From a virus: a DNA stretch of 64,000 nucleotides. The position numbers and the translations under genes were made by a program. The DNA lies in the IMG/VR virus record IMGVR_UViG_3300025889_000109, positions 1 to 64,000 of that record; one strand, given 5' to 3'. The notes below the pieces were generated by a model. The model did no database searches. It worked only from the letters and a program-made list of their open reading frames with translations, and was not told where the DNA came from. Positions 1-64,000 of this stretch are shown one piece after another (position 1 is the stretch's first letter; every line of letters starts with the position of its first letter).

Positions 1-763
1 ATGATAAGTCTTGTTCATCTGTGGCTATATATAAAGGCACAGAATTTCTAACTTTACCATCCAATAATTGCTCAAGATTTGAATATAAATCTTCCGTCCA
101 TTTTGTTTGTGTAAATTTAAAATCACCCCTTCTTATATGAACAGCATCATAATCACCGGGCATTAATTTATTAGCTTGTAAAAAAAACTCTTGTTTAAAT
201 TTAACACCGTTTTTTACTTTTTCTTGTATTATTTTGCGGGCTATATCATTTGGGGGATATACGTGATATCCAAAATGCCCAAATAAATTTCTAGGAAAAT
301 GTATTATTTTATCGTTAGACATTATATTATACAAAAAATCCCTATTATCGCAATTAAATTGATTAAAATGATTTATGTTTTCTATGCTATGATATATTAG
401 TGATCTCCCAATAAAATTTTGTGGGCCCCAATTTTTATCTTCATCATTAAACATTATGCATTTTATATCTTTACATATGCCGTCATAATTTTGCTGGTCA
501 GAAGAATATTTTATAAGTTCAGTGTCTTTATATTCTACACATTCAAAATTATCAGTAAAAGCTTTTTTATCTAATATTTCCCAAATATCCCAAAATGTTT
601 TTTTATCATGATGCTCAGCTAAAAATAAACAATAGCCCGGTGGGGGTAAAATAATTTTTCTTCCAGATACATATGACATAGCCCCAACCATTTCATAACA
701 CATCCTTATATTATTAAAACCACCCCACCACCAATCAAAAGAAATATATTTATTTTCTTTCAT
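1..763 (-). CDS. O-fucosyltransferase-like glycosyltransferase, 3' truncated by window edge
   Basis: An open frame starts at ATG 763 and stays open to position 1, giving at least 254 residues. The N-terminus has a GGFNNIRMCYE segment followed by a hydrophobic stretch ending IILPPP, which resembles the glycan-binding start of GDP-fucose O-fucosyltransferase-like proteins. Near residues 209-214 the motif HIRRGD appears, the hallmark donor-site H-x-R-R-G-D of that superfamily, and YIATDE follows near the edge. By family knowledge it would transfer a sugar from a nucleotide sugar; donor and acceptor are unknown. It lies downstream of a 2OG oxygenase on the same strand, suggesting a surface or virion modification cluster. 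The C-terminus is outside the window. Confidence 0.7.
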   Translation of the reverse strand, partial: MKENKYISFDWWWGGFNNIRMCYEMVGAMSYVSGRKIILPPPGYCLFLAEHHDKKTFWDIWEILDKKAFTDNFECVEYKDTELIKYSSDQQNYDGICKDIKCIMFNDEDKNWGPQNFIGRSLIYHSIENINHFNQFNCDNRDFLYNIMSNDKIIHFPRNLFGHFGYHVYPPNDIARKIIQEKVKNGVKFKQEFFLQANKLMPGDYDAVHIRRGDFKFTQTKWTEDLYSNLEQLLDGKVRNSVPLYIATDEQDLS

Positions 764-887
764 TTTTTTTACAAACAATTAATTTTCTATCAGAATAATT
801 ACCAAATTCTCGTCTATAGATAGATTTTCCATTGTCTGGTGATTCATATATATATATTTTATCCTTGGTATGGTGCAAATGGTTCAT
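750..887 (-). CDS. small conserved phage protein (45 aa)
   Basis: A 45-codon frame overlaps the 3' end of the 2OG oxygenase gene in a different frame (start ATG at 887) and overlaps the start of the next gene by 14 nt. The protein contains IYIYESPDNGKSIYRREFG, which matches my memory of a small YVYESPDxGKTVYRR family in marine phages. Function unknown. The nested, translationally coupled position is typical of this genome. The recognisable sequence, rather than length, is the reason to call it. Confidence 0.6.
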   Translation of the reverse strand: MNHLHHTKDKIYIYESPDNGKSIYRREFGNYSDRKLIVCKKNERK

Positions 888-1458
888 TGTATGTATAATG
901 TGTATATAAATTATCAAAATAAGTTCCTTGATATGGATCTAATCTACCATGCATGCAACACCCAGATTCAAACATAATCATTTGCCCGGGTTCTACATCT
1001 ACACCCCACCATTGTTTATCATGATCTTGTATATTAAGATTCCAAGGCGCATCTTTACCCATTGTAATACTTGATGCAACATGATGAGTATCTTGTCTAT
1101 CAAAATGGGCCTTAAAAACAGTATTATTACTATAGCTTCTAATACCGTAAACAACAGCAGGTTTTAGTTCTCTTCCGCACCATTCTTGGTGTATATCTAA
1201 TAAAGCATTTTTTATAAATACCACTTTTTCTGGGTGCTGATTAATGTCTTGTAAAAAACTTATTTGCTTTGAATAATGTTCTTTTCCTGGATAATTTTCT
1301 TCATGCATTTTAGACCTATCATAGAATTCGCTTAAAATGCTATACACAGCTGCCGGAACATCTACAACTTGAAAACCTTTTTCAGTTGCTCTTGTTATTG
1401 GTTGTAGCGGAGAAGGATCATATGGTATATAATCTCTTTGCTCTTTTACTAATATCAT
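859..1458 (-). CDS. 2-oxoglutarate/Fe(II)-dependent oxygenase (prolyl-4-hydroxylase-like)
   Basis: This 199-aa protein has the iron-binding facial triad of the 2OG-Fe(II) superfamily: HFD at residues 118-120 and a distal His at 170 in CCMHGRLDP, with Arg172 two residues later as the likely 2-oxoglutarate ligand. GIRSYSNN upstream and PGQMIMFESG before the distal His fit the double-stranded beta-helix core. Such enzymes hydroxylate protein side chains, nucleobases or small molecules; the substrate cannot be read from sequence. The gene follows the giant tail protein and precedes a fucosyltransferase-like gene, so a role in modifying virion or glycan is plausible but unproven. Confidence 0.8.
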   Translation of the reverse strand: MILVKEQRDYIPYDPSPLQPITRATEKGFQVVDVPAAVYSILSEFYDRSKMHEENYPGKEHYSKQISFLQDINQHPEKVVFIKNALLDIHQEWCGRELKPAVVYGIRSYSNNTVFKAHFDRQDTHHVASSITMGKDAPWNLNIQDHDKQWWGVDVEPGQMIMFESGCCMHGRLDPYQGTYFDNLYTHYTYNEPFAPYQG

Positions 1459-1477
1459 GATTTAAAATAATTTATAT

Positions 1478-6385
<4,908 letters not shown>

Positions 6386-6389
6386 TTAA

Positions 6390-7280
6390 TTAGTGTTTAA
6401 TTTGTTTACCTTTACCACGCATTATTTGCTCAAGCTCTTTAATCTTAATATTATTTAATCTTAATTTTGCTTTTCTTTTTGCAGCAATACTTTCTTTTCT
6501 TAATCTTTGCACTCTATACTCAGGAGTATCCATTTTATTAGACACAATTGCATAAGCTATATATTTATAAACCGCTTCTTCTGCAAATTTGTGTACTTTC
6601 ATTTCTTCTTCTGTAGCAAGACTATCAGATATATATTTTAATGTGATTATTTTACCTTGTAAATCACTGCTAAAAGATATTCTTCCACCTATTTCATCAA
6701 TATAATAGGCGCCATTTTTTGTTGCTGTTTCTGGATTAATACCATAACGCTTACCATAATCAACATTATAACCATACCCTTCTTCTAAAAAATCTATATT
6801 CGTATCTTGTCTAGAATTATCAATACCTGTTGCAGCATGCCATCTTGTTTCTGTTTCAGATTTATTAGCATATAATAGATTACCATTTTGATCAAATAAA
6901 AATCTATAATTTTGATCTTGTAATGGTGCTTCTGGCGTAGAAGACAATCTATTAGACATGATTAATTGTTCTAGCCCAGCATCATCTACAAAAGATAATT
7001 GAACATAATTAACATAATCATGAGGCAAAACCATTGATAATGACGGGGGTACTTCAATTTCCATTGATTTAATAGAACGTAAAGTATCATAGCTTAATTC
7101 TTGAAGAGCACGTTGCGCATGGAAAGCTACTTCTGTTCTTTTTGCAGTATTAATTATTTTATCATCACCTATATAAGAAATAATAAAATTATTTATAAGA
7201 TCAGCTAATGTTACGTATTGGTAAGTTCCAAATGCAGTACCATTGTAATATTGTTCATGCGTTTGTGTAAGTAAAGCCAT
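6390..7280 (-). CDS. head-tail connector / tail ring protein
   Basis: This 296-aa protein follows the smaller adaptor gene after 3 nt and precedes the giant tail protein. The N-terminal half (ADLINNF, FHAQRALQELSYDTL) is helical, followed by a beta segment (MEIEVPPSLSMVLPHDYVNY), the usual pattern of podoviral gp11/gp4-like tail-ring proteins. A basic helical tail (RRKESIAAKRKAK-like) ends it. Function is inferred from position, size and fold pattern. It would join the portal ring to the tail nozzle in the virion. Confidence 0.65.
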   Translation of the reverse strand: MALLTQTHEQYYNGTAFGTYQYVTLADLINNFIISYIGDDKIINTAKRTEVAFHAQRALQELSYDTLRSIKSMEIEVPPSLSMVLPHDYVNYVQLSFVDDAGLEQLIMSNRLSSTPEAPLQDQNYRFLFDQNGNLLYANKSETETRWHAATGIDNSRQDTNIDFLEEGYGYNVDYGKRYGINPETATKNGAYYIDEIGGRISFSSDLQGKIITLKYISDSLATEEEMKVHKFAEEAVYKYIAYAIVSNKMDTPEYRVQRLRKESIAAKRKAKLRLNNIKIKELEQIMRGKGKQIKH

Positions 7281-7283
7281 TTA

Positions 7284-7982
7284 TTAAGATTTTTCTTGAG
7301 TTATTTTTTTATTTTCTTCGGCTTCAGCAATTTCAGTTATTTCAAGTTGTCTTATTATAATACCAGAATAACTTAATATTTTTATAACCAAGCTTGTTTC
7401 ATCAATTTCATGCAATTCACAATCAATAGTGTTAGAAGCATTATATAAAGCAGTGCCATTGACTTCAGTATAAGCCCATTGTACTTCATTTGGTTTTCTA
7501 ACGTAAGTACAGCTAATTCCACTATTTATAGTAGTAGGATATACTTTTATTCCCCAATGCCCACTTGAATTATCTATATTTTGTATAAATACAGGTCTTG
7601 CAGTACTTGGAGCAGCTAATGGAGATTGGTTATAATATAAAACTTCTTTTGCATCTACTTTTTCAACCTCAATATTATTATATATAACAGTTCCTAATTT
7701 ATGTAAGTCTGACGGAAAATGAAAATGATCAGTCATATATGTTAATGTGCCAGACTTTTTAAACCTACTAATTTTTTCATCAATAAGTTTTACCATATTA
7801 GAGTACTCTGTATTATTATCACGCATTCTTTTGAACTGTTGAAGATCATAAAAATATTGTTCAAATATTTCTAATTGTGCCTGATTTGCTTTTAGATTAA
7901 ACTCTTGCGGTGTTATATATCCCCTTTGCTCTTTGTTTAATATAGCAAGTACTCTTTGATAAACGGTATCGATGCTAATCAT
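7284..7982 (-). CDS. head-tail adaptor / ring protein 1-like
   Basis: This 232-aa protein starts with VYQRVLAILNKEQRGYITP, an N-terminus I associate with ring or adaptor proteins of marine Bacteroidetes phages and crAss-like relatives. Residues about 20-80 are helical, the rest is beta-rich. It lies between the capsid-proximal genes and a second connector gene, where portal-binding adaptors usually sit. Two hairpins precede its start (8009-8033). No catalytic motif was seen. Confidence 0.6.
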   Translation of the reverse strand: MISIDTVYQRVLAILNKEQRGYITPQEFNLKANQAQLEIFEQYFYDLQQFKRMRDNNTEYSNMVKLIDEKISRFKKSGTLTYMTDHFHFPSDLHKLGTVIYNNIEVEKVDAKEVLYYNQSPLAAPSTARPVFIQNIDNSSGHWGIKVYPTTINSGISCTYVRKPNEVQWAYTEVNGTALYNASNTIDCELHEIDETSLVIKILSYSGIIIRQLEITEIAEAEENKKITQEKS

Positions 7983-8000
7983 ATGTTTTTATTATTATTA

Positions 8001-8034
8001 TGAAGGGCCACCCTATTGTGACCCCTCACAATAA
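8001..8034 (-). promoter_or_regulatory. intergenic hairpins (attenuator or RNA-processing site)
   Basis: Between two virion genes there is a perfect 8-bp stem TATTGTGA/TCACAATA with loop CCCC (8014-8033). Beside it is a small AGGG-TGG-CCCT hairpin. There is no T-run on the minus-strand 3' side, so a full intrinsic terminator is unlikely. A transcript-processing, stabilising or pausing element that sets capsid-region stoichiometry is more plausible. Confidence 0.45.
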
Positions 8035-8040
8035 GATAAT

Positions 8041-8814
8041 TTATTTAAGTTTCTTTTCTATAGATTTATAGACTTCTGTTCCTTCATCTGTTTTTAAATA
8101 TGCAGCAAATGCTGAATATGGATTTTCTTCAAAAGGTACAGCCATTAATTTTTTATTATTACTAGCCCAATGAAAAGATCTTTGATCAGGTGATAATTGG
8201 ATAATACCAGCTTCAACAGCTTTAATTCCAATATTTCTTAATTGAACATTATCATCTTCAACTAAACTAATAAATAATTCAGGATTACGTTTTGCAAATA
8301 AAAGTAAATCTCTTCTAATTTCTGAAGAAGTCATTTTTGATACTGCAGATCCTGATTCAACTCTAAGTACAGCTTCAGCGTGATCTATATCTAAATCTTT
8401 TGCTAAATTAAGTGCTGTAATTTCAAGTTCAATATCATAAAGGTCATCTTTTGCTTCAACCACCGCATCTAATTCTCTATATGTCATATCTTTTTGTGGA
8501 TGATATATAGATAATAGTTTTTGTAATGCTTGATCTGATTTTGATACAAATAATGATCCATTTCTAAATACAATATGTCTTAAGGTTGAAAACCCATCTT
8601 GTTCATCACGGAATGGTGATTTTTGATTTGAAGCATATCGTAATTCTCTTGCATAGCCTTTTTCTTCATCAAACCACATTAGTGGATTTCTACTATGATG
8701 TTTTGAAGCTAATGTAAATGTAATTGGGGCTTTATTGCCCATTAAAACATAAGTTCTATCTTTTACAACCCAGTCTTGTTCTGAGGCTGTTATTTTCTTT
8801 TCTTTTGTAGCCAT
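8041..8814 (-). CDS. conserved virion-associated protein downstream of capsid
   Basis: This 257-aa protein, immediately after the major capsid gene and its terminator, contains a beta-rich N-terminal part (YVLMGNKAPITF, LRHIVFRNGSLFV) and a helical C-terminal half. I do not recognise an enzyme. Its place between capsid and adaptor genes suggests a head-decoration, capsid-vertex or head-completion protein. Related proteins seem to recur at this locus in flavobacterial phages, but this is from memory. Confidence 0.5.
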   Translation of the reverse strand: MATKEKKITASEQDWVVKDRTYVLMGNKAPITFTLASKHHSRNPLMWFDEEKGYARELRYASNQKSPFRDEQDGFSTLRHIVFRNGSLFVSKSDQALQKLLSIYHPQKDMTYRELDAVVEAKDDLYDIELEITALNLAKDLDIDHAEAVLRVESGSAVSKMTSSEIRRDLLLFAKRNPELFISLVEDDNVQLRNIGIKAVEAGIIQLSPDQRSFHWASNNKKLMAVPFEENPYSAFAAYLKTDEGTEVYKSIEKKLK

Positions 8815-8830
8815 AATATAATATAATAAA

Positions 8831-8871
8831 ATTGTAAAAAAGTAAAGATAGAGGCGCCTTAATGACGCCTC
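8831..8871 (-). terminator. intrinsic terminator after major capsid gene
   Basis: On the minus strand GAGGCG (8871-8866) pairs with CGCCTC (8856-8851) around a 9-nt loop, extendable by a T-G wobble. A T-rich tract containing TTTTTT follows. It lies 17 nt past the capsid stop codon. A partial terminator here would cap the abundant capsid message while allowing some readthrough to the next genes. Confidence 0.65.
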
Positions 8872-8887
8872 ATCCTTACATTACTAA

Positions 8888-10321
8888 TTATGCAGACTGA
8901 GTAACAGACTTGAATAATACAAAGTTGTTAGCTCCTTGTACACATAAACATCTTTCAGATAAGAAGTGTACATTCATTTCATCAACATCAGAAGTATAAA
9001 CTCCACCTACAGATCCAGTGATCCAAGATTTCATTTTTCTATCATCAGCTTCAGAAGCTCGGTAACGAACATGTAGGAAAGGACGCTTAATGTTCTTGCC
9101 TAATTGTTGATCGTATACAGTTGAAGTACCAGCAGGTACAAGTACACCATCAATATCTTCAGTAAGACCACGAGTAGCAGCGTCATTTAAATATTTCCAG
9201 TCAGTTTTGTAGAAGTCATAAGAACCTCTGCGGAAACCGCTGAATCCTAAATTAAGAGCCATATCCTCACTGTTGTTGAATACTCCATAAGAAGATCCAC
9301 CGTTATAGTGAGCATTTACAGCACCTAACATATCATCAAATGCAAGAGCAGTAGCGCGATTTAAGAAAAGCATGTTTTCTTCAATAGCACCTTGCTTGTC
9401 AAGATTTTTTAGAATTTCATCAAAATCTTGAAGAGCAGTACGATCAGCACCGGCATTAGAAAGAGTTCCTTCTCCTGAATTGAAGTTTTGGTAGATATTA
9501 CCTCTGCTTTCAATTGCAGCAAAAAGACCTTCAGTACCTTTGTATCCAGCACCAATAGCAGCAGAACCACTAGCAGCTAATTCTCCTTCTACCATTGCCA
9601 TTTCAAGATAATCTTCAAAACGAAGTCTTGTTTCATGCTCTGATTTTAAATACCAAAGGTATCCAGAAGCACCGTTTTCAGTTGTTACTTCAACCCATCC
9701 AATTTGAGCAGTATCAGAACCAGAGATAGAATATTTATCTTTAATAATGATAGGTGAATTGCTAAATTGTTGGAATCCAGCATCAATTGAACCAGCCATT
9801 CCAGCAGTTCCTTTTGCAAATTCAGAACCATAAACAAATACTTTTACAGTTACCGCAGTACCAGTTGAAAGTCCAGCAGCATCAAGATCAGCTCCGCTAT
9901 AAGGTTTTACAGTGAAAGTATCTGTTGCTACAGCAGTAACTACAGCTTTAACAGTTACAAGACCTTCAGCAATAGCTACAGTTTGGCCAACACGTACAGC
10001 GTGTCCAGCTTCAGTAATTACACCAGTGCTAGTATTAGCGACTGCTGCATCATAAGCAATATGTAATCTTCCTTGTTCTGACCAGATAACTTGATCTGAA
10101 GCAGAAGGAATTTCAGCTCCTACCATGCGTAAGAAAGAAGAAACAGAGCGATTTCCGTAACGCTCAACTTCCTTTTCGTATACATCTGGTAAAAATTGTT
10201 GTGCGAAAGTTCCGCCGCCAGTTGAACTATCAAAAGTAAGATAGTTACCAGCAAAAAGTGATTTGGTTGGTGAAGGCGTTAACCCAGCAGGAAACGATCC
10301 ACCTGTTGCAAATAATCCCAT
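8888..10321 (-). CDS. major capsid protein
   Basis: The 477-aa product has a Gly/Pro-rich N-arm (GLFATGGSFPAGLTP), then SSFLRMVGAEIPSASD. A beta-rich Val/Thr insertion (about residues 105-165) could be a protruding domain. HK97-like helical and beta segments follow, with DEILKNLDKQGAIEENM late in the protein. It sits directly after a scaffold-like acidic protein and portal and has its own terminator, exactly as a highly expressed capsid gene would. The composition (Ala/Gly/Val-rich, few Lys runs) also differs from its neighbours. Capsid identity is inferred from order, size and composition. Confidence 0.8.
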   Translation of the reverse strand: MGLFATGGSFPAGLTPSPTKSLFAGNYLTFDSSTGGGTFAQQFLPDVYEKEVERYGNRSVSSFLRMVGAEIPSASDQVIWSEQGRLHIAYDAAVANTSTGVITEAGHAVRVGQTVAIAEGLVTVKAVVTAVATDTFTVKPYSGADLDAAGLSTGTAVTVKVFVYGSEFAKGTAGMAGSIDAGFQQFSNSPIIIKDKYSISGSDTAQIGWVEVTTENGASGYLWYLKSEHETRLRFEDYLEMAMVEGELAASGSAAIGAGYKGTEGLFAAIESRGNIYQNFNSGEGTLSNAGADRTALQDFDEILKNLDKQGAIEENMLFLNRATALAFDDMLGAVNAHYNGGSSYGVFNNSEDMALNLGFSGFRRGSYDFYKTDWKYLNDAATRGLTEDIDGVLVPAGTSTVYDQQLGKNIKRPFLHVRYRASEADDRKMKSWITGSVGGVYTSDVDEMNVHFLSERCLCVQGANNFVLFKSVTQSA

Positions 10322-10338
10322 TTTAGTGTTATTTTAAG

Positions 10339-11583
10339 TTATTGTTTTAGTTTTATTCTAAGTTTTGAACTATCATCACCACTAATTGCTCTGATTTTTA
10401 TGCCAGAATCTGTTGTAACCGCTTCATGAGTACCACGTGGATTCATATCTACGTTTTTAGATTGTGCCATTGCTTCTTTAATAGCATCGGCTCTTCCTTG
10501 CTCATAAAAATGATTAGCAATAGAATCAGCATTCATAGCTGTAAATAATGCTTTGTGATAACCTGCTGCATCAGACATATTGTTATTGTTATCAACAAAC
10601 TTGCTGACTAATGAATTAATATCTGATTGTGAAGATTTCACGTTATTAACATCACCTACATTAAATCTATATTTGTTATTACCAACCTTATATTCAAAAC
10701 CTTTGAATGAGTCAGAAAACAATTCATTTGTTTTTTGTTCAAATATAGATCTTTGCTGTTTAGCTAATTGTTGTGATTGATTTTGTTCTTGTTTATAATT
10801 ATTGTAAAACTCAACCGCTTCTCTGGCTTCCGGAGATAACTTTGAACTTAACTTAAGATCATTGTAATATTTACTCTTTAGGCTACTTAGATTTGATTTT
10901 GCTTCAGCAATACTTTCTTTTAATAATAATTTTTTTCTTTTAATATCTCTTTCTTCATCAACTTCTTCGTCATATGAAAAAGAGTCTTCCATTAGAAAAC
11001 TTATTTCGTCTTCTGATAGATGTGGTTTTGTTCGGCGATAGTGTTCACGAAGTATTTCCATTTCGTTCATACTATCATAATCTTTATTAAGATTTACATA
11101 ATCTTCAAGCGATCCACCTGTTTCCCGCATAAAATCTACCAATTTGGTAATATTTTCTGGTAACTCGCTGGCTTCTTGATTATTATTTACACTTTCTGAT
11201 TCTTCTTTAAGCTTATTTGGTATATCTTTTATTTTATCCGCTAAGCTTACTTTTTGTTCTACCTTTTCTTCATTCTGTACGAGCTCGATGACTTGGTTTT
11301 CTTCTCCCACGCTTTGCAATTCCACTGCGGGGTTTTCCCTGCTTTCGTCGCCCTGTTGTACTGGCTCCAACACGCTGCTCTCTGTGCTTGATTTTTGAAT
11401 GGCATTTTCTTTTTGTTTAGGTTTTTTTCTTAAATCAATTTTAATGGTACCATCTTCAGCTTTTGTAATATTGGTATCATCATCTTGTGTCTCAACAACT
11501 TTTGCTTCCGCTGGTTGTTCTTGTACTTGTTGTTCAACCGCTTCTTGTGCAGTTGCTTCAACATTGGTTGTTTCTTCAGCCAT
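10339..11583 (-). CDS. scaffolding-like protein
   Basis: This 414-aa, highly charged protein has a disordered acidic N-terminus (Glu/Gln-rich, EETTNVEATAQEAVEQQ), long helical segments (RDIKRKKLLLKESIAEAKS), and a basic C-terminal end (SKLRIKLKQ). That charge layout and its position between portal and capsid match scaffolding proteins, which bind capsid through a basic C-terminus. No protease motif was seen. Around 11270-11400 the DNA is less AT-rich than its surroundings, encoding an Asn/Glu/Gln-rich linker. Confidence 0.7.
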   Translation of the reverse strand: MAEETTNVEATAQEAVEQQVQEQPAEAKVVETQDDDTNITKAEDGTIKIDLRKKPKQKENAIQKSSTESSVLEPVQQGDESRENPAVELQSVGEENQVIELVQNEEKVEQKVSLADKIKDIPNKLKEESESVNNNQEASELPENITKLVDFMRETGGSLEDYVNLNKDYDSMNEMEILREHYRRTKPHLSEDEISFLMEDSFSYDEEVDEERDIKRKKLLLKESIAEAKSNLSSLKSKYYNDLKLSSKLSPEAREAVEFYNNYKQEQNQSQQLAKQQRSIFEQKTNELFSDSFKGFEYKVGNNKYRFNVGDVNNVKSSQSDINSLVSKFVDNNNNMSDAAGYHKALFTAMNADSIANHFYEQGRADAIKEAMAQSKNVDMNPRGTHEAVTTDSGIKIRAISGDDSSKLRIKLKQ

Positions 11584-11621
11584 AATAAAATAATATATAA
11601 TTAATAAAAATGTAACTTATG

Positions 11622-14045
11622 TTACCTTGGTTCAAACATTTCTAAATTAAATCCACTACCCATTGTATCATTTCCAGCAGATTCAAATGCTTGCTCGCCT
11701 TTTCTATCCTTACGTTGTTCTATAAGTTTAGATTGTTGCGATGCTTGTATTCTTGTTCTTTCGTCTTTACGATCTTCTTTATATTTTTCTTTGTCATTTA
11801 GCATTTGAGAATCACGATCCTTTAATGCCATATTAAGATCAAACTCATATTTCATAAGTTCTTTCTTAAGCTCTTTTTCTTGTTGCATTTTTTGCATTTC
11901 AAGATCAGCTTCAATTTGAATAAGCTGCGCTTTTTGGTTAGTTAATGCTTCATTTTTTTGCACTTCCATTTGTGCTGCAACTTGAGTGTTTTGCGAATTA
12001 GCATCTGCTTGTGCTTGTATATTAGCTTGTTGACGTTGTTGATCTTGTTCAAGTTTTTTACGTCTACGTACTTTTAATAATTGATTAGCAAGCTTAATAT
12101 TTTTTATTTCTCTAATATCAATAGCATCTTCAAGATAAATTTGATCTTTAGCTAATGCTTGTTGAATATTATTTTCAAGTAATTGTTTTTCTTCTTCGTC
12201 TGGTGCTAATTCAATAAATATACCAAAATCATGCAAATGCATATTTTTAATATCATCTAAAGCCCCAACATTAAATCTTCCAATGCTAGATATAAATGCA
12301 TCCCTAGTTGGTGAAAATTCTAATACATCAGATATTCTTAAGCTAATAGCTTCTGCTGTTCTTACAGTTAAGAATAAGCTTGATTGTAATATATGACGTG
12401 TTGCAGTATTTGAATTTGCTGCAGCAAGTTTTTGTAATCCAACTAAAGCATATTTATCAGGTGTAGAACCATCACGAGCTTCATTTAATCCCGTAACATC
12501 TCTAATCATTTGTAAATAATAATTATAAGTACTAATAAGCGAACTTATTTTATTATTACCACCATTTGATGTTAATTCTTGAATAGGTACTTTTCCGGGG
12601 TTCATATCCCCATCTTGTGTATATGATCTACCAATTACAGAACCCGTTTGGAAAAACATGTTTAACGCTTCTTGTGGATTGTAATTTGTACCATTGCCTA
12701 AATCAATTTCAGCTAAACCATCAGCATCAAGATAAACCCCATCTGGAATCATTCTTGATAATACTTGCTGTAGCTTTAAATGAGTTAATTGAATCATATC
12801 GGCAAATCCAGTTATACGACTTACCAATGACTCAATTCTTCCTTTATATATTCTAGGTGCTACAACATTATAATTCATCATTACTTTAGTTGTATCACTT
12901 TTAGGTCTTACCATATTTTTAGCAAGCTCCCATTTTAATAATTTTTTAGTGCCTAATACAAATGCACCATCATAAACCACCTCTATTGATCTTGCTGCTT
13001 TTTCAAAACGAGTTCTTTGATCTTTTGGTGGATTGAATTGATCATCTTTACGTATGGCTTTATCTGCCCCACTTGCGGTTTGCTTGATTTTAAATACTTC
13101 GTTATTATATGTTTTATAATTAAAATACAATATTTGAATAGTATTAGCATCAAGTACACTGTCTTCATTTATAAATCTATTATGAGACGCAGGCGTTTGC
13201 ACGCCTTGTTTGGTTAACTCATTCAAATCTTCATCAGTAAGATCTGGGAATTGCATTTTTAACTCATTGATAGTCACGCTTTTAACTTCTCCAACATAAT
13301 ATATGTCATCAAAGTATGGTGATTCAGTATACGAATAAACTAAGTTTGCTGGATCTACATATTTAATTTTGATACCTTCAGACTTATTAAATTCATTTTT
13401 AGTAGAACCAATACCAATAACAGTTAAATCATAATTTATACGACGTTGTGTTAAATCATAATTATTTTTATTAAATACTGCATTGATTGCCTGTTCTTCT
13501 GCAATTTCAATAGATTGTTTATATTCAAGTTGCATATGTAATGACAATTCTTCTTCACTTTCAGGTAAAGTAGCAGGATCATTATTATATACATTAATAC
13601 CAAGTTGTTGTTGAATTTTATCTGATATCTCTCTAGTTTGCATATCAGTTAGTATAGACTCAACATATTTTGTTCTTTTCTCTACAGATGATGGGTCTTG
13701 CGAAAAAGCTTTAATATCATAAAGCCTATCTGACATACCATTAACAACTATATCTACAAATTTAGGTATAATTGGTACAGGTTTCCAGTCAAGGTTTAAA
13801 TAAGAAAGATCACCATTTATGGAAAGCTCATCTTTATATTTTTTAACAGATTGTTCTCCTCGTGCATATAAGCGAAGTCTATGATACTCATCTCTATTAG
13901 AATAAAAACGAGTGGCACCTGAATCTCTTTTGAACCATTCATGTTCAATAGCACGGGCTACTTTTAATCCGTATTCTGAACTAGCCTTTTCAGCATCACT
14001 TGCTATTTGACTTGGAAATGAACTTTTTAATATTGTTTCAGCCAT
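11622..14045 (-). CDS. portal protein
   Basis: At 807 aa this matches the large portals of crAss-like and related podovirus-like phages. The N-terminal third has helical segments with WFKRDSGATRFYSNRDEYHRLR. The middle has the stem/clip region and DVTGLNEARDGSTPDKYALVG, a typical portal passage. The C-terminal about 200 residues form a long charged coiled coil rich in Gln, Lys and Glu. It starts 1 nt from the terminase stop. It would form the dodecameric DNA channel at one capsid vertex. Confidence 0.8.
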   Translation of the reverse strand: MAETILKSSFPSQIASDAEKASSEYGLKVARAIEHEWFKRDSGATRFYSNRDEYHRLRLYARGEQSVKKYKDELSINGDLSYLNLDWKPVPIIPKFVDIVVNGMSDRLYDIKAFSQDPSSVEKRTKYVESILTDMQTREISDKIQQQLGINVYNNDPATLPESEEELSLHMQLEYKQSIEIAEEQAINAVFNKNNYDLTQRRINYDLTVIGIGSTKNEFNKSEGIKIKYVDPANLVYSYTESPYFDDIYYVGEVKSVTINELKMQFPDLTDEDLNELTKQGVQTPASHNRFINEDSVLDANTIQILYFNYKTYNNEVFKIKQTASGADKAIRKDDQFNPPKDQRTRFEKAARSIEVVYDGAFVLGTKKLLKWELAKNMVRPKSDTTKVMMNYNVVAPRIYKGRIESLVSRITGFADMIQLTHLKLQQVLSRMIPDGVYLDADGLAEIDLGNGTNYNPQEALNMFFQTGSVIGRSYTQDGDMNPGKVPIQELTSNGGNNKISSLISTYNYYLQMIRDVTGLNEARDGSTPDKYALVGLQKLAAANSNTATRHILQSSLFLTVRTAEAISLRISDVLEFSPTRDAFISSIGRFNVGALDDIKNMHLHDFGIFIELAPDEEEKQLLENNIQQALAKDQIYLEDAIDIREIKNIKLANQLLKVRRRKKLEQDQQRQQANIQAQADANSQNTQVAAQMEVQKNEALTNQKAQLIQIEADLEMQKMQQEKELKKELMKYEFDLNMALKDRDSQMLNDKEKYKEDRKDERTRIQASQQSKLIEQRKDRKGEQAFESAGNDTMGSGFNLEMFEPR

Positions 14046-14046
14046 G

Positions 14047-16257
14047 CTATTTAATTATTTGCGAGTGCATTCCTTTGTTATTAAATCTTTTTATTTGTAT
14101 ACCTAAATTTTGTTTTTCGTATTTTGGTTTTGGATGATATAAGTGCCTATTACAAGCCATAATAGCGAGCCCGGAACTAATAGTAGCGTCATATTTTGTT
14201 CTTTTATTTATATCAAATTTTGCCCAATCATTCAATGTTCTATTGAAATATATATTACCAGAATTACCTTCTTCGTTATAACCTACATATTTATCTATAT
14301 ATGATTCAATTGCAGCTGCATGAGCTTGCTTTATATCTTCAGAGGTGTTGGGTATTCCACCTATTTCTCTTTCTGTTACAGATAAATTATTCCAAACTTT
14401 ATCTGGTCTATTCATTGAAAATCCTCTGTAACCTCTTCGTTTTAAATGATATAGTAATCTTGGTTTGTTATTTTCCGCTAGTATTGGCATACCATAAAAA
14501 GCAATTGCCATAAGTACGTCTTCAAAAAATATTTCAGCGGTTTGAGGTCTTGCTACATATTCTAAAAAGAATGTATGCGGCGGTGCATCTTCCATACTAA
14601 ATGTGGTTAATCCGTGCAAAGAACCTTTTGATCCTACTCCATCGGTTGTGCCTGATATATCATATGAGTCACATCCAAAAGCGCCTATATGTTCATTACC
14701 AGGTACTTTAACCCCATTCTTTACTATTACATTGTTTTGCAGATTCTTAGGGGGTACCCATGAAACTAAAAACCTACCTTGAGGATTAGGAGTAAACATT
14801 ACTCTTGAATCTTTAATTCCATTTTCCCAAGAGAAAGATCCTTTTGTTACTAATCCGTCTCTTACAGCTTCCTCATTAAAATCAATTTGCTCATATATTT
14901 TAGCTAAATTGAATATACTATTTTTAGCTTCATCCCTAAATGCATGCTCTTCAGTGCGTGGAAATTGACGATAATATTCATTTAATCCGTCACTGTCGTG
15001 CTTTAATCCTTCAACTTCATTTTCCCAAAAGTCTATTACGCCTGTATCAATGTATTGACCATCGACTCCAAGTGTGGCTTCTTCTGGAGTATTAAAGACA
15101 GGGTATCCAAAAGCATCAATGTATCCTTCGTAGTTCCATTCCATAGGTATGAACAAACTATATAATCCCGAACTAGTCTGTCCATTTCTATTTCTTCGTG
15201 TAACATCTGAATCATAATAAAGCTTTTTAAAGTTATCACCTCCTTTGTCAAGAGCATTAGAGGTAGAGCCCATCATACATTTACCTATGATTCGACTACC
15301 AAGTCTTAGAGTTGTTTTTGTAACCCTCCAGTTATTTAATATATTATCAGGTCTTTCCCATTTACCAGATTCATCATGAACAAGTAATCTGAGTTTTTCA
15401 CCATCATAACTATTGTCCCCAGTATTTTTCCAGTCTATTGTTGTATCAAGCCCCTCGAGTATTTGCTTTTCACTCGTTTCTGCAATTGACTTTCTTGTAA
15501 GCTTTGATGCGGGTACGCGGTATGCAAGTTCCGATTTCGGCCTATCCATTCCATCTTGTATCGGTTTGAAAAAGAAGGGGTAATTGACCGAGATAGGTAC
15601 CACTTTATCGGTAAACATCTTCTTAGCATCAGATCCGGATTTTGATAATATCCCAAATCTAGCATCTGATGTAATTGTTGCCTGGTTAACAGTCTCTGCT
15701 GATGACATGAAACTAAACCCAGAGCGTCTGTTTTTAAGGTAGCACATTCCATAACATCTTTTATCTGCCTTGCATGCTTCCCAGAATATAAAGAATAATC
15801 TGTTTGCTTCCCTATAGTCTGGCTGCCCAACATCAATCTTGGTGTGCTGCAGGTACATGTAATGAGAACCAGTAATATAAGTAGGTATATTCTTGTTATA
15901 GAACCAATATCCTTCCTCGCGTTTGGTAAACTCTCTATCAATATATGCATACCATTTGTTTTTAAAAGCTTCAGGATAATTTTCCCAATCAAATATACTT
16001 TTTATATTTTTAAGCTCATTGGGCGGCTCGTGTGCAACCCATCTATTATTAGTGTTATCAATTTCTTTTGGTACAGATGGCAATGCTATACACAAATTCT
16101 GTATTTCAATTATTTCACCTATTGTACCGTCTTTACTGATAACTATAATATCGTATTCTTTATTATGACCATATTCCCATTTTTTATATCTGTTATTTTT
16201 TTTAATAACATTTTCTTTTATAGGATTTATAGTTTTAACTAAATATTGTTCGTACAT
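14047..16257 (-). CDS. terL: terminase large subunit
   Basis: This 736-aa packaging motor shows an ATPase domain in its first 380 residues. YGMCYLKNRRSGFSF (about residue 170-185) is a degenerate Walker A of the K-x-R-x-G-[FY]-S type, and LRLLVHDESG (about 290) is Walker B with the catalytic Glu. The C-terminal half holds the nuclease, with an acidic FGCDSYD near 527 and KRTKYDA near the end. The ITGSHYMYL segment precedes Walker A. Such Walker A variants are, to my knowledge, typical of crAss-like and marine Bacteroidetes phage terminases. It cuts concatemers and pumps DNA into proheads. Confidence 0.88.
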   Translation of the reverse strand: MYEQYLVKTINPIKENVIKKNNRYKKWEYGHNKEYDIIVISKDGTIGEIIEIQNLCIALPSVPKEIDNTNNRWVAHEPPNELKNIKSIFDWENYPEAFKNKWYAYIDREFTKREEGYWFYNKNIPTYITGSHYMYLQHTKIDVGQPDYREANRLFFIFWEACKADKRCYGMCYLKNRRSGFSFMSSAETVNQATITSDARFGILSKSGSDAKKMFTDKVVPISVNYPFFFKPIQDGMDRPKSELAYRVPASKLTRKSIAETSEKQILEGLDTTIDWKNTGDNSYDGEKLRLLVHDESGKWERPDNILNNWRVTKTTLRLGSRIIGKCMMGSTSNALDKGGDNFKKLYYDSDVTRRNRNGQTSSGLYSLFIPMEWNYEGYIDAFGYPVFNTPEEATLGVDGQYIDTGVIDFWENEVEGLKHDSDGLNEYYRQFPRTEEHAFRDEAKNSIFNLAKIYEQIDFNEEAVRDGLVTKGSFSWENGIKDSRVMFTPNPQGRFLVSWVPPKNLQNNVIVKNGVKVPGNEHIGAFGCDSYDISGTTDGVGSKGSLHGLTTFSMEDAPPHTFFLEYVARPQTAEIFFEDVLMAIAFYGMPILAENNKPRLLYHLKRRGYRGFSMNRPDKVWNNLSVTEREIGGIPNTSEDIKQAHAAAIESYIDKYVGYNEEGNSGNIYFNRTLNDWAKFDINKRTKYDATISSGLAIMACNRHLYHPKPKYEKQNLGIQIKRFNNKGMHSQIIK

Positions 16258-16532
16258 TATTTAGATCTTCTTTCAGCAAAACCTTTTAAACTTTCTTTGG
16301 TTTCAACTGGTTTATTTTCCATTAAATTCTTTTCAGCTTCAATACGTGAAAGAATTTCAAAAGCGTCAAATATTGCAAGCTTTTTAGTAGCAGCAGCATT
16401 TTTTAATCTATCCGCAGCAAGTTCATCCTCGCCACCATCCACAATTATTTCTTCTTCTGCTACTCTTATAAGCTCGTGTACTGCTTTATATCCAGCTTGG
16501 ACAATTTGTTTTTTAAGATCTTTTGCGTCCAT
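16257..16532 (-). CDS. putative terminase small subunit
   Basis: I chose ATG 16532 rather than the upstream ATG 16568, because the extra residues are a hydrophobic run unlike the rest; the product is 91 aa. It is helical (DAKDLKKQIVQAGYKAVHEL, AADRLKNAAATKKLAIFDA) and ends GFAERRS. It abuts terL (the ATG of terL overlaps its stop) and is the only candidate for a DNA-recognition subunit there. Size and position favour TerS, but no clear helix-turn-helix is visible. Confidence 0.55.
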   Translation of the reverse strand: MDAKDLKKQIVQAGYKAVHELIRVAEEEIIVDGGEDELAADRLKNAAATKKLAIFDAFEILSRIEAEKNLMENKPVETKESLKGFAERRSK

Positions 16533-16536
16533 TATA

Positions 16537-17088
16537 TTAAATAAAATTATAATTATTAAATTTATCATTAAGGCACCTTTCTTTTATTGTTTTATGTGTA
16601 GTATTTAAAGCTTTTGCACATTCCCTTAATGAATTATATTGAATATTATCAACTTCTAATTTAATTCTATTTTTTTGACCCAGCATATCATTATGCTTTT
16701 GCTCAGCACTTAATTTTCTGCCTTTTAAGGTATTTGATATTTTTTTATTTCTTTCTTTTGAATATATAATATTATTTGCTCCCTCACCTCCATCAGTCAT
16801 ATTATATAAGCATCCTGTATTTAAATCTTTTCTGCCATATAAACAAATAAATTCTTTTTCCTTATCTATAGCCTGCTCTTTTGTTAAATTTTCAAAAAGA
16901 ATTTCAACTTCATATTCTGATTTATTCAGAACGCTAAGCCAAGCTTTATTTCTGTATTTTTTAGAATATGGTCTATATTTATCTTTAAATATACCAATAT
17001 AAAATGGTTCATTTTTATCTAAGCGTATATGCCTATAAACTCCCCACCCATTTTGGATTGTATTCGATTTCAGTTCCTTTGCGTTCAT
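16537..17088 (-). CDS. free-standing GIY-YIG homing endonuclease
   Basis: From ATG 17088 (183 aa) the protein shows GVYRHIRL and FYIGI at residues 16-33, which is the GIY-YIG core. A downstream AIDKEKEFICLYGR supplies the conserved Glu, and YNMTDGGEGA is the usual segment of phage seg-like enzymes. The C-terminus has a NUMOD-like DNA-binding part (SLRECAKALNTTHKTIKERC). It overlaps the 3' end of the upstream gene by 56 nt and separates it from the terminase genes. Free-standing homing endonucleases spread by cutting relatives that lack them. An in-frame upstream start at 17139 is less likely. Confidence 0.85.
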   Translation of the reverse strand: MNAKELKSNTIQNGWGVYRHIRLDKNEPFYIGIFKDKYRPYSKKYRNKAWLSVLNKSEYEVEILFENLTKEQAIDKEKEFICLYGRKDLNTGCLYNMTDGGEGANNIIYSKERNKKISNTLKGRKLSAEQKHNDMLGQKNRIKLEVDNIQYNSLRECAKALNTTHKTIKERCLNDKFNNYNFI

Positions 17089-17641
17089 ATTTAATTGAAA
17101 TTGAATTAAGTGGTACTCTATATAATTTTTCTGAGTCAATTATAAACTCATATTCGCTATTTGGTGTAAAACCAATCAAATCATTATCTTGTAGTCCAAA
17201 AGCTTTTATATCGTCTCCTAAATGCTTTAAAACACCAATTAATGGTTCTTCTTTAGTATCATAAAATATATTTAGACTATGTATTGGTTTTACAAAGCAG
17301 AAACCGCTTGGAGTATACCATTTACCATTCCTTTTGTACAAAAATATTTGATCTGAAAAACAAAAGTATTTGTTTTCTTCAAAATAATTACGACTGTTTT
17401 TTTCATTGCCGCGAATATCATAATATCTTCTAAATACATTATGGTGAATAATTACTTCATCACCTATTTGTAAATCATATTCATCTTTAATAATAGGAGT
17501 TTCAATTATAATACCATTCCTATTTACAAATTTATGATCTTCTATTGATGTATTTAATATTAATTCCTTGTCTTCAACATTTTTCTTATTATTGTATCTT
17601 CCTTCAATTGGTTCTACAATATAAGCATGTGTATGCTTCAT
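17033..17641 (-). CDS. conserved phage protein with co-chaperonin-like barrel features
   Basis: This 202-aa protein contains IIIETPII, then LQIGDEVIIHHNVFRRYYD, later FCFVKPI, an arrangement reminiscent of the GroES-like beta-barrel (a GD-x-V turn after a barrel strand), but much longer than a standard Cpn10. It is conserved in my memory of Bacteroidetes phages and has no assigned function. It follows the small 72-aa gene by sharing its stop/start region, and its 3' end is overlapped by the homing endonuclease gene. Treat any chaperonin role as speculation. Confidence 0.55.
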   Translation of the reverse strand: MKHTHAYIVEPIEGRYNNKKNVEDKELILNTSIEDHKFVNRNGIIIETPIIKDEYDLQIGDEVIIHHNVFRRYYDIRGNEKNSRNYFEENKYFCFSDQIFLYKRNGKWYTPSGFCFVKPIHSLNIFYDTKEEPLIGVLKHLGDDIKAFGLQDNDLIGFTPNSEYEFIIDSEKLYRVPLNSISIKYERKGTEIEYNPKWVGSL

Positions 17642-17859
17642 TAATAATCTAGATTAAATTCAATTGATATTGCCATGTTTTTATTAAAATGTTTCCAAGG
17701 CAATACTTCGTCATTCTTTTTTATATATATTACGTATCCTTCTTCTTCTTCAAGTATTTCAGATATTGTATGGCCTCCAAATACTTCTTGGCCAATTGAA
17801 TAATGCATTGCGTCGTTTTTATAATCACGACCAATACTAATTTTTCTTATTAAATTCAT
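17641..17859 (-). CDS. small conserved phage protein (MNLIRKISIG family)
   Basis: The 72-aa product starts MNLIRKISIGRDYKNDAMHY and has a beta-strand pattern ending in SIEFNLDY. I recognise the opening as a family common next to structural genes in marine Bacteroidetes phages; its role is unknown. The stop codon overlaps the start of the next gene, so the pair is translationally coupled. Confidence 0.65.
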   Translation of the reverse strand: MNLIRKISIGRDYKNDAMHYSIGQEVFGGHTISEILEEEEGYVIYIKKNDEVLPWKHFNKNMAISIEFNLDY

Positions 17860-17886
17860 TTTTATTTTATTTAATTTTTCTATTGT

Positions 17887-17928
17887 TTATGCTATTGCAT
17901 TAAATCCGTAAATCTTTAATTGTTCCAT
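17887..17928 (-). pseudogene. micro-ORF, possible remnant of a small membrane protein
   Basis: ATG at 17928 opens a 13-codon frame, MEQLKIYGFNAIA, then stop. This resembles the first residues of small holin-like membrane proteins found in marine phages, but the membrane segment is absent. It could be a decayed gene, a leader peptide or chance. Confidence 0.2.
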
Positions 17929-17929
17929 T

Positions 17930-18610
17930 TTATTCGTTGTATAACGCAGAAATTTCATCGATATCAAGAACCCTTGAAAAAATATACATTTGGTCAACAA
18001 TTACATTTGGTATGTGAAAACTACCATAAGACGAACGACCAAAAACGCATTGTGATGCATTTGGTAAATCGGTTCCATCAGCAGTGTAGCTTCTACTGAA
18101 GCTTCCATTTACATAAGTTGAAACGGTGTTAGTACTACTATCGTAAGTAACAACACAATGATAATAATTTGTATTGTCATAAGCGGGAAAATCGTTTGAA
18201 GAAAAATCGTCATAAGCGCCTCCGCCATAAATTTGTCTATTTGTTCCGTCATCTCTAACAGAAAAGACATAACCTGTTGAAATACTACCTTTACTTAACA
18301 ATTTATGAACCGAATTTGTCGGAATTCCGTTAAATTTTAGCCAAGCAGAAGCACTATAAGATTCAAATGCACCGCCCGAAGTAAAATCCATTGAAATTGT
18401 GGCATATTCACTGCTTCCATTAAAATTTGTTCCATAAGTATCGAATTTGGAATTTGTTGAATATTCAAAAGTTCCACTTGCAACACTCATGTTGTAGTTT
18501 CCCGTTTCATCATTTAAGTTGTTTTCAAACTTATACAATGCATCGTAATCGGTAGGAATACCACCTGCAGCACCACCCACTTGGTCAATAAGTCTTTTAT
18601 TTAATCCCAT
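17930..18610 (-). CDS. LamG/concanavalin-like tail fibre tip
   Basis: The 226-aa protein opens GLNKRLIDQVGGAAGG, then DALYKFENNLNDETGNYN, the standard beginning of a LamG/Laminin_G_3 jelly roll. It continues with SASAWLKFNG, a YYHCVVTYD strand and YVNGSF, and ends FSRVLDIDEISALYNE, the usual closing helix. Such domains bind carbohydrate or calcium and often form receptor-binding tips. It is the last gene of the fibre cluster. A host-surface adhesin is the likely role. Confidence 0.8.
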   Translation of the reverse strand: MGLNKRLIDQVGGAAGGIPTDYDALYKFENNLNDETGNYNMSVASGTFEYSTNSKFDTYGTNFNGSSEYATISMDFTSGGAFESYSASAWLKFNGIPTNSVHKLLSKGSISTGYVFSVRDDGTNRQIYGGGAYDDFSSNDFPAYDNTNYYHCVVTYDSSTNTVSTYVNGSFSRSYTADGTDLPNASQCVFGRSSYGSFHIPNVIVDQMYIFSRVLDIDEISALYNE

Positions 18611-19099
18611 TTATATAAAACTTGGAAGTTCATAATCAATAACACTTGCCTTTGTTGTTAAAGCATTTATTTCTGCCTCCTTATCATTTGCTTCATTTCT
18701 TAAATTAGCTCTTTCGTATTTAATTGTATCAGGAGTAACAACACCTGTTTCAGACTCTCTAACAATATACCAATCAGTTTTTGCAAGTTGTGAATTGTAC
18801 ATTGCTTTTAAATTAGCAATCTTTTGTTCTTTTAATTCAGCAACCGTTTGGGTGTATGTTCTTGATTCTACGGGATAAGTAAATACTTCAGCATCCGCAT
18901 CAAAAAATATGTCGCCAAGTCGTTCCGATTGTTTTGTAGCTGGGGTCACTACAGGATAGAATCCATAGGAAGCTCCATCTGTTATGTTTAAATGTGTTCC
19001 ATTCTCATCATTCCAAACCTTTGGGAGTTTAGAAAATGTTTTTATAGTTCCGTTTAAATCTATTGCTATCATACCGCTTCTTGACTTATAGATGCCCAC
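18611..19099 (-). CDS. tail fibre-associated protein with assembly-chaperone-like C-terminus
   Basis: The 162-aa protein has a short beta-rich start (GMIAIDLNGTIKTF) and a helical second half. That half contains QLAKTDWYIVRESETG, similar to the tail-assembly-chaperone segment R-x-x-x-L-x-x-TDW common at the end of fibre operons. Its stop is 1 nt from the LamG gene start, and its start overlaps the upstream 116-aa gene by 31 nt. It may assist trimerisation or attachment of the neighbouring fibre. Function is inferred. Confidence 0.5.
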   Translation of the reverse strand: MGIYKSRSGMIAIDLNGTIKTFSKLPKVWNDENGTHLNITDGASYGFYPVVTPATKQSERLGDIFFDADAEVFTYPVESRTYTQTVAELKEQKIANLKAMYNSQLAKTDWYIVRESETGVVTPDTIKYERANLRNEANDKEAEINALTTKASVIDYELPSFI

Positions 19100-19419
19100 T
19101 GTTCAGTTGCACCGTTGGTTGCTACTATTTGAATTAGGTTTGATACTGTCCCATCATATGTCCCAGATATAACCTTAACTGACGCTGGAAGAGTCAATGT
19201 AAAGTCCCCTGTGATTACAAGGTCTTTAACCATCCCAGTTGATACGTTTGAAAATGTCAATGTATCGTTTGCTGTTAATGTCTTAGTAAACACTTGAGCT
19301 GTATTAAAGTCTACATCGCTTGCAGATAATGCAGCAGCTGTTGTAAACTCAGCCCCAAGTTTATCATATGATACAGCATCGTCATTTAATACTGCTGATG
19401 TTACTCTAGTTAAAGCCAT
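19069..19419 (-). CDS. short tail fibre-like protein
   Basis: A 116-aa Thr/Val/Ala-rich protein beginning MALTRVTSAVLNDDAVSYDKL, like many fibre N-termini of this group that attach to the tail. The remainder is strand-rich (TLTANDTLTFSNV, FTLTLPASV). It starts like the 499-aa fibre gene (MALTKLTTDLI), suggesting shared attachment. Confidence 0.6.
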   Translation of the reverse strand: MALTRVTSAVLNDDAVSYDKLGAEFTTAAALSASDVDFNTAQVFTKTLTANDTLTFSNVSTGMVKDLVITGDFTLTLPASVKVISGTYDGTVSNLIQIVATNGATEQWASISQEAV

Positions 19420-19446
19420 AATTATTTATTTATTCTGTTTTTTTTA

Positions 19447-19731
19447 TTAATATTCAGCGTCTTTTAAAAACAAAGAGTTAAATATTGTGTTGTCCTCTAA
19501 CGCCACTGCTTCATGAAAAACATTAGCCGGCAGCGTAATACTATTTGTTATTTTATTCAATATATGTTTTTCACTACCTATTGTTATAAGCATACTTCCT
19601 GAAAGAACATCTATTGTATGCTCCGCTTTATGTTCGTGTCCAGGTAATCCATAGCCTTTATTTACAAAATAATTAAAAACATTTACATTCCCAAAACTAT
19701 AAGTATATTCTACGTCTTTAGCTAAAACCAT
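19447..19731 (-). CDS. cupin-domain protein in fibre cluster
   Basis: This 94-aa protein has GYGLPGHEHKAEHTIDVLSG, a cupin motif 1 with its metal-binding His/Glu residues, followed by ITLPANVFHEAVALED, cupin motif 2 with the last His. A single-domain cupin binds a metal, and can act as an enzyme or simply a structural or sugar-binding fold. Its place between fibre genes points to a tail-associated or fibre-modifying role, but this is inference. Confidence 0.75.
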   Translation of the reverse strand: MVLAKDVEYTYSFGNVNVFNYFVNKGYGLPGHEHKAEHTIDVLSGSMLITIGSEKHILNKITNSITLPANVFHEAVALEDNTIFNSLFLKDAEY

Positions 19732-19732
19732 A

Positions 19733-21232
19733 TTAATAAAATAATCTTACTACTCCATTTGCTCCATTACCGCCTGTTCTACCATTATAATTAGAGTGGG
19801 CTTCGGGCTGGTCATTAATAGCGGCTGTGATAGTTGGTGCAAATCCATTACCCGCTGACCCTGTTGAATTTATAGTTGAATTTGTTCCAGATGTAGATAA
19901 GTTACCAAATGAGGTTTGTCCTCCCGCTGCTCCAGCGCTACCACCTCGTGGACCATTTGAACCGTTCGCATAGCCCCCTCTAAAATAACCACCTACACCA
20001 CCAGCGCCTCCAGCACCGATAGTTACAGAAATTGAATCCCCAGGAGTAGTTGATATTGTTGTTGGAGAAGTATATACAGCACCACCGCCATTACCGCCCG
20101 CTCCACCTACGTAATTTCCTCCAGTTGAACCAGATCCACCTTTGTATGAACTAGCAGCCCCAACACCACCGCCAGCTCCGCCACCACCCGTAGCATATCC
20201 ACAACCGCCACCAGAGCCGCCGCCGCCACCGCCGCCGCCACCAGCAGCTAATTCCACTTGAACGGATGTAATGCCAATAGGAACAGTCCATGTGCCCGAA
20301 GTCGTTATAAGCTCAGAAGTTTGATCTCTAAATGAAATAGAAAACGCCCGTGGCGTAGATTGCCCTTCGTTATCTGTAGCCGTAATTGTAAAATTAAAAG
20401 TTGTTACACCAGGATTGTACATAGTACCCGTAATGTCACCTGTACTCGTATTTAAAGAAAAACCATTTGGTAATGATCCTGATGTTAATGAATACGTTAT
20501 TGTTCCGTTATCTGGCTCTGTTGCTCGTACAGGTATTGTTACATTTCCTGTATTAGTTCTTAATAAAGAAGCCAACGATCCAGAAGGAGTTGTCCATGCT
20601 GGCACCCCGTTATAAGATATACCATTTACAGAAGTTGCAACAAATCCGCCATTACCCGTTACTACTACATTGTAGTCTCCAGCAGATAAAGCAGGCGTTG
20701 TAAACCTTAATTCTGTTCCAGAAATATAGGTTACAGAAGATACTGTTGTACTCCCTATAGTTACTGTTGAACTTGGTATAAAATTTGTCCCTATAATAGT
20801 TATAGTTTCACCACCTGCAGGATCAGTAGCTGTATTTGATCCTGAATAACTAATAGATGTAATTGTAGGAGTAGTACCAGAACCTGATGATTCTGTAACT
20901 AAAAGCCAACCTCTTCCGCTGCCTGAATAAACAAGCCTAGCTGTTTGTTCGTTTGTATCTAATGTTAAATTATTATTTGCTCCTTTTATATTTAAAGAAC
21001 CTGGATTTATAATAATATTATTAGTAGAAGCAGAAGAAGAATAATCTACTATGATAATCTCATCCCCTATTAATGGGTTTGAAGGCAATGTAACTGTTAT
21101 TGCAGCTGAAGAAGTATTTAATAAATATCCCTCTCCGCTTACTGCTGTAAAATCTTCAGTTTTAGGGTCAGCTTGCCAGTCTGTCCCTAAAGAGCCGTCA
21201 ATTAAATCTGTTGTAAGTTTTGTTAATGCCAT
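19733..21232 (-). CDS. tail fibre with TIG and Ig-like domains and glycine-rich tip
   Basis: The 499-aa protein has four visible parts. An N-terminal attachment and beta region spans about residues 1-120. An IPT/TIG domain runs from TITSISYSG to VNGISYNG, followed by a putative Ig (He_PIG) domain starting VPAWTTPSGSL and ending STPRAFSISF. The C-terminal part from about residue 330 is very Gly-rich (GGGGGGGG near the start) and resembles glycine-rich receptor-binding tips. The TIG-Ig cassette is closely shared with the 540-aa fibre at 31201-32823, while the tips differ, implying domain swapping. Confidence 0.8.
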   Translation of the reverse strand: MALTKLTTDLIDGSLGTDWQADPKTEDFTAVSGEGYLLNTSSAAITVTLPSNPLIGDEIIIVDYSSSASTNNIIINPGSLNIKGANNNLTLDTNEQTARLVYSGSGRGWLLVTESSGSGTTPTITSISYSGSNTATDPAGGETITIIGTNFIPSSTVTIGSTTVSSVTYISGTELRFTTPALSAGDYNVVVTGNGGFVATSVNGISYNGVPAWTTPSGSLASLLRTNTGNVTIPVRATEPDNGTITYSLTSGSLPNGFSLNTSTGDITGTMYNPGVTTFNFTITATDNEGQSTPRAFSISFRDQTSELITTSGTWTVPIGITSVQVELAAGGGGGGGGGSGGGCGYATGGGGAGGGVGAASSYKGGSGSTGGNYVGGAGGNGGGAVYTSPTTISTTPGDSISVTIGAGGAGGVGGYFRGGYANGSNGPRGGSAGAAGGQTSFGNLSTSGTNSTINSTGSAGNGFAPTITAAINDQPEAHSNYNGRTGGNGANGVVRLFY

Positions 21233-21248
21233 AGTGCAAAATTACAAT

Positions 21249-21575
21249 TTATAATTCAGCTGGTGCTGTTGGTTTTATATTTGGAAAATCTTCTGTTGTT
21301 GTCCAGTCTCTTAATTGTTGTCTGTATGTTATCCAAGCTGCGTGATTTGGAAAATCTGTTAATGGAACTATGAAGTCTGTTCTTGCGAGCTCTGTGTTTC
21401 TCCAAATTTTAGATTGAATTGCATTAGAATTGCTTATAGCTTCTTGCGATGCTTCAATATGATGTTTTTTAACAACAAGTCCATCTGAATATGTATACTC
21501 TATTAAATCATTATTAATAGGATTTTCATTTCTTGATGAATCAGTTAAGTTTATTTTATTAATAATAGTTCTCAT
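21249..21575 (-). CDS. tail assembly chaperone-like small protein
   Basis: The 108-aa protein has a C-terminal stretch RNTELARTDFIVPLTDFPNH followed by YRQQLRDW. This matches the phage tail-fibre assembly chaperone pattern (W/R-N-x-x-L-x-x-TD, then YRQ-x-LRD). The N-terminus is short and beta-rich. It lies between two fibre genes, fitting a chaperone or distal cap. Confidence comes from the clear motif. Confidence 0.7.
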   Translation of the reverse strand: MRTIINKINLTDSSRNENPINNDLIEYTYSDGLVVKKHHIEASQEAISNSNAIQSKIWRNTELARTDFIVPLTDFPNHAAWITYRQQLRDWTTTEDFPNIKPTAPAEL

Positions 21576-21577
21576 AA

Positions 21578-22351
21578 TTACAATGTTTGTAATAAACAGC
21601 CTGCTTGACCATATCCTGTCCCACTGGTTGCGTATGCTTGGTTCACATAATATTCTACCTTACAAGAATTTTCAAAATATAACTTAGGAAGATCTCCAGC
21701 ATATATTGCAGCCTCTGTTGGTAATACTGATTGCCAAGATGTGGAAGCAGGGGTAAGCCCCGCTTTAATTGTTATATAGTCAGAAGACGCTGATGGATAT
21801 TGAAGATACGAAGATCTTGAAAGTACCAGCGGGCTTGGTATTGAACTATTGGAAGCTGTGCTCCATCCAGTCCATATATTAGCGCCTAACCAACAACCAA
21901 GAAGCATTGCATAATTCCCTGACGTATTTACAGCATTTGCAAGTATTTCGTTTGTAAAAGTATATACAGTGCCATCAATTGTTAATCTAACGGAAGATTG
22001 AGTACCAACGGTGCTTTGAGCTTCATGAGGCGTAATAACCCAAAATAAAAATCCACCGTTTGTTGCGCCTGTAATGTCAGCTATAGTATTCCATTGAGCA
22101 TCATTAGATGTTGTTAGTGCGTGAGTATAAAAATTTGGCGATAATTGGTATCCATTAGTAGTAGCCCAGCTAATGTCATTTGCGCTTGTCCCACCTACTC
22201 CAACATAATTTGTATATTGGCTTGCTTGTCTTGCCCATGCCTGCGTTGGCTTTGTATAAACATTGTTATATATTTCGCCACCTACTTCTTTTGTTATTGC
22301 CTGTGATGGACCGCCTCCTGCTGCTGGAAAAAAATCTGAAAAATTACTCAT
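21578..22351 (-). CDS. tail fibre / adhesin-like protein
   Basis: The 257-aa protein opens with a Gly-rich start (SDFFPAAGGGPSQAIT), then a Trp/Tyr/Ser-rich beta fold without recognised catalytic residues. It ends GTGYGQAGCLLQTL. It lies inside the fibre run and has the composition of a receptor-binding domain. No family is recognised with certainty. Confidence 0.55.
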   Translation of the reverse strand: MSNFSDFFPAAGGGPSQAITKEVGGEIYNNVYTKPTQAWARQASQYTNYVGVGGTSANDISWATTNGYQLSPNFYTHALTTSNDAQWNTIADITGATNGGFLFWVITPHEAQSTVGTQSSVRLTIDGTVYTFTNEILANAVNTSGNYAMLLGCWLGANIWTGWSTASNSSIPSPLVLSRSSYLQYPSASSDYITIKAGLTPASTSWQSVLPTEAAIYAGDLPKLYFENSCKVEYYVNQAYATSGTGYGQAGCLLQTL

Positions 22352-22362
22352 AATTTATTTAT

Positions 22363-24777
22363 TTATGCCCCTTCAACGCCTATTAGTACCCACCCTTGTG
22401 TAGAGCCAGCGTATATAAGCTCAAATCCAGAGTTTAATTTATCTATTGTTAAATCTGTTGCGCTACCCATTATGTTTTCTCCATTTCTTGCTATAATACA
22501 AGTTGCAACACCTGATCTATTTGAAACCTTAATACTATCCCCATCGCTGGGTGTAGCTGGTAGAGTAAGAGTTAAATTTGCTGTTAATACATACAAAGTA
22601 TTTTTAACTGCAGTTGTATCTGTTGAAATTACAGACACATTGATATTTGGATTAGAAACAACATTATTCAACCCCCCTGTTGATTTAACCTCTATAGTTG
22701 AACCATTTGGAGGTGCAGTTGAAAATGTCAAGGTACTTCCAGATAGACTAAATGTATCTTTCTGCTGATATAATCCATTAATGTAAACATCTATAGCATT
22801 CTCACTAGCAGGGCTTGTTGAAAGTGTATAATCAACTTGTGATCCTGTTCCGTTAAAATTGTCTACATAAAGAGTGTCATTGAATATAGACACTGCACCC
22901 ACTGTAATAACCTCAATACTATAACCACTTAGAGGTGCCGTAGTGAAAGTTAATGTTGTTCCGCTTATAGAATATGTATCCTTCTCTTGATACACACCCT
23001 GTATAAATACAAAAGAATTATCAACTGTAACGCCTTGTGTTAAAGTGAAATCTGTTTGCAACCCTGTACCAGTAAACTGGTTGCTATTCAAAGTTGAATA
23101 AGTTGCGGGTGTAAAATGCACGACCTCTATTGCACTACCACTTGGAGGTGCGGTGGAAAAAGTGATAGTAGTTCCAGAAGTCGTATAATTATCTTTAGAC
23201 TGATAAACTCCGTCTATGTATACTTGTGTAACGTTTTCGTCTGTAACGTCCTTAGAAGCCGTGAAATTGACTGTAGAAGCGTCCCCAGTAAACGTATCTG
23301 TATAAACTTTTGATAATACGGAAATAAAATGTACAACTTCAACTTCAGCTCCTGCTGGAACTCCTGTTGAAAATGTTATTGTTGATCCGTTTGTTGTGTA
23401 ATTACTTTTAGCTTGATATACCCCATCAATATACACTTGTGTATTACTCGATGCAGTTATAGCTGATGATATTGTAAACGCTGTTTGTAATGCAGTGGCA
23501 GTAAATACGTCTCTTTCTATTAAGAGCTCTCCTCCTCCACCGCCTCCAGAACCTGCAATAGCACCCCATGCGGTACCATTGTATCCTTCAAACTGATTAC
23601 TAGTAGTATTGAATCTAAACATACCAGCAACACCTGTTGGGCGCTCAGCGTCTGTGCCAGTTGGCATTTCAACTGCTCCAGTAGAATTAACGTGTAATCC
23701 ACCAACAGTAACACTATTTGTAGTAGAATTACCTCTGCCAGTTACATCATCTAATGTATCTGTTTCAGTATACCCTACACCTGCATTCCAATTTGATATA
23801 TCTTGAGCTGTAATACCCGAAGCTGCTGAAGCCGAAAACACTGGGTCTGTTTCACTAAATGAAGTTAAATACCCTTGTGTACTATGATCTCCCCAGCTAT
23901 AAGCTGTATCCCAATTTGTAATATCTGTACCTATAATACCAGCAGCGGGTGATGCACTAAATACAGGATCTGTTTCAGATATTAAATATGTATTACTATC
24001 TACAGAACCATCTGCTTTTAAAAACTCTGTTGCGGAACCACCTGTTTTTGTAAATGACGTAGCTTCTAATCCACCAGTCATTGTATCACCAGCTACATCA
24101 ACAAACTTAGTATCTGCTTCTGTTTCTGTATAATATGTATCGTTTAAGCTAGCATTAACCCAATAACCTAATGTTGAATCATATCTTATTACATCATTAG
24201 GAGCTACTGTGGTAATTTTAACATCATGTATTTCACCAAGTTCATATCCGTTTTGAATTTTAACAAATATAGAACCATTATTTTGCTGGCATCTTACTGC
24301 ATACCCAATAAAAACTGCATGATTAGGGGTAGTTGGAATTGTATTGATAATTTGTCCAGCAGTTGTAGAAAGCCATAGTGTTTGTCCAGGCGAAAAACTA
24401 CCTGTATTTATTCCTTCAACAATACCTTCTAATACGACTTTACCAGTTGAGTTATTTGCTATTGTTTCTGCTGTTACGGCAAATGTTTTTGAAGATCCAA
24501 CTTCAGTAGATGCTGTTGACAATGCTATTGTAACATGATCAGAGGATCCAGAACCACCATTAACGTAAACAACAGAACCGATTGGTATTGATGATCCTGT
24601 TTCGTTTCTTACCTCGTAAGATATAACTGAAACCTCTGCTGCTTGCCCTAAATCAGACCACGCTGTAGTACCTGTTGCTGCATCAGTTAATTTAATATAC
24701 TGACCAGTAGTACCTACATTAGGTGGCAAAACATAGGCATCGTTTATTTTTACGTTATTAAGAAAACGATTTGCCAT
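22363..24777 (-). CDS. large tail fibre with tandem VYIDGVYQ repeats
   Basis: The 804-aa protein has an N-terminal attachment region (MANRFLNNVKINDAYVLP), a long beta shaft, two copies of an SxETDPVFSASxAxGI segment, and a C-terminal array of about five repeats. Each repeat runs roughly FTGxGxQTxFTL, then VYIDGVYQ or a variant, then an aromatic and GTTxTFSTAPPSGS, then IEVV. It ends in a small beta module (LTLPATPSDGDSIKV). Repeats of this type build fibre shafts. The gene is the longest in the fibre cluster. Confidence 0.8.
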   Translation of the reverse strand: MANRFLNNVKINDAYVLPPNVGTTGQYIKLTDAATGTTAWSDLGQAAEVSVISYEVRNETGSSIPIGSVVYVNGGSGSSDHVTIALSTASTEVGSSKTFAVTAETIANNSTGKVVLEGIVEGINTGSFSPGQTLWLSTTAGQIINTIPTTPNHAVFIGYAVRCQQNNGSIFVKIQNGYELGEIHDVKITTVAPNDVIRYDSTLGYWVNASLNDTYYTETEADTKFVDVAGDTMTGGLEATSFTKTGGSATEFLKADGSVDSNTYLISETDPVFSASPAAGIIGTDITNWDTAYSWGDHSTQGYLTSFSETDPVFSASAASGITAQDISNWNAGVGYTETDTLDDVTGRGNSTTNSVTVGGLHVNSTGAVEMPTGTDAERPTGVAGMFRFNTTSNQFEGYNGTAWGAIAGSGGGGGGELLIERDVFTATALQTAFTISSAITASSNTQVYIDGVYQAKSNYTTNGSTITFSTGVPAGAEVEVVHFISVLSKVYTDTFTGDASTVNFTASKDVTDENVTQVYIDGVYQSKDNYTTSGTTITFSTAPPSGSAIEVVHFTPATYSTLNSNQFTGTGLQTDFTLTQGVTVDNSFVFIQGVYQEKDTYSISGTTLTFTTAPLSGYSIEVITVGAVSIFNDTLYVDNFNGTGSQVDYTLSTSPASENAIDVYINGLYQQKDTFSLSGSTLTFSTAPPNGSTIEVKSTGGLNNVVSNPNINVSVISTDTTAVKNTLYVLTANLTLTLPATPSDGDSIKVSNRSGVATCIIARNGENIMGSATDLTIDKLNSGFELIYAGSTQGWVLIGVEGA
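22680..23520 (-). repeat. tandem ~60-75 codon repeats inside fibre gene
   Basis: Recurrent coding units containing [VF][YF]I[DNQ]G[VL]YQ and a following TF[ST]T[GA]xPxG[ASY] turn occur about five times in succession. Divergence between copies is considerable at the DNA level, so recombination between them is possible but not frequent. Confidence 0.7.
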
Positions 24778-24785
24778 AATTTAAA

Positions 24786-25943
24786 TTATAATTTGTATAT
24801 CAATACTCTTATATCGTTTGTAGATGGAGCATTTGCAAATGTTACTGTAATTTGATTAATACTGTTTCTAACTACATCAGCATAAACAGTATCGTATGTT
24901 GAATTATCATAAAGTTGTACAATAACATCCAATGTACCTAAATTGTGCGAAACAGCATAAGCTAATGTAGAACCATCACCAATAGATGTTTTATAAGTGA
25001 AATCTGTAAAATCTAATGCTAGACCATATTCTTTAATTCTATTATCTGTACCAGATAATGTTTCAGAAACTGTAATTCCACTTCCGCTTGCTGCAGTAAC
25101 AGTTACATCTTCTACTGAATCCGCATATGTTGCAATTCTTTGGTAATTACCATTTGCATCTTGAATTTCCCATACATCAGTTGATTCATTCCAAATTAAT
25201 GATCTATTTGCTGAAGTACCTCTTTCAATTTCAATCCCTGCATCTTGTGATGGCGCACCTGTTTCGTCAGCATTTAATACAATAATATTGTCGCCAATAT
25301 TTACAGTATTTGAATTTACTGTTGTAGTTGTGCCATTTACAGTTAAATCACCATCAATAACCATATTACCAGCAATATCAACAGTATCTGTTGTAGCATT
25401 ACCTAATGTTACATTACCGTTTACAGTTAATGCATTAGTTACTGTAAGATCATTTGTAACTGTTAAATCATTACCAATAGTTACATTATTTGGTAATCCA
25501 ATTGTAATTGTATCACCGTCACCAAATGTTTGGCCTGTACCTGATGTTACAACCTCAATTTCATTTAAAGTACCATTTGCTGTAATTGATATAGCGCCTA
25601 CGGCATTTGTAATTACATTTGTTACATAACTATAAATTTGATCCCCAGTAGCTAAAGCTGTACCCCCTTGCGTAACAGCAGCAGTTACAATAGCAACTGT
25701 TGGATTTGGGCCATTTGGATTTGTTACTGTAATTTGATTTCCAGTTGTAGTCGTGACACTTCTAATGTCACCAGAAGCATCAATCCAAGCTGTACTGTCA
25801 TAAAAATACAGTTTCCCATCTGTTGAATTATAATAAATCTGCCCTGTAGCTGGATTTAAAGGTGCAGTTGCTAAAACATGAATAACCCCATTTTGGATTT
25901 CATTCTTGTTTAAGTCAATACTGTTTAAATAATTTATTGCCAT
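24786..25943 (-). CDS. tail fibre with beta-helical shaft
   Basis: The 385-aa protein begins MAINYLNSIDLNKNEIQNG, a tail-attachment start, then PATGQIYYNSTDGKLYFYDS, a common fibre module. A repeating shaft (GNVTLGNATTDTVDIAGN and related) follows, and it ends in a strand-rich tip with VSHNLGTLDVIVQLYDN. The V-x-V-x-G spacing suggests a triple-stranded beta-helix. It is the second gene of the fibre series. Confidence 0.75.
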   Translation of the reverse strand: MAINYLNSIDLNKNEIQNGVIHVLATAPLNPATGQIYYNSTDGKLYFYDSTAWIDASGDIRSVTTTTGNQITVTNPNGPNPTVAIVTAAVTQGGTALATGDQIYSYVTNVITNAVGAISITANGTLNEIEVVTSGTGQTFGDGDTITIGLPNNVTIGNDLTVTNDLTVTNALTVNGNVTLGNATTDTVDIAGNMVIDGDLTVNGTTTTVNSNTVNIGDNIIVLNADETGAPSQDAGIEIERGTSANRSLIWNESTDVWEIQDANGNYQRIATYADSVEDVTVTAASGSGITVSETLSGTDNRIKEYGLALDFTDFTYKTSIGDGSTLAYAVSHNLGTLDVIVQLYDNSTYDTVYADVVRNSINQITVTFANAPSTNDIRVLIYKL

Positions 25944-25949
25944 GTGTGT

Positions 25950-26282
25950 TTAGTTTAAATATGCCTTACCCGCAAAAGGTGCAGAAAATTGCAATGTTAA
26001 TCGGTTATTATTATTATATGTTTGGTATCCGACAACAACATTATCTGCAGAATCAACAATTGTTACAGATGGAAACGATTCTAAATCGTGTTGTATTATC
26101 CATGTACTTGCCGGTATAATTTGTTCAAAAATATATGTTGGCGTTAATGATTGGCTTACATATTCTGCTAATACGTTTAATGGAAAGTTAACGGTAGCAT
26201 TGTTATTATCATAATCTGTACCAATTACCATATCCTGATTACTCAGGTTAGTATCTTTTATATATGTACTTATTCTAGCCAT
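25950..26282 (-). CDS. tail fibre/attachment protein
   Basis: The 110-aa protein begins MARISTYIKDTNLSNQDMVI and ends with a beta module TWIIQHDLESFPSVTIVDS through FAGKAYLN. That C-terminal module is common at the ends of short phage fibres. It overlaps the holin gene by 8 nt. Confidence 0.65.
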   Translation of the reverse strand: MARISTYIKDTNLSNQDMVIGTDYDNNNATVNFPLNVLAEYVSQSLTPTYIFEQIIPASTWIIQHDLESFPSVTIVDSADNVVVGYQTYNNNNRLTLQFSAPFAGKAYLN

Positions 26283-26742
26283 TCTTATCGTCTTTTTTTA
26301 CAGCAGCACCAAAATAATATCCAAAAATACTTAATGCAACCCCTTCAACAATACCAATCATATGAATAAAGATTTCTTTATTTGTTTCTGGTACTTGTGT
26401 TGTTACAACAGTATAAACTAAAAAAGCAAAAGCCGCAAGCCCAACAATACCCGTTAAGGACATCATCCAATCCTTTTTACCAGAAGCAGCAACGGCCGCT
26501 TCACGCTTTCTAGCTGAATCTCTATCTTCTACTTCTAAACGATAAAGTTCAACCAGTTGGTCATGAGCAGCTGCTTTTTCCTCTTCAGACATATCAGGGT
26601 CAGAATCAATAAGATTTTTAATAACACCTAATACACCTGAATTTGGTAATACTTTGCTTGCGCCTTTAACAACACCAGGCAAAACACCTAATAGTATTTT
26701 ACCTAGTCCTGTTTCTTTAAAAGGTTTTTTTTCTTTAGACAT
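26275..26742 (-). CDS. 3TM holin family protein
   Basis: The 155-aa product has a Gly/Val-rich N-terminal hydrophobic part (GLGKILLGVLPGVVKGASK) and then a charged segment, LVELYRLEVEDRDSARKRE, followed by DWMMSLTGIVGLAAFAFLV and VEGVALSIFGYYFGA as two clear transmembrane spans. This is the pattern of the holin superfamily III / GTA-holin 3TM group. Adjacent genes include an M15 peptidase, supporting a lysis role: timed membrane permeabilisation to release the endolysin. Confidence 0.8.
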   Translation of the reverse strand: MSKEKKPFKETGLGKILLGVLPGVVKGASKVLPNSGVLGVIKNLIDSDPDMSEEEKAAAHDQLVELYRLEVEDRDSARKREAAVAASGKKDWMMSLTGIVGLAAFAFLVYTVVTTQVPETNKEIFIHMIGIVEGVALSIFGYYFGAAVKKDDKNG

Positions 26743-27024
26743 TTATTCTTTTGGTTTTCTACCAGTTCTTGGTTTGCCGGTTATAGCACCGGGTAAATCA
26801 CCTATTTGATTACCTACTTCTTTAATCGCTGCACCAACGTCATTCATTTCTTGAACTACTCTTTGTGCTCTTTCTTTAATTTCAGCCGCTGCATCTTCTA
26901 CAGAATCTGCAATACCGTCTTTGTCACTATCTTTAATTTTACCTGTATATAGATAAATTAAATAAAAGTTCAATAAAATTGATAATAAAGTGATAATAAT
27001 TAAAATAGTTGTAATTGTATTCAT
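26743..27024 (-). CDS. membrane protein with DxDxDG motif, lysis cluster
   Basis: I chose ATG 27024 (start MNTITTIL), since an upstream ATG at 27051 would only add nine residues overlapping the neighbour. One N-terminal membrane segment is followed by DSDKDGIADSVED, a thrombospondin-type-3/EF-like calcium-binding loop. An amphipathic helix (AEIKERAQRVVQEMND) and a basic end come next. A single-pass protein beside the holin and endolysin could be an inner-membrane spanin-like or holin partner, but this is inferred only from position. Confidence 0.55.
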   Translation of the reverse strand: MNTITTILIIITLLSILLNFYLIYLYTGKIKDSDKDGIADSVEDAAAEIKERAQRVVQEMNDVGAAIKEVGNQIGDLPGAITGKPRTGRKPKE

Positions 27025-27038
27025 AGTATAAAATTTAG

Positions 27039-27371
27039 TTAACAGTTCCATCTTCTTCTTGCGGCTTTACCTCTTTCGCCGGTCCATCCTTTTGATCTAG
27101 CGCAGAATGATTTTCTTCTTTTAGCCGCTTTGCTATCCGGATCTAATTTAGATGGCGGAGTAGTTACAGCTGTTTGCAATTTACTTCCAGGGTTATCTTT
27201 CTTGTATTTATTTACACCCTTTTGAGACATACCGCCGCCAGCAGCAGCACCAGTTCCTGTGGGTTTAGCTTCATTGTAATACCCTAAAGACTTCTTTTTT
27301 GAGGGGGCTGGTGGTTTCGCTTTTTTAGCAAGTGGTGATGATTTTACTTTTGAGGTAATTGGATTATGCAT
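27039..27371 (-). CDS. basic phage protein, KRRKSFCAR family
   Basis: The 110-aa protein is strongly basic and Pro/Ser-rich at its start. It carries MSQKGVNKYKKDNPGSKLQ, then AAKRRKSFCARSKGW and ends RRRWNC. I recall this as a conserved small phage family (a DUF6321-like protein) of unknown function, seen beside structural or lysis genes. It may be a minor virion protein that binds DNA. Confidence 0.6.
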   Translation of the reverse strand: MHNPITSKVKSSPLAKKAKPPAPSKKKSLGYYNEAKPTGTGAAAGGGMSQKGVNKYKKDNPGSKLQTAVTTPPSKLDPDSKAAKRRKSFCARSKGWTGERGKAARRRWNC

Positions 27372-27831
27372 TTGTAATATCTTTATAAATTGTTTTACCG
27401 TTTTCTTTTAATGCTCTAAGGCATCGGCCTCTATTTTCTGATTCTGATATATAACTAACATGCACCCAATCTGGATTATTGTCGTTTCCAAATTCCCATA
27501 TTAATTGATCAAAATTTATATTGTTTTTTATATAGTCAAACATTTCAGCATTTGTTTTATACCCAAATGTATCGTCTATATCAATAGCTCTACCTTCGCA
27601 ATGTTGTGATCTTGTTGACCCCCCAATTGCTTTATTTAATTCTTCGCAACGGTAAAAACTATTTATTTTTATTGGCCCACCAGCCCATTCTCTAAGAGGT
27701 TCAAAAACATTATTAGCAACAGCCACCATATTTGTTAATTCATATGGGCCAGGAGTATTATCAATACCAAGCCTTGTAGCAGTATTTGATTTTATACCCT
27801 CTTTATTACTAATATGATTTGAAATAGCCAT
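27364..27831 (-). CDS. endolysin, M15A peptidase (D,D-carboxypeptidase-like)
   Basis: The 155-aa enzyme shows the zinc site of peptidase family M15A: His77 in SQHCEGRAIDID, Asp84, and His124 in DWVHVSY, with the FYRCEELNKAIGG region upstream. These enzymes cleave peptide stems of peptidoglycan. No signal peptide is visible, so export would depend on the holin encoded two genes downstream (26275-26742). The size is typical of single-domain phage M15 endolysins. Confidence 0.85.
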   Translation of the reverse strand: MAISNHISNKEGIKSNTATRLGIDNTPGPYELTNMVAVANNVFEPLREWAGGPIKINSFYRCEELNKAIGGSTRSQHCEGRAIDIDDTFGYKTNAEMFDYIKNNINFDQLIWEFGNDNNPDWVHVSYISESENRGRCLRALKENGKTIYKDITNA

Positions 27832-27832
27832 A

Positions 27833-27979
27833 TTAAGACCCTAAAATATTTTTTTGAATTTTTTTACCGCCTCTCATTTTACATCCACATCCTTGTGCAA
27901 TTGGTTCCATACAAGTTGGGCATACTGCAGCTGGTGCTTTTTTCTGAGCGTGTACTTTTTTAGTGATAGGTAGATCCAT
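27833..27979 (-). CDS. small zinc-ribbon-like protein (48 aa)
   Basis: A 49-codon frame between two lysis-region genes encodes a basic protein with CPTC and CGCK cysteine pairs (residues about 20-33), a probable zinc site. It is shorter than most annotation cut-offs. It starts 2 nt from the neighbouring gene's stop. Function unknown. Confidence 0.6.
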   Translation of the reverse strand: MDLPITKKVHAQKKAPAAVCPTCMEPIAQGCGCKMRGGKKIQKNILGS

Positions 27980-27981
27980 GA

Positions 27982-28305
27982 TTATTTTTTCTTTTGTTTA
28001 TTATATGCTTCTTTTTCCCAAGGAAGGTTTTTAGCACCTTCTTTCATTGATTTTCTTGGGTATTTATTGCCTTTCCAATATACATAATTATCATCATAAG
28101 ATAGATCACCTCTATCCATTTGATGCTTATGTACTTTTTCATGGCTTACGGCTATTTTTTGTTGTACTGGAGATAATCTACTATTAATATAAATAGTACC
28201 ATCGTTATGTGTTTCTCCGTGTATGTCAGGGCCTAAATCTTTTTTAATTATAGGACTGTTTCCAGCTAATAAGCTTTCAACATTACTTTTCATTTTATAA
28301 GCCAT
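27982..28305 (-). CDS. minigluzincin-like putative metallopeptidase
   Basis: This 107-aa protein contains SHEKVHKH at residues 54-61, an HExxH zinc-peptidase motif, with Glu97 or Glu99 in LPWEKEAYN downstream as a possible third ligand. The small size and HExxH plus a downstream Glu resemble minigluzincins. DLSYDDNYVYWKGNKYPR lies between the two. Related proteins recur in marine Bacteroidetes phages, in my memory. It could process virion proteins or aid lysis; the substrate is unknown. Confidence 0.6.
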   Translation of the reverse strand: MAYKMKSNVESLLAGNSPIIKKDLGPDIHGETHNDGTIYINSRLSPVQQKIAVSHEKVHKHQMDRGDLSYDDNYVYWKGNKYPRKSMKEGAKNLPWEKEAYNKQKKK

Positions 28306-28745
28306 TATCTTTCTAAATCTTTATTCATAATATCAATTGCGGAATTGAATACTTTATCAGTATAACTGCTGTTTTTATTAAAAACGCTTCTACGAGACAT
28401 TGGCAAATCTTCTTGCCCTAAAAGTATTCTGTATATCCGCGCAATGATGTATTTACACTTTGTAGATACTTTGTAAATATTATATTTGATTGTAGTGTGA
28501 TTTCGCTTAGCGTATACTTCTATCCAGCCGTTTCCGCGGAGTCGTTCCCAGCGATGTTTATCCCAAGAGTAAATATATGTACCCTTAATATAATCATCAC
28601 GTGTAAAAGTCCCTAAGCAATCAAAATGAATTAATAATTCTAATTCTGCATCTGTAAGATTATAAGTTTTACACGCCCATTTGCGAACGAGCCTATAATA
28701 CTTTAATAAACCTATTTCTTTTAAATCAGATGCTTCTATTCTCAT
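28305..28745 (-). CDS. conserved winged-helix-like protein
   Basis: The 146-aa protein holds LKYYRLVRKWACKTYNLTD, a helical start, then a HWERLRGNGWIEVY-like wing and RTTIKYNIYKVS-like strands, suggesting a MarR-like winged helix. It ends NSAIDIMNKDLER. I recall near-identical proteins in flavobacterial phages. It may regulate late transcription, but a promoter target is not evident. It overlaps the groES-like gene by 4 nt. Confidence 0.6.
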   Translation of the reverse strand: MRIEASDLKEIGLLKYYRLVRKWACKTYNLTDAELELLIHFDCLGTFTRDDYIKGTYIYSWDKHRWERLRGNGWIEVYAKRNHTTIKYNIYKVSTKCKYIIARIYRILLGQEDLPMSRRSVFNKNSSYTDKVFNSAIDIMNKDLER

Positions 28746-29002
28746 AATACAACAACTACGTCTTGTTCTTTAATAACATGAAGTAGTTCGCCGTTGTAAT
28801 CTATGCCATAGCCAGCAAATCTGTCGTAATAAATATAATCCCCTGCAATAACTCCTTCAACGTAATTACCAACAGAACATACTTCAGCTTTTCTATATCG
28901 TATTTCATCTTGATGCTTTTCGGTCAAAATTAAGCCTGATTCACTTGGTTTAATCTCTTCCTTAATTAATTTAATTATAATAAATTTATTTACCGCTTTC
29001 AT
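28742..29002 (-). CDS. groES: GroES-like co-chaperonin (Cpn10)
   Basis: The 86-aa product begins AVNKFIIIKLIKEEIKPSES, where Cpn10 has its N-terminal strand and mobile-loop region. GLILTEKHQD marks the loop, AEVCSVGNYVEG and IAGDYIYYDRFAG give the GD turn, and LLHVIKEQDVVVVL ends as Cpn10s do. It is close to the usual length of about 95 aa but slightly short. It overlaps the GroEL gene's end by 4 nt, so the pair is coupled. Phage co-chaperonins can replace host GroES to enlarge or retune the folding cage for virion proteins. Confidence 0.85.
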   Translation of the reverse strand: MKAVNKFIIIKLIKEEIKPSESGLILTEKHQDEIRYRKAEVCSVGNYVEGVIAGDYIYYDRFAGYGIDYNGELLHVIKEQDVVVVL

Positions 29003-30552
29003 TGCTCTCTAACGTTAGATATTACACAATCTGCGGACATTATAGTAGTTGCAACCGAAATTGCGTTCTTTAATGCTGTTTTTGTTACAAGTACAGGATC
29101 AATAATACCTTCTTTAATAAGATTTACACCTTCACCCGTTATAACATTAATACCCCAGCCTTTTTTCATATAAGGCCCATAAGTTATACCTGCATTTGCA
29201 AGTATTGTCTTGTATGGGGCTTTTATTGCTTCAAGTAATAATTTACCACCCACTTTATTATCAGTTGATATTTCATCTGCAGCATTATGCAATGCAATAC
29301 CAGCACCAGGTACAATACCTTCTTTTAAAGCAGCTTTTACGGCATATATAGCGTCTTCTACTCTATCTTTCTTTTCTTTAAGCTCAATCTTAGAATCAGC
29401 ACCTACATATATGATACCGACTGCACCCGAAAGCATTGCTTTACGTTGTTCAAGCTTTTTCAAAGCATAAGGATTTTTTTCTTCCTTTATTTGCTTTTCT
29501 ATTGCTAAGATACGATTTTTAATTTCATCTGTTTCAACATTTGTTGCAATAACTGTATTGTGTTCATCTGTTACAGCTTTTGAAGCAATACCTAAACAGC
29601 TTTCATCAATTAAATCAAGATCATCACCTAATTCTTCATTAATTACTTTAGCGCCAGTGATAATTGCTAAATCATCTAGCATATCACGGCGTATTGAAGA
29701 AAAACCAGGTGGATCAATAACATTTACTTTAATGTTACCTTTAACTTTGTTCATTATAAGTGCAGACATCACTTGCTGTGATACATTACCTATAATTAAT
29801 ATAGCTTTTTTGTGCTTTATAGCGTATTCTAGAACACTTTGTATCTTTCTTATACTTTCTACTTGTGAATCAATAATAAGTACAAGAGGGTCTTCTAAAA
29901 CAGCTTTATTTTTTTCTTTATCAGTAATTAAATGTTGTGATTTTAATCCAGAGTCAAATTGTACACCATCAACTGTATCAACATATGTTTTTTCAGTTTC
30001 TGACTCTTCCATTAGTACAACACCGTCTTTACCTACTTTATTATAAGCTTCAGCAATAATGCCACCTAATATTTTATCATTATTTGTGGATATTGTTGCA
30101 ACATGGTCCAGCATATCTGCTTTTACTTCTTTTGCTGAACTTTCTAAGTGTCTTATTACTTTTTCAGCAGTACTATTTATATCTTCTTTTATTTGTCGAA
30201 GATCAGGGTTTTCTAATTCCCAATATTTTTTTAAAATGGAGTGTGCGAGGACAGTAGCTGTAGTAGTACCGTCACCCGCTTCCTTAACTGTTTTTTGAGC
30301 TGCCTCCTTAATGAGGGTTGCGCCGATATTTTCGACGGGGTCTATAAGAACCACGCTATTAGCAACAGTCACTCCGTCTTTTGTAACTATTGGCTTTCCA
30401 AGTGCATCTTCATAAATAACGCACTTTCCGGACGCTCCCATTGTAGACGCAACGGCTTTTGCTAGTTTGTCTACTCCGGACATAATTTTATTTTGAGCGT
30501 CATTGCCAAAAGTTAAATCTTTTACAATTTCGCTTGCATGATTAAATTCCAT
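28999..30552 (-). CDS. groEL: GroEL-like chaperonin (Cpn60)
   Basis: The 517-aa protein matches group I chaperonins end to end. LTFGNDAQNKIMSGVDKLA is at the start, TKDGVTVA carries nucleotide-site Asp59, GDGTTTAT lies at 93-100, and VEDAIYAVKAALKEGIVPGAG near 395-415 carries the catalytic Asp. It lacks the C-terminal GGM tail and ends CVISNVREQ, and it is a little shorter than the roughly 545-aa bacterial form. Upstream genes are unrelated and downstream is GroES. The order groEL-groES is reversed relative to the usual bacterial groES-groEL operon. It probably folds phage capsid or giant virion proteins. Confidence 0.92.
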   Translation of the reverse strand: MEFNHASEIVKDLTFGNDAQNKIMSGVDKLAKAVASTMGASGKCVIYEDALGKPIVTKDGVTVANSVVLIDPVENIGATLIKEAAQKTVKEAGDGTTTATVLAHSILKKYWELENPDLRQIKEDINSTAEKVIRHLESSAKEVKADMLDHVATISTNNDKILGGIIAEAYNKVGKDGVVLMEESETEKTYVDTVDGVQFDSGLKSQHLITDKEKNKAVLEDPLVLIIDSQVESIRKIQSVLEYAIKHKKAILIIGNVSQQVMSALIMNKVKGNIKVNVIDPPGFSSIRRDMLDDLAIITGAKVINEELGDDLDLIDESCLGIASKAVTDEHNTVIATNVETDEIKNRILAIEKQIKEEKNPYALKKLEQRKAMLSGAVGIIYVGADSKIELKEKKDRVEDAIYAVKAALKEGIVPGAGIALHNAADEISTDNKVGGKLLLEAIKAPYKTILANAGITYGPYMKKGWGINVITGEGVNLIKEGIIDPVLVTKTALKNAISVATTIMSADCVISNVREQ

Positions 30553-30575
30553 TAAATTAAATTTTAGATTACTTT

Positions 30576-30866
30576 TTATTCAAATGTTTTTACCACTATA
30601 GGTCCTTCAGTTAACTTTAGCTTTTTTTCGTAGTGTTCAATTGAAGAGTCAATTGCTTTTTCAGCACCGTCAATAGTTTCTCTTCTGGTAACACCTGTCC
30701 AGCTATTGTCACTGTCTCGCCATTCCGTTTGGTAATAACCATTTGGTAATTGCGTAATCCGCCAGTTTTTCTTTTCTGCATAACGTTTCCACAATGATTT
30801 GGTTTCTTCGGATACTTGAGGTTCTCCGGTTGTCCATGAATTGGTTTTGTAATAAAAATAAGTCAT
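30576..30866 (-). CDS. conserved phage protein of unknown function
   Basis: A 96-aa protein beginning TYFYYKTNSWTTGEPQ. It contains KKNWRITQLPNGYYQTEW, a short hydrophilic beta fold, and ends in EGPIVVKTFE. I recall similar proteins in marine phages; no motif assigns a role. It lies just upstream of groEL with a 23-nt gap. Confidence 0.55.
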   Translation of the reverse strand: MTYFYYKTNSWTTGEPQVSEETKSLWKRYAEKKNWRITQLPNGYYQTEWRDSDNSWTGVTRRETIDGAEKAIDSSIEHYEKKLKLTEGPIVVKTFE

Positions 30867-30939
30867 AGGTCTTTGGTTTTAAGGTTAATAAATAATTGTT
30901 TGGTTATATACTATATTACATTGAATTGCATATTTTTAG

Positions 30940-31197
30940 CTACCATTTTCCGGCTGGGCATTTTGCTTGCATGGCTAATGTCTTAGCTGCTATATTACAT
31001 CCACAGCCCCTTACGTCATTACCAGTTACAACATGCTTTATTATGCTATTTGGATCACATACATTATTTTTTCTTATAGGGCATTTGTCGCAATGGCTAA
31101 GCCTTATGGTTGCCACAGCTTTAATTGTTGGATCTAAAGAATTTAATTTGTCTTTAATTAAATTACCCCACCCTTCTAGTATTTGATTAATAACCAT
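30940..31197 (-). CDS. cysteine-rich conserved protein
   Basis: The 85-aa protein has CDKCPIRKNNVCDP, then GCGC and a final CPAGKW: seven cysteines in pairs. They suggest a zinc or iron-sulphur site. Similar proteins occur in Bacteroidetes phages; the function is unknown. It begins 3 nt from the 540-aa fibre gene's stop. Confidence 0.6.
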   Translation of the reverse strand: MVINQILEGWGNLIKDKLNSLDPTIKAVATIRLSHCDKCPIRKNNVCDPNSIIKHVVTGNDVRGCGCNIAAKTLAMQAKCPAGKW

Positions 31198-31200
31198 TGT

Positions 31201-32823
31201 TTATGCTATTGCTAAATAGATGAATGTATCAGATGTATTAGAATCTAAACCATTTAATCTAAACCCATCAGTTATTAAACTTGTGTATCCTGAATTTGAA
31301 TCATCAGCATTTGTTGAATTTGGATACAAATATATATTGTTGCCTCTTACAGAATCTGTAATGCGCCAACTCGCTGAAGCTGTTGCATTTTTAACCAATA
31401 AAAATCTTGGATTAAATCCTAATCCCGTAATTGTTTGACCTCCTGAACTTCCATTCCCTACATAACTCCCCACCTTTTGATACCCGTCTACTGAATGGAA
31501 GCAGTACATAATATATTCGTTTGTATTTCCATTGAAGTCTGCCGTTGTTCCTGTCCAAGTTATGGTTGAAGAAGAAGGAGTAAAGAATGTATCACTTGTT
31601 GATGCGTTAGTAGTATTTAAACCTTCAAATCTTCTTGTTGAAGCTCCTGATTTTTCAAATACAAACCAATTCGCTACAGCATTGGTTCTTTTAAATATAA
31701 CTAATTCAGGCGCTGAACTTAATCCGTGTCCAACAGATTGCGTTGTTCCCCCATTCCCTGTATACTTCACAATACTAAACCCTGCATTAGGATTTGCAGA
31801 TACTGTTGAGGCGATAGTGCCTTGCGTATTATTATTAAGAGTCGGTATTCCCCCACCTTTAAACGCATAAGAAACAAAAGTTGCATTGTTTGTATTACTA
31901 TCCGTCCAAGCACCAATAGACCAGCCGTTTGAATTAAAAGAAGTCAATGAATCTGCCTGTATTGCTTCTGCGTGAGTGCCTGCAGTGTATATTCTTTTTG
32001 TTGCGCCTCGAACAGAATCAAAAACATTCATTTTTTCAGCAAAAGATCTTGATTTTGTAAGCACCAAATCAGGTTGGAAGTCAAGCGATGTGATTGATTG
32101 TGTGCTTCCGTTTCCCGTATAAGTAACAATGTCAAAATTTTCAGTGTTAACAAAAGCAGCATTAACTGTTATAGAAAAGTTTCTTGGGGTTGATTGATTT
32201 TCATCATCTATAGCTTCAATAGTAAAGCTGTATAATGTTGTTGAGGTTTCTGCAGTTGTAGTACCATTAATATTAGCTCCCGAAAGTGACAGCCCAGTTG
32301 GTAGTGCTCCATTGGTAATATTAAATGTAATAGTACCACCATCGGGTTCTGTAGCTTGTAATGTTATTGTAGATATTGTAGTACTAGATTCAAATGTACC
32401 TAAACTACCTGCGGCAGTTGTCCATGTTGGAACACCATTATATGATATACCATTAACAAATGTACCCGATGCTCCAGTAACACCATTAGTTACAACAATA
32501 TCATAATCTCCAGCTGCTTTTGCTGGGGTTGTAATTGTAAGTTGTGTATTTGATGTATGTGCTACGGAAGGGGCAGCTGTTCCACCAATAGTTACTGTCA
32601 TACCACTAGTAGCAAACCCAGTACCTGTTAAAACAACTGTTTGACCACCTGCGGGGTCTGCCGCAGTATCATCACCAGGATAGGTTACAGATGTAACTGA
32701 TGGTCCAGTTGAAGCTTGGCCCCATGTCATGCTGCCATCGCCATTACTCATTAAAAAATAACCATCTGTTCCGTGCCCAACGACACCGTAAAACATTCCT
32801 GCTTTTATATTGGTATTTGCCAT
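31201..32823 (-). CDS. tail fibre with TIG and Ig domains and variable C-terminal tip
   Basis: This 540-aa protein has an N-terminal attachment part (ANTNIKAGMFYGVVGHGTDG) and an IPT/TIG domain (SVTSVTYPGDD to VNGISYNG). A putative Ig domain (VPTWTTAAGSLGTF to NFSITVNA) follows. The tip has two repeats of about 90 residues (FDIVTYTGNGSTQ and FSIVKYTGNGGTTQ), similar to a phage tail DUF7483-type module. The TIG-Ig part is a paralogue of that in the 499-aa fibre. It is separated from the main fibre cluster by the lysis and chaperonin genes, so it is likely a second, independently evolving adhesin. Confidence 0.8.
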   Translation of the reverse strand: MANTNIKAGMFYGVVGHGTDGYFLMSNGDGSMTWGQASTGPSVTSVTYPGDDTAADPAGGQTVVLTGTGFATSGMTVTIGGTAAPSVAHTSNTQLTITTPAKAAGDYDIVVTNGVTGASGTFVNGISYNGVPTWTTAAGSLGTFESSTTISTITLQATEPDGGTITFNITNGALPTGLSLSGANINGTTTAETSTTLYSFTIEAIDDENQSTPRNFSITVNAAFVNTENFDIVTYTGNGSTQSITSLDFQPDLVLTKSRSFAEKMNVFDSVRGATKRIYTAGTHAEAIQADSLTSFNSNGWSIGAWTDSNTNNATFVSYAFKGGGIPTLNNNTQGTIASTVSANPNAGFSIVKYTGNGGTTQSVGHGLSSAPELVIFKRTNAVANWFVFEKSGASTRRFEGLNTTNASTSDTFFTPSSSTITWTGTTADFNGNTNEYIMYCFHSVDGYQKVGSYVGNGSSGGQTITGLGFNPRFLLVKNATASASWRITDSVRGNNIYLYPNSTNADDSNSGYTSLITDGFRLNGLDSNTSDTFIYLAIA

Positions 32824-33059
32824 TATTTAGTATTATTGATTTTTGTGCCCTTACCAAAACCACTACGGTTTCTTTTTGTAGATACAAAGGACATTGTAGT
32901 ATGATCGTAGTCCATACCGTCTATATTCTTACCGTTGCTTTTAGCTACACGGCGTTTACGTTGGTTTTCAGCCTTCATGGCCCGGCGCCGAGGAGTCATC
33001 GCGACAGCTTTATCTCGCGTTTTCTTACGACGCTGGGCTTCTGGTGAAAGCTTTTGCAT
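32823..33059 (-). CDS. small basic protein, degenerate HNH-like
   Basis: The 78-aa protein is very basic (QKLSPEAQRRKKTRDKAVAM, then MTPRRRAMKAENQRKRR). The second half, with GMDYDHTTMSFVS, resembles the DHxxG region of small phage HNH-like proteins but lacks a complete H-N-H set. It may bind DNA. It shares its stop/start with the fibre gene. Confidence 0.5.
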   Translation of the reverse strand: MQKLSPEAQRRKKTRDKAVAMTPRRRAMKAENQRKRRVAKSNGKNIDGMDYDHTTMSFVSTKRNRSGFGKGTKINNTK

Positions 33060-33523
33060 TAGTATTTCTTTTTAAGAGACGGTTTAGATTTACCTTTACC
33101 AACTGGTGCATCTTTTTTACCGTACATTTTAGCAGGAGATTTCTTACTTGCGCCTCCTTTTGTTTTGTGGTATACTCTAAGCTCTTGTGCAGTCATATCA
33201 CTTCTACGACCACCTGTAGTGTATTTACCTGATTCAATTTCTTCTTTTCTTTTAGCCGATGCTGTTTTGTATTGCCCAGCAGATTCATGCGCACCAGCAA
33301 TGTTTCTTTCAACTTGCTCCTTAATAGTTTTAGGTGACTTTGCAGTTACCACAACCTCTTTAAGTTTTTCAGTTTTAATTTTATCCTTACCTTCAGTTTT
33401 CTTTACCGGTGATTCAGGGGCTGCTTCAATAGCATCCTTCAATTGCTGAGGTAGATTCTTTTGTTTTCCTACTAAGGCTTTCATAAGTGGCCCCTTCGGA
33501 TTCATTTTAAATGGTGATCCCAT
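33059..33523 (-). CDS. basic protein with EVVVTA motif
   Basis: The 154-aa, Lys-rich protein is the first gene of the leftward late region. It contains EKLKEVVVTAKSPKTIKE at about residues 52-69, a sequence like the start of TonB-dependent receptor plug regions. A similar ELEEVIITANEYKS occurs in the 2298-aa virion protein. The C-terminal half (DMTAQELRVYHKTKGGASKK) is disordered and basic. It is probably a DNA-binding or virion protein; the motif's role is unknown. Confidence 0.55.
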   Translation of the reverse strand: MGSPFKMNPKGPLMKALVGKQKNLPQQLKDAIEAAPESPVKKTEGKDKIKTEKLKEVVVTAKSPKTIKEQVERNIAGAHESAGQYKTASAKRKEEIESGKYTTGGRRSDMTAQELRVYHKTKGGASKKSPAKMYGKKDAPVGKGKSKPSLKKKY

Positions 33524-33856
33524 AGTTTAAGTTTTTAATGATTAATCAATATTTTAACATGCATGTATTATAACTTGTTATATTACGTTTAATAAAAATT
33601 ATTTAAATTACTCTTTATTATATACTAAAAGTGCGACATTAGCCCCCTACATATATTATATTAACGCCCTATTGTCACAGTTTTGAGGTAAATAAAAAGC
33701 AGCCCCACCCGGCTTGAAATATTACGTTAGATAATTATAGGTTATGTATTACACGTAACTACTTGACTACCAGCCACTTAAACAAAACCACTTTTACAAT
33801 ACCACCCCCCAACTGTTTGTATATCAATATGTTATGTTTTTAGGTTTTTATATAAC
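33524..33856. promoter_or_regulatory. divergent intergenic control region
   Basis: No convincing gene was found in this spacer between the leftward and rightward gene blocks. It holds a 14-bp inverted repeat TATAACTTGTTATA (33569-33582), overlapping a minus-strand TATAAT that could serve a promoter for the leftward genes. It also holds a direct repeat, ATATTACGTT at about 33579 and 33719. A runoff of C-rich and T-rich tracts lies toward 33820. A replication origin is possible but not shown; I saw no clear DnaA box cluster. Confidence 0.45.
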
Positions 33857-33857
33857 T

Positions 33858-33893
33858 TTTACAAAGTAAACACGAAACTATTTGGATAATATA
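33858..33893 (+). promoter_or_regulatory. early promoter P1 (CACGA-N8-GGATAATAT)
   Basis: TTTACAAAG followed by TAAACACGA, 8 nt, then GGATAATAT. First of seven copies with identical 8-nt spacing; TTACAA lies about 18 nt upstream of GATAAT, as a sigma-70-like -35 would. Confidence 0.75.
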
Positions 33894-33935
33894 TATGAAA
33901 ATAAATAATAAAGTTTTTAAAAAAATAAAAATAAA

Positions 33936-33970
33936 ATTACAAAGTAAGCACGAAGCAAATTGGATAATAT
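33936..33970 (+). promoter_or_regulatory. early promoter P2
   Basis: TTACAAAGTAAGCACGA, 8 nt (AGCAAATT), GGATAATAT. It lies just upstream of the 48-aa ORF at 33995. Confidence 0.75.
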
Positions 33971-33994
33971 AAATGTAACCAAAAAATAGAAATT

Positions 33995-34141
33995 ATGAAA
34001 ATGTATAAAGTAACTAAAACAACACAATGGAATTGTAAAGGCAATATGCGAAACTATATTAAATATATGAAAGCAAATAGTATTGAAGAAGTTATAAAAC
34101 ATTTTGGAACTGAAAATATATTAGAAGTAGAAGAATGTTAA
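33995..34141 (+). CDS. small early protein (48 aa)
   Basis: First substantial gene of the rightward early block, preceded by tandem promoters P1 and P2. MKMYKVTKTTQWNCKGNMRN opens a basic-to-acidic protein ending NILEVEEC. No family recognised. Its stop codon lies at the edge of promoter P3. Confidence 0.55.
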   Translation: MKMYKVTKTTQWNCKGNMRNYIKYMKANSIEEVIKHFGTENILEVEEC

Positions 34142-34175
34142 TTACAAACTAAATACGAACCTCATCGGATAATAT
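34141..34175 (+). promoter_or_regulatory. early promoter P3
   Basis: ATTACAAACTAAATACGA, 8 nt (ACCTCATC), GGATAATAT. It overlaps the stop of the previous gene. Confidence 0.75.
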
Positions 34176-34197
34176 ATATGAACTTTAAAACACACAC

Positions 34198-34338
34198 ATG
34201 CAACTAACTAAACAAGAACTCAACCTCATCTATCATTGCCTACAAGATTGTGCTAACTCCGATGACTGGCAACATATGCAAGAACCCATCTGGGGAACAT
34301 TAAGCAAAATACAGCAAATGGCTAATAATATTAAGTAA
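34198..34338 (+). CDS. small early protein (46 aa)
   Basis: ATG 34198 follows P3. The product begins MQLTKQELNLIYHCLQDCAN, a two-helix protein with a hydrophilic end. Unknown function; part of the presumed host-takeover set. An earlier ATG at 34178 gives only a 9-codon frame. Confidence 0.55.
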   Translation: MQLTKQELNLIYHCLQDCANSDDWQHMQEPIWGTLSKIQQMANNIK

Positions 34339-34413
34339 AAATGCTTTTCAAGCTAACAGACTTAGCTTAATAACAGTAAACAATAAAACATTAACAAATA
34401 AAACACACACCTT

Positions 34414-34590
34414 ATGACTACTAAATTAAAACGTAAAATTGAAAAACAAAACAAATCAACTGAAAAGAAAATGGGTACTTATCTCCTTGGTATGAAAGGA
34501 ACTACAAAAATATCCTTTGCTAGAAATGCACACTGGAACCATATTGACACGACTAAAGTCTACTATGCTTACACTAGACTACAAGCCTAA
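34414..34590 (+). CDS. small basic early protein (58 aa)
   Basis: The 58-aa product begins MTTKLKRKIEKQNKSTEKKM, a Lys-rich helix, then ISFARNAHWNHIDTTKV. It is preceded by an A-rich leader like those of other early genes (TTAACAAATAAAACACACAC). Function unknown; nucleic-acid binding is possible from its charge. Confidence 0.55.
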   Translation: MTTKLKRKIEKQNKSTEKKMGTYLLGMKGTTKISFARNAHWNHIDTTKVYYAYTRLQA

Positions 34591-34612
34591 CACGATACCA
34601 AATGGATAATAT
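34581..34612 (+). promoter_or_regulatory. early promoter P4
   Basis: ACAAGCCTAACACGA, 8 nt (TACCAAAT), GGATAATAT, overlapping the end of the 58-aa gene. Confidence 0.7.
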
Positions 34613-34631
34613 AAACGTAAAACAAAAGCAA

Positions 34632-34769
34632 ATGAAAGTAATTGACTGGAACATAACTGGAAGTTTAACCAAAAACAAATACAACCTCAACTTAAAATAT
34701 GTTGATGGCACAAAAAAAACAATAACTGATACACTAACTGAATTAACTAAAATAATTAAAACAATATGA
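34632..34769 (+). CDS. small early protein (45 aa)
   Basis: MKVIDWNITGSLTKNKYNLN opens a mostly beta protein of 45 aa. It follows P4 by about 20 nt and overlaps the next gene start by 4 nt (ATGA). Unknown function. Confidence 0.5.
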   Translation: MKVIDWNITGSLTKNKYNLNLKYVDGTKKTITDTLTELTKIIKTI

Positions 34770-34906
34770 ACACATCACACACAAAATTAATGGACTGGGT
34801 AAACACGCTTGATTTACCATGCGAAGAAAAGATAAACAGAATATACAAGTACTACGATTGGCCACTGAGCTATGATGAGACAAAAGAATACTTAATCAAC
34901 AATTAA
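34766..34906 (+). CDS. small acidic early protein (46 aa)
   Basis: The 46-aa product includes MDWVNTLDLPCEEKINRIYK and YYDWPLSYDETKEY, a helical, slightly acidic protein. Coupled to its upstream neighbour by an ATGA overlap. Unknown function. Confidence 0.5.
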   Translation: MNTSHTKLMDWVNTLDLPCEEKINRIYKYYDWPLSYDETKEYLINN

Positions 34907-34907
34907 T

Positions 34908-35075
34908 ATGCTAAACGAATTGCAAATACTAAAAGGTAAAATACAAATGATTGACGAGCTGAAGCTTGACAATATGACGATTGACCAACAAGAGCAATTG
35001 CTATACACACACCAGCGTTTAATTGACGAATACAATAACTTAAGAAACGAAATTAGAAAAACATATATACTATGA
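34908..35075 (+). CDS. small coiled-coil early protein (55 aa)
   Basis: MLNELQILKGKIQMIDELKL and later LLYTHQRLIDEYNNLRNEIR form a helical, probably dimeric coiled coil. It starts 1 nt after the previous stop and overlaps the next start. Unknown function. Confidence 0.5.
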   Translation: MLNELQILKGKIQMIDELKLDNMTIDQQEQLLYTHQRLIDEYNNLRNEIRKTYIL

Positions 35076-35383
35076 TGATACGACGAACCACAATGAACGA
35101 ATATCTAATACAAGAATTCTTAAAAGATAACTTAAAAGGTTATGAAGCAAGTCACAATGGCCATTGGTATTTCTCTCTTGAAAACAATACACTTTATGGG
35201 GGTAAAATACTAAAGCTTAGAAATGATATGGGCTACACAATTATCAGAATAAATAAAGACAACATATATTACTGTGCTGAGCGTATACAAGAAACATTAA
35301 GAAACTTAAATAATATAATCGAACAAGAAAAATCAATTAACGAATATTGTAGCAAGAATGCTTGGACATATTCAGGAACTTAA
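35072..35383 (+). CDS. early protein of unknown function (103 aa)
   Basis: Most of this product looks like one folded domain (NEYLIQEFLKDNLKGYEASH, HWYFSLENNTLYGGKIL). The start may be the first ATG (35072) or the ATG eleven nt upstream of NEYLIQ. No family recognised. Coupled to its upstream neighbour. Confidence 0.6.
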   Translation: MMIRRTTMNEYLIQEFLKDNLKGYEASHNGHWYFSLENNTLYGGKILKLRNDMGYTIIRINKDNIYYCAERIQETLRNLNNIIEQEKSINEYCSKNAWTYSGT

Positions 35384-35393
35384 AAATAAATAT

Positions 35394-35489
35394 ATGGAAA
35401 CACTATTTCAATTACAAAACCTCGACACAGGCTTTTTATTAGGTCTATTATTAACTGGAGTTATTTTAATTTTAACTGAATTATCATGA
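35394..35489 (+). CDS. single-pass membrane peptide (31 aa)
   Basis: The 31-aa product is METLFQLQNL followed by a hydrophobic run GFLLGLLLTGVILILT, a single membrane span. Small membrane peptides are common in phage early regions and can act on host envelope or transport. Overlaps the next gene start (TCATGA). Confidence 0.45.
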   Translation: METLFQLQNLDTGFLLGLLLTGVILILTELS

Positions 35490-35662
35490 TAGATATGAGA
35501 CCAAACCCATTAATTAAACAATACCACGACAAACTACAAGATACTGTAGATTTGATTGATGAGCTAGTTGAGCTGGGTGTTAATTATGAATTCTTTATGA
35601 ATGCACAAATTTCACATAAGAATTTAAAAAAGATTAAAAAACTTTTAAAATATATAGGATGA
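35486..35662 (+). CDS. small helical early protein (58 aa)
   Basis: The 58-aa protein begins MIDMRPNPLIKQYHDKLQDT with a helical end, ISHKNLKKIKKLLKYIG. Both ends overlap neighbours by 4 nt, showing a translationally coupled series. Function unknown. Confidence 0.5.
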   Translation: MIDMRPNPLIKQYHDKLQDTVDLIDELVELGVNYEFFMNAQISHKNLKKIKKLLKYIG

Positions 35663-35766
35663 ATACAATTGAATGTAATTATTGCAAATCAACAGAAGTA
35701 ACATACAACCAATTAATTATGGATAGTTATTGTGCTGAATGTGGTGAATGGCAAGACGGTGAATAA
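35659..35766 (+). CDS. mini zinc-ribbon protein (35 aa)
   Basis: The product has CNYC and CAEC cysteine pairs separated by 16 residues, a classic zinc-ribbon layout in only 35 aa. Such peptides often bind RNA polymerase, ribosomes or DNA. A second one lies at 36731-36847. Function unknown. Confidence 0.6.
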   Translation: MNTIECNYCKSTEVTYNQLIMDSYCAECGEWQDGE

Positions 35767-35782
35767 CAAGACAATTAATAAG

Positions 35783-35956
35783 ATGACAGCAAAATACATA
35801 ACTGTAATTGATTATCATCAAGGCAATGTAAACACATACCCTATAGAATTATGGGATATGGATAATAAAGATATAATTGAAACACTCCTCGAGCTGGGCC
35901 ATATATCTACAAATTGCAAATGGTTAATACACACAGACGAACCCATGACACATTAA
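35783..35956 (+). CDS. small early protein, paralogue of 36295-36501 (57 aa)
   Basis: ATG 35783 (MTAKYITVIDYHQGNVNTYP) fits better than an upstream ATG at 35732, whose extra residues overlap the zinc-ribbon gene. The pattern YITVIDY...G...., then II-x-x-L, then WLIHTDEP, recurs in the 68-aa protein at 36295-36501. They are duplicates or members of one early-gene family. Function unknown. Confidence 0.6.
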   Translation: MTAKYITVIDYHQGNVNTYPIELWDMDNKDIIETLLELGHISTNCKWLIHTDEPMTH

Positions 35957-36027
35957 TTGCTATACACAATTACAAACTAAACACGACAACAAACAGATAA
36001 TACTAACAAATAACAAACACAATTATG
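35955..36027 (+). repeat. long leader repeat, copy 1
   Basis: AATTGCTATACACAATTACAAA, an early promoter, then TAACAAATAACAAACACA before ATG. Nearly the same sequence stands at 36224-36297, about 70 nt each. Both lead into early genes. Confidence 0.75.
35969..36003 (+). promoter_or_regulatory. early promoter P5
   Basis: ATTACAAACTAAACACGA, 8 nt (CAACAAAC), AGATAATAC. The -10 element deviates by one base from the others (AGATAATAC). Confidence 0.7.
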
Positions 36028-36225
36028 AAAACATTTAACAGATACAAACAAAATTTAAAAATGGTTGGTAACGACGTCTATTCATATGATACACACGTTG
36101 CTGAAATAAAAGACGGTAAACTATACAAATTAAAATGGCATGTTTTAGGGGTTGGCTCAGCGTCACGAACAACAACAAAGCATATTAATTACGTCGCAGA
36201 AGAATTAAACCTTGAAATTGCATAA
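36025..36225 (+). CDS. conserved small phage protein (DUF8033-like)
   Basis: The 66-aa product opens MKTFNRYKQNLKMVGNDVYS and contains THVAEIKDGKLYKLKW and TTTKHINYVAEELNL. I recall this as a small conserved phage protein of unknown function (a DUF8033-like member). It follows P5 and its own A-rich leader. Confidence 0.6.
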   Translation: MKTFNRYKQNLKMVGNDVYSYDTHVAEIKDGKLYKLKWHVLGVGSASRTTTKHINYVAEELNLEIA

Positions 36226-36297
36226 TTTGCTATACACAATTTACAAAGCAAACACGACATTATCAGGATAATATTAACAAATAACAAACACACTATG
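36224..36297 (+). repeat. long leader repeat, copy 2
   Basis: ATTTGCTATACACAATTTACAAAG, early promoter P6, then TTAACAAATAACAAACACAC before the ATG. See the first copy at 35955-36027. A third, partial copy (AACAAATAACAAACA) is near 37519. Confidence 0.75.
36241..36275 (+). promoter_or_regulatory. early promoter P6
   Basis: TTACAAAGCAAACACGA, 8 nt (CATTATCA), GGATAATATT, the best match to the consensus. Confidence 0.8.
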
Positions 36298-36501
36298 CAC
36301 TATTTAACAATTTTAGATTATAACTCTGGAATAATTATCCAGATAGACATGGAAGAAGTAACAGGATACGACTACCATTGGTCAACTGAAGGATTTGAAA
36401 ACTTCATAACTGAAGACTTAAAACTAAATCTTGATGAAATTAACTGGATGACACATTCAGACCCAGATATTAGAACAAATAGAGATTTTGAAAACCTATA
36501 A
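36295..36501 (+). CDS. small early protein, paralogue of 35783-35956 (68 aa)
   Basis: MHYLTILDYNSGIIIQIDME and later INWMTHSDPDIRT match YITVIDY and WLIHTDEP of the 57-aa protein, so both share one family. It follows P6. Function unknown. Confidence 0.6.
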   Translation: MHYLTILDYNSGIIIQIDMEEVTGYDYHWSTEGFENFITEDLKLNLDEINWMTHSDPDIRTNRDFENL

Positions 36502-36515
36502 ATAACAAACACACT

Positions 36516-36734
36516 ATGACAATTATTTTAACACAAAATGAAGAACCAATCATGGGTATAGACGGTCTAATGTATGTAGACGGACGATTAAGTATTGATA
36601 ACGTTCGATTAAAAGTAAAAGAGCATAATGACTCACTAAAGAAAAATTTTCCACACAAAATAGCTGATGGATTTTATTTTGCAGGGTCAAGCGGTTATCC
36701 ATTAAAAAGAATTTCAAAAACATATTCATTATGA
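36516..36734 (+). CDS. early protein of unknown function (72 aa)
   Basis: The product starts MTIILTQNEEPIMGIDGLMY, with Asp/Lys-rich helices and an aromatic end (ADGFYFAGSSGYPLKR). It has the A-rich leader (AATAACAAACACAC) but no full promoter copy, so it is probably read from P6. Function unknown. Confidence 0.55.
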   Translation: MTIILTQNEEPIMGIDGLMYVDGRLSIDNVRLKVKEHNDSLKKNFPHKIADGFYFAGSSGYPLKRISKTYSL

Positions 36735-36847
36735 TAACAGAATGCTCATACTGCAATGAACCATTACAAGAAGAAGAAATAGAATTTTATAACACATACG
36801 TAGATGCAATGCCACTTTGCACAAACTGCGGAATTAAATTATGGTAA
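36731..36847 (+). CDS. mini zinc-ribbon protein (38 aa)
   Basis: CSYC and CTNC pairs, about 21 residues apart, mark a small zinc-binding ribbon. It is the second such peptide in this block, after the one at 35659. It overlaps the preceding gene by 4 nt. Confidence 0.6.
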   Translation: MITECSYCNEPLQEEEIEFYNTYVDAMPLCTNCGIKLW

Positions 36848-36848
36848 T

Positions 36849-37028
36849 ATGAACAAAATAGTACAACAAATGGCCGACCATTGTATTGAAGTTATTGACG
36901 AATACATTGACAACACAATACACTGGCAACTTGACGACGAAGACCTTGAAGGTAGCGACTTAGATGAATTAGAATTAAAAATTAAACAACAAATATTATT
37001 TACATTAATTAAAAGAGTAACAAAATGA
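36849..37028 (+). CDS. small acidic early protein (59 aa)
   Basis: ATG 36849 fits the spacing better than an upstream in-frame ATG at 36804. The protein is helical and acidic (NKIVQQMADHCIEVIDEYID, LDDEDLEGSDLDELELKI). Small acidic proteins of this sort can mimic nucleic acid, but no such role is shown. Confidence 0.5.
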   Translation: MNKIVQQMADHCIEVIDEYIDNTIHWQLDDEDLEGSDLDELELKIKQQILFTLIKRVTK

Positions 37029-37351
37029 CACACATTGAGCAACTAGAAAAATTACTAAATGTAAAAATTATTGAAGACTGGGAGTGGAATTCTGAATTGC
37101 AAATCTATACTCAATCAACAGCCGATGGCTATGAAGTATATATAATAACTCATAACCCTAAAGAACTTGACTGGGAAAATGATGTATACTATTACGAACC
37201 AAGCTTTGATGATATTATTGAACGCATTGAAGAAGTTGAAAGCTATAATGATGAACCTGCAATTATCTATTGTTCAGATATTGAACAATTCTTTAATGAA
37301 TATGAAATAGAAAATTATATTGAACAACATAAAGACGAAGAAGATGACTAA
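37025..37351 (+). CDS. acidic early protein (108 aa)
   Basis: Very acidic, with about thirty Asp/Glu residues. MTHIEQLEKLLNVKIIEDWE begins a helix, then a beta segment and an acidic stretch (FDDIIERIEEVESYNDEP). The high negative charge raises the option of a DNA mimic or anti-restriction factor; nothing proves it. Overlaps its neighbours. Confidence 0.55.
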   Translation: MTHIEQLEKLLNVKIIEDWEWNSELQIYTQSTADGYEVYIITHNPKELDWENDVYYYEPSFDDIIERIEEVESYNDEPAIIYCSDIEQFFNEYEIENYIEQHKDEEDD

Positions 37352-37514
37352 AACTAAAAAAGAAATGCCATATGATTTTTGGAACCACGGTATTAATCCA
37401 ATTTTAGGGTATAGATGGACACAACCACCTATGACACCACAAGAATCAAAACGTAATAAAAATGAATATCCAGAAATTGACGATTACAATCCAAACACGG
37501 AATACTCTGGATAA
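37344..37514 (+). CDS. small Pro-rich early protein (56 aa)
   Basis: ATG 37344 (MTKTKKEMPYDFWNHGINP) is inside the previous gene's end. The product contains GYRWTQPPMTPQESK and ends NPNTEYSG. I recall similar MPYDFW-type proteins in phages. Promoter P7 overlaps its 3' end. Confidence 0.5.
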   Translation: MTKTKKEMPYDFWNHGINPILGYRWTQPPMTPQESKRNKNEYPEIDDYNPNTEYSG

Positions 37515-37517
37515 TAT
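37484..37517 (+). promoter_or_regulatory. early promoter P7
   Basis: TTACAATCCAAACACGG, 8 nt (AATACTCT), GGATAATATT. One base differs from CACGA. It is embedded in the end of a coding frame, evidence that the motif is under its own selection. Confidence 0.7.
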
Positions 37518-37549
37518 TAACAAATAACAAACAATTAAAATTAAATATT

Positions 37550-37780
37550 ATGAACACACAATTACAAAATTACTTAGACCTGTTAAACAAAGTTGAACGC
37601 ATTGAAAAATTAACTAATGGCGACTGGGATACAAGATACTATCTTGAAAAAATTATCCCACCACTTTGGGCCGATGGATTTGATGTTGAAGATATAATTG
37701 ATTACATAACAATTAAAATACACAGCACAATAACAAAGCTTGAAAACGAACAACAAATTATAACAACAAACACAAAATAA
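37550..37780 (+). CDS. early protein of unknown function (76 aa)
   Basis: MNTQLQNYLDLLNKVERIEK opens a mainly helical protein; DVEDIIDYITIKIHSTIT is in the second half. It follows P7 and the A-rich leader. No family recognised. Confidence 0.55.
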   Translation: MNTQLQNYLDLLNKVERIEKLTNGDWDTRYYLEKIIPPLWADGFDVEDIIDYITIKIHSTITKLENEQQIITTNTK

Positions 37781-37926
37781 TGGCAGGTAATAAATTTGAC
37801 ACACAATTTGCTATACACAAACCAAAAATTTATAGCTTAACTTTCAAAGATTTGTATAATGAAGATTGTACAATGACTGGTACACCAAGTCAAGTTATAA
37901 ACTATATACTTAAACAGCAACTATAA
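37780..37926 (+). CDS. small early protein (48 aa)
   Basis: MAGNKFDTQFAIHKPKIYSL followed by TGTPSQVINYILKQQL. It overlaps its neighbour's stop by one base. Its DNA includes TTTGCTATACACAA, the same string that precedes leader repeats 1 and 2. Function unknown. Confidence 0.45.
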   Translation: MAGNKFDTQFAIHKPKIYSLTFKDLYNEDCTMTGTPSQVINYILKQQL

Positions 37927-37934
37927 TATATATA

Positions 37935-38207
37935 ATGGTCCTCTACCACGTTGGCTTCGGTGAGGATAAAGTAGCGTTTTAAGAGCCCAATTAAAGGACA
38001 CCATCATTACTATTATTTTTTTGTTTTCATTTGTGTGTTTGTTAATGCCCTCTTGGGCAGACGTAGCCGGAACGGTTAAGAAGGCTAGGTAGCCAGCGCC
38101 GAATAAAGCTGGCAATATGGGCGTGCTAAATACTGACAAAGTTTGAAAATACACTATCGGTATCTATAGGGATGATAGAAGCGAGGGTTCGAGTCCCTCC
38201 ACGCTCT
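37935..38207 (+). ncRNA. structured RNA with tRNA-like 3' end
   Basis: No coding frame is convincing here. Several helices are visible: TCCTC/GAGGA with inner ACC/GGT (37939-37966), GCCC-TCTT-GGGC (38047-38058), AGCC/GGCT (38065-38086, with alternative GGCTA/TAGCC), and GCCAGC/GCTGGC (38092-38113). They lead to a tRNA-like acceptor and T arm at 38119-38207. tmRNA, a group I intron-like element, or a large phage ncRNA are options. I could not match any of them in full. Confidence 0.4.
38119..38207 (+). tRNA. tRNA-like domain (degenerate or unusual)
   Basis: GGGCGTG (38119-38125) pairs with CACGCTC (38200-38206) as a 7-bp acceptor stem with one G-U. The arm GAGGGTTCGAGTCCCTC (38183-38199) is a textbook T arm with GTTCGAGTC. 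A discriminator T follows at 38207. The 57 nt between lack a convincing D arm and a 7-nt anticodon loop; CTATC/GATAG could form a stem. No CCA is encoded. It might be a tmRNA-type acceptor domain, a decayed tRNA, or a host tRNA fragment in an att site. Confidence 0.4.
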
Positions 38208-38227
38208 CTAAATTTAAATCAAACACT

Positions 38228-38497
38228 ATGACAAATCCAATTGACGATCGAATTGAGGCAAAGCTTATATCTAAAATTGCACATTATAGATTAAATATTC
38301 GTACTCAATTCAGAAACAGACACAACGTTATGTGGCCCGAATTAACTTACAGAGTAATTATGGGTGACATTAAGAATTTAAGAGTATGGTTACGCATAGC
38401 TGAATTAATCGATGCTGGGCAAGACCGTGTACCAAACAAATCAAAAACCCCGTATGCAATATACCCTGCATACTTAGCTAAACGATTAACATTATGA
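38228..38497 (+). CDS. protein of unknown function (89 aa)
   Basis: MTNPIDDRIEAKLISKIAHY opens a helical, basic protein with NIRTQFRNRHNVMWPEL and a Pro/Tyr-rich end. It is the first gene after the structured RNA and uses an A-rich leader. No family recognised. Confidence 0.55.
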   Translation: MTNPIDDRIEAKLISKIAHYRLNIRTQFRNRHNVMWPELTYRVIMGDIKNLRVWLRIAELIDAGQDRVPNKSKTPYAIYPAYLAKRLTL

Positions 38498-38631
38498 TTA
38501 TAGATGTACGATCTGAGTATTCAGTATTTATAACAATAGGTACTGAAACATATTATATAGACAATTCAACTGGTGAACATTTAATGGAACACTGGGAAAC
38601 TGATACCGAATATACTAAACCTTTATACTAA
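38494..38631 (+). CDS. small early protein (45 aa)
   Basis: The 45-aa product MIIDVRSEYSVFITIGTETY is beta-rich and ends acidic. It overlaps both neighbours by 1-4 nt. Unknown function. Confidence 0.5.
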   Translation: MIIDVRSEYSVFITIGTETYYIDNSTGEHLMEHWETDTEYTKPLY

Positions 38632-38834
38632 TGACAATACAAGATTTAAAACTATACGTTGAAATGAAAAAGAAACGTAATGCCGAAAAATGGCAAGCTG
38701 AATGTGGTGTTCACGGTCATTGTAAACCATTGACTGATGCTGAATGGCAAAAATACCGTGACATTATATTTTCAGGTAAAGACAACTACAAAGTTAAATT
38801 TGCACATAACGAAATGTGGAATTTTACAAGGTAA
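38631..38834 (+). CDS. protein of unknown function (67 aa)
   Basis: MTIQDLKLYVEMKKKRNAEK is followed by CGVHGHCKPLTDAEWQKYRD. The Cys-x5-Cys with two His could be a metal site. Overlaps its upstream neighbour by 1 nt. Confidence 0.5.
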   Translation: MTIQDLKLYVEMKKKRNAEKWQAECGVHGHCKPLTDAEWQKYRDIIFSGKDNYKVKFAHNEMWNFTR

Positions 38835-38854
38835 ACACGAATAACTATGGATAT
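38823..38854 (+). promoter_or_regulatory. decayed early-promoter copy
   Basis: TTTACAAGGTAAACACGA, 8 nt (ATAACTAT), GGATATTTT. Element and spacing match the early promoters, but the -10 half lies on the start codon of the next gene, so it is either relict or works for an internal start. Confidence 0.45.
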
Positions 38855-39260
38855 TTTAAACAGATACAAAGAAAAGACTTCACCTAAATACATATTAAAT
38901 TTAGTTGAAAAAGAATTGAATTTACCAAACCTAAAATCTGAAATACGTACACGTGAACGTGTTCAAGCTAGATTTATATATTTTAAATTAGCTAGAACAT
39001 TTTGTATGTATTCAAGCTTATCAGCTATAGGCCGTGAGGTAAATCGTGATCATGCTACAGTACTACATGGACTAAGTAGATATGATGAAGAAGCTAAATA
39101 CGACATTTATATGGAAGACGTATACAATAAAATATATAATGATATTGTATTGACTAAGTTGCCACCAGCTAAAGAAAAAAATATAGACAAAGTATTCAAA
39201 GATATTATATACCGATTAACTAAATTAGAAAACCAATTAAATGCTATACCCAATGATTAA
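38847..39260 (+). CDS. stand-alone DnaA domain IV-like replication protein
   Basis: Residues about 45-80 carry ARTFCMYSSLSAIGREVNRD then HATVLHGLSR. This is the DnaA C-terminal helix-turn-helix with its basic loop and signature D-H-x-T-V-L. The 137-aa product lacks the AAA+ domain. Domain IV alone binds DnaA boxes, so it may mark the phage origin, recruit or displace host DnaA, or regulate promoters. It precedes the replication genes. Confidence 0.85.
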   Translation: MDILNRYKEKTSPKYILNLVEKELNLPNLKSEIRTRERVQARFIYFKLARTFCMYSSLSAIGREVNRDHATVLHGLSRYDEEAKYDIYMEDVYNKIYNDIVLTKLPPAKEKNIDKVFKDIIYRLTKLENQLNAIPND

Positions 39261-39477
39261 ATTAAAACAAGAAACAGTAAATGTTAACTCAGCTGCAATT
39301 AAAACTGCTGATTACGATTATGAATTGAATATGTTAACCCTTACATTCAATAACGATAGACAATATGATTACTTTAATGTTGAGCCTTATGTATATGAAG
39401 GTATGAGAAATTCTAATTCTATTGGTAGTTTTATTAATAGAAATATTATTCGTAAACACAATTATGCGCAAAAATAA
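39253..39477 (+). CDS. KTSC domain protein
   Basis: From ATG 39253 the 74-aa product contains VNSAAIKTADYDYELNMLTL, then FNNDRQYDYFNVEPYVYEGM, then SIGSFINRNI. That matches the KTSC domain (first the S/A-A-I strand, Y-x-Y-x-x-V turn, then S-x-G-x-[FY]-x-N). KTSC domains occur in phages and fused to nucleases or ligases; the role is unknown. It overlaps the upstream gene slightly. Confidence 0.8.
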   Translation: MIKLKQETVNVNSAAIKTADYDYELNMLTLTFNNDRQYDYFNVEPYVYEGMRNSNSIGSFINRNIIRKHNYAQK

Positions 39478-39478
39478 T

Positions 39479-39670
39479 ATGAGACGTCAAACATTACAAG
39501 AAATATCTGAAGCTATTTGGGGTTTTACATTAAACCTCAATAGCGGATATTATCACGATAACGGTATACAAGATACTGATGCAATGCATCTTGATGATAT
39601 TGTAATTGCCTGTAAAGAAGTAACTAATAAAGCAACTGAAATATATAAATTAATAAATGATAAAGAATGA
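39479..39670 (+). CDS. small protein of unknown function (63 aa)
   Basis: MRRQTLQEISEAIWGFTLNL starts right after the KTSC gene (ATG 39479 preferred over 39422, which lies in the KTSC frame overlap). Mostly helical, with DDIVIACKEVTNKATEIYKL. Unknown function. Confidence 0.55.
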   Translation: MRRQTLQEISEAIWGFTLNLNSGYYHDNGIQDTDAMHLDDIVIACKEVTNKATEIYKLINDKE

Positions 39671-39942
39671 ATTTATCTGATGAAGAATTAAATAAAATAG
39701 CTGATCTATTATTTCAAAAATTAATTGAACATCAAAATAAATATGAACAACAAACTAGTACATATATTATTAATGATGAATTTGGTAATAATAGAACTGT
39801 AGATGAATTAGAATATTTACATTTTGAATTACATAAGCTTGAATCATTAGAAACAAAATATGTTGAAGATGAAGATTATGAGAAAGCTAGTATAATTAAA
39901 AATAAAATTAGACACATAATAAACAAAATTAATAAACTATGA
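39667..39942 (+). CDS. coiled-coil protein with UVR-like motif
   Basis: The 91-aa product ends with KYVEDEDYEKASIIKNKIRH, matching the UVR motif of UvrB/UvrC and Clp adaptors (E-x-x-[DE]-[YF]-E-x-A-x-x-x-[KR]). The rest is acidic helix. It may mediate a protein-protein contact. It overlaps both neighbours by 4 nt. Confidence 0.6.
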   Translation: MNLSDEELNKIADLLFQKLIEHQNKYEQQTSTYIINDEFGNNRTVDELEYLHFELHKLESLETKYVEDEDYEKASIIKNKIRHIINKINKL

Positions 39943-40442
39943 ATATTTTTTATCTATCACATGATCCTGAATTAGCAGCAAGCTATCATTATAATAAGCA
40001 TATTGTTAAAATGCCATTAGAAGCTGCCCAAATGCTTTGTACTGCGCATCATGTATTAGGCGAACAATATGGCTATGACACATCATATGTACCTTATCGG
40101 AAAGCACATGTTAATCATCCATCAACTATATGGGCACGTTCAGAACGTTTACATTATGAATGGTTATATGACTATATGATAAATTTAGGGCGCTTATATA
40201 CAGAACGTTACAGTAGACAGCATTTAACTATTGAAAAATGTCGTGATATATTATTTGCACCACCGGAAGGTATACCTGATTCCGGCTACTGGCAAGACCC
40301 ACCTCAATGTATGCCAGACGAATATAAATCCAATAATGCTATACACGCTTACTGGAATTACTATATTAACGATAAAAAACGAATAGTAGCAAAAGATGAA
40401 ATACCTTATAATTCTATTCCTGCTGACATTTTATACGTCTAA
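39939..40442 (+). CDS. conserved phage protein of unknown function (167 aa)
   Basis: Starts MNIFYLSHDPELAASYHYNK, then HIVKMPLEAAQMLCTAHHVL, then HVNHPSTIWARSE and later QCMPDEYK. I recognise the DKHxxKMxLExAQ pattern from many marine T4-like and other phages; its function is unassigned, although some databases call it a DNA glycosylase-like or nucleotide-metabolism protein without proof. The conserved His, Glu, Gln residues suggest a metal site. It lies in the early replication block. Confidence 0.65.
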   Translation: MNIFYLSHDPELAASYHYNKHIVKMPLEAAQMLCTAHHVLGEQYGYDTSYVPYRKAHVNHPSTIWARSERLHYEWLYDYMINLGRLYTERYSRQHLTIEKCRDILFAPPEGIPDSGYWQDPPQCMPDEYKSNNAIHAYWNYYINDKKRIVAKDEIPYNSIPADILYV

Positions 40443-40764
40443 AGAAGTAAAAGTTACAGCTACAATATACCATGCTGTTCCTGAACAAACCAATTCAACC
40501 CCTGATCGTACAGCCACAATGTTTAAAATAGATTTAAAAAATCCTAGAAAACATAATATAATAGCTGTATCAAGAGATTTAGAAGCATTAGGCTTTGAAA
40601 TGGGTACACAAGTGATTGTGTCTGGCGCTGGAGATCTTGATGGTATTTGGAATATAGAAGATAGAATGAATAAAAGATGGACTAAAAGAATTGATTTTTT
40701 GGTTAATACTACTCGGGAAGGTGGAAAATGGGAAAATGTAATAATTAAAAAATTAAACAAATGA
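40396..40764 (+). CDS. secreted 3D/RlpA-like domain protein
   Basis: A signal peptide (MKYLIILFLLTFYTSK) is followed by VTATIYHAVPEQTNSTPDRT. Further on AVSRDLEALGFEMGTQVIVS, then GAGDLDGIWNIEDRMN and KRIDFLVNT form the double-psi barrel of 3D/RlpA-like domains, which bind or cut peptidoglycan. The 122-aa protein overlaps its upstream neighbour by 47 nt. It may weaken or remodel the host wall or periplasm. Confidence 0.7.
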   Translation: MKYLIILFLLTFYTSKEVKVTATIYHAVPEQTNSTPDRTATMFKIDLKNPRKHNIIAVSRDLEALGFEMGTQVIVSGAGDLDGIWNIEDRMNKRWTKRIDFLVNTTREGGKWENVIIKKLNK

Positions 40765-40877
40765 GTTACAAGCTGTACAAGCATTTAATTAAATCTAATT
40801 ATGCTAACGTAAAAAAGAAAACCGATGATTTTAAAAAGATTAAAAAGTCGAAAGACGATTCACGTGAACAAGATTAG
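40761..40877 (+). CDS. small basic protein (38 aa)
   Basis: MSYKLYKHLIKSNYANVKKK, a Lys/Asp-rich peptide. It overlaps the preceding gene by 4 nt. The next ORF overlaps it unless that ORF starts at 40894. Unknown function. Confidence 0.4.
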   Translation: MSYKLYKHLIKSNYANVKKKTDDFKKIKKSKDDSREQD

Positions 40878-40893
40878 AGATCATATATTTAAT

Positions 40894-41034
40894 ATGCATA
40901 TGTCTTTAAGCCATAAGGCAAAAATATTAGATGAATTAAAAGGAAAAGAATTAAAACAAAAAGTAAAAGAAATACAAAGTATTTCAAAACGCATGAAGCA
41001 ATATCAAAGATATTTAAGTTTGATATTGATGTGA
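40894..41034 (+). CDS. small basic coiled-coil protein (46 aa)
   Basis: MHMSLSHKAKILDELKGKEL is followed by KVKEIQSISKRMKQYQRYLS, a basic helix pair. Start chosen at 40894 to avoid a 53-nt overlap; 40825 is the longer alternative. Function unknown. Confidence 0.4.
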   Translation: MHMSLSHKAKILDELKGKELKQKVKEIQSISKRMKQYQRYLSLILM

Positions 41035-41035
41035 T

Positions 41036-41078
41036 CGTAACAAAAATGTGACGATAGCGTATTAATTATATATAAGTA
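41036..41078 (+). promoter_or_regulatory. possible promoter upstream of regulator genes
   Basis: ACAAAAATGTGACGA, 8 nt (TAGCGTAT), TAATTATAT: a weak relative of the early promoter with the same spacing, in the spacer before the HTH protein and sigma factor genes. The -10 half differs. Confidence 0.3.
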
Positions 41079-41086
41079 GCAGGCTA

Positions 41087-41704
41087 ATGTCGCATAGAAA
41101 CTTAAATTATTTTCACCGGAATAGAATAGTCTATAGACGAGATCCTATAAATGATACCCCTACTGAAATTTTTAGTTGGGGTAAATTTTATAAAAGTGGT
41201 ACTTATGAATGTTATCATTTATTTAGAAATTCTTCTAAAATAAATACGTTTAAATCATTTAAATGGCATATATTTGTATTATGGTACTTAAATCCTAATA
41301 TGAATAAAGAAGATATTTTAGCTTTAGCAAATCATATGGCTAATAAAGATAATGGATTTATAAGTATCAAGCTAAGTAATAACGCCATTACAAACCTAAT
41401 TGATGAAATTTATAAACTTGACCTTGATCAACCACCAAAAAACAAAATGCGTAAAATAATATTTAATGATCATTCAGGGCTAGAAACAAATGAGAAGTTG
41501 AGCATCGTAGGTAAATTAATAGGTAAGACTAGATTAGCGGAACCAGAAGATATATATGAAGCAATGTTGCATATACATGATGAAAGTAAAAAAATAACTA
41601 TATCAAAGATTGCAAAAATGCTTAATGTATCTACAAGAACAATTTATAGGAATATTACTAATGAAATTAGAGAGGAAAAGATTCTATTAAATGAAGAAGT
41701 ATAA
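41087..41704 (+). CDS. helix-turn-helix protein preceding sigma factor
   Basis: The 205-aa protein has a beta/aromatic N-terminal part (SWGKFYKSGTYECYHLFRN), a helical middle, and near residues 165-195 ITISKIAKMLNVSTRTIYRN, a clear helix-turn-helix. It overlaps the sigma gene start by 14 nt, pointing to joint expression. It may be a transcription regulator or replication-initiation accessory protein. Confidence 0.65.
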   Translation: MSHRNLNYFHRNRIVYRRDPINDTPTEIFSWGKFYKSGTYECYHLFRNSSKINTFKSFKWHIFVLWYLNPNMNKEDILALANHMANKDNGFISIKLSNNAITNLIDEIYKLDLDQPPKNKMRKIIFNDHSGLETNEKLSIVGKLIGKTRLAEPEDIYEAMLHIHDESKKITISKIAKMLNVSTRTIYRNITNEIREEKILLNEEV

Positions 41705-42422
41705 TGTAGAAAATTATATCCGTTATAAAAATGATTTAGACGAGACTCTTCAAAGAAAAATAAAAAATGAAAGAGAAAAAATAATAGTTGAAAATTTGCC
41801 ATTAGTTGAAACTATTGCACGTAAGTTTTCTACATCTGATCAAGCATCAGGTGTTTTAGACATTACAGATATGATACAGGAAGGATCAATTGGATTAATA
41901 TATGCTGTAGATCGTATTGATTGGGGAACAATAACTGATTCAGTTGATCCGGAACGTACATTGAAATCATTTCTATCAAAGCGAATTAAAGGTGCTATCC
42001 GTAGAGCTATTGATATTAATAGAGGAAATATTAGAATACCTGAACATAAATTAAATGATATGCGCAGAAATTCTGAACAAGAAAAGAAAACTATTGAATT
42101 ATTTTTTAATAGTATATTTTCTAGTATAGACAATGATGAAGAAAAGTTTATGCAGATAGAAGATAAAACAAAAGAATATAATATAGATATTCTTAATAAA
42201 TATCTTTTAGGCATAATGGAAGCACACTTAAATATAAAAGAATATGATGTGCTGCGTATGAGCTACGGTCTTGACTGTGATAAAATGTCCGCTAAAGAAA
42301 TTGCGGATAAATTAAAAATAGACGGGACGGCTGCTTATGTACGTATTTCGCAGATAAAACGTGATGCAATTAATAAATTAATAGAGAACGTAGATCCTGC
42401 GCAAGTAATTGATTTTGTGTAA
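41691..42422 (+). CDS. sigma-70 family RNA polymerase sigma factor
   Basis: The 243-aa protein has region 2 (EKIIVENLPLVETIARKFST, then DMIQEGSIGLIYAVDRID and IKGAIRRAIDINRGNIRIPE) and region 4 (LNIKEYDVLRMSYGLD, then MSAKEIADKLKIDGTAAYVR and ISQIKRDAINKLIE). Region 1.1 and most of region 3 are missing, as in phage or group 3/4 sigma factors. It would redirect host RNA polymerase to middle or late phage promoters. It follows the HTH gene. Confidence 0.9.
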   Translation: MKKYNVENYIRYKNDLDETLQRKIKNEREKIIVENLPLVETIARKFSTSDQASGVLDITDMIQEGSIGLIYAVDRIDWGTITDSVDPERTLKSFLSKRIKGAIRRAIDINRGNIRIPEHKLNDMRRNSEQEKKTIELFFNSIFSSIDNDEEKFMQIEDKTKEYNIDILNKYLLGIMEAHLNIKEYDVLRMSYGLDCDKMSAKEIADKLKIDGTAAYVRISQIKRDAINKLIENVDPAQVIDFV

Positions 42423-42475
42423 GTTATGATTCAAAATCAATGTAAGTTTGAGTTTAATCATGTAATATATATAAT

Positions 42476-43015
42476 ATGACAATTCACGAAAAATTAAGTT
42501 TAATTCAATCTGAGTTTAAAGCAAAAAAATCTCGCTATAACTCATTCGGCAAATACAACTTTAGATCAGCCGAAGATATTCTTGAAGCACTTAAACCATT
42601 TAATGAGAAGTATAAAGTATACTTTACAGTAAATGAGCAATGGTTAGGCGATGGCGTAATAGAATCTACAGCAACAATTTTTGATGCTGATGGAGCAAAT
42701 TTTATTTCCGCTAGCGCTTTAGTTGGTGTAGACTTTAATCAAAAAGGAATGCAAGTACCACAGCAATTTGGTTCTGCGTCTTCTTATGGTAAAAAGTATG
42801 CACTTGGAAATTTATTGTTAATAGATGATACTGCTGATGCTGACGCAACTAATACGCATGGTAAAGAATCTAAACCTAGATTAATTAAAGGTACAGACAA
42901 TTGGACAAAAGCAATTAGTTTTGTTGAATCAGGAGGAGCGTTAAAAGCAATAATGAGTAAATACGATGTGTCATCAGATGACATGCTAACACTAAAAGTA
43001 CATGAACCAAAGTGA
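42476..43015 (+). CDS. ERF-family single-strand annealing protein
   Basis: The 179-aa protein has KYNFRSAEDILEALKP at residues 24-40 and GSASSYGKKYALGNLLLIDD near 100-120, followed by TADAD. Both are signatures of the ERF recombinase family. It overlaps the exonuclease gene by 14 nt, forming a recombination pair like lambda Red or RecET. It anneals ssDNA during concatemer formation and repair. Confidence 0.88.
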   Translation: MTIHEKLSLIQSEFKAKKSRYNSFGKYNFRSAEDILEALKPFNEKYKVYFTVNEQWLGDGVIESTATIFDADGANFISASALVGVDFNQKGMQVPQQFGSASSYGKKYALGNLLLIDDTADADATNTHGKESKPRLIKGTDNWTKAISFVESGGALKAIMSKYDVSSDDMLTLKVHEPK

Positions 43016-43733
43016 AATAGTTGAGAAGCTTAAAGATGATAACCATTATTATGGAGAATTTGGATATCAATATTTAAGTAACTCAGACATTTCCGTATTA
43101 CTAAGTAATCCATTAAATTTTAAAAAGCCATCAGAATCAAATCCGGCTTTTTTAGTAGGTGGTTATTTTCATACTTGTATTTTAGAACCTGATAAATTAA
43201 AAAAGTATAAGGTTATAGAATCTTCAACACGTAATACAAAGCAATACAAAGAATTATCTGAAGGAGAGCTTTGTTTATTACAGCATGAAGTTGATATGAT
43301 AGAAGTAATGCGAGACAAACTATTTGCAAATTCAATTTGTAGAGAATTTATTCAAAACAAAACAAACGATTATGAGCAACCTGGTATTGTAAAATTAGAA
43401 GGCAATATGTGGAAAGGTAAAGCAGACATAATCAATCATGATGAAAAGCTAATAATTGATTTAAAAACAACAAGTGATGTTACAAAATTTAGATCAAGTG
43501 CTTATCGTTATAATTATGATAGTCAAGCATTTATATATAGAAAGATGTTTGGATATGATTTTTTATTCATAGCTATAGATAAAAATACGCATCAAATTGG
43601 TATCTTTGATTGTTCAGATAGATTTTATGAATCTGGTTTAGACAAAGTAAAGAGAGCAACTGAGGTTTATGAATTATTCTATAAGACAGATGGATTCGAT
43701 CCATCACAATATTTTTTAACTAAAACACTTTAA
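43002..43733 (+). CDS. PD-(D/E)XK exonuclease (RecE/Cas4-like)
   Basis: The 243-aa protein contains YLSNSDISVLLSNPLNFKKP at its start, common in exodeoxyribonuclease VIII-like proteins. The nuclease core follows: WKGKADIINHDEKLIIDLKTTSD, with Asp144-region and E/D-x-K. Then SAYRYNYDSQAFIYRKMFGY. Paired with ERF it would resect DNA ends for annealing. Confidence 0.8.
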   Translation: MNQSEIVEKLKDDNHYYGEFGYQYLSNSDISVLLSNPLNFKKPSESNPAFLVGGYFHTCILEPDKLKKYKVIESSTRNTKQYKELSEGELCLLQHEVDMIEVMRDKLFANSICREFIQNKTNDYEQPGIVKLEGNMWKGKADIINHDEKLIIDLKTTSDVTKFRSSAYRYNYDSQAFIYRKMFGYDFLFIAIDKNTHQIGIFDCSDRFYESGLDKVKRATEVYELFYKTDGFDPSQYFLTKTL

Positions 43734-43740
43734 TTTTATT

Positions 43741-43908
43741 ATGGCACGAACTAGAAAAAGAACTTGCACTGTAACAGGAATTACAACAAGTGAAAACAAT
43801 TTTTACAATGGTCATAACCATGTAAAAGCAGTAGACAATTTACGACGCATGACTGGAGCTAATAAAGAACAGTTACGCAGAATGTTTAATCAATTAGCTA
43901 CATATTAA
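43741..43908 (+). CDS. small basic conserved protein (55 aa)
   Basis: MARTRKRTCTVTGITTSENN, then HNHVKAVDNLRRMTGANKEQ. The basic start with CTVTG and two His is reminiscent of small HNH-like or zinc-binding phage peptides. It lies between exonuclease and SSB-like gene. Function unknown. Confidence 0.5.
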   Translation: MARTRKRTCTVTGITTSENNFYNGHNHVKAVDNLRRMTGANKEQLRRMFNQLATY

Positions 43909-43910
43909 TT

Positions 43911-44222
43911 ATGGCTGGTATTATTAAAACAAGTATTAACCTAAGCGCAATTCCAAAAGATAAAATTATTGATGGAAAGAAAGGTAAATACTTGCCGATT
44001 ACAATTACTATAAACAATGAAGTTGACCAATTTGGTAATCAAGGGCCAGTAATTGTATCACAAACAAAAGAAGAACGTGATGCTAAATCAGAAAAAGTTT
44101 ATTTAGGTAATGCACAAGTTGTATGGACAGATGGACAATTTCCACAACCAGCTCCACGTGAAGGACAGACTTCTCAACCTCAACAACAATCAATAGTACA
44201 AGAAAATGACTTACCGTTCTAA
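43911..44222 (+). CDS. single-stranded DNA-binding-like protein
   Basis: The 103-aa product has a beta-rich core (INLSAIPKDKIIDGKKGKYL, LPITITINNEVDQFGNQGPV) and a Gln/Pro-rich linker. The ENDLPF tip mirrors the acidic C-terminal peptide of SSB, which recruits partner proteins. It sits in the recombination-replication block. The core is not a typical OB fold at a glance. Confidence 0.75.
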   Translation: MAGIIKTSINLSAIPKDKIIDGKKGKYLPITITINNEVDQFGNQGPVIVSQTKEERDAKSEKVYLGNAQVVWTDGQFPQPAPREGQTSQPQQQSIVQENDLPF

Positions 44223-44289
44223 TTTTGACGAAGATGTTTTTAATATAGAAGTTGATGAAGATGGTACTATAATAGTAGTAGAAGACTGA
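44206..44289 (+). CDS. tiny acidic peptide (27 aa)
   Basis: ATG overlaps the end of the SSB-like gene; MTYRSNFDEDVFNIEVDEDG ends IIVVED. Fills the gap before the primase-helicase gene. Function unknown. Confidence 0.4.
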   Translation: MTYRSNFDEDVFNIEVDEDGTIIVVED

Positions 44290-44290
44290 T

Positions 44291-46009
44291 ATGCAAATAA
44301 ATAATACGGAGATCAATGGCTTTTTGATTGATACATTTAATCAATATGATCTGCAGGTGGGAAAAACGCAGGGGATTTGTCCCCTGTGCTCATTTGATAG
44401 AAAACCTGAAAATCAAAAACAGAAGTGTGCTTCTTATGATTGGGAACGGGGTCTCGGTACTTGCCACAATTGTAACAGAATTTTTCAATTACATACTTAC
44501 CAAAGAAAAGGTAAAGCTGAAAAAGAATATGTTATACCTGAATTAAAACCCATTGAAATACCGGGTACAAAAATTCAAGAGTGGTTTAAAGCAAGAGGTA
44601 TATCTCAGCAGACTCTTGGTGATTTAAAAATTACCGAGGGTCCTGAGTTTATGCCACAAACAGGCAAAACCGAAAATGCTATACACTTTAATTATTTCAT
44701 AGGCGATAACCTTATAAATGTAAAATATAGAGATGCTAGAAAAAACTTTAAATTATATAAAGGAGCAGAAAAAATATTTTATAATATTAATAATATTATT
44801 GGTTATGAATATTGTATTATTGTGGAAGGCGAGATTGATGTTCTTAGTTTTTATGAAGCTGGTATACCTAATGCAGTTTCTGTGCCCAACGGGGCAACAT
44901 TAAATTCAAACAATTTAGAATACCTTGATAATTGTATAGATTATTTTACAGATAAAGATAAAATAATATTAGCAGTTGATCAGGATGAGCCAGGTCAGGC
45001 TTTACAGCAAGAACTAATAAGAAGATTAGGTGCTGAGGTATGTTATATTGCGTCATTTGATGACTGCAAGGATGCAAATGAATATTTATTAAAATATGGA
45101 AAAGAAAAGCTGGTACAGTGTATTGCCAAAGCAAGACCAGTGCCACTCGAAAATGTTACCACATTCAAAGACATTGAAGCAGAAATTACAGATTTTGTAC
45201 GTAATGGGTTTAAAAAGGGGTATCAAGTGGGGTTACCTAACTTTGATGACATATTTTCAACTTATACCGGTCAATTTATTACTGTCACTGGTATTCCTTC
45301 TTCAGGTAAATCCGACTTTGTTGACCAAATGGTGGTTGGATACAATCAAAACTACGGTTGGAAAACGGCGTTTGCTTCGCCAGAGAATGCGCCAACATAC
45401 TTGCATGCTCATAAACTCATGCGAAAAGTATGGCAAGGAATGCCAAGCTCAAATGAAATAGGTGGTGAGAAATGGGAAAAAGTTGCTAATCATGTAAATG
45501 ACAATTTCTTTTTTATAGATATGGAAAGATATACTCTTGAATCTGTATTAAAGAAAGGAGCTGAGCTTGTAAAAAGAAAAGGTATTAAATGCTTGATCAT
45601 TGATCCATTTAATAAAATTCGAGATGTTGATGCTAAAACAGAAGACGTAAATAGATATACAATGGAATATTTAACAAAGATTGAGATCTTTGCTAAAAAG
45701 TTTGATGTATTAGTTATTGTTGTAGCACACCCAACTAAAATGTATAAAGATTCAAATGGAAAAATTGAAGAACCAACTATGTATAATATTAAAGGAGGTG
45801 GTGAGTGGTATGATGCTTCTTATCATGGCCTCCTTGTTCACAGGGATTACGATAATAAAACAGTTAAGGCAAAAGTTCTTAAAGTTAAGTTTCAAAATCT
45901 TGGAGAAAATGGGGCGGAAGCGCATTTCAAATGGGAACCAAAATCAGGGTGCTTTATCCCGCATGAACCATTAATGTTAGAAAACGAAAAAATGCCTTGG
46001 GAAGTATAA
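44291..46009 (+). CDS. DNA primase-helicase (T7 gp4/Twinkle-like)
   Basis: The 572-aa protein has a Cys zinc finger at residues 30-61 (CPLC and CHNC). A Toprim domain follows (IIVEGEIDVLSF near 177-188, DQDEPG near 229). The helicase has Walker A GIPSSGKSDF at about 334-343 and Walker B CLIIDPFNKI near 433. A VVAHPTK H-motif and GGGEWYDASYHGLLV follow. It unwinds DNA and primes lagging-strand synthesis, as in podoviruses and mitochondria. No DNA polymerase is in the window. Confidence 0.92.
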   Translation: MQINNTEINGFLIDTFNQYDLQVGKTQGICPLCSFDRKPENQKQKCASYDWERGLGTCHNCNRIFQLHTYQRKGKAEKEYVIPELKPIEIPGTKIQEWFKARGISQQTLGDLKITEGPEFMPQTGKTENAIHFNYFIGDNLINVKYRDARKNFKLYKGAEKIFYNINNIIGYEYCIIVEGEIDVLSFYEAGIPNAVSVPNGATLNSNNLEYLDNCIDYFTDKDKIILAVDQDEPGQALQQELIRRLGAEVCYIASFDDCKDANEYLLKYGKEKLVQCIAKARPVPLENVTTFKDIEAEITDFVRNGFKKGYQVGLPNFDDIFSTYTGQFITVTGIPSSGKSDFVDQMVVGYNQNYGWKTAFASPENAPTYLHAHKLMRKVWQGMPSSNEIGGEKWEKVANHVNDNFFFIDMERYTLESVLKKGAELVKRKGIKCLIIDPFNKIRDVDAKTEDVNRYTMEYLTKIEIFAKKFDVLVIVVAHPTKMYKDSNGKIEEPTMYNIKGGGEWYDASYHGLLVHRDYDNKTVKAKVLKVKFQNLGENGAEAHFKWEPKSGCFIPHEPLMLENEKMPWEV

Positions 46010-46010
46010 T

Positions 46011-46271
46011 ATGGCAAAGAAAAAACAAGAACCTATGCCAGAATATGCTCCTTCAGAAGAGGAGCAAAAATGGTATACTTATTGTATAGAAAATGGTATT
46101 ATTATATCGCCAATGGGTATTAAAGATAACTTTAATGAATGGAAAATTGGTGTTGCTTTTAAAGGCAGCCATAAAAAAGTTAGTCTATCACCGAGTATAT
46201 ATAATAGAGATATTATATGGAGTCAATTTTATTTAATGTGCAAATATTATTATGATAAATATAGAAGATGA
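46011..46271 (+). CDS. conserved protein of unknown function (86 aa)
   Basis: MAKKKQEPMPEYAPSEEEQK, then WYTYCIENGIIISPMGIKDN and an ending SQFYLMCKYYYDKYRR. A helical start and end flank a beta strand. It overlaps thyA by 20 nt. I recall such EEEQKWYTYC-like small proteins near thymidylate synthase in marine phages. Confidence 0.55.
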   Translation: MAKKKQEPMPEYAPSEEEQKWYTYCIENGIIISPMGIKDNFNEWKIGVAFKGSHKKVSLSPSIYNRDIIWSQFYLMCKYYYDKYRR

Positions 46272-47082
46272 ATATAGAGGATTATTATCAGGAATACTCC
46301 ATGGAGGGGTACCGAAGCAGGACAGAACAGGGACTGGGACGAAGGCTGTCTTTGGAAGAATGCTTAGACATGATATGGCACTCGGATTTCCAATATTAAC
46401 TACTAAAAAAATATATTTTGAAAAAGCAGTTACCGAATTACTTTGGATATTATCAGGTTTTACTGACCTTAAGTATCTTAATGATAACGGTGTTGAGTAT
46501 TGGAATAGTGATTACAAAAGGTCTGGAAGGACCGACGGAACTCTGGGCCCTGTTTATGGGCATCAGTGGCGTAACTTTGGCGGTGTTGATCAATTACGAA
46601 ACTTATTATCTGAGATCAAAACAACGCCTTATTCCAGAAGACTCATGGTTAATGCTTGGAACCCTATTGATATCCCTGATATGGTTCTTCCTCCATGCCA
46701 TTACGGTTTCCAAATATATATTAATGATAACAAGATGAGTCTAATGTGGCAGCAACGATCTGCTGATGTATTTTTAGGATTGCCATATGATATTGTAATG
46801 TACGGTTTATTATTAGAAATGTTATGTCATGAAACACAATATAAACCCGGACAATTAATAGCAAGTCTTGGTGATTGTCATTTATATAATAATCATTTAG
46901 AACAAGCTAAATTACAATTATCAAGAGAACCAAAAAAATTACCTACATTAGAATTAAAATTTGGATTAAAAATTGTAGAAGGTGCAAATAACTTTATTCA
47001 TGTACCATCTAAAAATATGATTAAATTAAATAACTATGAGCACCACGAAGCAATCAGAGCAGAACTCTCAGTCGGACAATGA
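46252..47082 (+). CDS. thyA: thymidylate synthase (ThyA)
   Basis: The 276-aa enzyme contains QDRTGTGTKAVFG, the catalytic Cys near residue 148 in LPPCHYGFQIYI, QQRSADVFLGLPYDIVMY, and LGDCHLYNNH. These are the full active site of folate-dependent thymidylate synthase, which methylates dUMP to dTMP. It starts in the overlap with its neighbour. With NrdAB it supplies thymidine nucleotides for phage DNA. Confidence 0.95.
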   Translation: MINIEDEYRGLLSGILHGGVPKQDRTGTGTKAVFGRMLRHDMALGFPILTTKKIYFEKAVTELLWILSGFTDLKYLNDNGVEYWNSDYKRSGRTDGTLGPVYGHQWRNFGGVDQLRNLLSEIKTTPYSRRLMVNAWNPIDIPDMVLPPCHYGFQIYINDNKMSLMWQQRSADVFLGLPYDIVMYGLLLEMLCHETQYKPGQLIASLGDCHLYNNHLEQAKLQLSREPKKLPTLELKFGLKIVEGANNFIHVPSKNMIKLNNYEHHEAIRAELSVGQ

Positions 47083-47590
47083 GTTTTGGTTTCAAAAAAA
47101 TAATTATATGTATCAATACCTATCAGAAGAAAGTAAAAAAATTGTAGAAAAAATAAATAAAAAGTATATGAAAAATTTAATATTTAGTTTTATTTTATTA
47201 CCTTTAATAAGTTATTCACAAACATATTATACAAGTGGATTAAGATTTCATAATGAAGTAAGATCATTTTATGATTTACCAGCATTAAGATATAACAATG
47301 AATTATCATTAGAAGCACAAATGTGGGCAGAGCATATGGCAGCAACAGATTCTTTTACAACAAGTAAAGATGGCTATGGCGAAAATATATTTTGGATTGA
47401 CAGAAATTATGCTCGTCTACATAATAAGAATATATTATTAGAAGCTTCTATAAATTGGATATTAAATTCAGATGATTATTCAACTTATAATCAAGCTTTA
47501 TATGAAGGCGCAAGTAATATTGGATTTGGAATGGCTGAAAATGAAAATACAATATATGTTGTAGCTAAGTACGACAAGCTATATGAATAA
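47036..47590 (+). CDS. CAP/SCP-domain protein, secreted or membrane-anchored
   Basis: The frame opens at 47036 inside thyA, but residue 45 (ATG 47168) starts a signal peptide, MKNLIFSFILLPLISYSQ, ending in the SYSQ typical of Bacteroidetes exports. The remainder, RFHNEVRSFYDLPALRYNNE then AQMWAEHMAATDSF and GENIFW, ending IGFGMAENENTIYVVAKYD, is a CAP (SCP/PR-1) domain with His, Glu and GEN motif. The 44-residue extension could be a cytoplasmic domain or lie outside the real start. Such domains occur in secreted bacterial proteins; the phage role is unknown. Confidence 0.75.
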   Translation: MSTTKQSEQNSQSDNEFWFQKNNYMYQYLSEESKKIVEKINKKYMKNLIFSFILLPLISYSQTYYTSGLRFHNEVRSFYDLPALRYNNELSLEAQMWAEHMAATDSFTTSKDGYGENIFWIDRNYARLHNKNILLEASINWILNSDDYSTYNQALYEGASNIGFGMAENENTIYVVAKYDKLYE

Positions 47591-48347
47591 TATGTTTTAT
47601 ATTTATCATATTCCTGGTAAAAAAATAGGTGTAACGCGTGATCTAAATAATAGAGTTACGTTAGTACAGGGCTATAAGCCTGATGAATATGAGGTTCTTG
47701 ATTCTTCTGATGATATTGAATATATATCTATGAAGGAAATAGAACTTCAAAAGTCTTATGGATATAAAGTTGATAGAAAATTATATAAAAATTTATTTAA
47801 ATCTAAAATGGAAGTAAACGTAACTGAACAAACAACAACTTTCCCTTGTCCTGAAAGTGAATTACCAATTATGCTTGGTAAAAATAAAGGATTAAAATGG
47901 GAAACATCACTTGGTGAATTTGAAATTACGCCTGAATCAACATTATGGATAGTCAGAAATGCTAAAACATCAATGTATAATAAAGAACGTTCCTACATTT
48001 ATAATAAAGCTTTTTATGAAGCTTTTTTGGCAGAAACGACTTATGGCAAAGAAAACATATTTGGACTCATTAGAAGCTGGGCAGAAGAGCGTGGTATATA
48101 TGATAAAGGAGATGTTAAAACTCAATTAATTAAATTATATGAAGAATCAGGAGAATTATCCCAAGGCGTACTTAAAAATAATAAATCGGATATTATTGAC
48201 GCTATTGGTGATTGTGTTGTTGTTCTCACTAATCTCGCCCACCTTGCAGGTACCGACATTGAAAGCTGTATTCAGTCTGCTTATGATGAAATATCTAATA
48301 GAACTGGCAAAATGGTAAATGGTACATTTGTAAAAACTACATTATAA
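47583..48347 (+). CDS. GIY-YIG-like/MazG-type pyrophosphohydrolase fusion
   Basis: The N-terminus, MFYIYHIPGKKIGVTRDLNN, then VTLVQGYKPDEYEVLDSS, has GIY-YIG-like strands (YIY, then IGVT) with RDLNNRV, followed by EIELQKSYGYKVD. The C-terminal about 95 residues are a MazG-like NTP pyrophosphohydrolase, with LIKLYEESGELSQGVLK, then KSDIIDAIGDCVVVLTNLAH. The E-x-x-E ... D-x-x-D sites that bind magnesium are present. The joining of the two is uncommon in my experience. It may remove aberrant or modified nucleotides or act on alarmones. Confidence 0.75.
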   Translation: MNNMFYIYHIPGKKIGVTRDLNNRVTLVQGYKPDEYEVLDSSDDIEYISMKEIELQKSYGYKVDRKLYKNLFKSKMEVNVTEQTTTFPCPESELPIMLGKNKGLKWETSLGEFEITPESTLWIVRNAKTSMYNKERSYIYNKAFYEAFLAETTYGKENIFGLIRSWAEERGIYDKGDVKTQLIKLYEESGELSQGVLKNNKSDIIDAIGDCVVVLTNLAHLAGTDIESCIQSAYDEISNRTGKMVNGTFVKTTL

Positions 48348-48574
48348 TGCGAGATAAAATAATAGAACAAGTAATAAATAAAATTAAATCAAGATCTGAC
48401 GTTGGCTATAAAAAGTATGGTATTACTTTAGCTGATGACAATCAACCGCTTGATGCATGGCTACAACATTTACAAGAAGAATTAATGGATGCTGTTAATT
48501 ATCTTGAAAAAGCAAGATCTGTATTAAGAGAAGAAATAGAAGAGTGTTATATTAATGATGCAAAGGAGAACTAA
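48347..48574 (+). CDS. MazG-like / dATP-dGTP diphosphohydrolase-like protein (75 aa)
   Basis: VGYKKYGITLADDNQPLDAW, then LQHLQEELMDAVNYLEK, holds the E-E-x-x-D metal motif of all-alpha NTP pyrophosphohydrolases (PF18909-like). It is shorter than full MazG. Directly follows the fusion gene; the stop and start share bases. It is likely to limit host or mispaired dNTPs. Confidence 0.65.
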   Translation: MRDKIIEQVINKIKSRSDVGYKKYGITLADDNQPLDAWLQHLQEELMDAVNYLEKARSVLREEIEECYINDAKEN

Positions 48575-49004
48575 AAAAAGAGGGCCCGTTGTAGCTAAAA
48601 AGATTAGTTATGACGGGCATAATTTTGCATCTGGTTTAGAAAGATATATGTATACTGCTTTAAAAAAGCATAAGATTAGAGCAAAATATGAAAGTGAAAC
48701 ATTTGTTTTAGTAAATGGATTTCATTTTGAAAATGAATGTTATGAAAGACAATCAAATGGTAAAGGAGAACTTGTAAATAGAGGTAGTAAAAGAATACTA
48801 CCAATTAAATATACTCCAGACTTTATTGGCGATGATTTTATAATTGAAACTAAAGGTAGAGCGAATGAATCATTCCCAATCAGATGGAAATTATTTAAAA
48901 AATTAGTTACAGAACAGTTTCCAGAATATACATTATATAAACCACAAAATCAAAAAGAATGCGACAGGGTAATAGAATTAATAAAGAACAAGAGAAACAT
49001 ATAG
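48555..49004 (+). CDS. PDDEXK endonuclease (T7 Endo I/DUF1064-like)
   Basis: The 149-aa protein has KKISYDGHNFASGLERYMYT, then YTPDFIGDDFIIETKGR, with D-x15-E-x-K nuclease residues. This is the DUF1064 / Holliday junction resolvase-like pattern. It may resolve replication intermediates or degrade host DNA. It overlaps neighbours on both sides. Confidence 0.8.
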   Translation: MMQRRTKKRGPVVAKKISYDGHNFASGLERYMYTALKKHKIRAKYESETFVLVNGFHFENECYERQSNGKGELVNRGSKRILPIKYTPDFIGDDFIIETKGRANESFPIRWKLFKKLVTEQFPEYTLYKPQNQKECDRVIELIKNKRNI

Positions 49005-49132
49005 CGCGTGTAAGATATGCCCAAAGACAAATTGATAAATGGATAAAGTGGTCTATACAAAATAGAGGGTATATTAAATATAAAGAAATAGTTGAGATAC
49101 ACGACAAATATGAAATAAAATGTTATGGCTAA
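48959..49132 (+). CDS. small basic protein overlapping endonuclease (57 aa)
   Basis: ATG 48959, in a different frame from the endonuclease, opens MRQGNRINKEQEKHIARVRY and ends YEIKCYG. It overlaps the endonuclease by 46 nt and the next gene by 8 nt. Its basic, aromatic composition looks coding. Function unknown. Confidence 0.5.
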   Translation: MRQGNRINKEQEKHIARVRYAQRQIDKWIKWSIQNRGYIKYKEIVEIHDKYEIKCYG

Positions 49133-49265
49133 AGCAAAAATGAACTTTGTGGTTTTTAAGAAAAAACCTAAAGTTAAAAGACCGGGTGTTCATGCAAAAA
49201 CAAAAACATCTAAATTAAAGAGTAGTAAAAATTATGTTAAACTTTATAGAGGACAAGGTAAATGA
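49125..49265 (+). CDS. small basic conserved protein (46 aa)
   Basis: FVVFKKKPKVKRPGVHAKTK, then KSSKNYVKLYRGQGK, matches the KPKxxRPGVHAKTKxSKxKSSKNYxKxYxGQGR peptide widely present in marine phages. Function unknown; nucleic-acid binding likely from its charge. Confidence 0.7.
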   Translation: MAKAKMNFVVFKKKPKVKRPGVHAKTKTSKLKSSKNYVKLYRGQGK

Positions 49266-49399
49266 GAAACTGGGAACTTAGTATTGGGTTTTATTCTGGT
49301 ATACTTTTTGGTATAAGAACTTACGAAGAAAAAGATTATGTGCAACATGTATTGTACTTACCATTTATTGATATATGTTTAGAAATAGATAAAGAATAA
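49262..49399 (+). CDS. small membrane-leaning protein (45 aa)
   Basis: MRNWELSIGFYSGILFGIRT, then VQHVLYLPFIDICLEIDKE: hydrophobic, 45 aa. Small conserved peptides like this often precede nrdB in marine phages. Function unknown. Overlaps the previous gene by 4 nt. Confidence 0.55.
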   Translation: MRNWELSIGFYSGILFGIRTYEEKDYVQHVLYLPFIDICLEIDKE

Positions 49400-49400
49400 T

Positions 49401-50369
49401 ATGGGATTATTTGACGAAAGAATACCGTACAAACCATTTGAATATCCAGAGTACTACACTGAAGGATGGCTTAAACAAGCCCAAGCATTCTGGTTACATA
49501 CCGAAATACCAATGTCGGGCGATGTTAAGGACTGGAACGAAAGACTTACAAAGTCAGAAAAAAACTTGGTTGGAAATATTTTATTGGGCTTTGCGCAAAC
49601 AGAGTGTGCGGTATCTGATTATTGGACACAAAAAGTTGTATCATGGTTTCCAAAACATGAGATACAACAAATGGCAATGATGTTTGGATCGCAAGAAACA
49701 ATTCATGCCGTAGCATATAGTTATTTAAACGAAACATTAGGACTTGAAAATTTTGAAGCATTTTTACATGAACCTGCGACAGCAGCGAGATTTGATAATC
49801 TTGTGTCTTATAGCGGTAACGATCCTGTTGGTATTGGACGTTCACTTGCAATTTTCTCAGCATTTGCCGAAGGGGTTAGCCTTTACTCTGCGTTTGCTGT
49901 ATTGTACAGTTTTCAATTGCGAAATCTTTTAAAAGGTATTGGACAACAAATGAAATGGAGCGTAAGAGATGAATCTTTACATTCTAAAATGGGTTGTCAA
50001 TTATTTAGGCATATGTGTGAAGAAATACCAACATTATTAGAAGATTGCAGGGAAGATGTTATTAAAGCAGCAGAAACAATGCTCGAAGCAGAAGAGCGAT
50101 ACATTGACAAAATGTTCGAACAAGGAGATATTGAAAATCTTAAAGCCAACGATCTCAAACAGTTTATTAGAAAAAGACTTAATGAAAAATTACAAGAACT
50201 TGGTTACCTCGACCTCGGGCAATACTTTGCGTTTAACCAAAAAGGAGCAACAAATCTTGATTGGTTCTATCATCTTACCGGGGGGCATACTCATACTGAT
50301 TTCTTTGCTATTCGTCCGACTGATTATTCCAAAGCAAATGAAGGAGAAGATTTTGAAGATATTTGGTAG
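49401..50369 (+). CDS. nrdB: ribonucleotide reductase class I, beta subunit
   Basis: The 322-aa protein shows di-iron ligands AQTEC, QETIH (Glu, His near 97-100), FAEGVSL and RDESLHSK, with a Tyr four residues after the first His (QETIHAVAY). This is where the radical Tyr122 stands in E. coli. It is a tyrosyl-radical class Ia/b-type beta subunit. It precedes nrdA by four small genes, unlike the compact bacterial order. It makes dNDPs for phage DNA. Confidence 0.9.
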   Translation: MGLFDERIPYKPFEYPEYYTEGWLKQAQAFWLHTEIPMSGDVKDWNERLTKSEKNLVGNILLGFAQTECAVSDYWTQKVVSWFPKHEIQQMAMMFGSQETIHAVAYSYLNETLGLENFEAFLHEPATAARFDNLVSYSGNDPVGIGRSLAIFSAFAEGVSLYSAFAVLYSFQLRNLLKGIGQQMKWSVRDESLHSKMGCQLFRHMCEEIPTLLEDCREDVIKAAETMLEAEERYIDKMFEQGDIENLKANDLKQFIRKRLNEKLQELGYLDLGQYFAFNQKGATNLDWFYHLTGGHTHTDFFAIRPTDYSKANEGEDFEDIW

Positions 50370-50529
50370 TATAATATTATTAATATTTTTAAATTGTACA
50401 AAAGAAAAACATTGTACAGTATCTAAAATATATACTGGCAGCGAAAATGTAAAAGAAATATCTGTTAGTGAAGGCGTAACAGTACTCAGTATTGAAAAAG
50501 AATATATAGTTGCATTAGAATGTTATTAA
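50338..50529 (+). CDS. small lipoprotein overlapping nrdB end (63 aa)
   Basis: ATG 50338 opens MKEKILKIFGSIILLIFLNC, a signal peptide with a Cys lipobox (FLNC), then TKEKHCTVSKIYTG. It overlaps the 3' end of nrdB by 32 nt. Phage lipoproteins commonly block superinfection or work as outer spanins. Function here is not determined. Confidence 0.6.
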   Translation: MKEKILKIFGSIILLIFLNCTKEKHCTVSKIYTGSENVKEISVSEGVTVLSIEKEYIVALECY

Positions 50530-50880
50530 ATGAGAAAATGTAATAAATGTCATAAAGAAAAAGAAACATCTAAGTTTAGATATGGTAAGCGTACTTGTAA
50601 AAAATGTGAATATCGATTTAAACAAAGATTTTTAAGAGCATTAATACATGACCGCAGATTATCCGCTGTTGAAAGACTTGCGAATAGACTTGGTTATATG
50701 GGTACTGCATTCATAATGATGTCGCCATATTTATTAACGCATAGTTATATTGGCAGTATTACTTATATTATTGGCGGAATACTATCAATTCCGCAAGTAT
50801 GGGTTGCTAAACAATGGAATTTAGTTTTAGTAAATTTAAATGTTACAATTGGGTATTTAATTTATTTATATAATGTATAA
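50530..50880 (+). CDS. zinc-ribbon/membrane protein fusion (116 aa)
   Basis: An N-terminal CNKCHKEK and CKKC form a zinc ribbon of the type seen before phage HNH proteins. After a basic helix, three hydrophobic stretches (GYMGTAFIMMSPYLLTHSYI, GSITYIIGGILSIPQ, LVLVNLNVTIGYLIYLY) make it membrane-bound. The C-terminal part resembles small phage transmembrane proteins of unknown role. A cytosolic zinc site on a membrane protein is unusual. Confidence 0.6.
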   Translation: MRKCNKCHKEKETSKFRYGKRTCKKCEYRFKQRFLRALIHDRRLSAVERLANRLGYMGTAFIMMSPYLLTHSYIGSITYIIGGILSIPQVWVAKQWNLVLVNLNVTIGYLIYLYNV

Positions 50881-51086
50881 TGAAAGAAAACAAATTAATA
50901 GAGATGTGGAACAGAATAGAAGTGCTTGGTTCCATAGTACAACAAATGAATCAAGAATTAGCGAACCTCAGAGATTTATCTATTGGGACGATGAGCCTTG
51001 TTAAAAAGTTTGATGGGTACGATAAAGCAATTGAAGCTTTAACTGAAGATCTTAAAAAAGAAAAAGAAGAAACTAATGTGGAATAA
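50880..51086 (+). CDS. small coiled-coil protein between nrdB and nrdA (68 aa)
   Basis: KENKLIEMWNRIEVLGSIVQ, then MNQELANLRDLSIGTMSL. I recall very similar NKxIEMWNxLEVLG proteins in flavobacterial phages near nrd genes. Helical, acidic at its C-terminus. Overlaps nrdA by 11 nt. Function unknown. Confidence 0.6.
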   Translation: MKENKLIEMWNRIEVLGSIVQQMNQELANLRDLSIGTMSLVKKFDGYDKAIEALTEDLKKEKEETNVE

Positions 51087-52818
51087 TAATTGGGTAAAAG
51101 GTGAAGACTACCCAGTTTGGGGTGATACCGAGGTATATAAGAAAACTATAACTGGTGGCTATTTATTATCATATGAATCGCCTAGAGATGCTTATATGCG
51201 TGTTGCAAGTGCTGTAGCAAAGCGTTTATACAAGCCAGAATTAACCGAAAAGTTTTTTGACTATATATGGAAAGGCTGGCTATGCTTAGCTTCACCAGTA
51301 CTTTCTAATACAGGTACAGACAGAGGTTTACCTATATCATGCTTTGGTATTGATGTTGCTGATAGTATTCAAGATATTGGACAAAAGAATTTAGAAATGA
51401 TGCTCCTTGCCAAGCATGGCGGCGGTGTTGGTATAGGAGTTAATATGATAAGACCCGCTGGTTCTAAAATTACAGGTAATGGAACATCTGATGGAGTGGT
51501 GCCGTTTTGCAAGATATACGATTCAACTATACTTGCCACTAATCAAGGATCTGTCCGGCGAGGAGCTGCGTCAGTTAACATCAATATTGATCACCCCGAC
51601 TTTGAAGAGTGGTTGGAGATTAGAGAACCAAAAGGGGACGTCAATAGACAATCCCTTAACTTACACCAGTGCGCTGTGGTCGGTGACAAGTTTATGCGAA
51701 GACTTGAGAATGGCGATCAAGAAGCTCGACGCAAATGGTCCAAGCTACTCCAAAAGCGTAAGGCAACTGGAGAACCTTATATCCTCTTTAAAGGAAATAC
51801 AAACAAGGCAAATCCAAATGCGTATAAATCAAATGGGCTCAAAGTCCATATGACAAATATATGTAGTGAAATAACATTACATACAGATGAATCGCATAGC
51901 TTTGTTTGTTGTTTATCTTCTTTAAACCTTGCTAAATATGATGAATGGAAAAATACTAATTTAGTATATGATTCTATATGGTTTTTAGATGGAGTATTAG
52001 AAGAGTTTATACAGAAAGCAAAAAATATGCGAGGTTTTGAAAACTCTGTAAGATCAGCCGAAAAAGGTAGAGCATTAGGATTAGGAGTTTTAGGATGGCA
52101 TACTTTATTACAGCAGAATGGTATTGCATTTGAAGGATTATTAGCGCAGTTTAAAACACGTGAAATTTTTAGTAAAATTAAAATTGAATCTGAAAGAGCT
52201 TCGAGAAAGCTTGCAGAAGTATATGGGGAGCCGCTCTGGTGTGTTAATACTGGTATGCGGAACACTCATCTTCGGGCTTTGGCCCCTACAGTCTCTAATA
52301 GCAAGCTTAGTGGTAACGTATCTCCTGGAATTGAGCCTTGGGCTGCTAACGTATTTACTGAGCAAAGTGCTAAAGGAACATTTATAAGAAAAAATAATGA
52401 GCTTAGAAAAGTATTTAGAAAAATTAATATTGATACCAAAGAAACTTGGGATCAAATTTTGCGCGATGGCGGATCCGTTCAAGGAATTAAAGAACTCGAT
52501 GGATGGTTTTACGACCACCTTGGACGATTAAATGAAGAGGAAGGCGAACCTGTAAAGAATGTATTTAAAACATTTAAAGAAATAAATCAATTAGAATTGG
52601 TTAATCAAGCAGGCATTAGACAAGATTATATAGATCAAGCTGTAAGTTTAAACCTTGCTTTCCCATCTGTTGCTGAGCCTAAATGGATTAATAAAGTTCA
52701 TTTAGAAGCATGGAAACGTGGTATTAAAACTTTATATTATATGAGAACAGAATCTGTTCTTCGTGGTGATATTGCCGCTAAAGCAATGGATCCAGAATGT
52801 TTATCATGTGATGGATAA
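51076..52818 (+). CDS. nrdA: ribonucleotide reductase class I, alpha subunit
   Basis: The 580-aa protein has active-site cysteines: ISCFG near 88, NICSEI near 262 (N-x-C-x-E), and CLSC at the end (575-578) for re-reduction. TLYYMRTESV near 551-560 carries the Tyr-Tyr radical path. At 580 aa it is shorter than the 750-aa bacterial enzyme and lacks the N-terminal ATP cone. So allosteric activity control by dATP is probably lost, as in several phages. Closed by a strong terminator. Confidence 0.92.
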   Translation: MWNNNWVKGEDYPVWGDTEVYKKTITGGYLLSYESPRDAYMRVASAVAKRLYKPELTEKFFDYIWKGWLCLASPVLSNTGTDRGLPISCFGIDVADSIQDIGQKNLEMMLLAKHGGGVGIGVNMIRPAGSKITGNGTSDGVVPFCKIYDSTILATNQGSVRRGAASVNINIDHPDFEEWLEIREPKGDVNRQSLNLHQCAVVGDKFMRRLENGDQEARRKWSKLLQKRKATGEPYILFKGNTNKANPNAYKSNGLKVHMTNICSEITLHTDESHSFVCCLSSLNLAKYDEWKNTNLVYDSIWFLDGVLEEFIQKAKNMRGFENSVRSAEKGRALGLGVLGWHTLLQQNGIAFEGLLAQFKTREIFSKIKIESERASRKLAEVYGEPLWCVNTGMRNTHLRALAPTVSNSKLSGNVSPGIEPWAANVFTEQSAKGTFIRKNNELRKVFRKINIDTKETWDQILRDGGSVQGIKELDGWFYDHLGRLNEEEGEPVKNVFKTFKEINQLELVNQAGIRQDYIDQAVSLNLAFPSVAEPKWINKVHLEAWKRGIKTLYYMRTESVLRGDIAAKAMDPECLSCDG

Positions 52819-52824
52819 AAAATT

Positions 52825-52849
52825 AAGGGGCTTTGCGGCCCCTTTTTTT
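52825..52849. terminator. bidirectional intrinsic terminator
   Basis: AAGGGGC (52825-52831), a 6-nt loop TTTGCG, then GCCCCTT (52838-52844) and TTTTT. The minus strand also ends in a T-rich tract, so it serves both converging gene blocks: nrdA from the left and the 115-aa membrane protein from the right. Confidence 0.9.
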
Positions 52850-53195
52850 AATCTATACACTTTTCTAATTCTTTTACCTTTAGTTTAAGATCATCAATAT
52901 CATTATCATATTTTTCAGAACTTTTTTCAAGGTATATTAATCGCATATTTTGTTCTGCATCATCAGGTAATGCTCCTAACTCGCCTCTAGGCCATTTAAC
53001 TCGGAATTCACTATTCATTTGTAATTCCGATTCCATACGCATTACGGTAACATGCATAGCCTGTATTTCTGCCATCAATGTAAAATAAACTCCAGCTATA
53101 GAAAATAACCCCATAGCTATAGCTACAAGGGTTTTAATATCTACTTTAAAATCTGGTTTTCCATCTCCATCAACGTCAACCCCCGCTTGTGTCAT
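52848..53195 (-). CDS. membrane protein with calcium-type loop (115 aa)
   Basis: The start GVDVDGDGKPDFKVD is a D-x-D-x-D-G calcium-binding loop. It is followed by one membrane segment, LVAIAMGLFSIAGVYFTLM, and a coiled coil (IYLEKSSEKYDNDIDDLKLK). A single-pass protein in the virion-gene block, with the Ca loop outside or at the membrane face. Related small proteins occur in marine phages. A lysis or ejection role is speculation. Confidence 0.6.
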   Translation of the reverse strand: MTQAGVDVDGDGKPDFKVDIKTLVAIAMGLFSIAGVYFTLMAEIQAMHVTVMRMESELQMNSEFRVKWPRGELGALPDDAEQNMRLIYLEKSSEKYDNDIDDLKLKVKELEKCID

Positions 53196-53197
53196 AT

Positions 53198-53344
53198 TTA
53201 TTTTTTTAATCGTTTATAAATTCCGATTAAAGTATATACAATTGATAATAATAATACTATTAATTTTAAAGCTGGTTCTATTTCTGAAACTGAACTGAGT
53301 AATAATGCACCTGTACTAACACTTAAAATTTTTATGTCGCTCAT
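53198..53344 (-). CDS. small holin-like membrane protein (48 aa)
   Basis: MSDIKILSVSTGALLLSSVS then LKLIVLLLSIVYTLIGIYKR; one or two hydrophobic helices and a basic tail, like small holins of marine phages. The 49-codon gene overlaps its upstream neighbour by 4 nt (ATGA). Confidence 0.6.
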   Translation of the reverse strand: MSDIKILSVSTGALLLSSVSEIEPALKLIVLLLSIVYTLIGIYKRLKK

Positions 53345-53448
53345 TTCTTCTTAGTTTTAGAAGTTACAGGTACACAATTAGGTACTTTCTTACCATTTTT
53401 ATTTTTAGTACCAATCATTTGGTATCCTGTCCAGCATGCTTTTTTCAT
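53341..53448 (-). CDS. small basic conserved peptide (35 aa)
   Basis: MKKACWTGYQMIGTKNKNGK, then VPNCVPV. The KKxCWxGYxMIGxKxKxGxxVPNCVP pattern is a familiar marine phage peptide whose function is unknown. It overlaps both neighbours by 4 nt. Confidence 0.7.
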   Translation of the reverse strand: MKKACWTGYQMIGTKNKNGKKVPNCVPVTSKTKKK

Positions 53449-56400
53449 CTTGTTTTTCTTGTATTTCTAGAACCTCTGGTTCTTGATTTTGAACTTTTAT
53501 ATATTACTCCTGATTTTTTAGTTTGTTTTTCAATCATACCTAAATCCCATTCAGACCATCCAAGTGATAATGCTATTGATTGCCATAATTCTGTTTCAGG
53601 TTTCATAGCAGTATAAATATGATCAGCTTTTTGCACAATTCTATCAACAGGTATATTTGCTACTGCAGATATAACTTGACCACCAGCTAAAAATGCTGGA
53701 TTTTCTAAATTAAAGCCTTCAGTAAATACTTTTTCTTTTGATTGTTTATAAGTAAAAGTTTTGCCGGCTGATATTAATTTACGTAATTTAGAATTTACAG
53801 GTGGTGAAATTGTGGTTGCTGCGATTGCCGCTTGAGTATAATCAGGGCGGCTTGACTTAGCTTGATCAATTATTTCCATTATTACGTTTTTAGCGGTTGA
53901 TGCTACAGCACCATAAACTCCAGCGCCGCGTAAAAATGTATCAAGCATTGAATTCCCAACTTTAAAATATCTTTCTTTTTCTTTTTCATCTTCTTCATCA
54001 GAAAATAATAAAGCAAAAAGACCTTGTTGTAAAGCAGAGAATATTATATTCTGTATTACACCATAATACATAATCTTACTTACATTTGTCTTCCAATCTC
54101 CTCTATTATTTATTAAATCTAATGCGGCCTTCTTTTGAATGCGAGCATATTGCATTGGTGTATTACCCCAAGCAAGTATTAAACGCCCTAAAGAACTTGC
54201 TTGTTGCATTGAAATTCTATCGGGTCTTGCAGATTGTTGAGACTCTTCAGCTGTTTCTTGAAAATCTTCAAATGCTTTCTTTTGTGCTTCTTCTTGCGTT
54301 AGTCCCTCTTTTAAATATTTATTTATTCTATTGCGATAAAATGTTGCACCACCAGAAGCGATAGCAAATGAGTCAGCAATTTGAGTTGGTGTAAATCCAG
54401 CTTTTAATATTGTACTTAATACTGCTTTAGCTTTATTTTTAGAGGTAGCTGCCGCATTAGCAATTTCATCAGCATTAATATCTATTTGTAAACCAGACCT
54501 TCTTTGCTTTAAAAAGTCTGATGTAAATAATTCAACAAAATCTGACCAATATTGTTTTTGATTAGCAAAAGCTTTAGCAGCATTTATTGGATTATTATCT
54601 GTAAAATTAATAAAGTTAATTGCAGATATTGTTTGAAGTAATGCAGAACGAGAGTTAAAGAACATTACAGTTCCAACGGAATTATTAATCCATTCTTGAA
54701 ATGCTCTTTCTTTTTTAGTAACACCCATTCTTTTATTTCTGCCATTCCACATTCTATAAAGCATGTCATCTAATGACTCTATATATGATGTTCCGTATAA
54801 CGCCTTAAGTTTATTTTTATTTTTATCAGAAAATATTATATCAACATTATCCTTCCATGGTTGCAAATATTCTTTTCTTTTTACATCATTGATATAAGAA
54901 ACAAGGTCAGTTGTAATATCTCCTGCTGTCCAACCTGATGTAGGATCAGGATAACCATCAACATTTAATACCATTAATTTATCAGCAAAAGCTTTTAAAG
55001 CAGCATTATTACGAATATATTTTAAATTATCATTTAAATCGGCTTTACTCATACCCATTTCTTTTGATGTCATATCAACGCCTTGAGTATGCCAAATATA
55101 TATACGTACAGAGTCTTGATTTCTAAAACCAGTTTCGTTTTGTTTATTTAAACCAGCTGGCACATCTTTTTTAATTTGTGCTTTTAAATCTGCCCAATCC
55201 CTAAGTGCTCTTTGTTTAGCAGCTTCATATTGTTGAATACCACGAGAAAATGGTTTTAATAAGTTTTCCTTATACCATTCCATCTGTGCATCACCAGTTT
55301 TGCCTTTGCCTAAAGTTGTGTATAGCAAACCTACAAAATCATCAGCATCATAAGGTACAAAGAATTTAAATTTACCTTTACCTCTTCCTAAAAGTTCTGC
55401 TTTAACAGGTGAATATTCTTTATAAAATTCTACGCCTGTAGAATCTTGTAATATTTTATTAAATTCAGTATCTAATGATTTAGAGGCTTTTACAGCTTGC
55501 GATCTATATTTTATATCATATGCAGATAATGTTTCTGCTACGGCTTTAACATTTTTCAATGCATCATCAGCAAAATATACATCATTATACCCTAAATTTA
55601 ATTTAGAAGCAATCCAGTCAGCTTTTGCTTGCGGCGAACCGTTTCCTAAGCCAATTATATTTTCTAGTCTAAATGGCAACCCTAAACCTTCTAAGAAAGG
55701 TTGTATTGCATATTTAGCTTCAGCTGGTCTTGCAGTTAATATAAATAAATCCTCATCACCTCTTTTATCCAATATAGCTTTTGCTACATCAAACATAGGG
55801 CCTTTTTCACCTTCAATAACTTTACTAAATTCAGTAAAATCAAATTCAGCTCCTTGTTGCAATAAATCATCACCTTGTTTTGCAAATTGTTCAGCATTTA
55901 ATTTTCCTTTAGTGCCGTCAGGCATTGTGTATAATACATTAGATTTAGATCTTGCTAGTGTATCATCAAAATCAAATACTCTTAATTTTTTATTTGTTGA
56001 TTTAGAAGGTTTTATTACTAAACTTTCTGTTAATAAATCTTCTAATTCTAACTTAGGTAAATTTTCATTATTAAAAATTTCAATAACTTCTTTTTGATTA
56101 TATCTTATTACATTTACGCTACTGCCTTTTATTAAATCACCATTTTTATCCCTTGGCCCATTACTTTTAAAACCGGTAGAATTTATAATTTTATCATAAG
56201 ATTTAGGTATTATAGCCACTCTAAATCCTTGCATAATATCATTAAATGTAAATTTATAGTCTTTTATAGTTATATATTTAGCTAAATCGGTTAAAGTGTC
56301 AGATGCTGTTTGTGTATGTTCATATCTATAATCACTATCGGTTAAACCATCTATTTTAAATTGCAACCCTGGATAAGCAGCCGTTCTAATTAAAGCATTT

Positions 56401-59400
56401 ATGCTAGAATTAAATGTAGCTAAAATCATACCTACATCATTTTTCGTAATTTCATTATTTGTATATAACTGCTTTATAGAATTTATAATTTTTTCTAATC
56501 CTTCTCTTTGCGTTTGCGCAAAATATAATCTATTTTTTAATTGTTCCCCTTCAAATTTTCCACTGGTAAATCCTTTTGGTGTTTGATTAGGGACTGCTAA
56601 TATTGGTATTTCTTCTCCATTTATATTAACAAATCTTTTTCGCTTTTTATATTCTACACTATTAAATATTTTTTTTGCTTCTTCAAAAAAATCTGCTCTT
56701 CCTATAAATAAAAATTGATTTGTTCTAAAAGAATTTTCATCATTTGGGTCTTCTAATTCTTTTACAATTAATTTATTTAAATCTTTTTCTGGTATAAATT
56801 TTCCGCCAATTTTACCCCAACCGCCTTGTACTGTGGGTAATAAATATTGAACTGCTTTTTCAGGGCCTAATATTTTTGCTAATTTAAGCATTGCTTTTCT
56901 AGCAGATAATACTTGATTTTTATTTTTAAAATCTATAGCTCCAGCTGGAAGGTCTAATGCTATTCTAGCTTTACTAAATTTAAAATTAATAGGTCTACCA
57001 ATTATACTACTTACTTTGTCTACAAAATTATCTGTTAATTCTATTCCTTGTAATTCTGCAATATCCATTGCTTTTTGCATAATAGCAGGATCAGATAATA
57101 CCTCCATTGTGGCGTCTAAAGCAAATGCTTCTGACAATGCTTCCGCTAAAGCAGTTTTTCTAGCACCTTGAGTTGATCTTCCAACTTCATTTCCTAAAAA
57201 ATATTTAATCCATTCAGCTTTACTTATTTTCTTTTTAGTAAATACTTTATTACCTTCTGCTGTTTTTTCTCTAACCTGTTTGCCATCTTTCATGACAGGC
57301 TCAGCAAATTCTGTTAACCTTTTATTTATTATAGATTGTGGTAATGCATCATATATAGCCTCAAAATTATTAGAAAGAAAAGACCTATAATCCTCTGTTC
57401 TACCCATTAATTTTGCAATAGGATTTTTAAGTTCTGTTCTAAAACTTTTTTCTAATTCCGTTTTAAAAGCTTTTTCTGTAATACTTGGTAATTTTGTTCC
57501 AAAAGTTTTTCTTACCGCATCAAATACAATTGGTTTAATTTCATCACCAATATTCATTTTTTTGCGTAAACTTTGTAATTTTTCAGATGGTTTTTCTATA
57601 ACCTCTTCTGTAATTTCTTCTGTAGTTGTATCTGTAATACCTTTAGCTTCAGTTACATCTAATTTAAAATCAGTGTCTAATATACGATTAGCTGCTTCAA
57701 TAGCTCTTTTTTCTAATTGGCCTTGAATATATGTATTTAAAGTAGCCCCCTTAGATATGTCATATTTTTGTATTAAATCTAATAATCCTCTTGGGCCTAA
57801 TTCAATTTCACTTTGTAATAATTCAAAATCAAATCCAGGAACATTTTTATATTTATTTGTTATACGCGCAGTTAAAGGTTTATAGGCTTTTATTATTTCA
57901 GCAGCACCTTCTTTACCTTTTTCTTCATATATTTGATTTACTTTAATTGCTTCAGAAGCTTTAGATTTTAATATATCTCTTTTTTGTTGTTTTTGAGTTT
58001 TTGTAGAAATCAAAGAACCTGATATTTCACCTTTTGCTATTTTAATTTGTTGTAAGGTTAATGTGCCTTTTTCTAAAGAAGAATTAATATCTTTTATAAA
58101 ATTTAACACATCTTGTCCTTTATCAAATTTTGCAGTAATACCTATAGTACCAATAGCTTTTCTTATTAATCCACTTATATTATCATCAACAATTTTTATA
58201 TCACCAGTTTTTAATGCATCAGAAAATAAAGTCAATATTTCTTCTGCTTTTGAAGCTTTATCAATACTTTTATCTTTTTTATATTGATTTAATCTTTGTC
58301 TAAATTCTGAATTTTTTATTTGTTCAGGATCTAATCTATTAAGTTCTTCTTCTAATGCTTTTCCTAAATTTAATGCAGTTTCAGGGTTATTTTTTAAAGA
58401 TTGAAATAAAAGGGCATGGATAAACTCATGATTAGCTACATTAACTCCCACTCTGCTTTTAGCAGCTTGTTCTTTATTTATAATAATTATTTGTTTATCA
58501 GTATTTTTATCTTGTATTATAAAACCATAATCATTAGATCCCTTTTTGTATTCATCAGAATAATTATTTTTTTCTATAAATTCATTTATTTGATCAGCAT
58601 TATTAAAAGCTTGAATATCTAAATTTTGAACATATTTTGCCGCTTGTTGTGTTTTATCAATACCTTTTGAAACATCTTCAGCATTTTTTCTTATATTATA
58701 TATAGCATTTTGTGCTTGATTTGCTTTTTGTTGTAATTCTAATATTAATTCTTTTTTTATTTCATCAGATAATTCATTATTAGAATTTATTCTTTTAATT
58801 TCATTAGCTGTAGAAATTAAAGTTTTAGAATAATTATCAATATCATTTATTTGATTTTCTGTTAAAGCAAATACAATTTTATTATTTTTTTCAACAGATG
58901 ATTTAAGCTCTGTTATTATAGTATTTTGTCTATCAGTAATAAGTTTTATATCTTTTTCAGAAATGCCTTTTTGCATTTTAGATCTTTCTAGCATTCCAAA
59001 TAAAGATACTTTTTCAGCAATAAAGTCTTGCTCTTCTTTTGTTCTTATATTAGAAGCCGCTACTATACCTTTTCCAGCTAACGAAAAGCCTGTTGCGCCA
59101 AATGCTCCTTGTAAAAAGCTTTCAATACCCTCTTTTGATTTCATAAAAGCCCAGGCATCATCCTCAGCTTCAATTAAATTTTTTCCTTCGGCTAAAGATG
59201 TATTAATATTTTCTAATCCGACATCAAACCATTCTTGTAGACCATTCGTGCCTGTTGTTAATCCTAAATCAACAATATTTTTTAATACAGAAGTTGAAGA
59301 ATTAAATATTGAATTTGAAATTTTTTCTAGCCCTGCTTTTTCTAAACCCCATCTTAAAACACCAATTGCTGCCGGCGTAAACATTTCTAATTTACCTGCA

Positions 59401-60341
59401 GCAGCTAATTCTTCTAAATTTTTTCCAGTAGTTTCTGAAACTTTTCTATTATAATCAGCAACTGTTTGCCCAACAATTTCTAATCCTAATCCAGCACCAA
59501 AAGTTAGCCCGCTTACTGCCATGCTAGATCCTACGTTTGCAAAAGCATTTATTAAAGCCCCTGCTCCAAATTTTATATTTTCTTTTATTGTTTTGTCCTT
59601 GCCTATATCTGTAAAGCCATAGGCAGGCTCTATCATGCGAGAATACGTTTTTAATTTATTTTCAACTTTACCTAATTGTACTCTATTATATTCATTTATT
59701 TTTTTACCCGTTTTTTCGCCAAATATATTGTAAACTATATCTGTATCTGAAAGTAAAAAATGATATAAATATTCTCCATAATCATCAATTTGAGCAAACC
59801 TATTCATAGCCTGCCCAGCTGTATTTGAAATTGATTGACCTAAAGTTTTTGGAAGTTCTTTTTGTTTTTTTCTTTCTTCTAATTCAGCCGCAGAAACTCT
59901 TTGTGTTTCTTCATATTCTGTTATTGGTAAAAGCTGGCCTTGATCTTTAGGTAACATTTTTGGTATACCCATAAGATCCAAAGCGGCAGAAGCTTCTCTT
60001 GATTTATACTCATTTGCGGTTATTATAACTTCTTCTAGTTCAACAGGTTTTACTGCCCAATTGTATTCATCAATTTGCTCTCCTCTTAAAATAATTTCAC
60101 CTTCCTTTGTGTATTCCGATAAACCATTTTCCGGCTTGGAATCCATAACGGGTGCTGCATTTTCCTCCACAACCGCACCCGGTGTTGTGGGAGTTGTCTT
60201 TCCCAATTCTGCTGGTTTTCTTTTATCAATTAAACCATCTTGTTTTGCTTTTTCAATATAAGAATCAATATCCATATTAGATTCTTTTGCTGATTCTTCT
60301 ACTTGCTCTAAAGTAATAGGCATTCCGTCAAATTCAAACAT
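53445..60341 (-). CDS. giant multidomain internal virion protein (2298 aa)
   Basis: This is the largest gene here. The start is disordered, with ELEEVIITANEYKS near residue 100. A zincin motif NHEFIHALLF lies near 636-645. A segment LLDLIQKYDISKGATLNTYI near 850 resembles sigma region 2. A HAD hydrolase domain spans about 1455-1610, with FDFDDTLARS, ILTARP and DVYFADDALKN. The last third is helical and Gln-rich, with a hydrophobic segment near 2095. This layout fits an ejected DNA-injection protein of a short-tailed phage, carrying enzymatic domains into the cell. Confidence 0.8.
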   Translation of the reverse strand: MFEFDGMPITLEQVEESAKESNMDIDSYIEKAKQDGLIDKRKPAELGKTTPTTPGAVVEENAAPVMDSKPENGLSEYTKEGEIILRGEQIDEYNWAVKPVELEEVIITANEYKSREASAALDLMGIPKMLPKDQGQLLPITEYEETQRVSAAELEERKKQKELPKTLGQSISNTAGQAMNRFAQIDDYGEYLYHFLLSDTDIVYNIFGEKTGKKINEYNRVQLGKVENKLKTYSRMIEPAYGFTDIGKDKTIKENIKFGAGALINAFANVGSSMAVSGLTFGAGLGLEIVGQTVADYNRKVSETTGKNLEELAAAGKLEMFTPAAIGVLRWGLEKAGLEKISNSIFNSSTSVLKNIVDLGLTTGTNGLQEWFDVGLENINTSLAEGKNLIEAEDDAWAFMKSKEGIESFLQGAFGATGFSLAGKGIVAASNIRTKEEQDFIAEKVSLFGMLERSKMQKGISEKDIKLITDRQNTIITELKSSVEKNNKIVFALTENQINDIDNYSKTLISTANEIKRINSNNELSDEIKKELILELQQKANQAQNAIYNIRKNAEDVSKGIDKTQQAAKYVQNLDIQAFNNADQINEFIEKNNYSDEYKKGSNDYGFIIQDKNTDKQIIIINKEQAAKSRVGVNVANHEFIHALLFQSLKNNPETALNLGKALEEELNRLDPEQIKNSEFRQRLNQYKKDKSIDKASKAEEILTLFSDALKTGDIKIVDDNISGLIRKAIGTIGITAKFDKGQDVLNFIKDINSSLEKGTLTLQQIKIAKGEISGSLISTKTQKQQKRDILKSKASEAIKVNQIYEEKGKEGAAEIIKAYKPLTARITNKYKNVPGFDFELLQSEIELGPRGLLDLIQKYDISKGATLNTYIQGQLEKRAIEAANRILDTDFKLDVTEAKGITDTTTEEITEEVIEKPSEKLQSLRKKMNIGDEIKPIVFDAVRKTFGTKLPSITEKAFKTELEKSFRTELKNPIAKLMGRTEDYRSFLSNNFEAIYDALPQSIINKRLTEFAEPVMKDGKQVREKTAEGNKVFTKKKISKAEWIKYFLGNEVGRSTQGARKTALAEALSEAFALDATMEVLSDPAIMQKAMDIAELQGIELTDNFVDKVSSIIGRPINFKFSKARIALDLPAGAIDFKNKNQVLSARKAMLKLAKILGPEKAVQYLLPTVQGGWGKIGGKFIPEKDLNKLIVKELEDPNDENSFRTNQFLFIGRADFFEEAKKIFNSVEYKKRKRFVNINGEEIPILAVPNQTPKGFTSGKFEGEQLKNRLYFAQTQREGLEKIINSIKQLYTNNEITKNDVGMILATFNSSINALIRTAAYPGLQFKIDGLTDSDYRYEHTQTASDTLTDLAKYITIKDYKFTFNDIMQGFRVAIIPKSYDKIINSTGFKSNGPRDKNGDLIKGSSVNVIRYNQKEVIEIFNNENLPKLELEDLLTESLVIKPSKSTNKKLRVFDFDDTLARSKSNVLYTMPDGTKGKLNAEQFAKQGDDLLQQGAEFDFTEFSKVIEGEKGPMFDVAKAILDKRGDEDLFILTARPAEAKYAIQPFLEGLGLPFRLENIIGLGNGSPQAKADWIASKLNLGYNDVYFADDALKNVKAVAETLSAYDIKYRSQAVKASKSLDTEFNKILQDSTGVEFYKEYSPVKAELLGRGKGKFKFFVPYDADDFVGLLYTTLGKGKTGDAQMEWYKENLLKPFSRGIQQYEAAKQRALRDWADLKAQIKKDVPAGLNKQNETGFRNQDSVRIYIWHTQGVDMTSKEMGMSKADLNDNLKYIRNNAALKAFADKLMVLNVDGYPDPTSGWTAGDITTDLVSYINDVKRKEYLQPWKDNVDIIFSDKNKNKLKALYGTSYIESLDDMLYRMWNGRNKRMGVTKKERAFQEWINNSVGTVMFFNSRSALLQTISAINFINFTDNNPINAAKAFANQKQYWSDFVELFTSDFLKQRRSGLQIDINADEIANAAATSKNKAKAVLSTILKAGFTPTQIADSFAIASGGATFYRNRINKYLKEGLTQEEAQKKAFEDFQETAEESQQSARPDRISMQQASSLGRLILAWGNTPMQYARIQKKAALDLINNRGDWKTNVSKIMYYGVIQNIIFSALQQGLFALLFSDEEDEKEKERYFKVGNSMLDTFLRGAGVYGAVASTAKNVIMEIIDQAKSSRPDYTQAAIAATTISPPVNSKLRKLISAGKTFTYKQSKEKVFTEGFNLENPAFLAGGQVISAVANIPVDRIVQKADHIYTAMKPETELWQSIALSLGWSEWDLGMIEKQTKKSGVIYKSSKSRTRGSRNTRKTR

Positions 60342-60351
60342 ATTTTTTTAT

Positions 60352-61755
60352 TTAATTATATCTTGGTAAAATACTAGGAAGAAAAGCTTTTTGTATTTGA
60401 TTTAATTGTTCGTCTGTTAAAGGATAATTATTAATATTATAAATTAAATCAACATCATTTTTATAATCGTATGATGCAATATATTTTGCGAGCGCTGCCA
60501 CACCCTCTTTTGTTTTTAAATCAAATTGTGCATTTATTACCTTATTGTTATCTTTATCAAGATCATAAAAAGTAATTTTATTATTTTTAACTTCAGTTTT
60601 ATCAGGCATACCGCTTTTTTCAATAGCTTTTATTGGATCAGATATTATAGAAGTTATTGTTTGATCAGTAATATCTTTATTGCGCTGTCTTTTTTTATCC
60701 GCTTCTGTACCTGTATCAAATTTATCAGCATAATCTTTTTTATAATCTTCATATGCATCTGTAGCCGCCTTTTTTAATTGGCTTTTAACCCATAAATTTA
60801 AATCTTCAGGTTCACCAAACTTTCCATCATTATCCATATCAATATTGCTTTTAAATTTAGCAATATCTATATTACCATTTTTATCTGTAAAATCCGCTAT
60901 AGTAACATATTCTGGCATTTCTTTTCCTAAATAATCAAATGCGATTGACAAAGCTTGCTCAGGCGTAAAATTTAACCCAGATATAGTCGCATCAATATCT
61001 TTGTTAAAACTATCTAAAGACTTACCTTTGCTTGCGGCTTTATCAGCAGCAGCGTTAACAGTAGTAAAAGCTGCAGTAAAAGCTTCAGTGTCTACAGGTA
61101 TATAAGTTGGATTTGCAATTTCATCAAATGGTATTTCAAAATTTTTATTATTTACTTTTACTTTTGCTATAATTTTACTCCTTCCTTCTTCGTCTTTTTC
61201 TGTTGGAGAAAAACCAAGCTCAAATTTTCCACCCATAATTTGATTAGAAATTTCTATATCTTCAGATGAATTAATCATACTAGGCTCTGCATCTAAATAA
61301 TTTTTTAATATTTTAGGCATTGCATTTGCTATATCATTGCCCCTTTTAACATCCTCATTTATGCTTTCTCGTATCATAACAGCTCCAGCTTCACCAATAT
61401 CTCCTCTTAAAATGCGATCATTTAATTCTTTTGTTCTATTTTTAGCATCTTTCATCATTAAAGTTAATAAAGCTTTAGATTGGACAGGCATAGTATCTAT
61501 AGACCACTCGGCTTTTTGAATTTTATCTAAAGTTTTTGCTGCTAGATTTTGTCTATTTTCTAAAGCCTTTCTAAAAGCCTCTGCCTCTAATTTTCTTTTT
61601 TCAAATCTAAGCTCTTGTTGTTTTAATTGCTTAGCTTGTTGTCTTTCAAAAGCCATTTGTCCTTTTTCAACAGCAGGTGTAATACTAACATATTGTTCTG
61701 CGCTTGCAGCCCCTACTTTTTGCGCTAAACTTGGATTATAATATCTTGATGCCAT
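60352..61755 (-). CDS. internal virion protein with EF-hand-like loop
   Basis: The 467-aa product begins ASRYYNPSLAQKVGAASAEQ, then a long helical, Gln/Lys-rich region (QAKQLKQQELRFEKRKLEAE). Near residue 310 there is DMDNDGKFGEPE, a canonical 12-residue EF-hand loop. It ends with a strand-helix tail. It lies between the giant protein and a small internal protein, in the layout of podoviral gp14-15-16. A calcium-responsive ejection protein is possible. Confidence 0.65.
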   Translation of the reverse strand: MASRYYNPSLAQKVGAASAEQYVSITPAVEKGQMAFERQQAKQLKQQELRFEKRKLEAEAFRKALENRQNLAAKTLDKIQKAEWSIDTMPVQSKALLTLMMKDAKNRTKELNDRILRGDIGEAGAVMIRESINEDVKRGNDIANAMPKILKNYLDAEPSMINSSEDIEISNQIMGGKFELGFSPTEKDEEGRSKIIAKVKVNNKNFEIPFDEIANPTYIPVDTEAFTAAFTTVNAAADKAASKGKSLDSFNKDIDATISGLNFTPEQALSIAFDYLGKEMPEYVTIADFTDKNGNIDIAKFKSNIDMDNDGKFGEPEDLNLWVKSQLKKAATDAYEDYKKDYADKFDTGTEADKKRQRNKDITDQTITSIISDPIKAIEKSGMPDKTEVKNNKITFYDLDKDNNKVINAQFDLKTKEGVAALAKYIASYDYKNDVDLIYNINNYPLTDEQLNQIQKAFLPSILPRYN

Positions 61756-61770
61756 AATTAAAATTTATTT

Positions 61771-62475
61771 TTAGCCATAATTTTGATCTTCACCACCAAA
61801 ACCTGGAACGCCTTTAGCCCCAAGAAATGCAGCGCCGCCGGCCCCAACAGCCTCAGAAACTCCGCCAATCAAATCTTGTTTAGCCTGTTGTCTTGCATAA
61901 TCAGTTCTTAATTTTTCTTCAGCTGACATACCAAGTAATGTTTCTGTTCTTCCTAATTCAAACTCTTGCTGTTGAGCAGCGCCTGCAGCTTCCAGCTGTT
62001 GTAACCTAGATGCTTCTCTCGCTTTCATCATTTCTATTTCTTTTTCTTGCTGGCTAATACTAGCAGATGCAGCTTGTAAATTTGATGCTTGTTGTTTTGC
62101 TAAAGCTTGAGCCAATGCTGCAGCACCCATTCCTCCTCCTCCGCTTTTTAACGCTTCTAATGTTTGAGCTAAGCCTTGTTGCTCTTGTTGTGCTTGAAAA
62201 TCTGCTGCTGCAGTTGATACTTTTAAATCTTCAAAAGTATTTTCTAAATTAGCATAAGGATTAGTAAATTGAAAACTTTCATAAGCTTGTTTTCTTTGCC
62301 CTAATTCTAAATTAGCCGCTTTTTGTGCTCTTTTTCTTTTTCCAGAGCCAAACATAGAGCCAACAGATTTAATTATGCCAGGAGCCGCTGCAATAGCCGC
62401 TATAGCTAATGGTGCAATTGCTTTATGCACATTAGGATCATTTGTTCCAAATAAAAAATCAATTAATATATTCAT
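61771..62475 (-). CDS. small internal virion protein (gp14-like)
   Basis: The 234-aa product has a hydrophobic Ala/Ile stretch (APLAIAAIAAAPGIIKSVGS), a Lys-rich patch, then Gln/Ala-rich helices (QAQQEQQGLAQTLEALKSGG) and a Gly-rich tail. The overall pattern recalls the first ejected protein of T7-like phages, which forms a channel in the outer membrane. Assignment is by position and composition. Confidence 0.6.
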   Translation of the reverse strand: MNILIDFLFGTNDPNVHKAIAPLAIAAIAAAPGIIKSVGSMFGSGKRKRAQKAANLELGQRKQAYESFQFTNPYANLENTFEDLKVSTAAADFQAQQEQQGLAQTLEALKSGGGGMGAAALAQALAKQQASNLQAASASISQQEKEIEMMKAREASRLQQLEAAGAAQQQEFELGRTETLLGMSAEEKLRTDYARQQAKQDLIGGVSEAVGAGGAAFLGAKGVPGFGGEDQNYG

Positions 62476-62476
62476 C

Positions 62477-62794
62477 TTAATTACTGCTTAAAAATACTTC
62501 TGAACTAACTGCAAATATTTCAGCTTCAGAAGTTGATTCGTTCTTAAATTCTACTTCGGCATAATAACCTATTAAGCCAGATGTGTTTATTTGACTGTCT
62601 TTACCAAAAAATATAAAAGATGTTGGTAATAAGCCAGTTGCATCTCCATCAATAGTACATACAATAGAGCCGGTATTTATTTCACCAACAGGGCCTATTC
62701 TTTTTACAGTTCCGTTGTCATTATAATAAATAATATCACCAATCTGCAAAGATGCGTTTTTATTAAAACTAGTATTTAGTGTTATTTGACTCAT
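62477..62794 (-). CDS. small beta-rich virion protein
   Basis: The 105-aa product starts SQITLNTSFNKNASLQIGDI, then IYYNDNGTVKRIGPVGEINT and is beta-rich, like a fibre-attached or capsid-decoration protein. The gene is 1 nt from the gp14-like gene. Unknown function. Confidence 0.5.
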   Translation of the reverse strand: MSQITLNTSFNKNASLQIGDIIYYNDNGTVKRIGPVGEINTGSIVCTIDGDATGLLPTSFIFFGKDSQINTSGLIGYYAEVEFKNESTSEAEIFAVSSEVFLSSN

Positions 62795-62840
62795 ATTGTT
62801 ATTATTACATTTTAATCAAGCATGTTAAAAGTTTTTTACT

Positions 62841-63386
62841 CTATTGTAATAAGAATCCTGAAATTTGTAGTGTAAATTTATCTTTCATGCCCGCATTAGC
62901 AGATAAATGCAATGGTTTTGAATCCCATATATAGCCATCACCAGCCTTCCAGTTGTCAGATGTTTTCCAAATATTATCTTCTTCTGATTTATATTGTAGC
63001 ATATGCCCTACTTTCCAGTCTTCAAGATATATATTAGCTCTAACCTTTAATCTTTTATCATCAGGAAATTTTTTATTTATTTGATAAAAAGTATCTCTAT
63101 GTAAAGCAATTGTATTACCAGGAGGTTGTAAAATGCTTGATATTGTAACAACTTCTATACCTGTTTGGTTACCTAATTCTTTAAAATCAACTTGTTTGTC
63201 CGTATACCAAAGCTGTTGTATTACAGTATTATCTTTAGTTAAAGTTTCTCCAAGTCCGTATTCTTCATGTATATCAGTAAGCTCGTGTAATTGATGCGCT
63301 AAACAAGTTCCTTTATGTACTGAGTAGTCTTGCATTGGAGGTAAAAAGTAACTCCAATCATAATTTAATTTTATTTTTCTTAACAT
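62841..63386 (-). CDS. 2OG-Fe(II) oxygenase-like protein
   Basis: The 181-aa protein has IALHRDTFYQ (His96, Asp98) and later PLHLSANAGMKDKFTLQISG (His160 with a downstream Lys). That makes a complete H-x-D...H iron site. The N-terminal half has the beta-helix frame (VTISSILQPPGNTI). Similar oxygenases recur in cyanophages and marine phages. It abuts the carbamoyltransferase, so it may hydroxylate a glycan or protein on the same pathway. Confidence 0.75.
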   Translation of the reverse strand: MLRKIKLNYDWSYFLPPMQDYSVHKGTCLAHQLHELTDIHEEYGLGETLTKDNTVIQQLWYTDKQVDFKELGNQTGIEVVTISSILQPPGNTIALHRDTFYQINKKFPDDKRLKVRANIYLEDWKVGHMLQYKSEEDNIWKTSDNWKAGDGYIWDSKPLHLSANAGMKDKFTLQISGFLLQ

Positions 63387-64000
63387 TATAATATATATTT
63401 ATCGGTTATAACTTCATCTATTCCTGTATTTTCTTTCATCCATAAAGCTTCTTTGTAAGTATTTAATATTGGTTTCCCCTGAATATTAAAAGAAGTATTT
63501 AATAAAACCGGATGATATTCTAATAAATCATATATAAATTTATTTTGGTCTTTAGTTACGGTTTGTAATCTGCAAGTGCCATCTACATGCGTAATACCTG
63601 GAAAACTTTTATCTATAACTTTAACGTTATGTGTCATCCATTTATGTTTACCAAAAGTTTTAAAATACTTATAAGCCTCTTCTTCTCTGCAAATAGCAGC
63701 AAATGGCCTAAACCATTCTCTGCGTTTAACTTCTGCATTAAGTCTTTCTTTTACACCGGCTTTTGGAGCACATAATATAGATCTATTGCCTAAAGCCCTT
63801 GCACTATATTCTGCTCTGCCCTGTATAATACCAATTATTTTATCATTAGATAACATATCTGATATTTCTTTTATAGATATATTTTTTGCTTCTGGCATAT
63901 TATCATAAGGTTCAGAACCTAAATATGCGCTATCTATTGGATTTTGTGGTTTAATTAAACTTAATAAGCAACCCAATGCAATACCTCTATCATCTGCATT
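63386..64000 (-). CDS. carbamoyltransferase (NodU/TobZ-type), C-terminal part; 5' end beyond window
   Basis: The open frame reads through the right edge (NADDRGIALGCLL at the edge is in frame), so the N-terminus is missing. The visible 204 residues hold GRAEYSARALGNRSILCAP, REWFRPFAA, HVDGTCRLQTV and LLNTSFNIQGKPI, the C-terminal YrdC-like and interface motifs of O-carbamoyltransferases. These place a carbamoyl group on sugars or antibiotics. In phage it likely decorates a glycan or other surface molecule. Confidence 0.85.
   Translation of the reverse strand, partial: NADDRGIALGCLLSLIKPQNPIDSAYLGSEPYDNMPEAKNISIKEISDMLSNDKIIGIIQGRAEYSARALGNRSILCAPKAGVKERLNAEVKRREWFRPFAAICREEEAYKYFKTFGKHKWMTHNVKVIDKSFPGITHVDGTCRLQTVTKDQNKFIYDLLEYHPVLLNTSFNIQGKPILNTYKEALWMKENTGIDEVITDKYIL

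Follow-up and report, generated by a model that had tools for sequence, protein, structure and literature searches.

The window analysed here comprises 64,000 bases of a 65,291-base virus record that belongs to a marine bacteriophage. It contains a single reading frame that stays open over 2298 codons (positions 53445–60341), lies on the minus strand and is the last gene of the late cassette. The first-pass annotation had reported this frame without naming its strand and had described the product (here P0001) as a virion protein combining a zincin, a segment like sigma-70 region 2 and a HAD phosphatase. We confirmed the frame and found the underlying motifs at the residues previously given, namely HEFIH at 638, LIQKYDISKG at 856, DFDDT at 1457, TARP at 1536 and DD at 1592. 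The presence of all three domains in one chain, and their conservation, were upheld by comparison with 79 homologous giants from metagenomic phages.

Three further cassette genes were assigned on the minus strand beside the giant. A 467-aa gene (60352–61755) occupies the place of phi38:1 gp100 and elemo gp22 and, judged by synteny only, probably encodes a second ejection protein. It is followed by a gene for a 234-aa homologue of phi38:1 gp99, a protein annotated as structural (61771–62475; blastp E 5e-7 in a small sequence set), in which hydropathy reveals a hydrophobic segment, and by a 105-aa gene that is conserved upstream of the giant (62477–62794; phrog_18548). The near-identical record L001 has the gene order 1635-aa structural protein, carbamoyltransferase, 181, 105, 234, 467, giant, 115 and RNR, and the ends of the window therefore join as in a permuted genome. 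The same order is found in phi38:1 (gp97–gp101) and elemo (gp25–gp21), where the genes are largely annotated as structural, and the giants of phi38:1 (gp101), elemo (gp21) and ctfjg026 hold the same late-cassette place as P0001. The portal and terminase proteins each match the corresponding phage families, and the portal has relatives in Cellulophaga, Flavobacterium, Tenacibaculum and Maribacter phages. The phage is a podovirus related to the Cellulophaga phi38:1 and Flavobacterium elemo phages, and its host probably belongs to the Bacteroidota. Because the giant closes a late cassette that matches genes annotated as structural in phi38:1 and elemo, an ejected polyvalent protein is its most likely identity; on the strength of this synteny we regard packaging in the virion and ejection as very likely. 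Elsewhere in the window, an extended array of degenerate GGTACAGG-type repeats (1727–3200) lies within the 1635-aa structural gene, and a gene for a phage CAP (cysteine-rich secretory protein) domain (47036–47590; Pfam E 1.9e-15) sits beside thymidylate synthase and MazG.

Plain tblastn searches with P0001 or its HAD domain against 50,697 phage records gave no match, and a Pfam search of P0001 returned nothing significant. A scan of viral contigs, on the other hand, yielded 363 stretches coding for relatives, of which 80 loci were retained; the giant frames extracted from them are mostly 1900–3860 aa long. When regions of the full-length giants were ranked by conservation, the C-terminal 650 residues came first, being present in all, and the HAD domain second. 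Values of dN/dS in close pairs fall between 0.03 and 0.16 for most domains, the exceptions being an exchanged domain or a distant pair, and between 0.03 and 0.11 for most domains when the closest pairs are taken, which at the sequence level indicates strong purifying selection. The long helical C-terminal domain (residues 1616–2298; 53448–55496, minus strand) is carried by all homologues and, according to structural matches in BFVD, is akin to many phage proteins, some of which are annotated as large polyvalent proteins, PolyVal ADP-ribosyltransferase or MuF. The middle region (residues 906–1449; 55995–57626, minus strand) contains no recognised domain, as judged by the lack of a significant Pfam or PHROGs match.

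The N-terminal part of the protein behaves differently from the rest when P0001 is compared with its counterpart in L001. Identity is 14–32% over residues 100–800 (mostly 14–28% at 100–570) but 70–98% after residue 800, with 86–100% in nearly all of 850–2250. Comparison of window positions 57950–60040 with L001 shows an abrupt fall in identity from about 95% to 20% near giant residue 800. The variable half (residues 1–567; 58641–60341, minus strand) is exchanged between close relatives, and the N-terminal half, including the zincin, is swapped as a cassette.

The zincin-like metallopeptidase domain spans residues 568–730 (58152–58640, minus strand) and is defined by an AlphaFold model together with conservation in alignment A3. 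Its HEFIH motif (residues 638–642; 58416–58430) conforms to the HEXXH pattern, for which the chance expectation in a protein of this composition is about 0.001. Of 73 full-length giants, 66 keep HEXXH and another has HEXXXH instead, and the motif is missing from 6 homologues; the HEXXXH variant is also known among polyvalent proteins (PMC5512222). In alignment A3, H638, E639 and H642 are at least 90% conserved and the sole invariant column is E701 (58239–58241), the putative third zinc ligand. The AlphaFold model consists of three strands, a helix bearing HEXXH and a later helix bearing E701, and the plan described for polyvalent zincins has the same strands, HEXXH helix and later Glu helix (PMC5512222). 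The same zincin domain was also detected in the elemo giant, which is annotated as a structural protein (E 1.8e-5 at Z 100000). Because the structure-search list was taken up by sigma factors, the zincin did not appear in it, and its fold is assigned from motifs together with predicted secondary structure. The zincin claim of the first-pass annotation was thus borne out, and we believe that the domain is very probably active.

The HAD domain (residues 1450–1615; 55497–55994, minus strand) was identified by a match to phrog_415, "polynucleotide kinase" (E 1.9e-6), by structure and by its motifs. Residues D1457, D1459, T1461, T1536, R1538, K1573, K1580, D1592 and D1593 are invariant in all 54 aligned sequences, as expected for the phosphatase that had been proposed here. 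The proposal can be narrowed from a generic phosphatase to one resembling the 3'-phosphatase of Pnkp, which heals nucleic-acid ends. In the structure search, T4 Pnkp and bacterial Pnkp1 occupy the top four places (Z 12.4–11.4), with other HADs close behind, and with T4 Pnkp the domain shares the HAD fold (Z 12.4), DxDxT, T/S-x-R, the Lys and DD. Two T4 Pnkp residues that we take to be an Arg 11 residues past the nucleophile (R176) and an Asp 4 before the Lys (D254) have no conserved Arg or Asp equivalent in the HAD alignment, but the loops differ. In three homologues a P-loop kinase interrupts the HAD between motifs I and II (L061:10706–11785, L066:13043–14131 and L075:10946–12025), whereas in T4 Pnkp the kinase precedes the HAD and P0001 has no kinase. 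The inserted kinase matches a polynucleotide kinase family as well as the AAA_33/zeta-toxin group, and against the PDB it gives weak matches to T4 polynucleotide kinase and to the group of 4gp7, a Clostridium Pnkp kinase domain. Given the Pnkp-like fold and a Pnkp-like kinase inserted in three homologues, we read the HAD module as one for nucleic-acid end healing and consider its assignment to the Pnkp type likely. Stand-alone HADs of 167–190 aa that resemble that of the giant were also seen in Bacteroidota single-cell and metagenome contigs (L098–L101 and L103–L105).

The HAD domain is missing from 9 homologues, and neither it nor the HEXXH motif, absent in 6, is therefore indispensable. This would fit a giant that is a mere ejection-channel protein whose enzyme-like domains are vestigial or serve as maturation tools within the virion only. 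Yet where the domains occur their catalytic residues are invariant or nearly so, purifying selection on them is strong, and in some relatives a kinase has been joined to the HAD; we consider a channel-only role very improbable.

Between the zincin and the middle region lies a domain like sigma-70 region 2 (residues 790–905, core 813–888; 57627–57974, minus strand), recognised by profile against the PDB, by fold and by Pfam in homologues. When the A2 profile (33 sequences) was compared with all PDB sequences, the first 15 places were all taken by RNA polymerase sigma factors (best E 2.2e-4). A profile of 17 close members alone placed sigma factors in the first four positions, and the A3 zincin-sigma profile had four PDB matches in total, all of them sigma factors. 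The A6 profile, made from the sigma-like region of a distant subset, had seven weak matches, one of which is a sigma factor. P0001 itself has no Pfam Sigma70_r2 match. Three other giants do have one at the expected place (L071, E 1.3e-4; L037, 1.5e-3; G078, 4.5e-4), all below the curated cut-off, and the remaining Sigma70_r2 matches in those searches fall in short frames only, nearly all of them stand-alone sigma genes of ~250 aa.

Structure prediction agrees with the profiles. The AlphaFold model has a pLDDT of 84–93 in the sigma-like part, and the best 50 structural matches listed by Foldseek with VIA-align are all sigma factors. Model residues 246–321 (P0001 813–888) superpose on sigma70 376–447 over 72 residues at 2.3 Å, and the N-terminal domain of SigE superposes over 77 of 77 residues at 2.5 Å. 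Structural Z values of 7–9 are weak by themselves for a helical bundle, and Foldseek E-values for the whole model are weak (at least 0.094), so that the assignment leans on the unbroken run of sigma factors among the matches listed, on the VIA alignment and on the sequence profiles. It is the combination of a uniform sigma list with a matching sequence register that makes the likeness convincing. The suspicion that it might be spurious was not borne out, sigma factors being the top PDB matches both by profile and by fold, and the domain very probably has the sigma region 2 fold.

The region 2 fold is the part of the sigma-70 claim that stands; region 4 and the canonical −10 residues do not. 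No Sigma70_r4 match to the region 4 helix-turn-helix was found by Pfam in P0001. In the register of sigma70, the residues W433, W434, Q437, T440 and R441, which we take to be those for melting and −10 reading, are not kept, the P0001 equivalents being G874, Q875, K878, I881 and E882. Since both are missing, we have not filed the domain as a sigma factor. Like FliA, SigE and sigma70 it has the region 2 fold and in-register sequence likeness; unlike them it is embedded in a giant, is without region 4 and does not keep the −10 reading residues. It may nevertheless work like a sigma region 2. The same features also suit a decoy or inhibitor that sits on the RNA polymerase core and shuts off host transcription, with host sigma or some other factor acting at the early promoters, and phages do use binders of RNA polymerase and sigma, such as AsiA (PMC7824862).

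The first-pass annotation had held that an arrangement of this kind has no well-described function. The architecture is indeed new, but that statement overlooked a class already described in phages, the polyvalent proteins (Iyer et al. 2017, PMC5512222), with which P0001 shares its nature as a giant multidomain late-gene product with a zincin and predicted delivery with the DNA. P0001 shows the traits of this class in having several unrelated domains in one chain, a HEXXH with a Glu in a later helix, and late placement among virion genes, and its C-terminal helical region resembles proteins annotated with large-polyvalent-protein domains. No polyvalent Pfam domain was found in P0001, and LPD14 appeared weakly in 1 of 17 homologues. 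The main text of PMC5512222 has 0 occurrences of a sigma-like domain and 0 of a phosphatase or polynucleotide kinase, whereas P0001 has both a sigma-like domain and a phosphatase. In the literature we found no report of a sigma domain in a virion. The giant is thus a new architecture in a known polyvalent protein class. It extends the repertoire of injected polyvalent proteins by two domain types, sigma region 2 and a Pnkp-like phosphatase that in some cases has a kinase nested in it. Neither was detected in the giants of phi38:1, elemo and ctfjg026, of which that of elemo shares the zincin with P0001 and that of ctfjg026 has a weak C-terminal match.

A second known counterpart is the virion RNA polymerase of coliphage N4, a giant ejected zincin protein with two smaller ejection proteins beside it, which starts early transcription on entry (PMC5512222, PMC12633501). 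The N4 giant carries its own polymerase, whereas what was recognised in P0001 is a fold through which other proteins dock on host polymerase. Pfam and PHROGs gave no polymerase match in P0001; residues 1–567 and 1011–1447 lie outside the structure model.

The early region of the window (33.8–38.9 kb) contains, on the plus strand, eight copies of TTACAANNNAAACACGA-N8-GGATAATAT, where none is expected and none was seen in 100 shuffles. The copies, with the consensus TTACAAN3WAAYACGA-N8-GGATAATAT, are located at 33859–33892, 33937–33970, 34142–34175, 34579–34612, 35970–36003, 36241–36274, 37484–37517 and 38824–38857, and five of the eight lie 20–32 nt ahead of a start codon. The motif was found in 21 of 25 relatives, on a single strand each time (reversed control 0), and in 0 of 3 cousins (phi38:1, ctfjg026 and elemo), whose giants show no sigma region 2. 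Promoters of the bipartite host consensus number 0 on the early plus strand of the window, and the host-type promoter TAnnTTTG occurs at chance across the whole window. Elemo is enriched for bipartite host-type promoters (4 versus 1.2 expected; single motif 21 versus 10.6), and phi38:1 showed no enrichment of host-type promoters. From their placement and form we infer that the early motifs are promoters. The group's motifs are phage-specific rather than host-like and so call for a dedicated recognition factor, which argues against the decoy reading of the sigma-like domain; we regard that reading as unlikely.

The phage also has a complete stand-alone sigma factor that comprises both region 2 and region 4 (41691–42422, plus strand; Sigma70_r2 1.3e-6, Sigma70_r4 2.2e-4), and a sigma gene is present in most large records of relatives. 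This offers another explanation, in which the sigma-like helices of the giant are a structural module that makes no contact with RNA polymerase, helical bundles matching one another easily, and the reader of the promoters is either an atypical host sigma or the stand-alone sigma, the latter packaged or produced from a few leaky starts. Sequence profiles, however, choose sigma factors independently of the structural comparison, and the Pfam sigma region 2 family matches three homologous giants. Furthermore, all eight motif copies lie upstream of the stand-alone sigma gene and share its strand, so that, were the motifs the earliest promoters to fire, their reader would have to be a factor already present at entry. 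A packaged stand-alone sigma could serve the early promoters, and an unusual host sigma is a possible reader, yet we find the structural-module explanation doubtful. The best candidate reader of the early motifs is the virion-borne sigma-region-2-like domain.

We therefore favor a model in which the giant would be packaged and ejected with the DNA, bearing several activities. The long helical C-terminus would anchor it in the virion or ejection machinery, and the zincin would cleave either its own chain, releasing domains, or host proteins. The sigma-region-2-like domain would dock on the host RNA polymerase core and direct the enzyme to the incoming DNA, so that phage-specific early promoters could fire prior to any phage gene expression, including that of the phage's own sigma (41691–42422). 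The Pnkp-like HAD would strip 3'-phosphates off RNA or DNA ends broken by host defence nucleases. We give an even chance to the central proposal, an ejected polyvalent protein whose sigma-like domain influences host RNA polymerase to the benefit of phage transcription. Use of this domain at the early promoters is a step that we put forward with somewhat less assurance. More tentatively still, a packaged sigma-like domain within the giant, steering the host polymerase towards a dedicated early promoter, might constitute a third way of starting early genes, relying neither on plain host sigma promoters nor on a packaged polymerase, with transcription possibly coupled to DNA entry. If true, phages that package no polymerase would be able to bring their own promoters into use as soon as infection begins, and would do so in a widespread uncultured group.

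The association of motif and giant was also apparent when 41 records of ~40 kb or more were picked by the DNA motif alone. The C-terminal module of the giant was present in 36 of them and the zincin-sigma region, whole or partial, in 32; the five records without the C-terminal module are all <43 kb. The early motif can therefore serve as a DNA tag for finding this phage group. It also occurs in relatives without a sigma region 2 detectable by the A2 profile (e.g. L010, L014, L017 and L036), and the shared occurrence of motif and giant may follow mere descent. A group that lacks the HAD and has a divergent sigma-like region (L045/L040) uses an alternative early motif, AAATACGTTACA-N14-GTGATAATATA, in which the downstream end GATAATAT is retained, and in this group the stand-alone sigma is likewise not clearly recognised. 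With two classes only, these sequence comparisons are suggestive of a promoter class that co-varies with the class of sigma region 2. The alternative motif lies in L233 (G038:38000–57999) and at G023:760–796.
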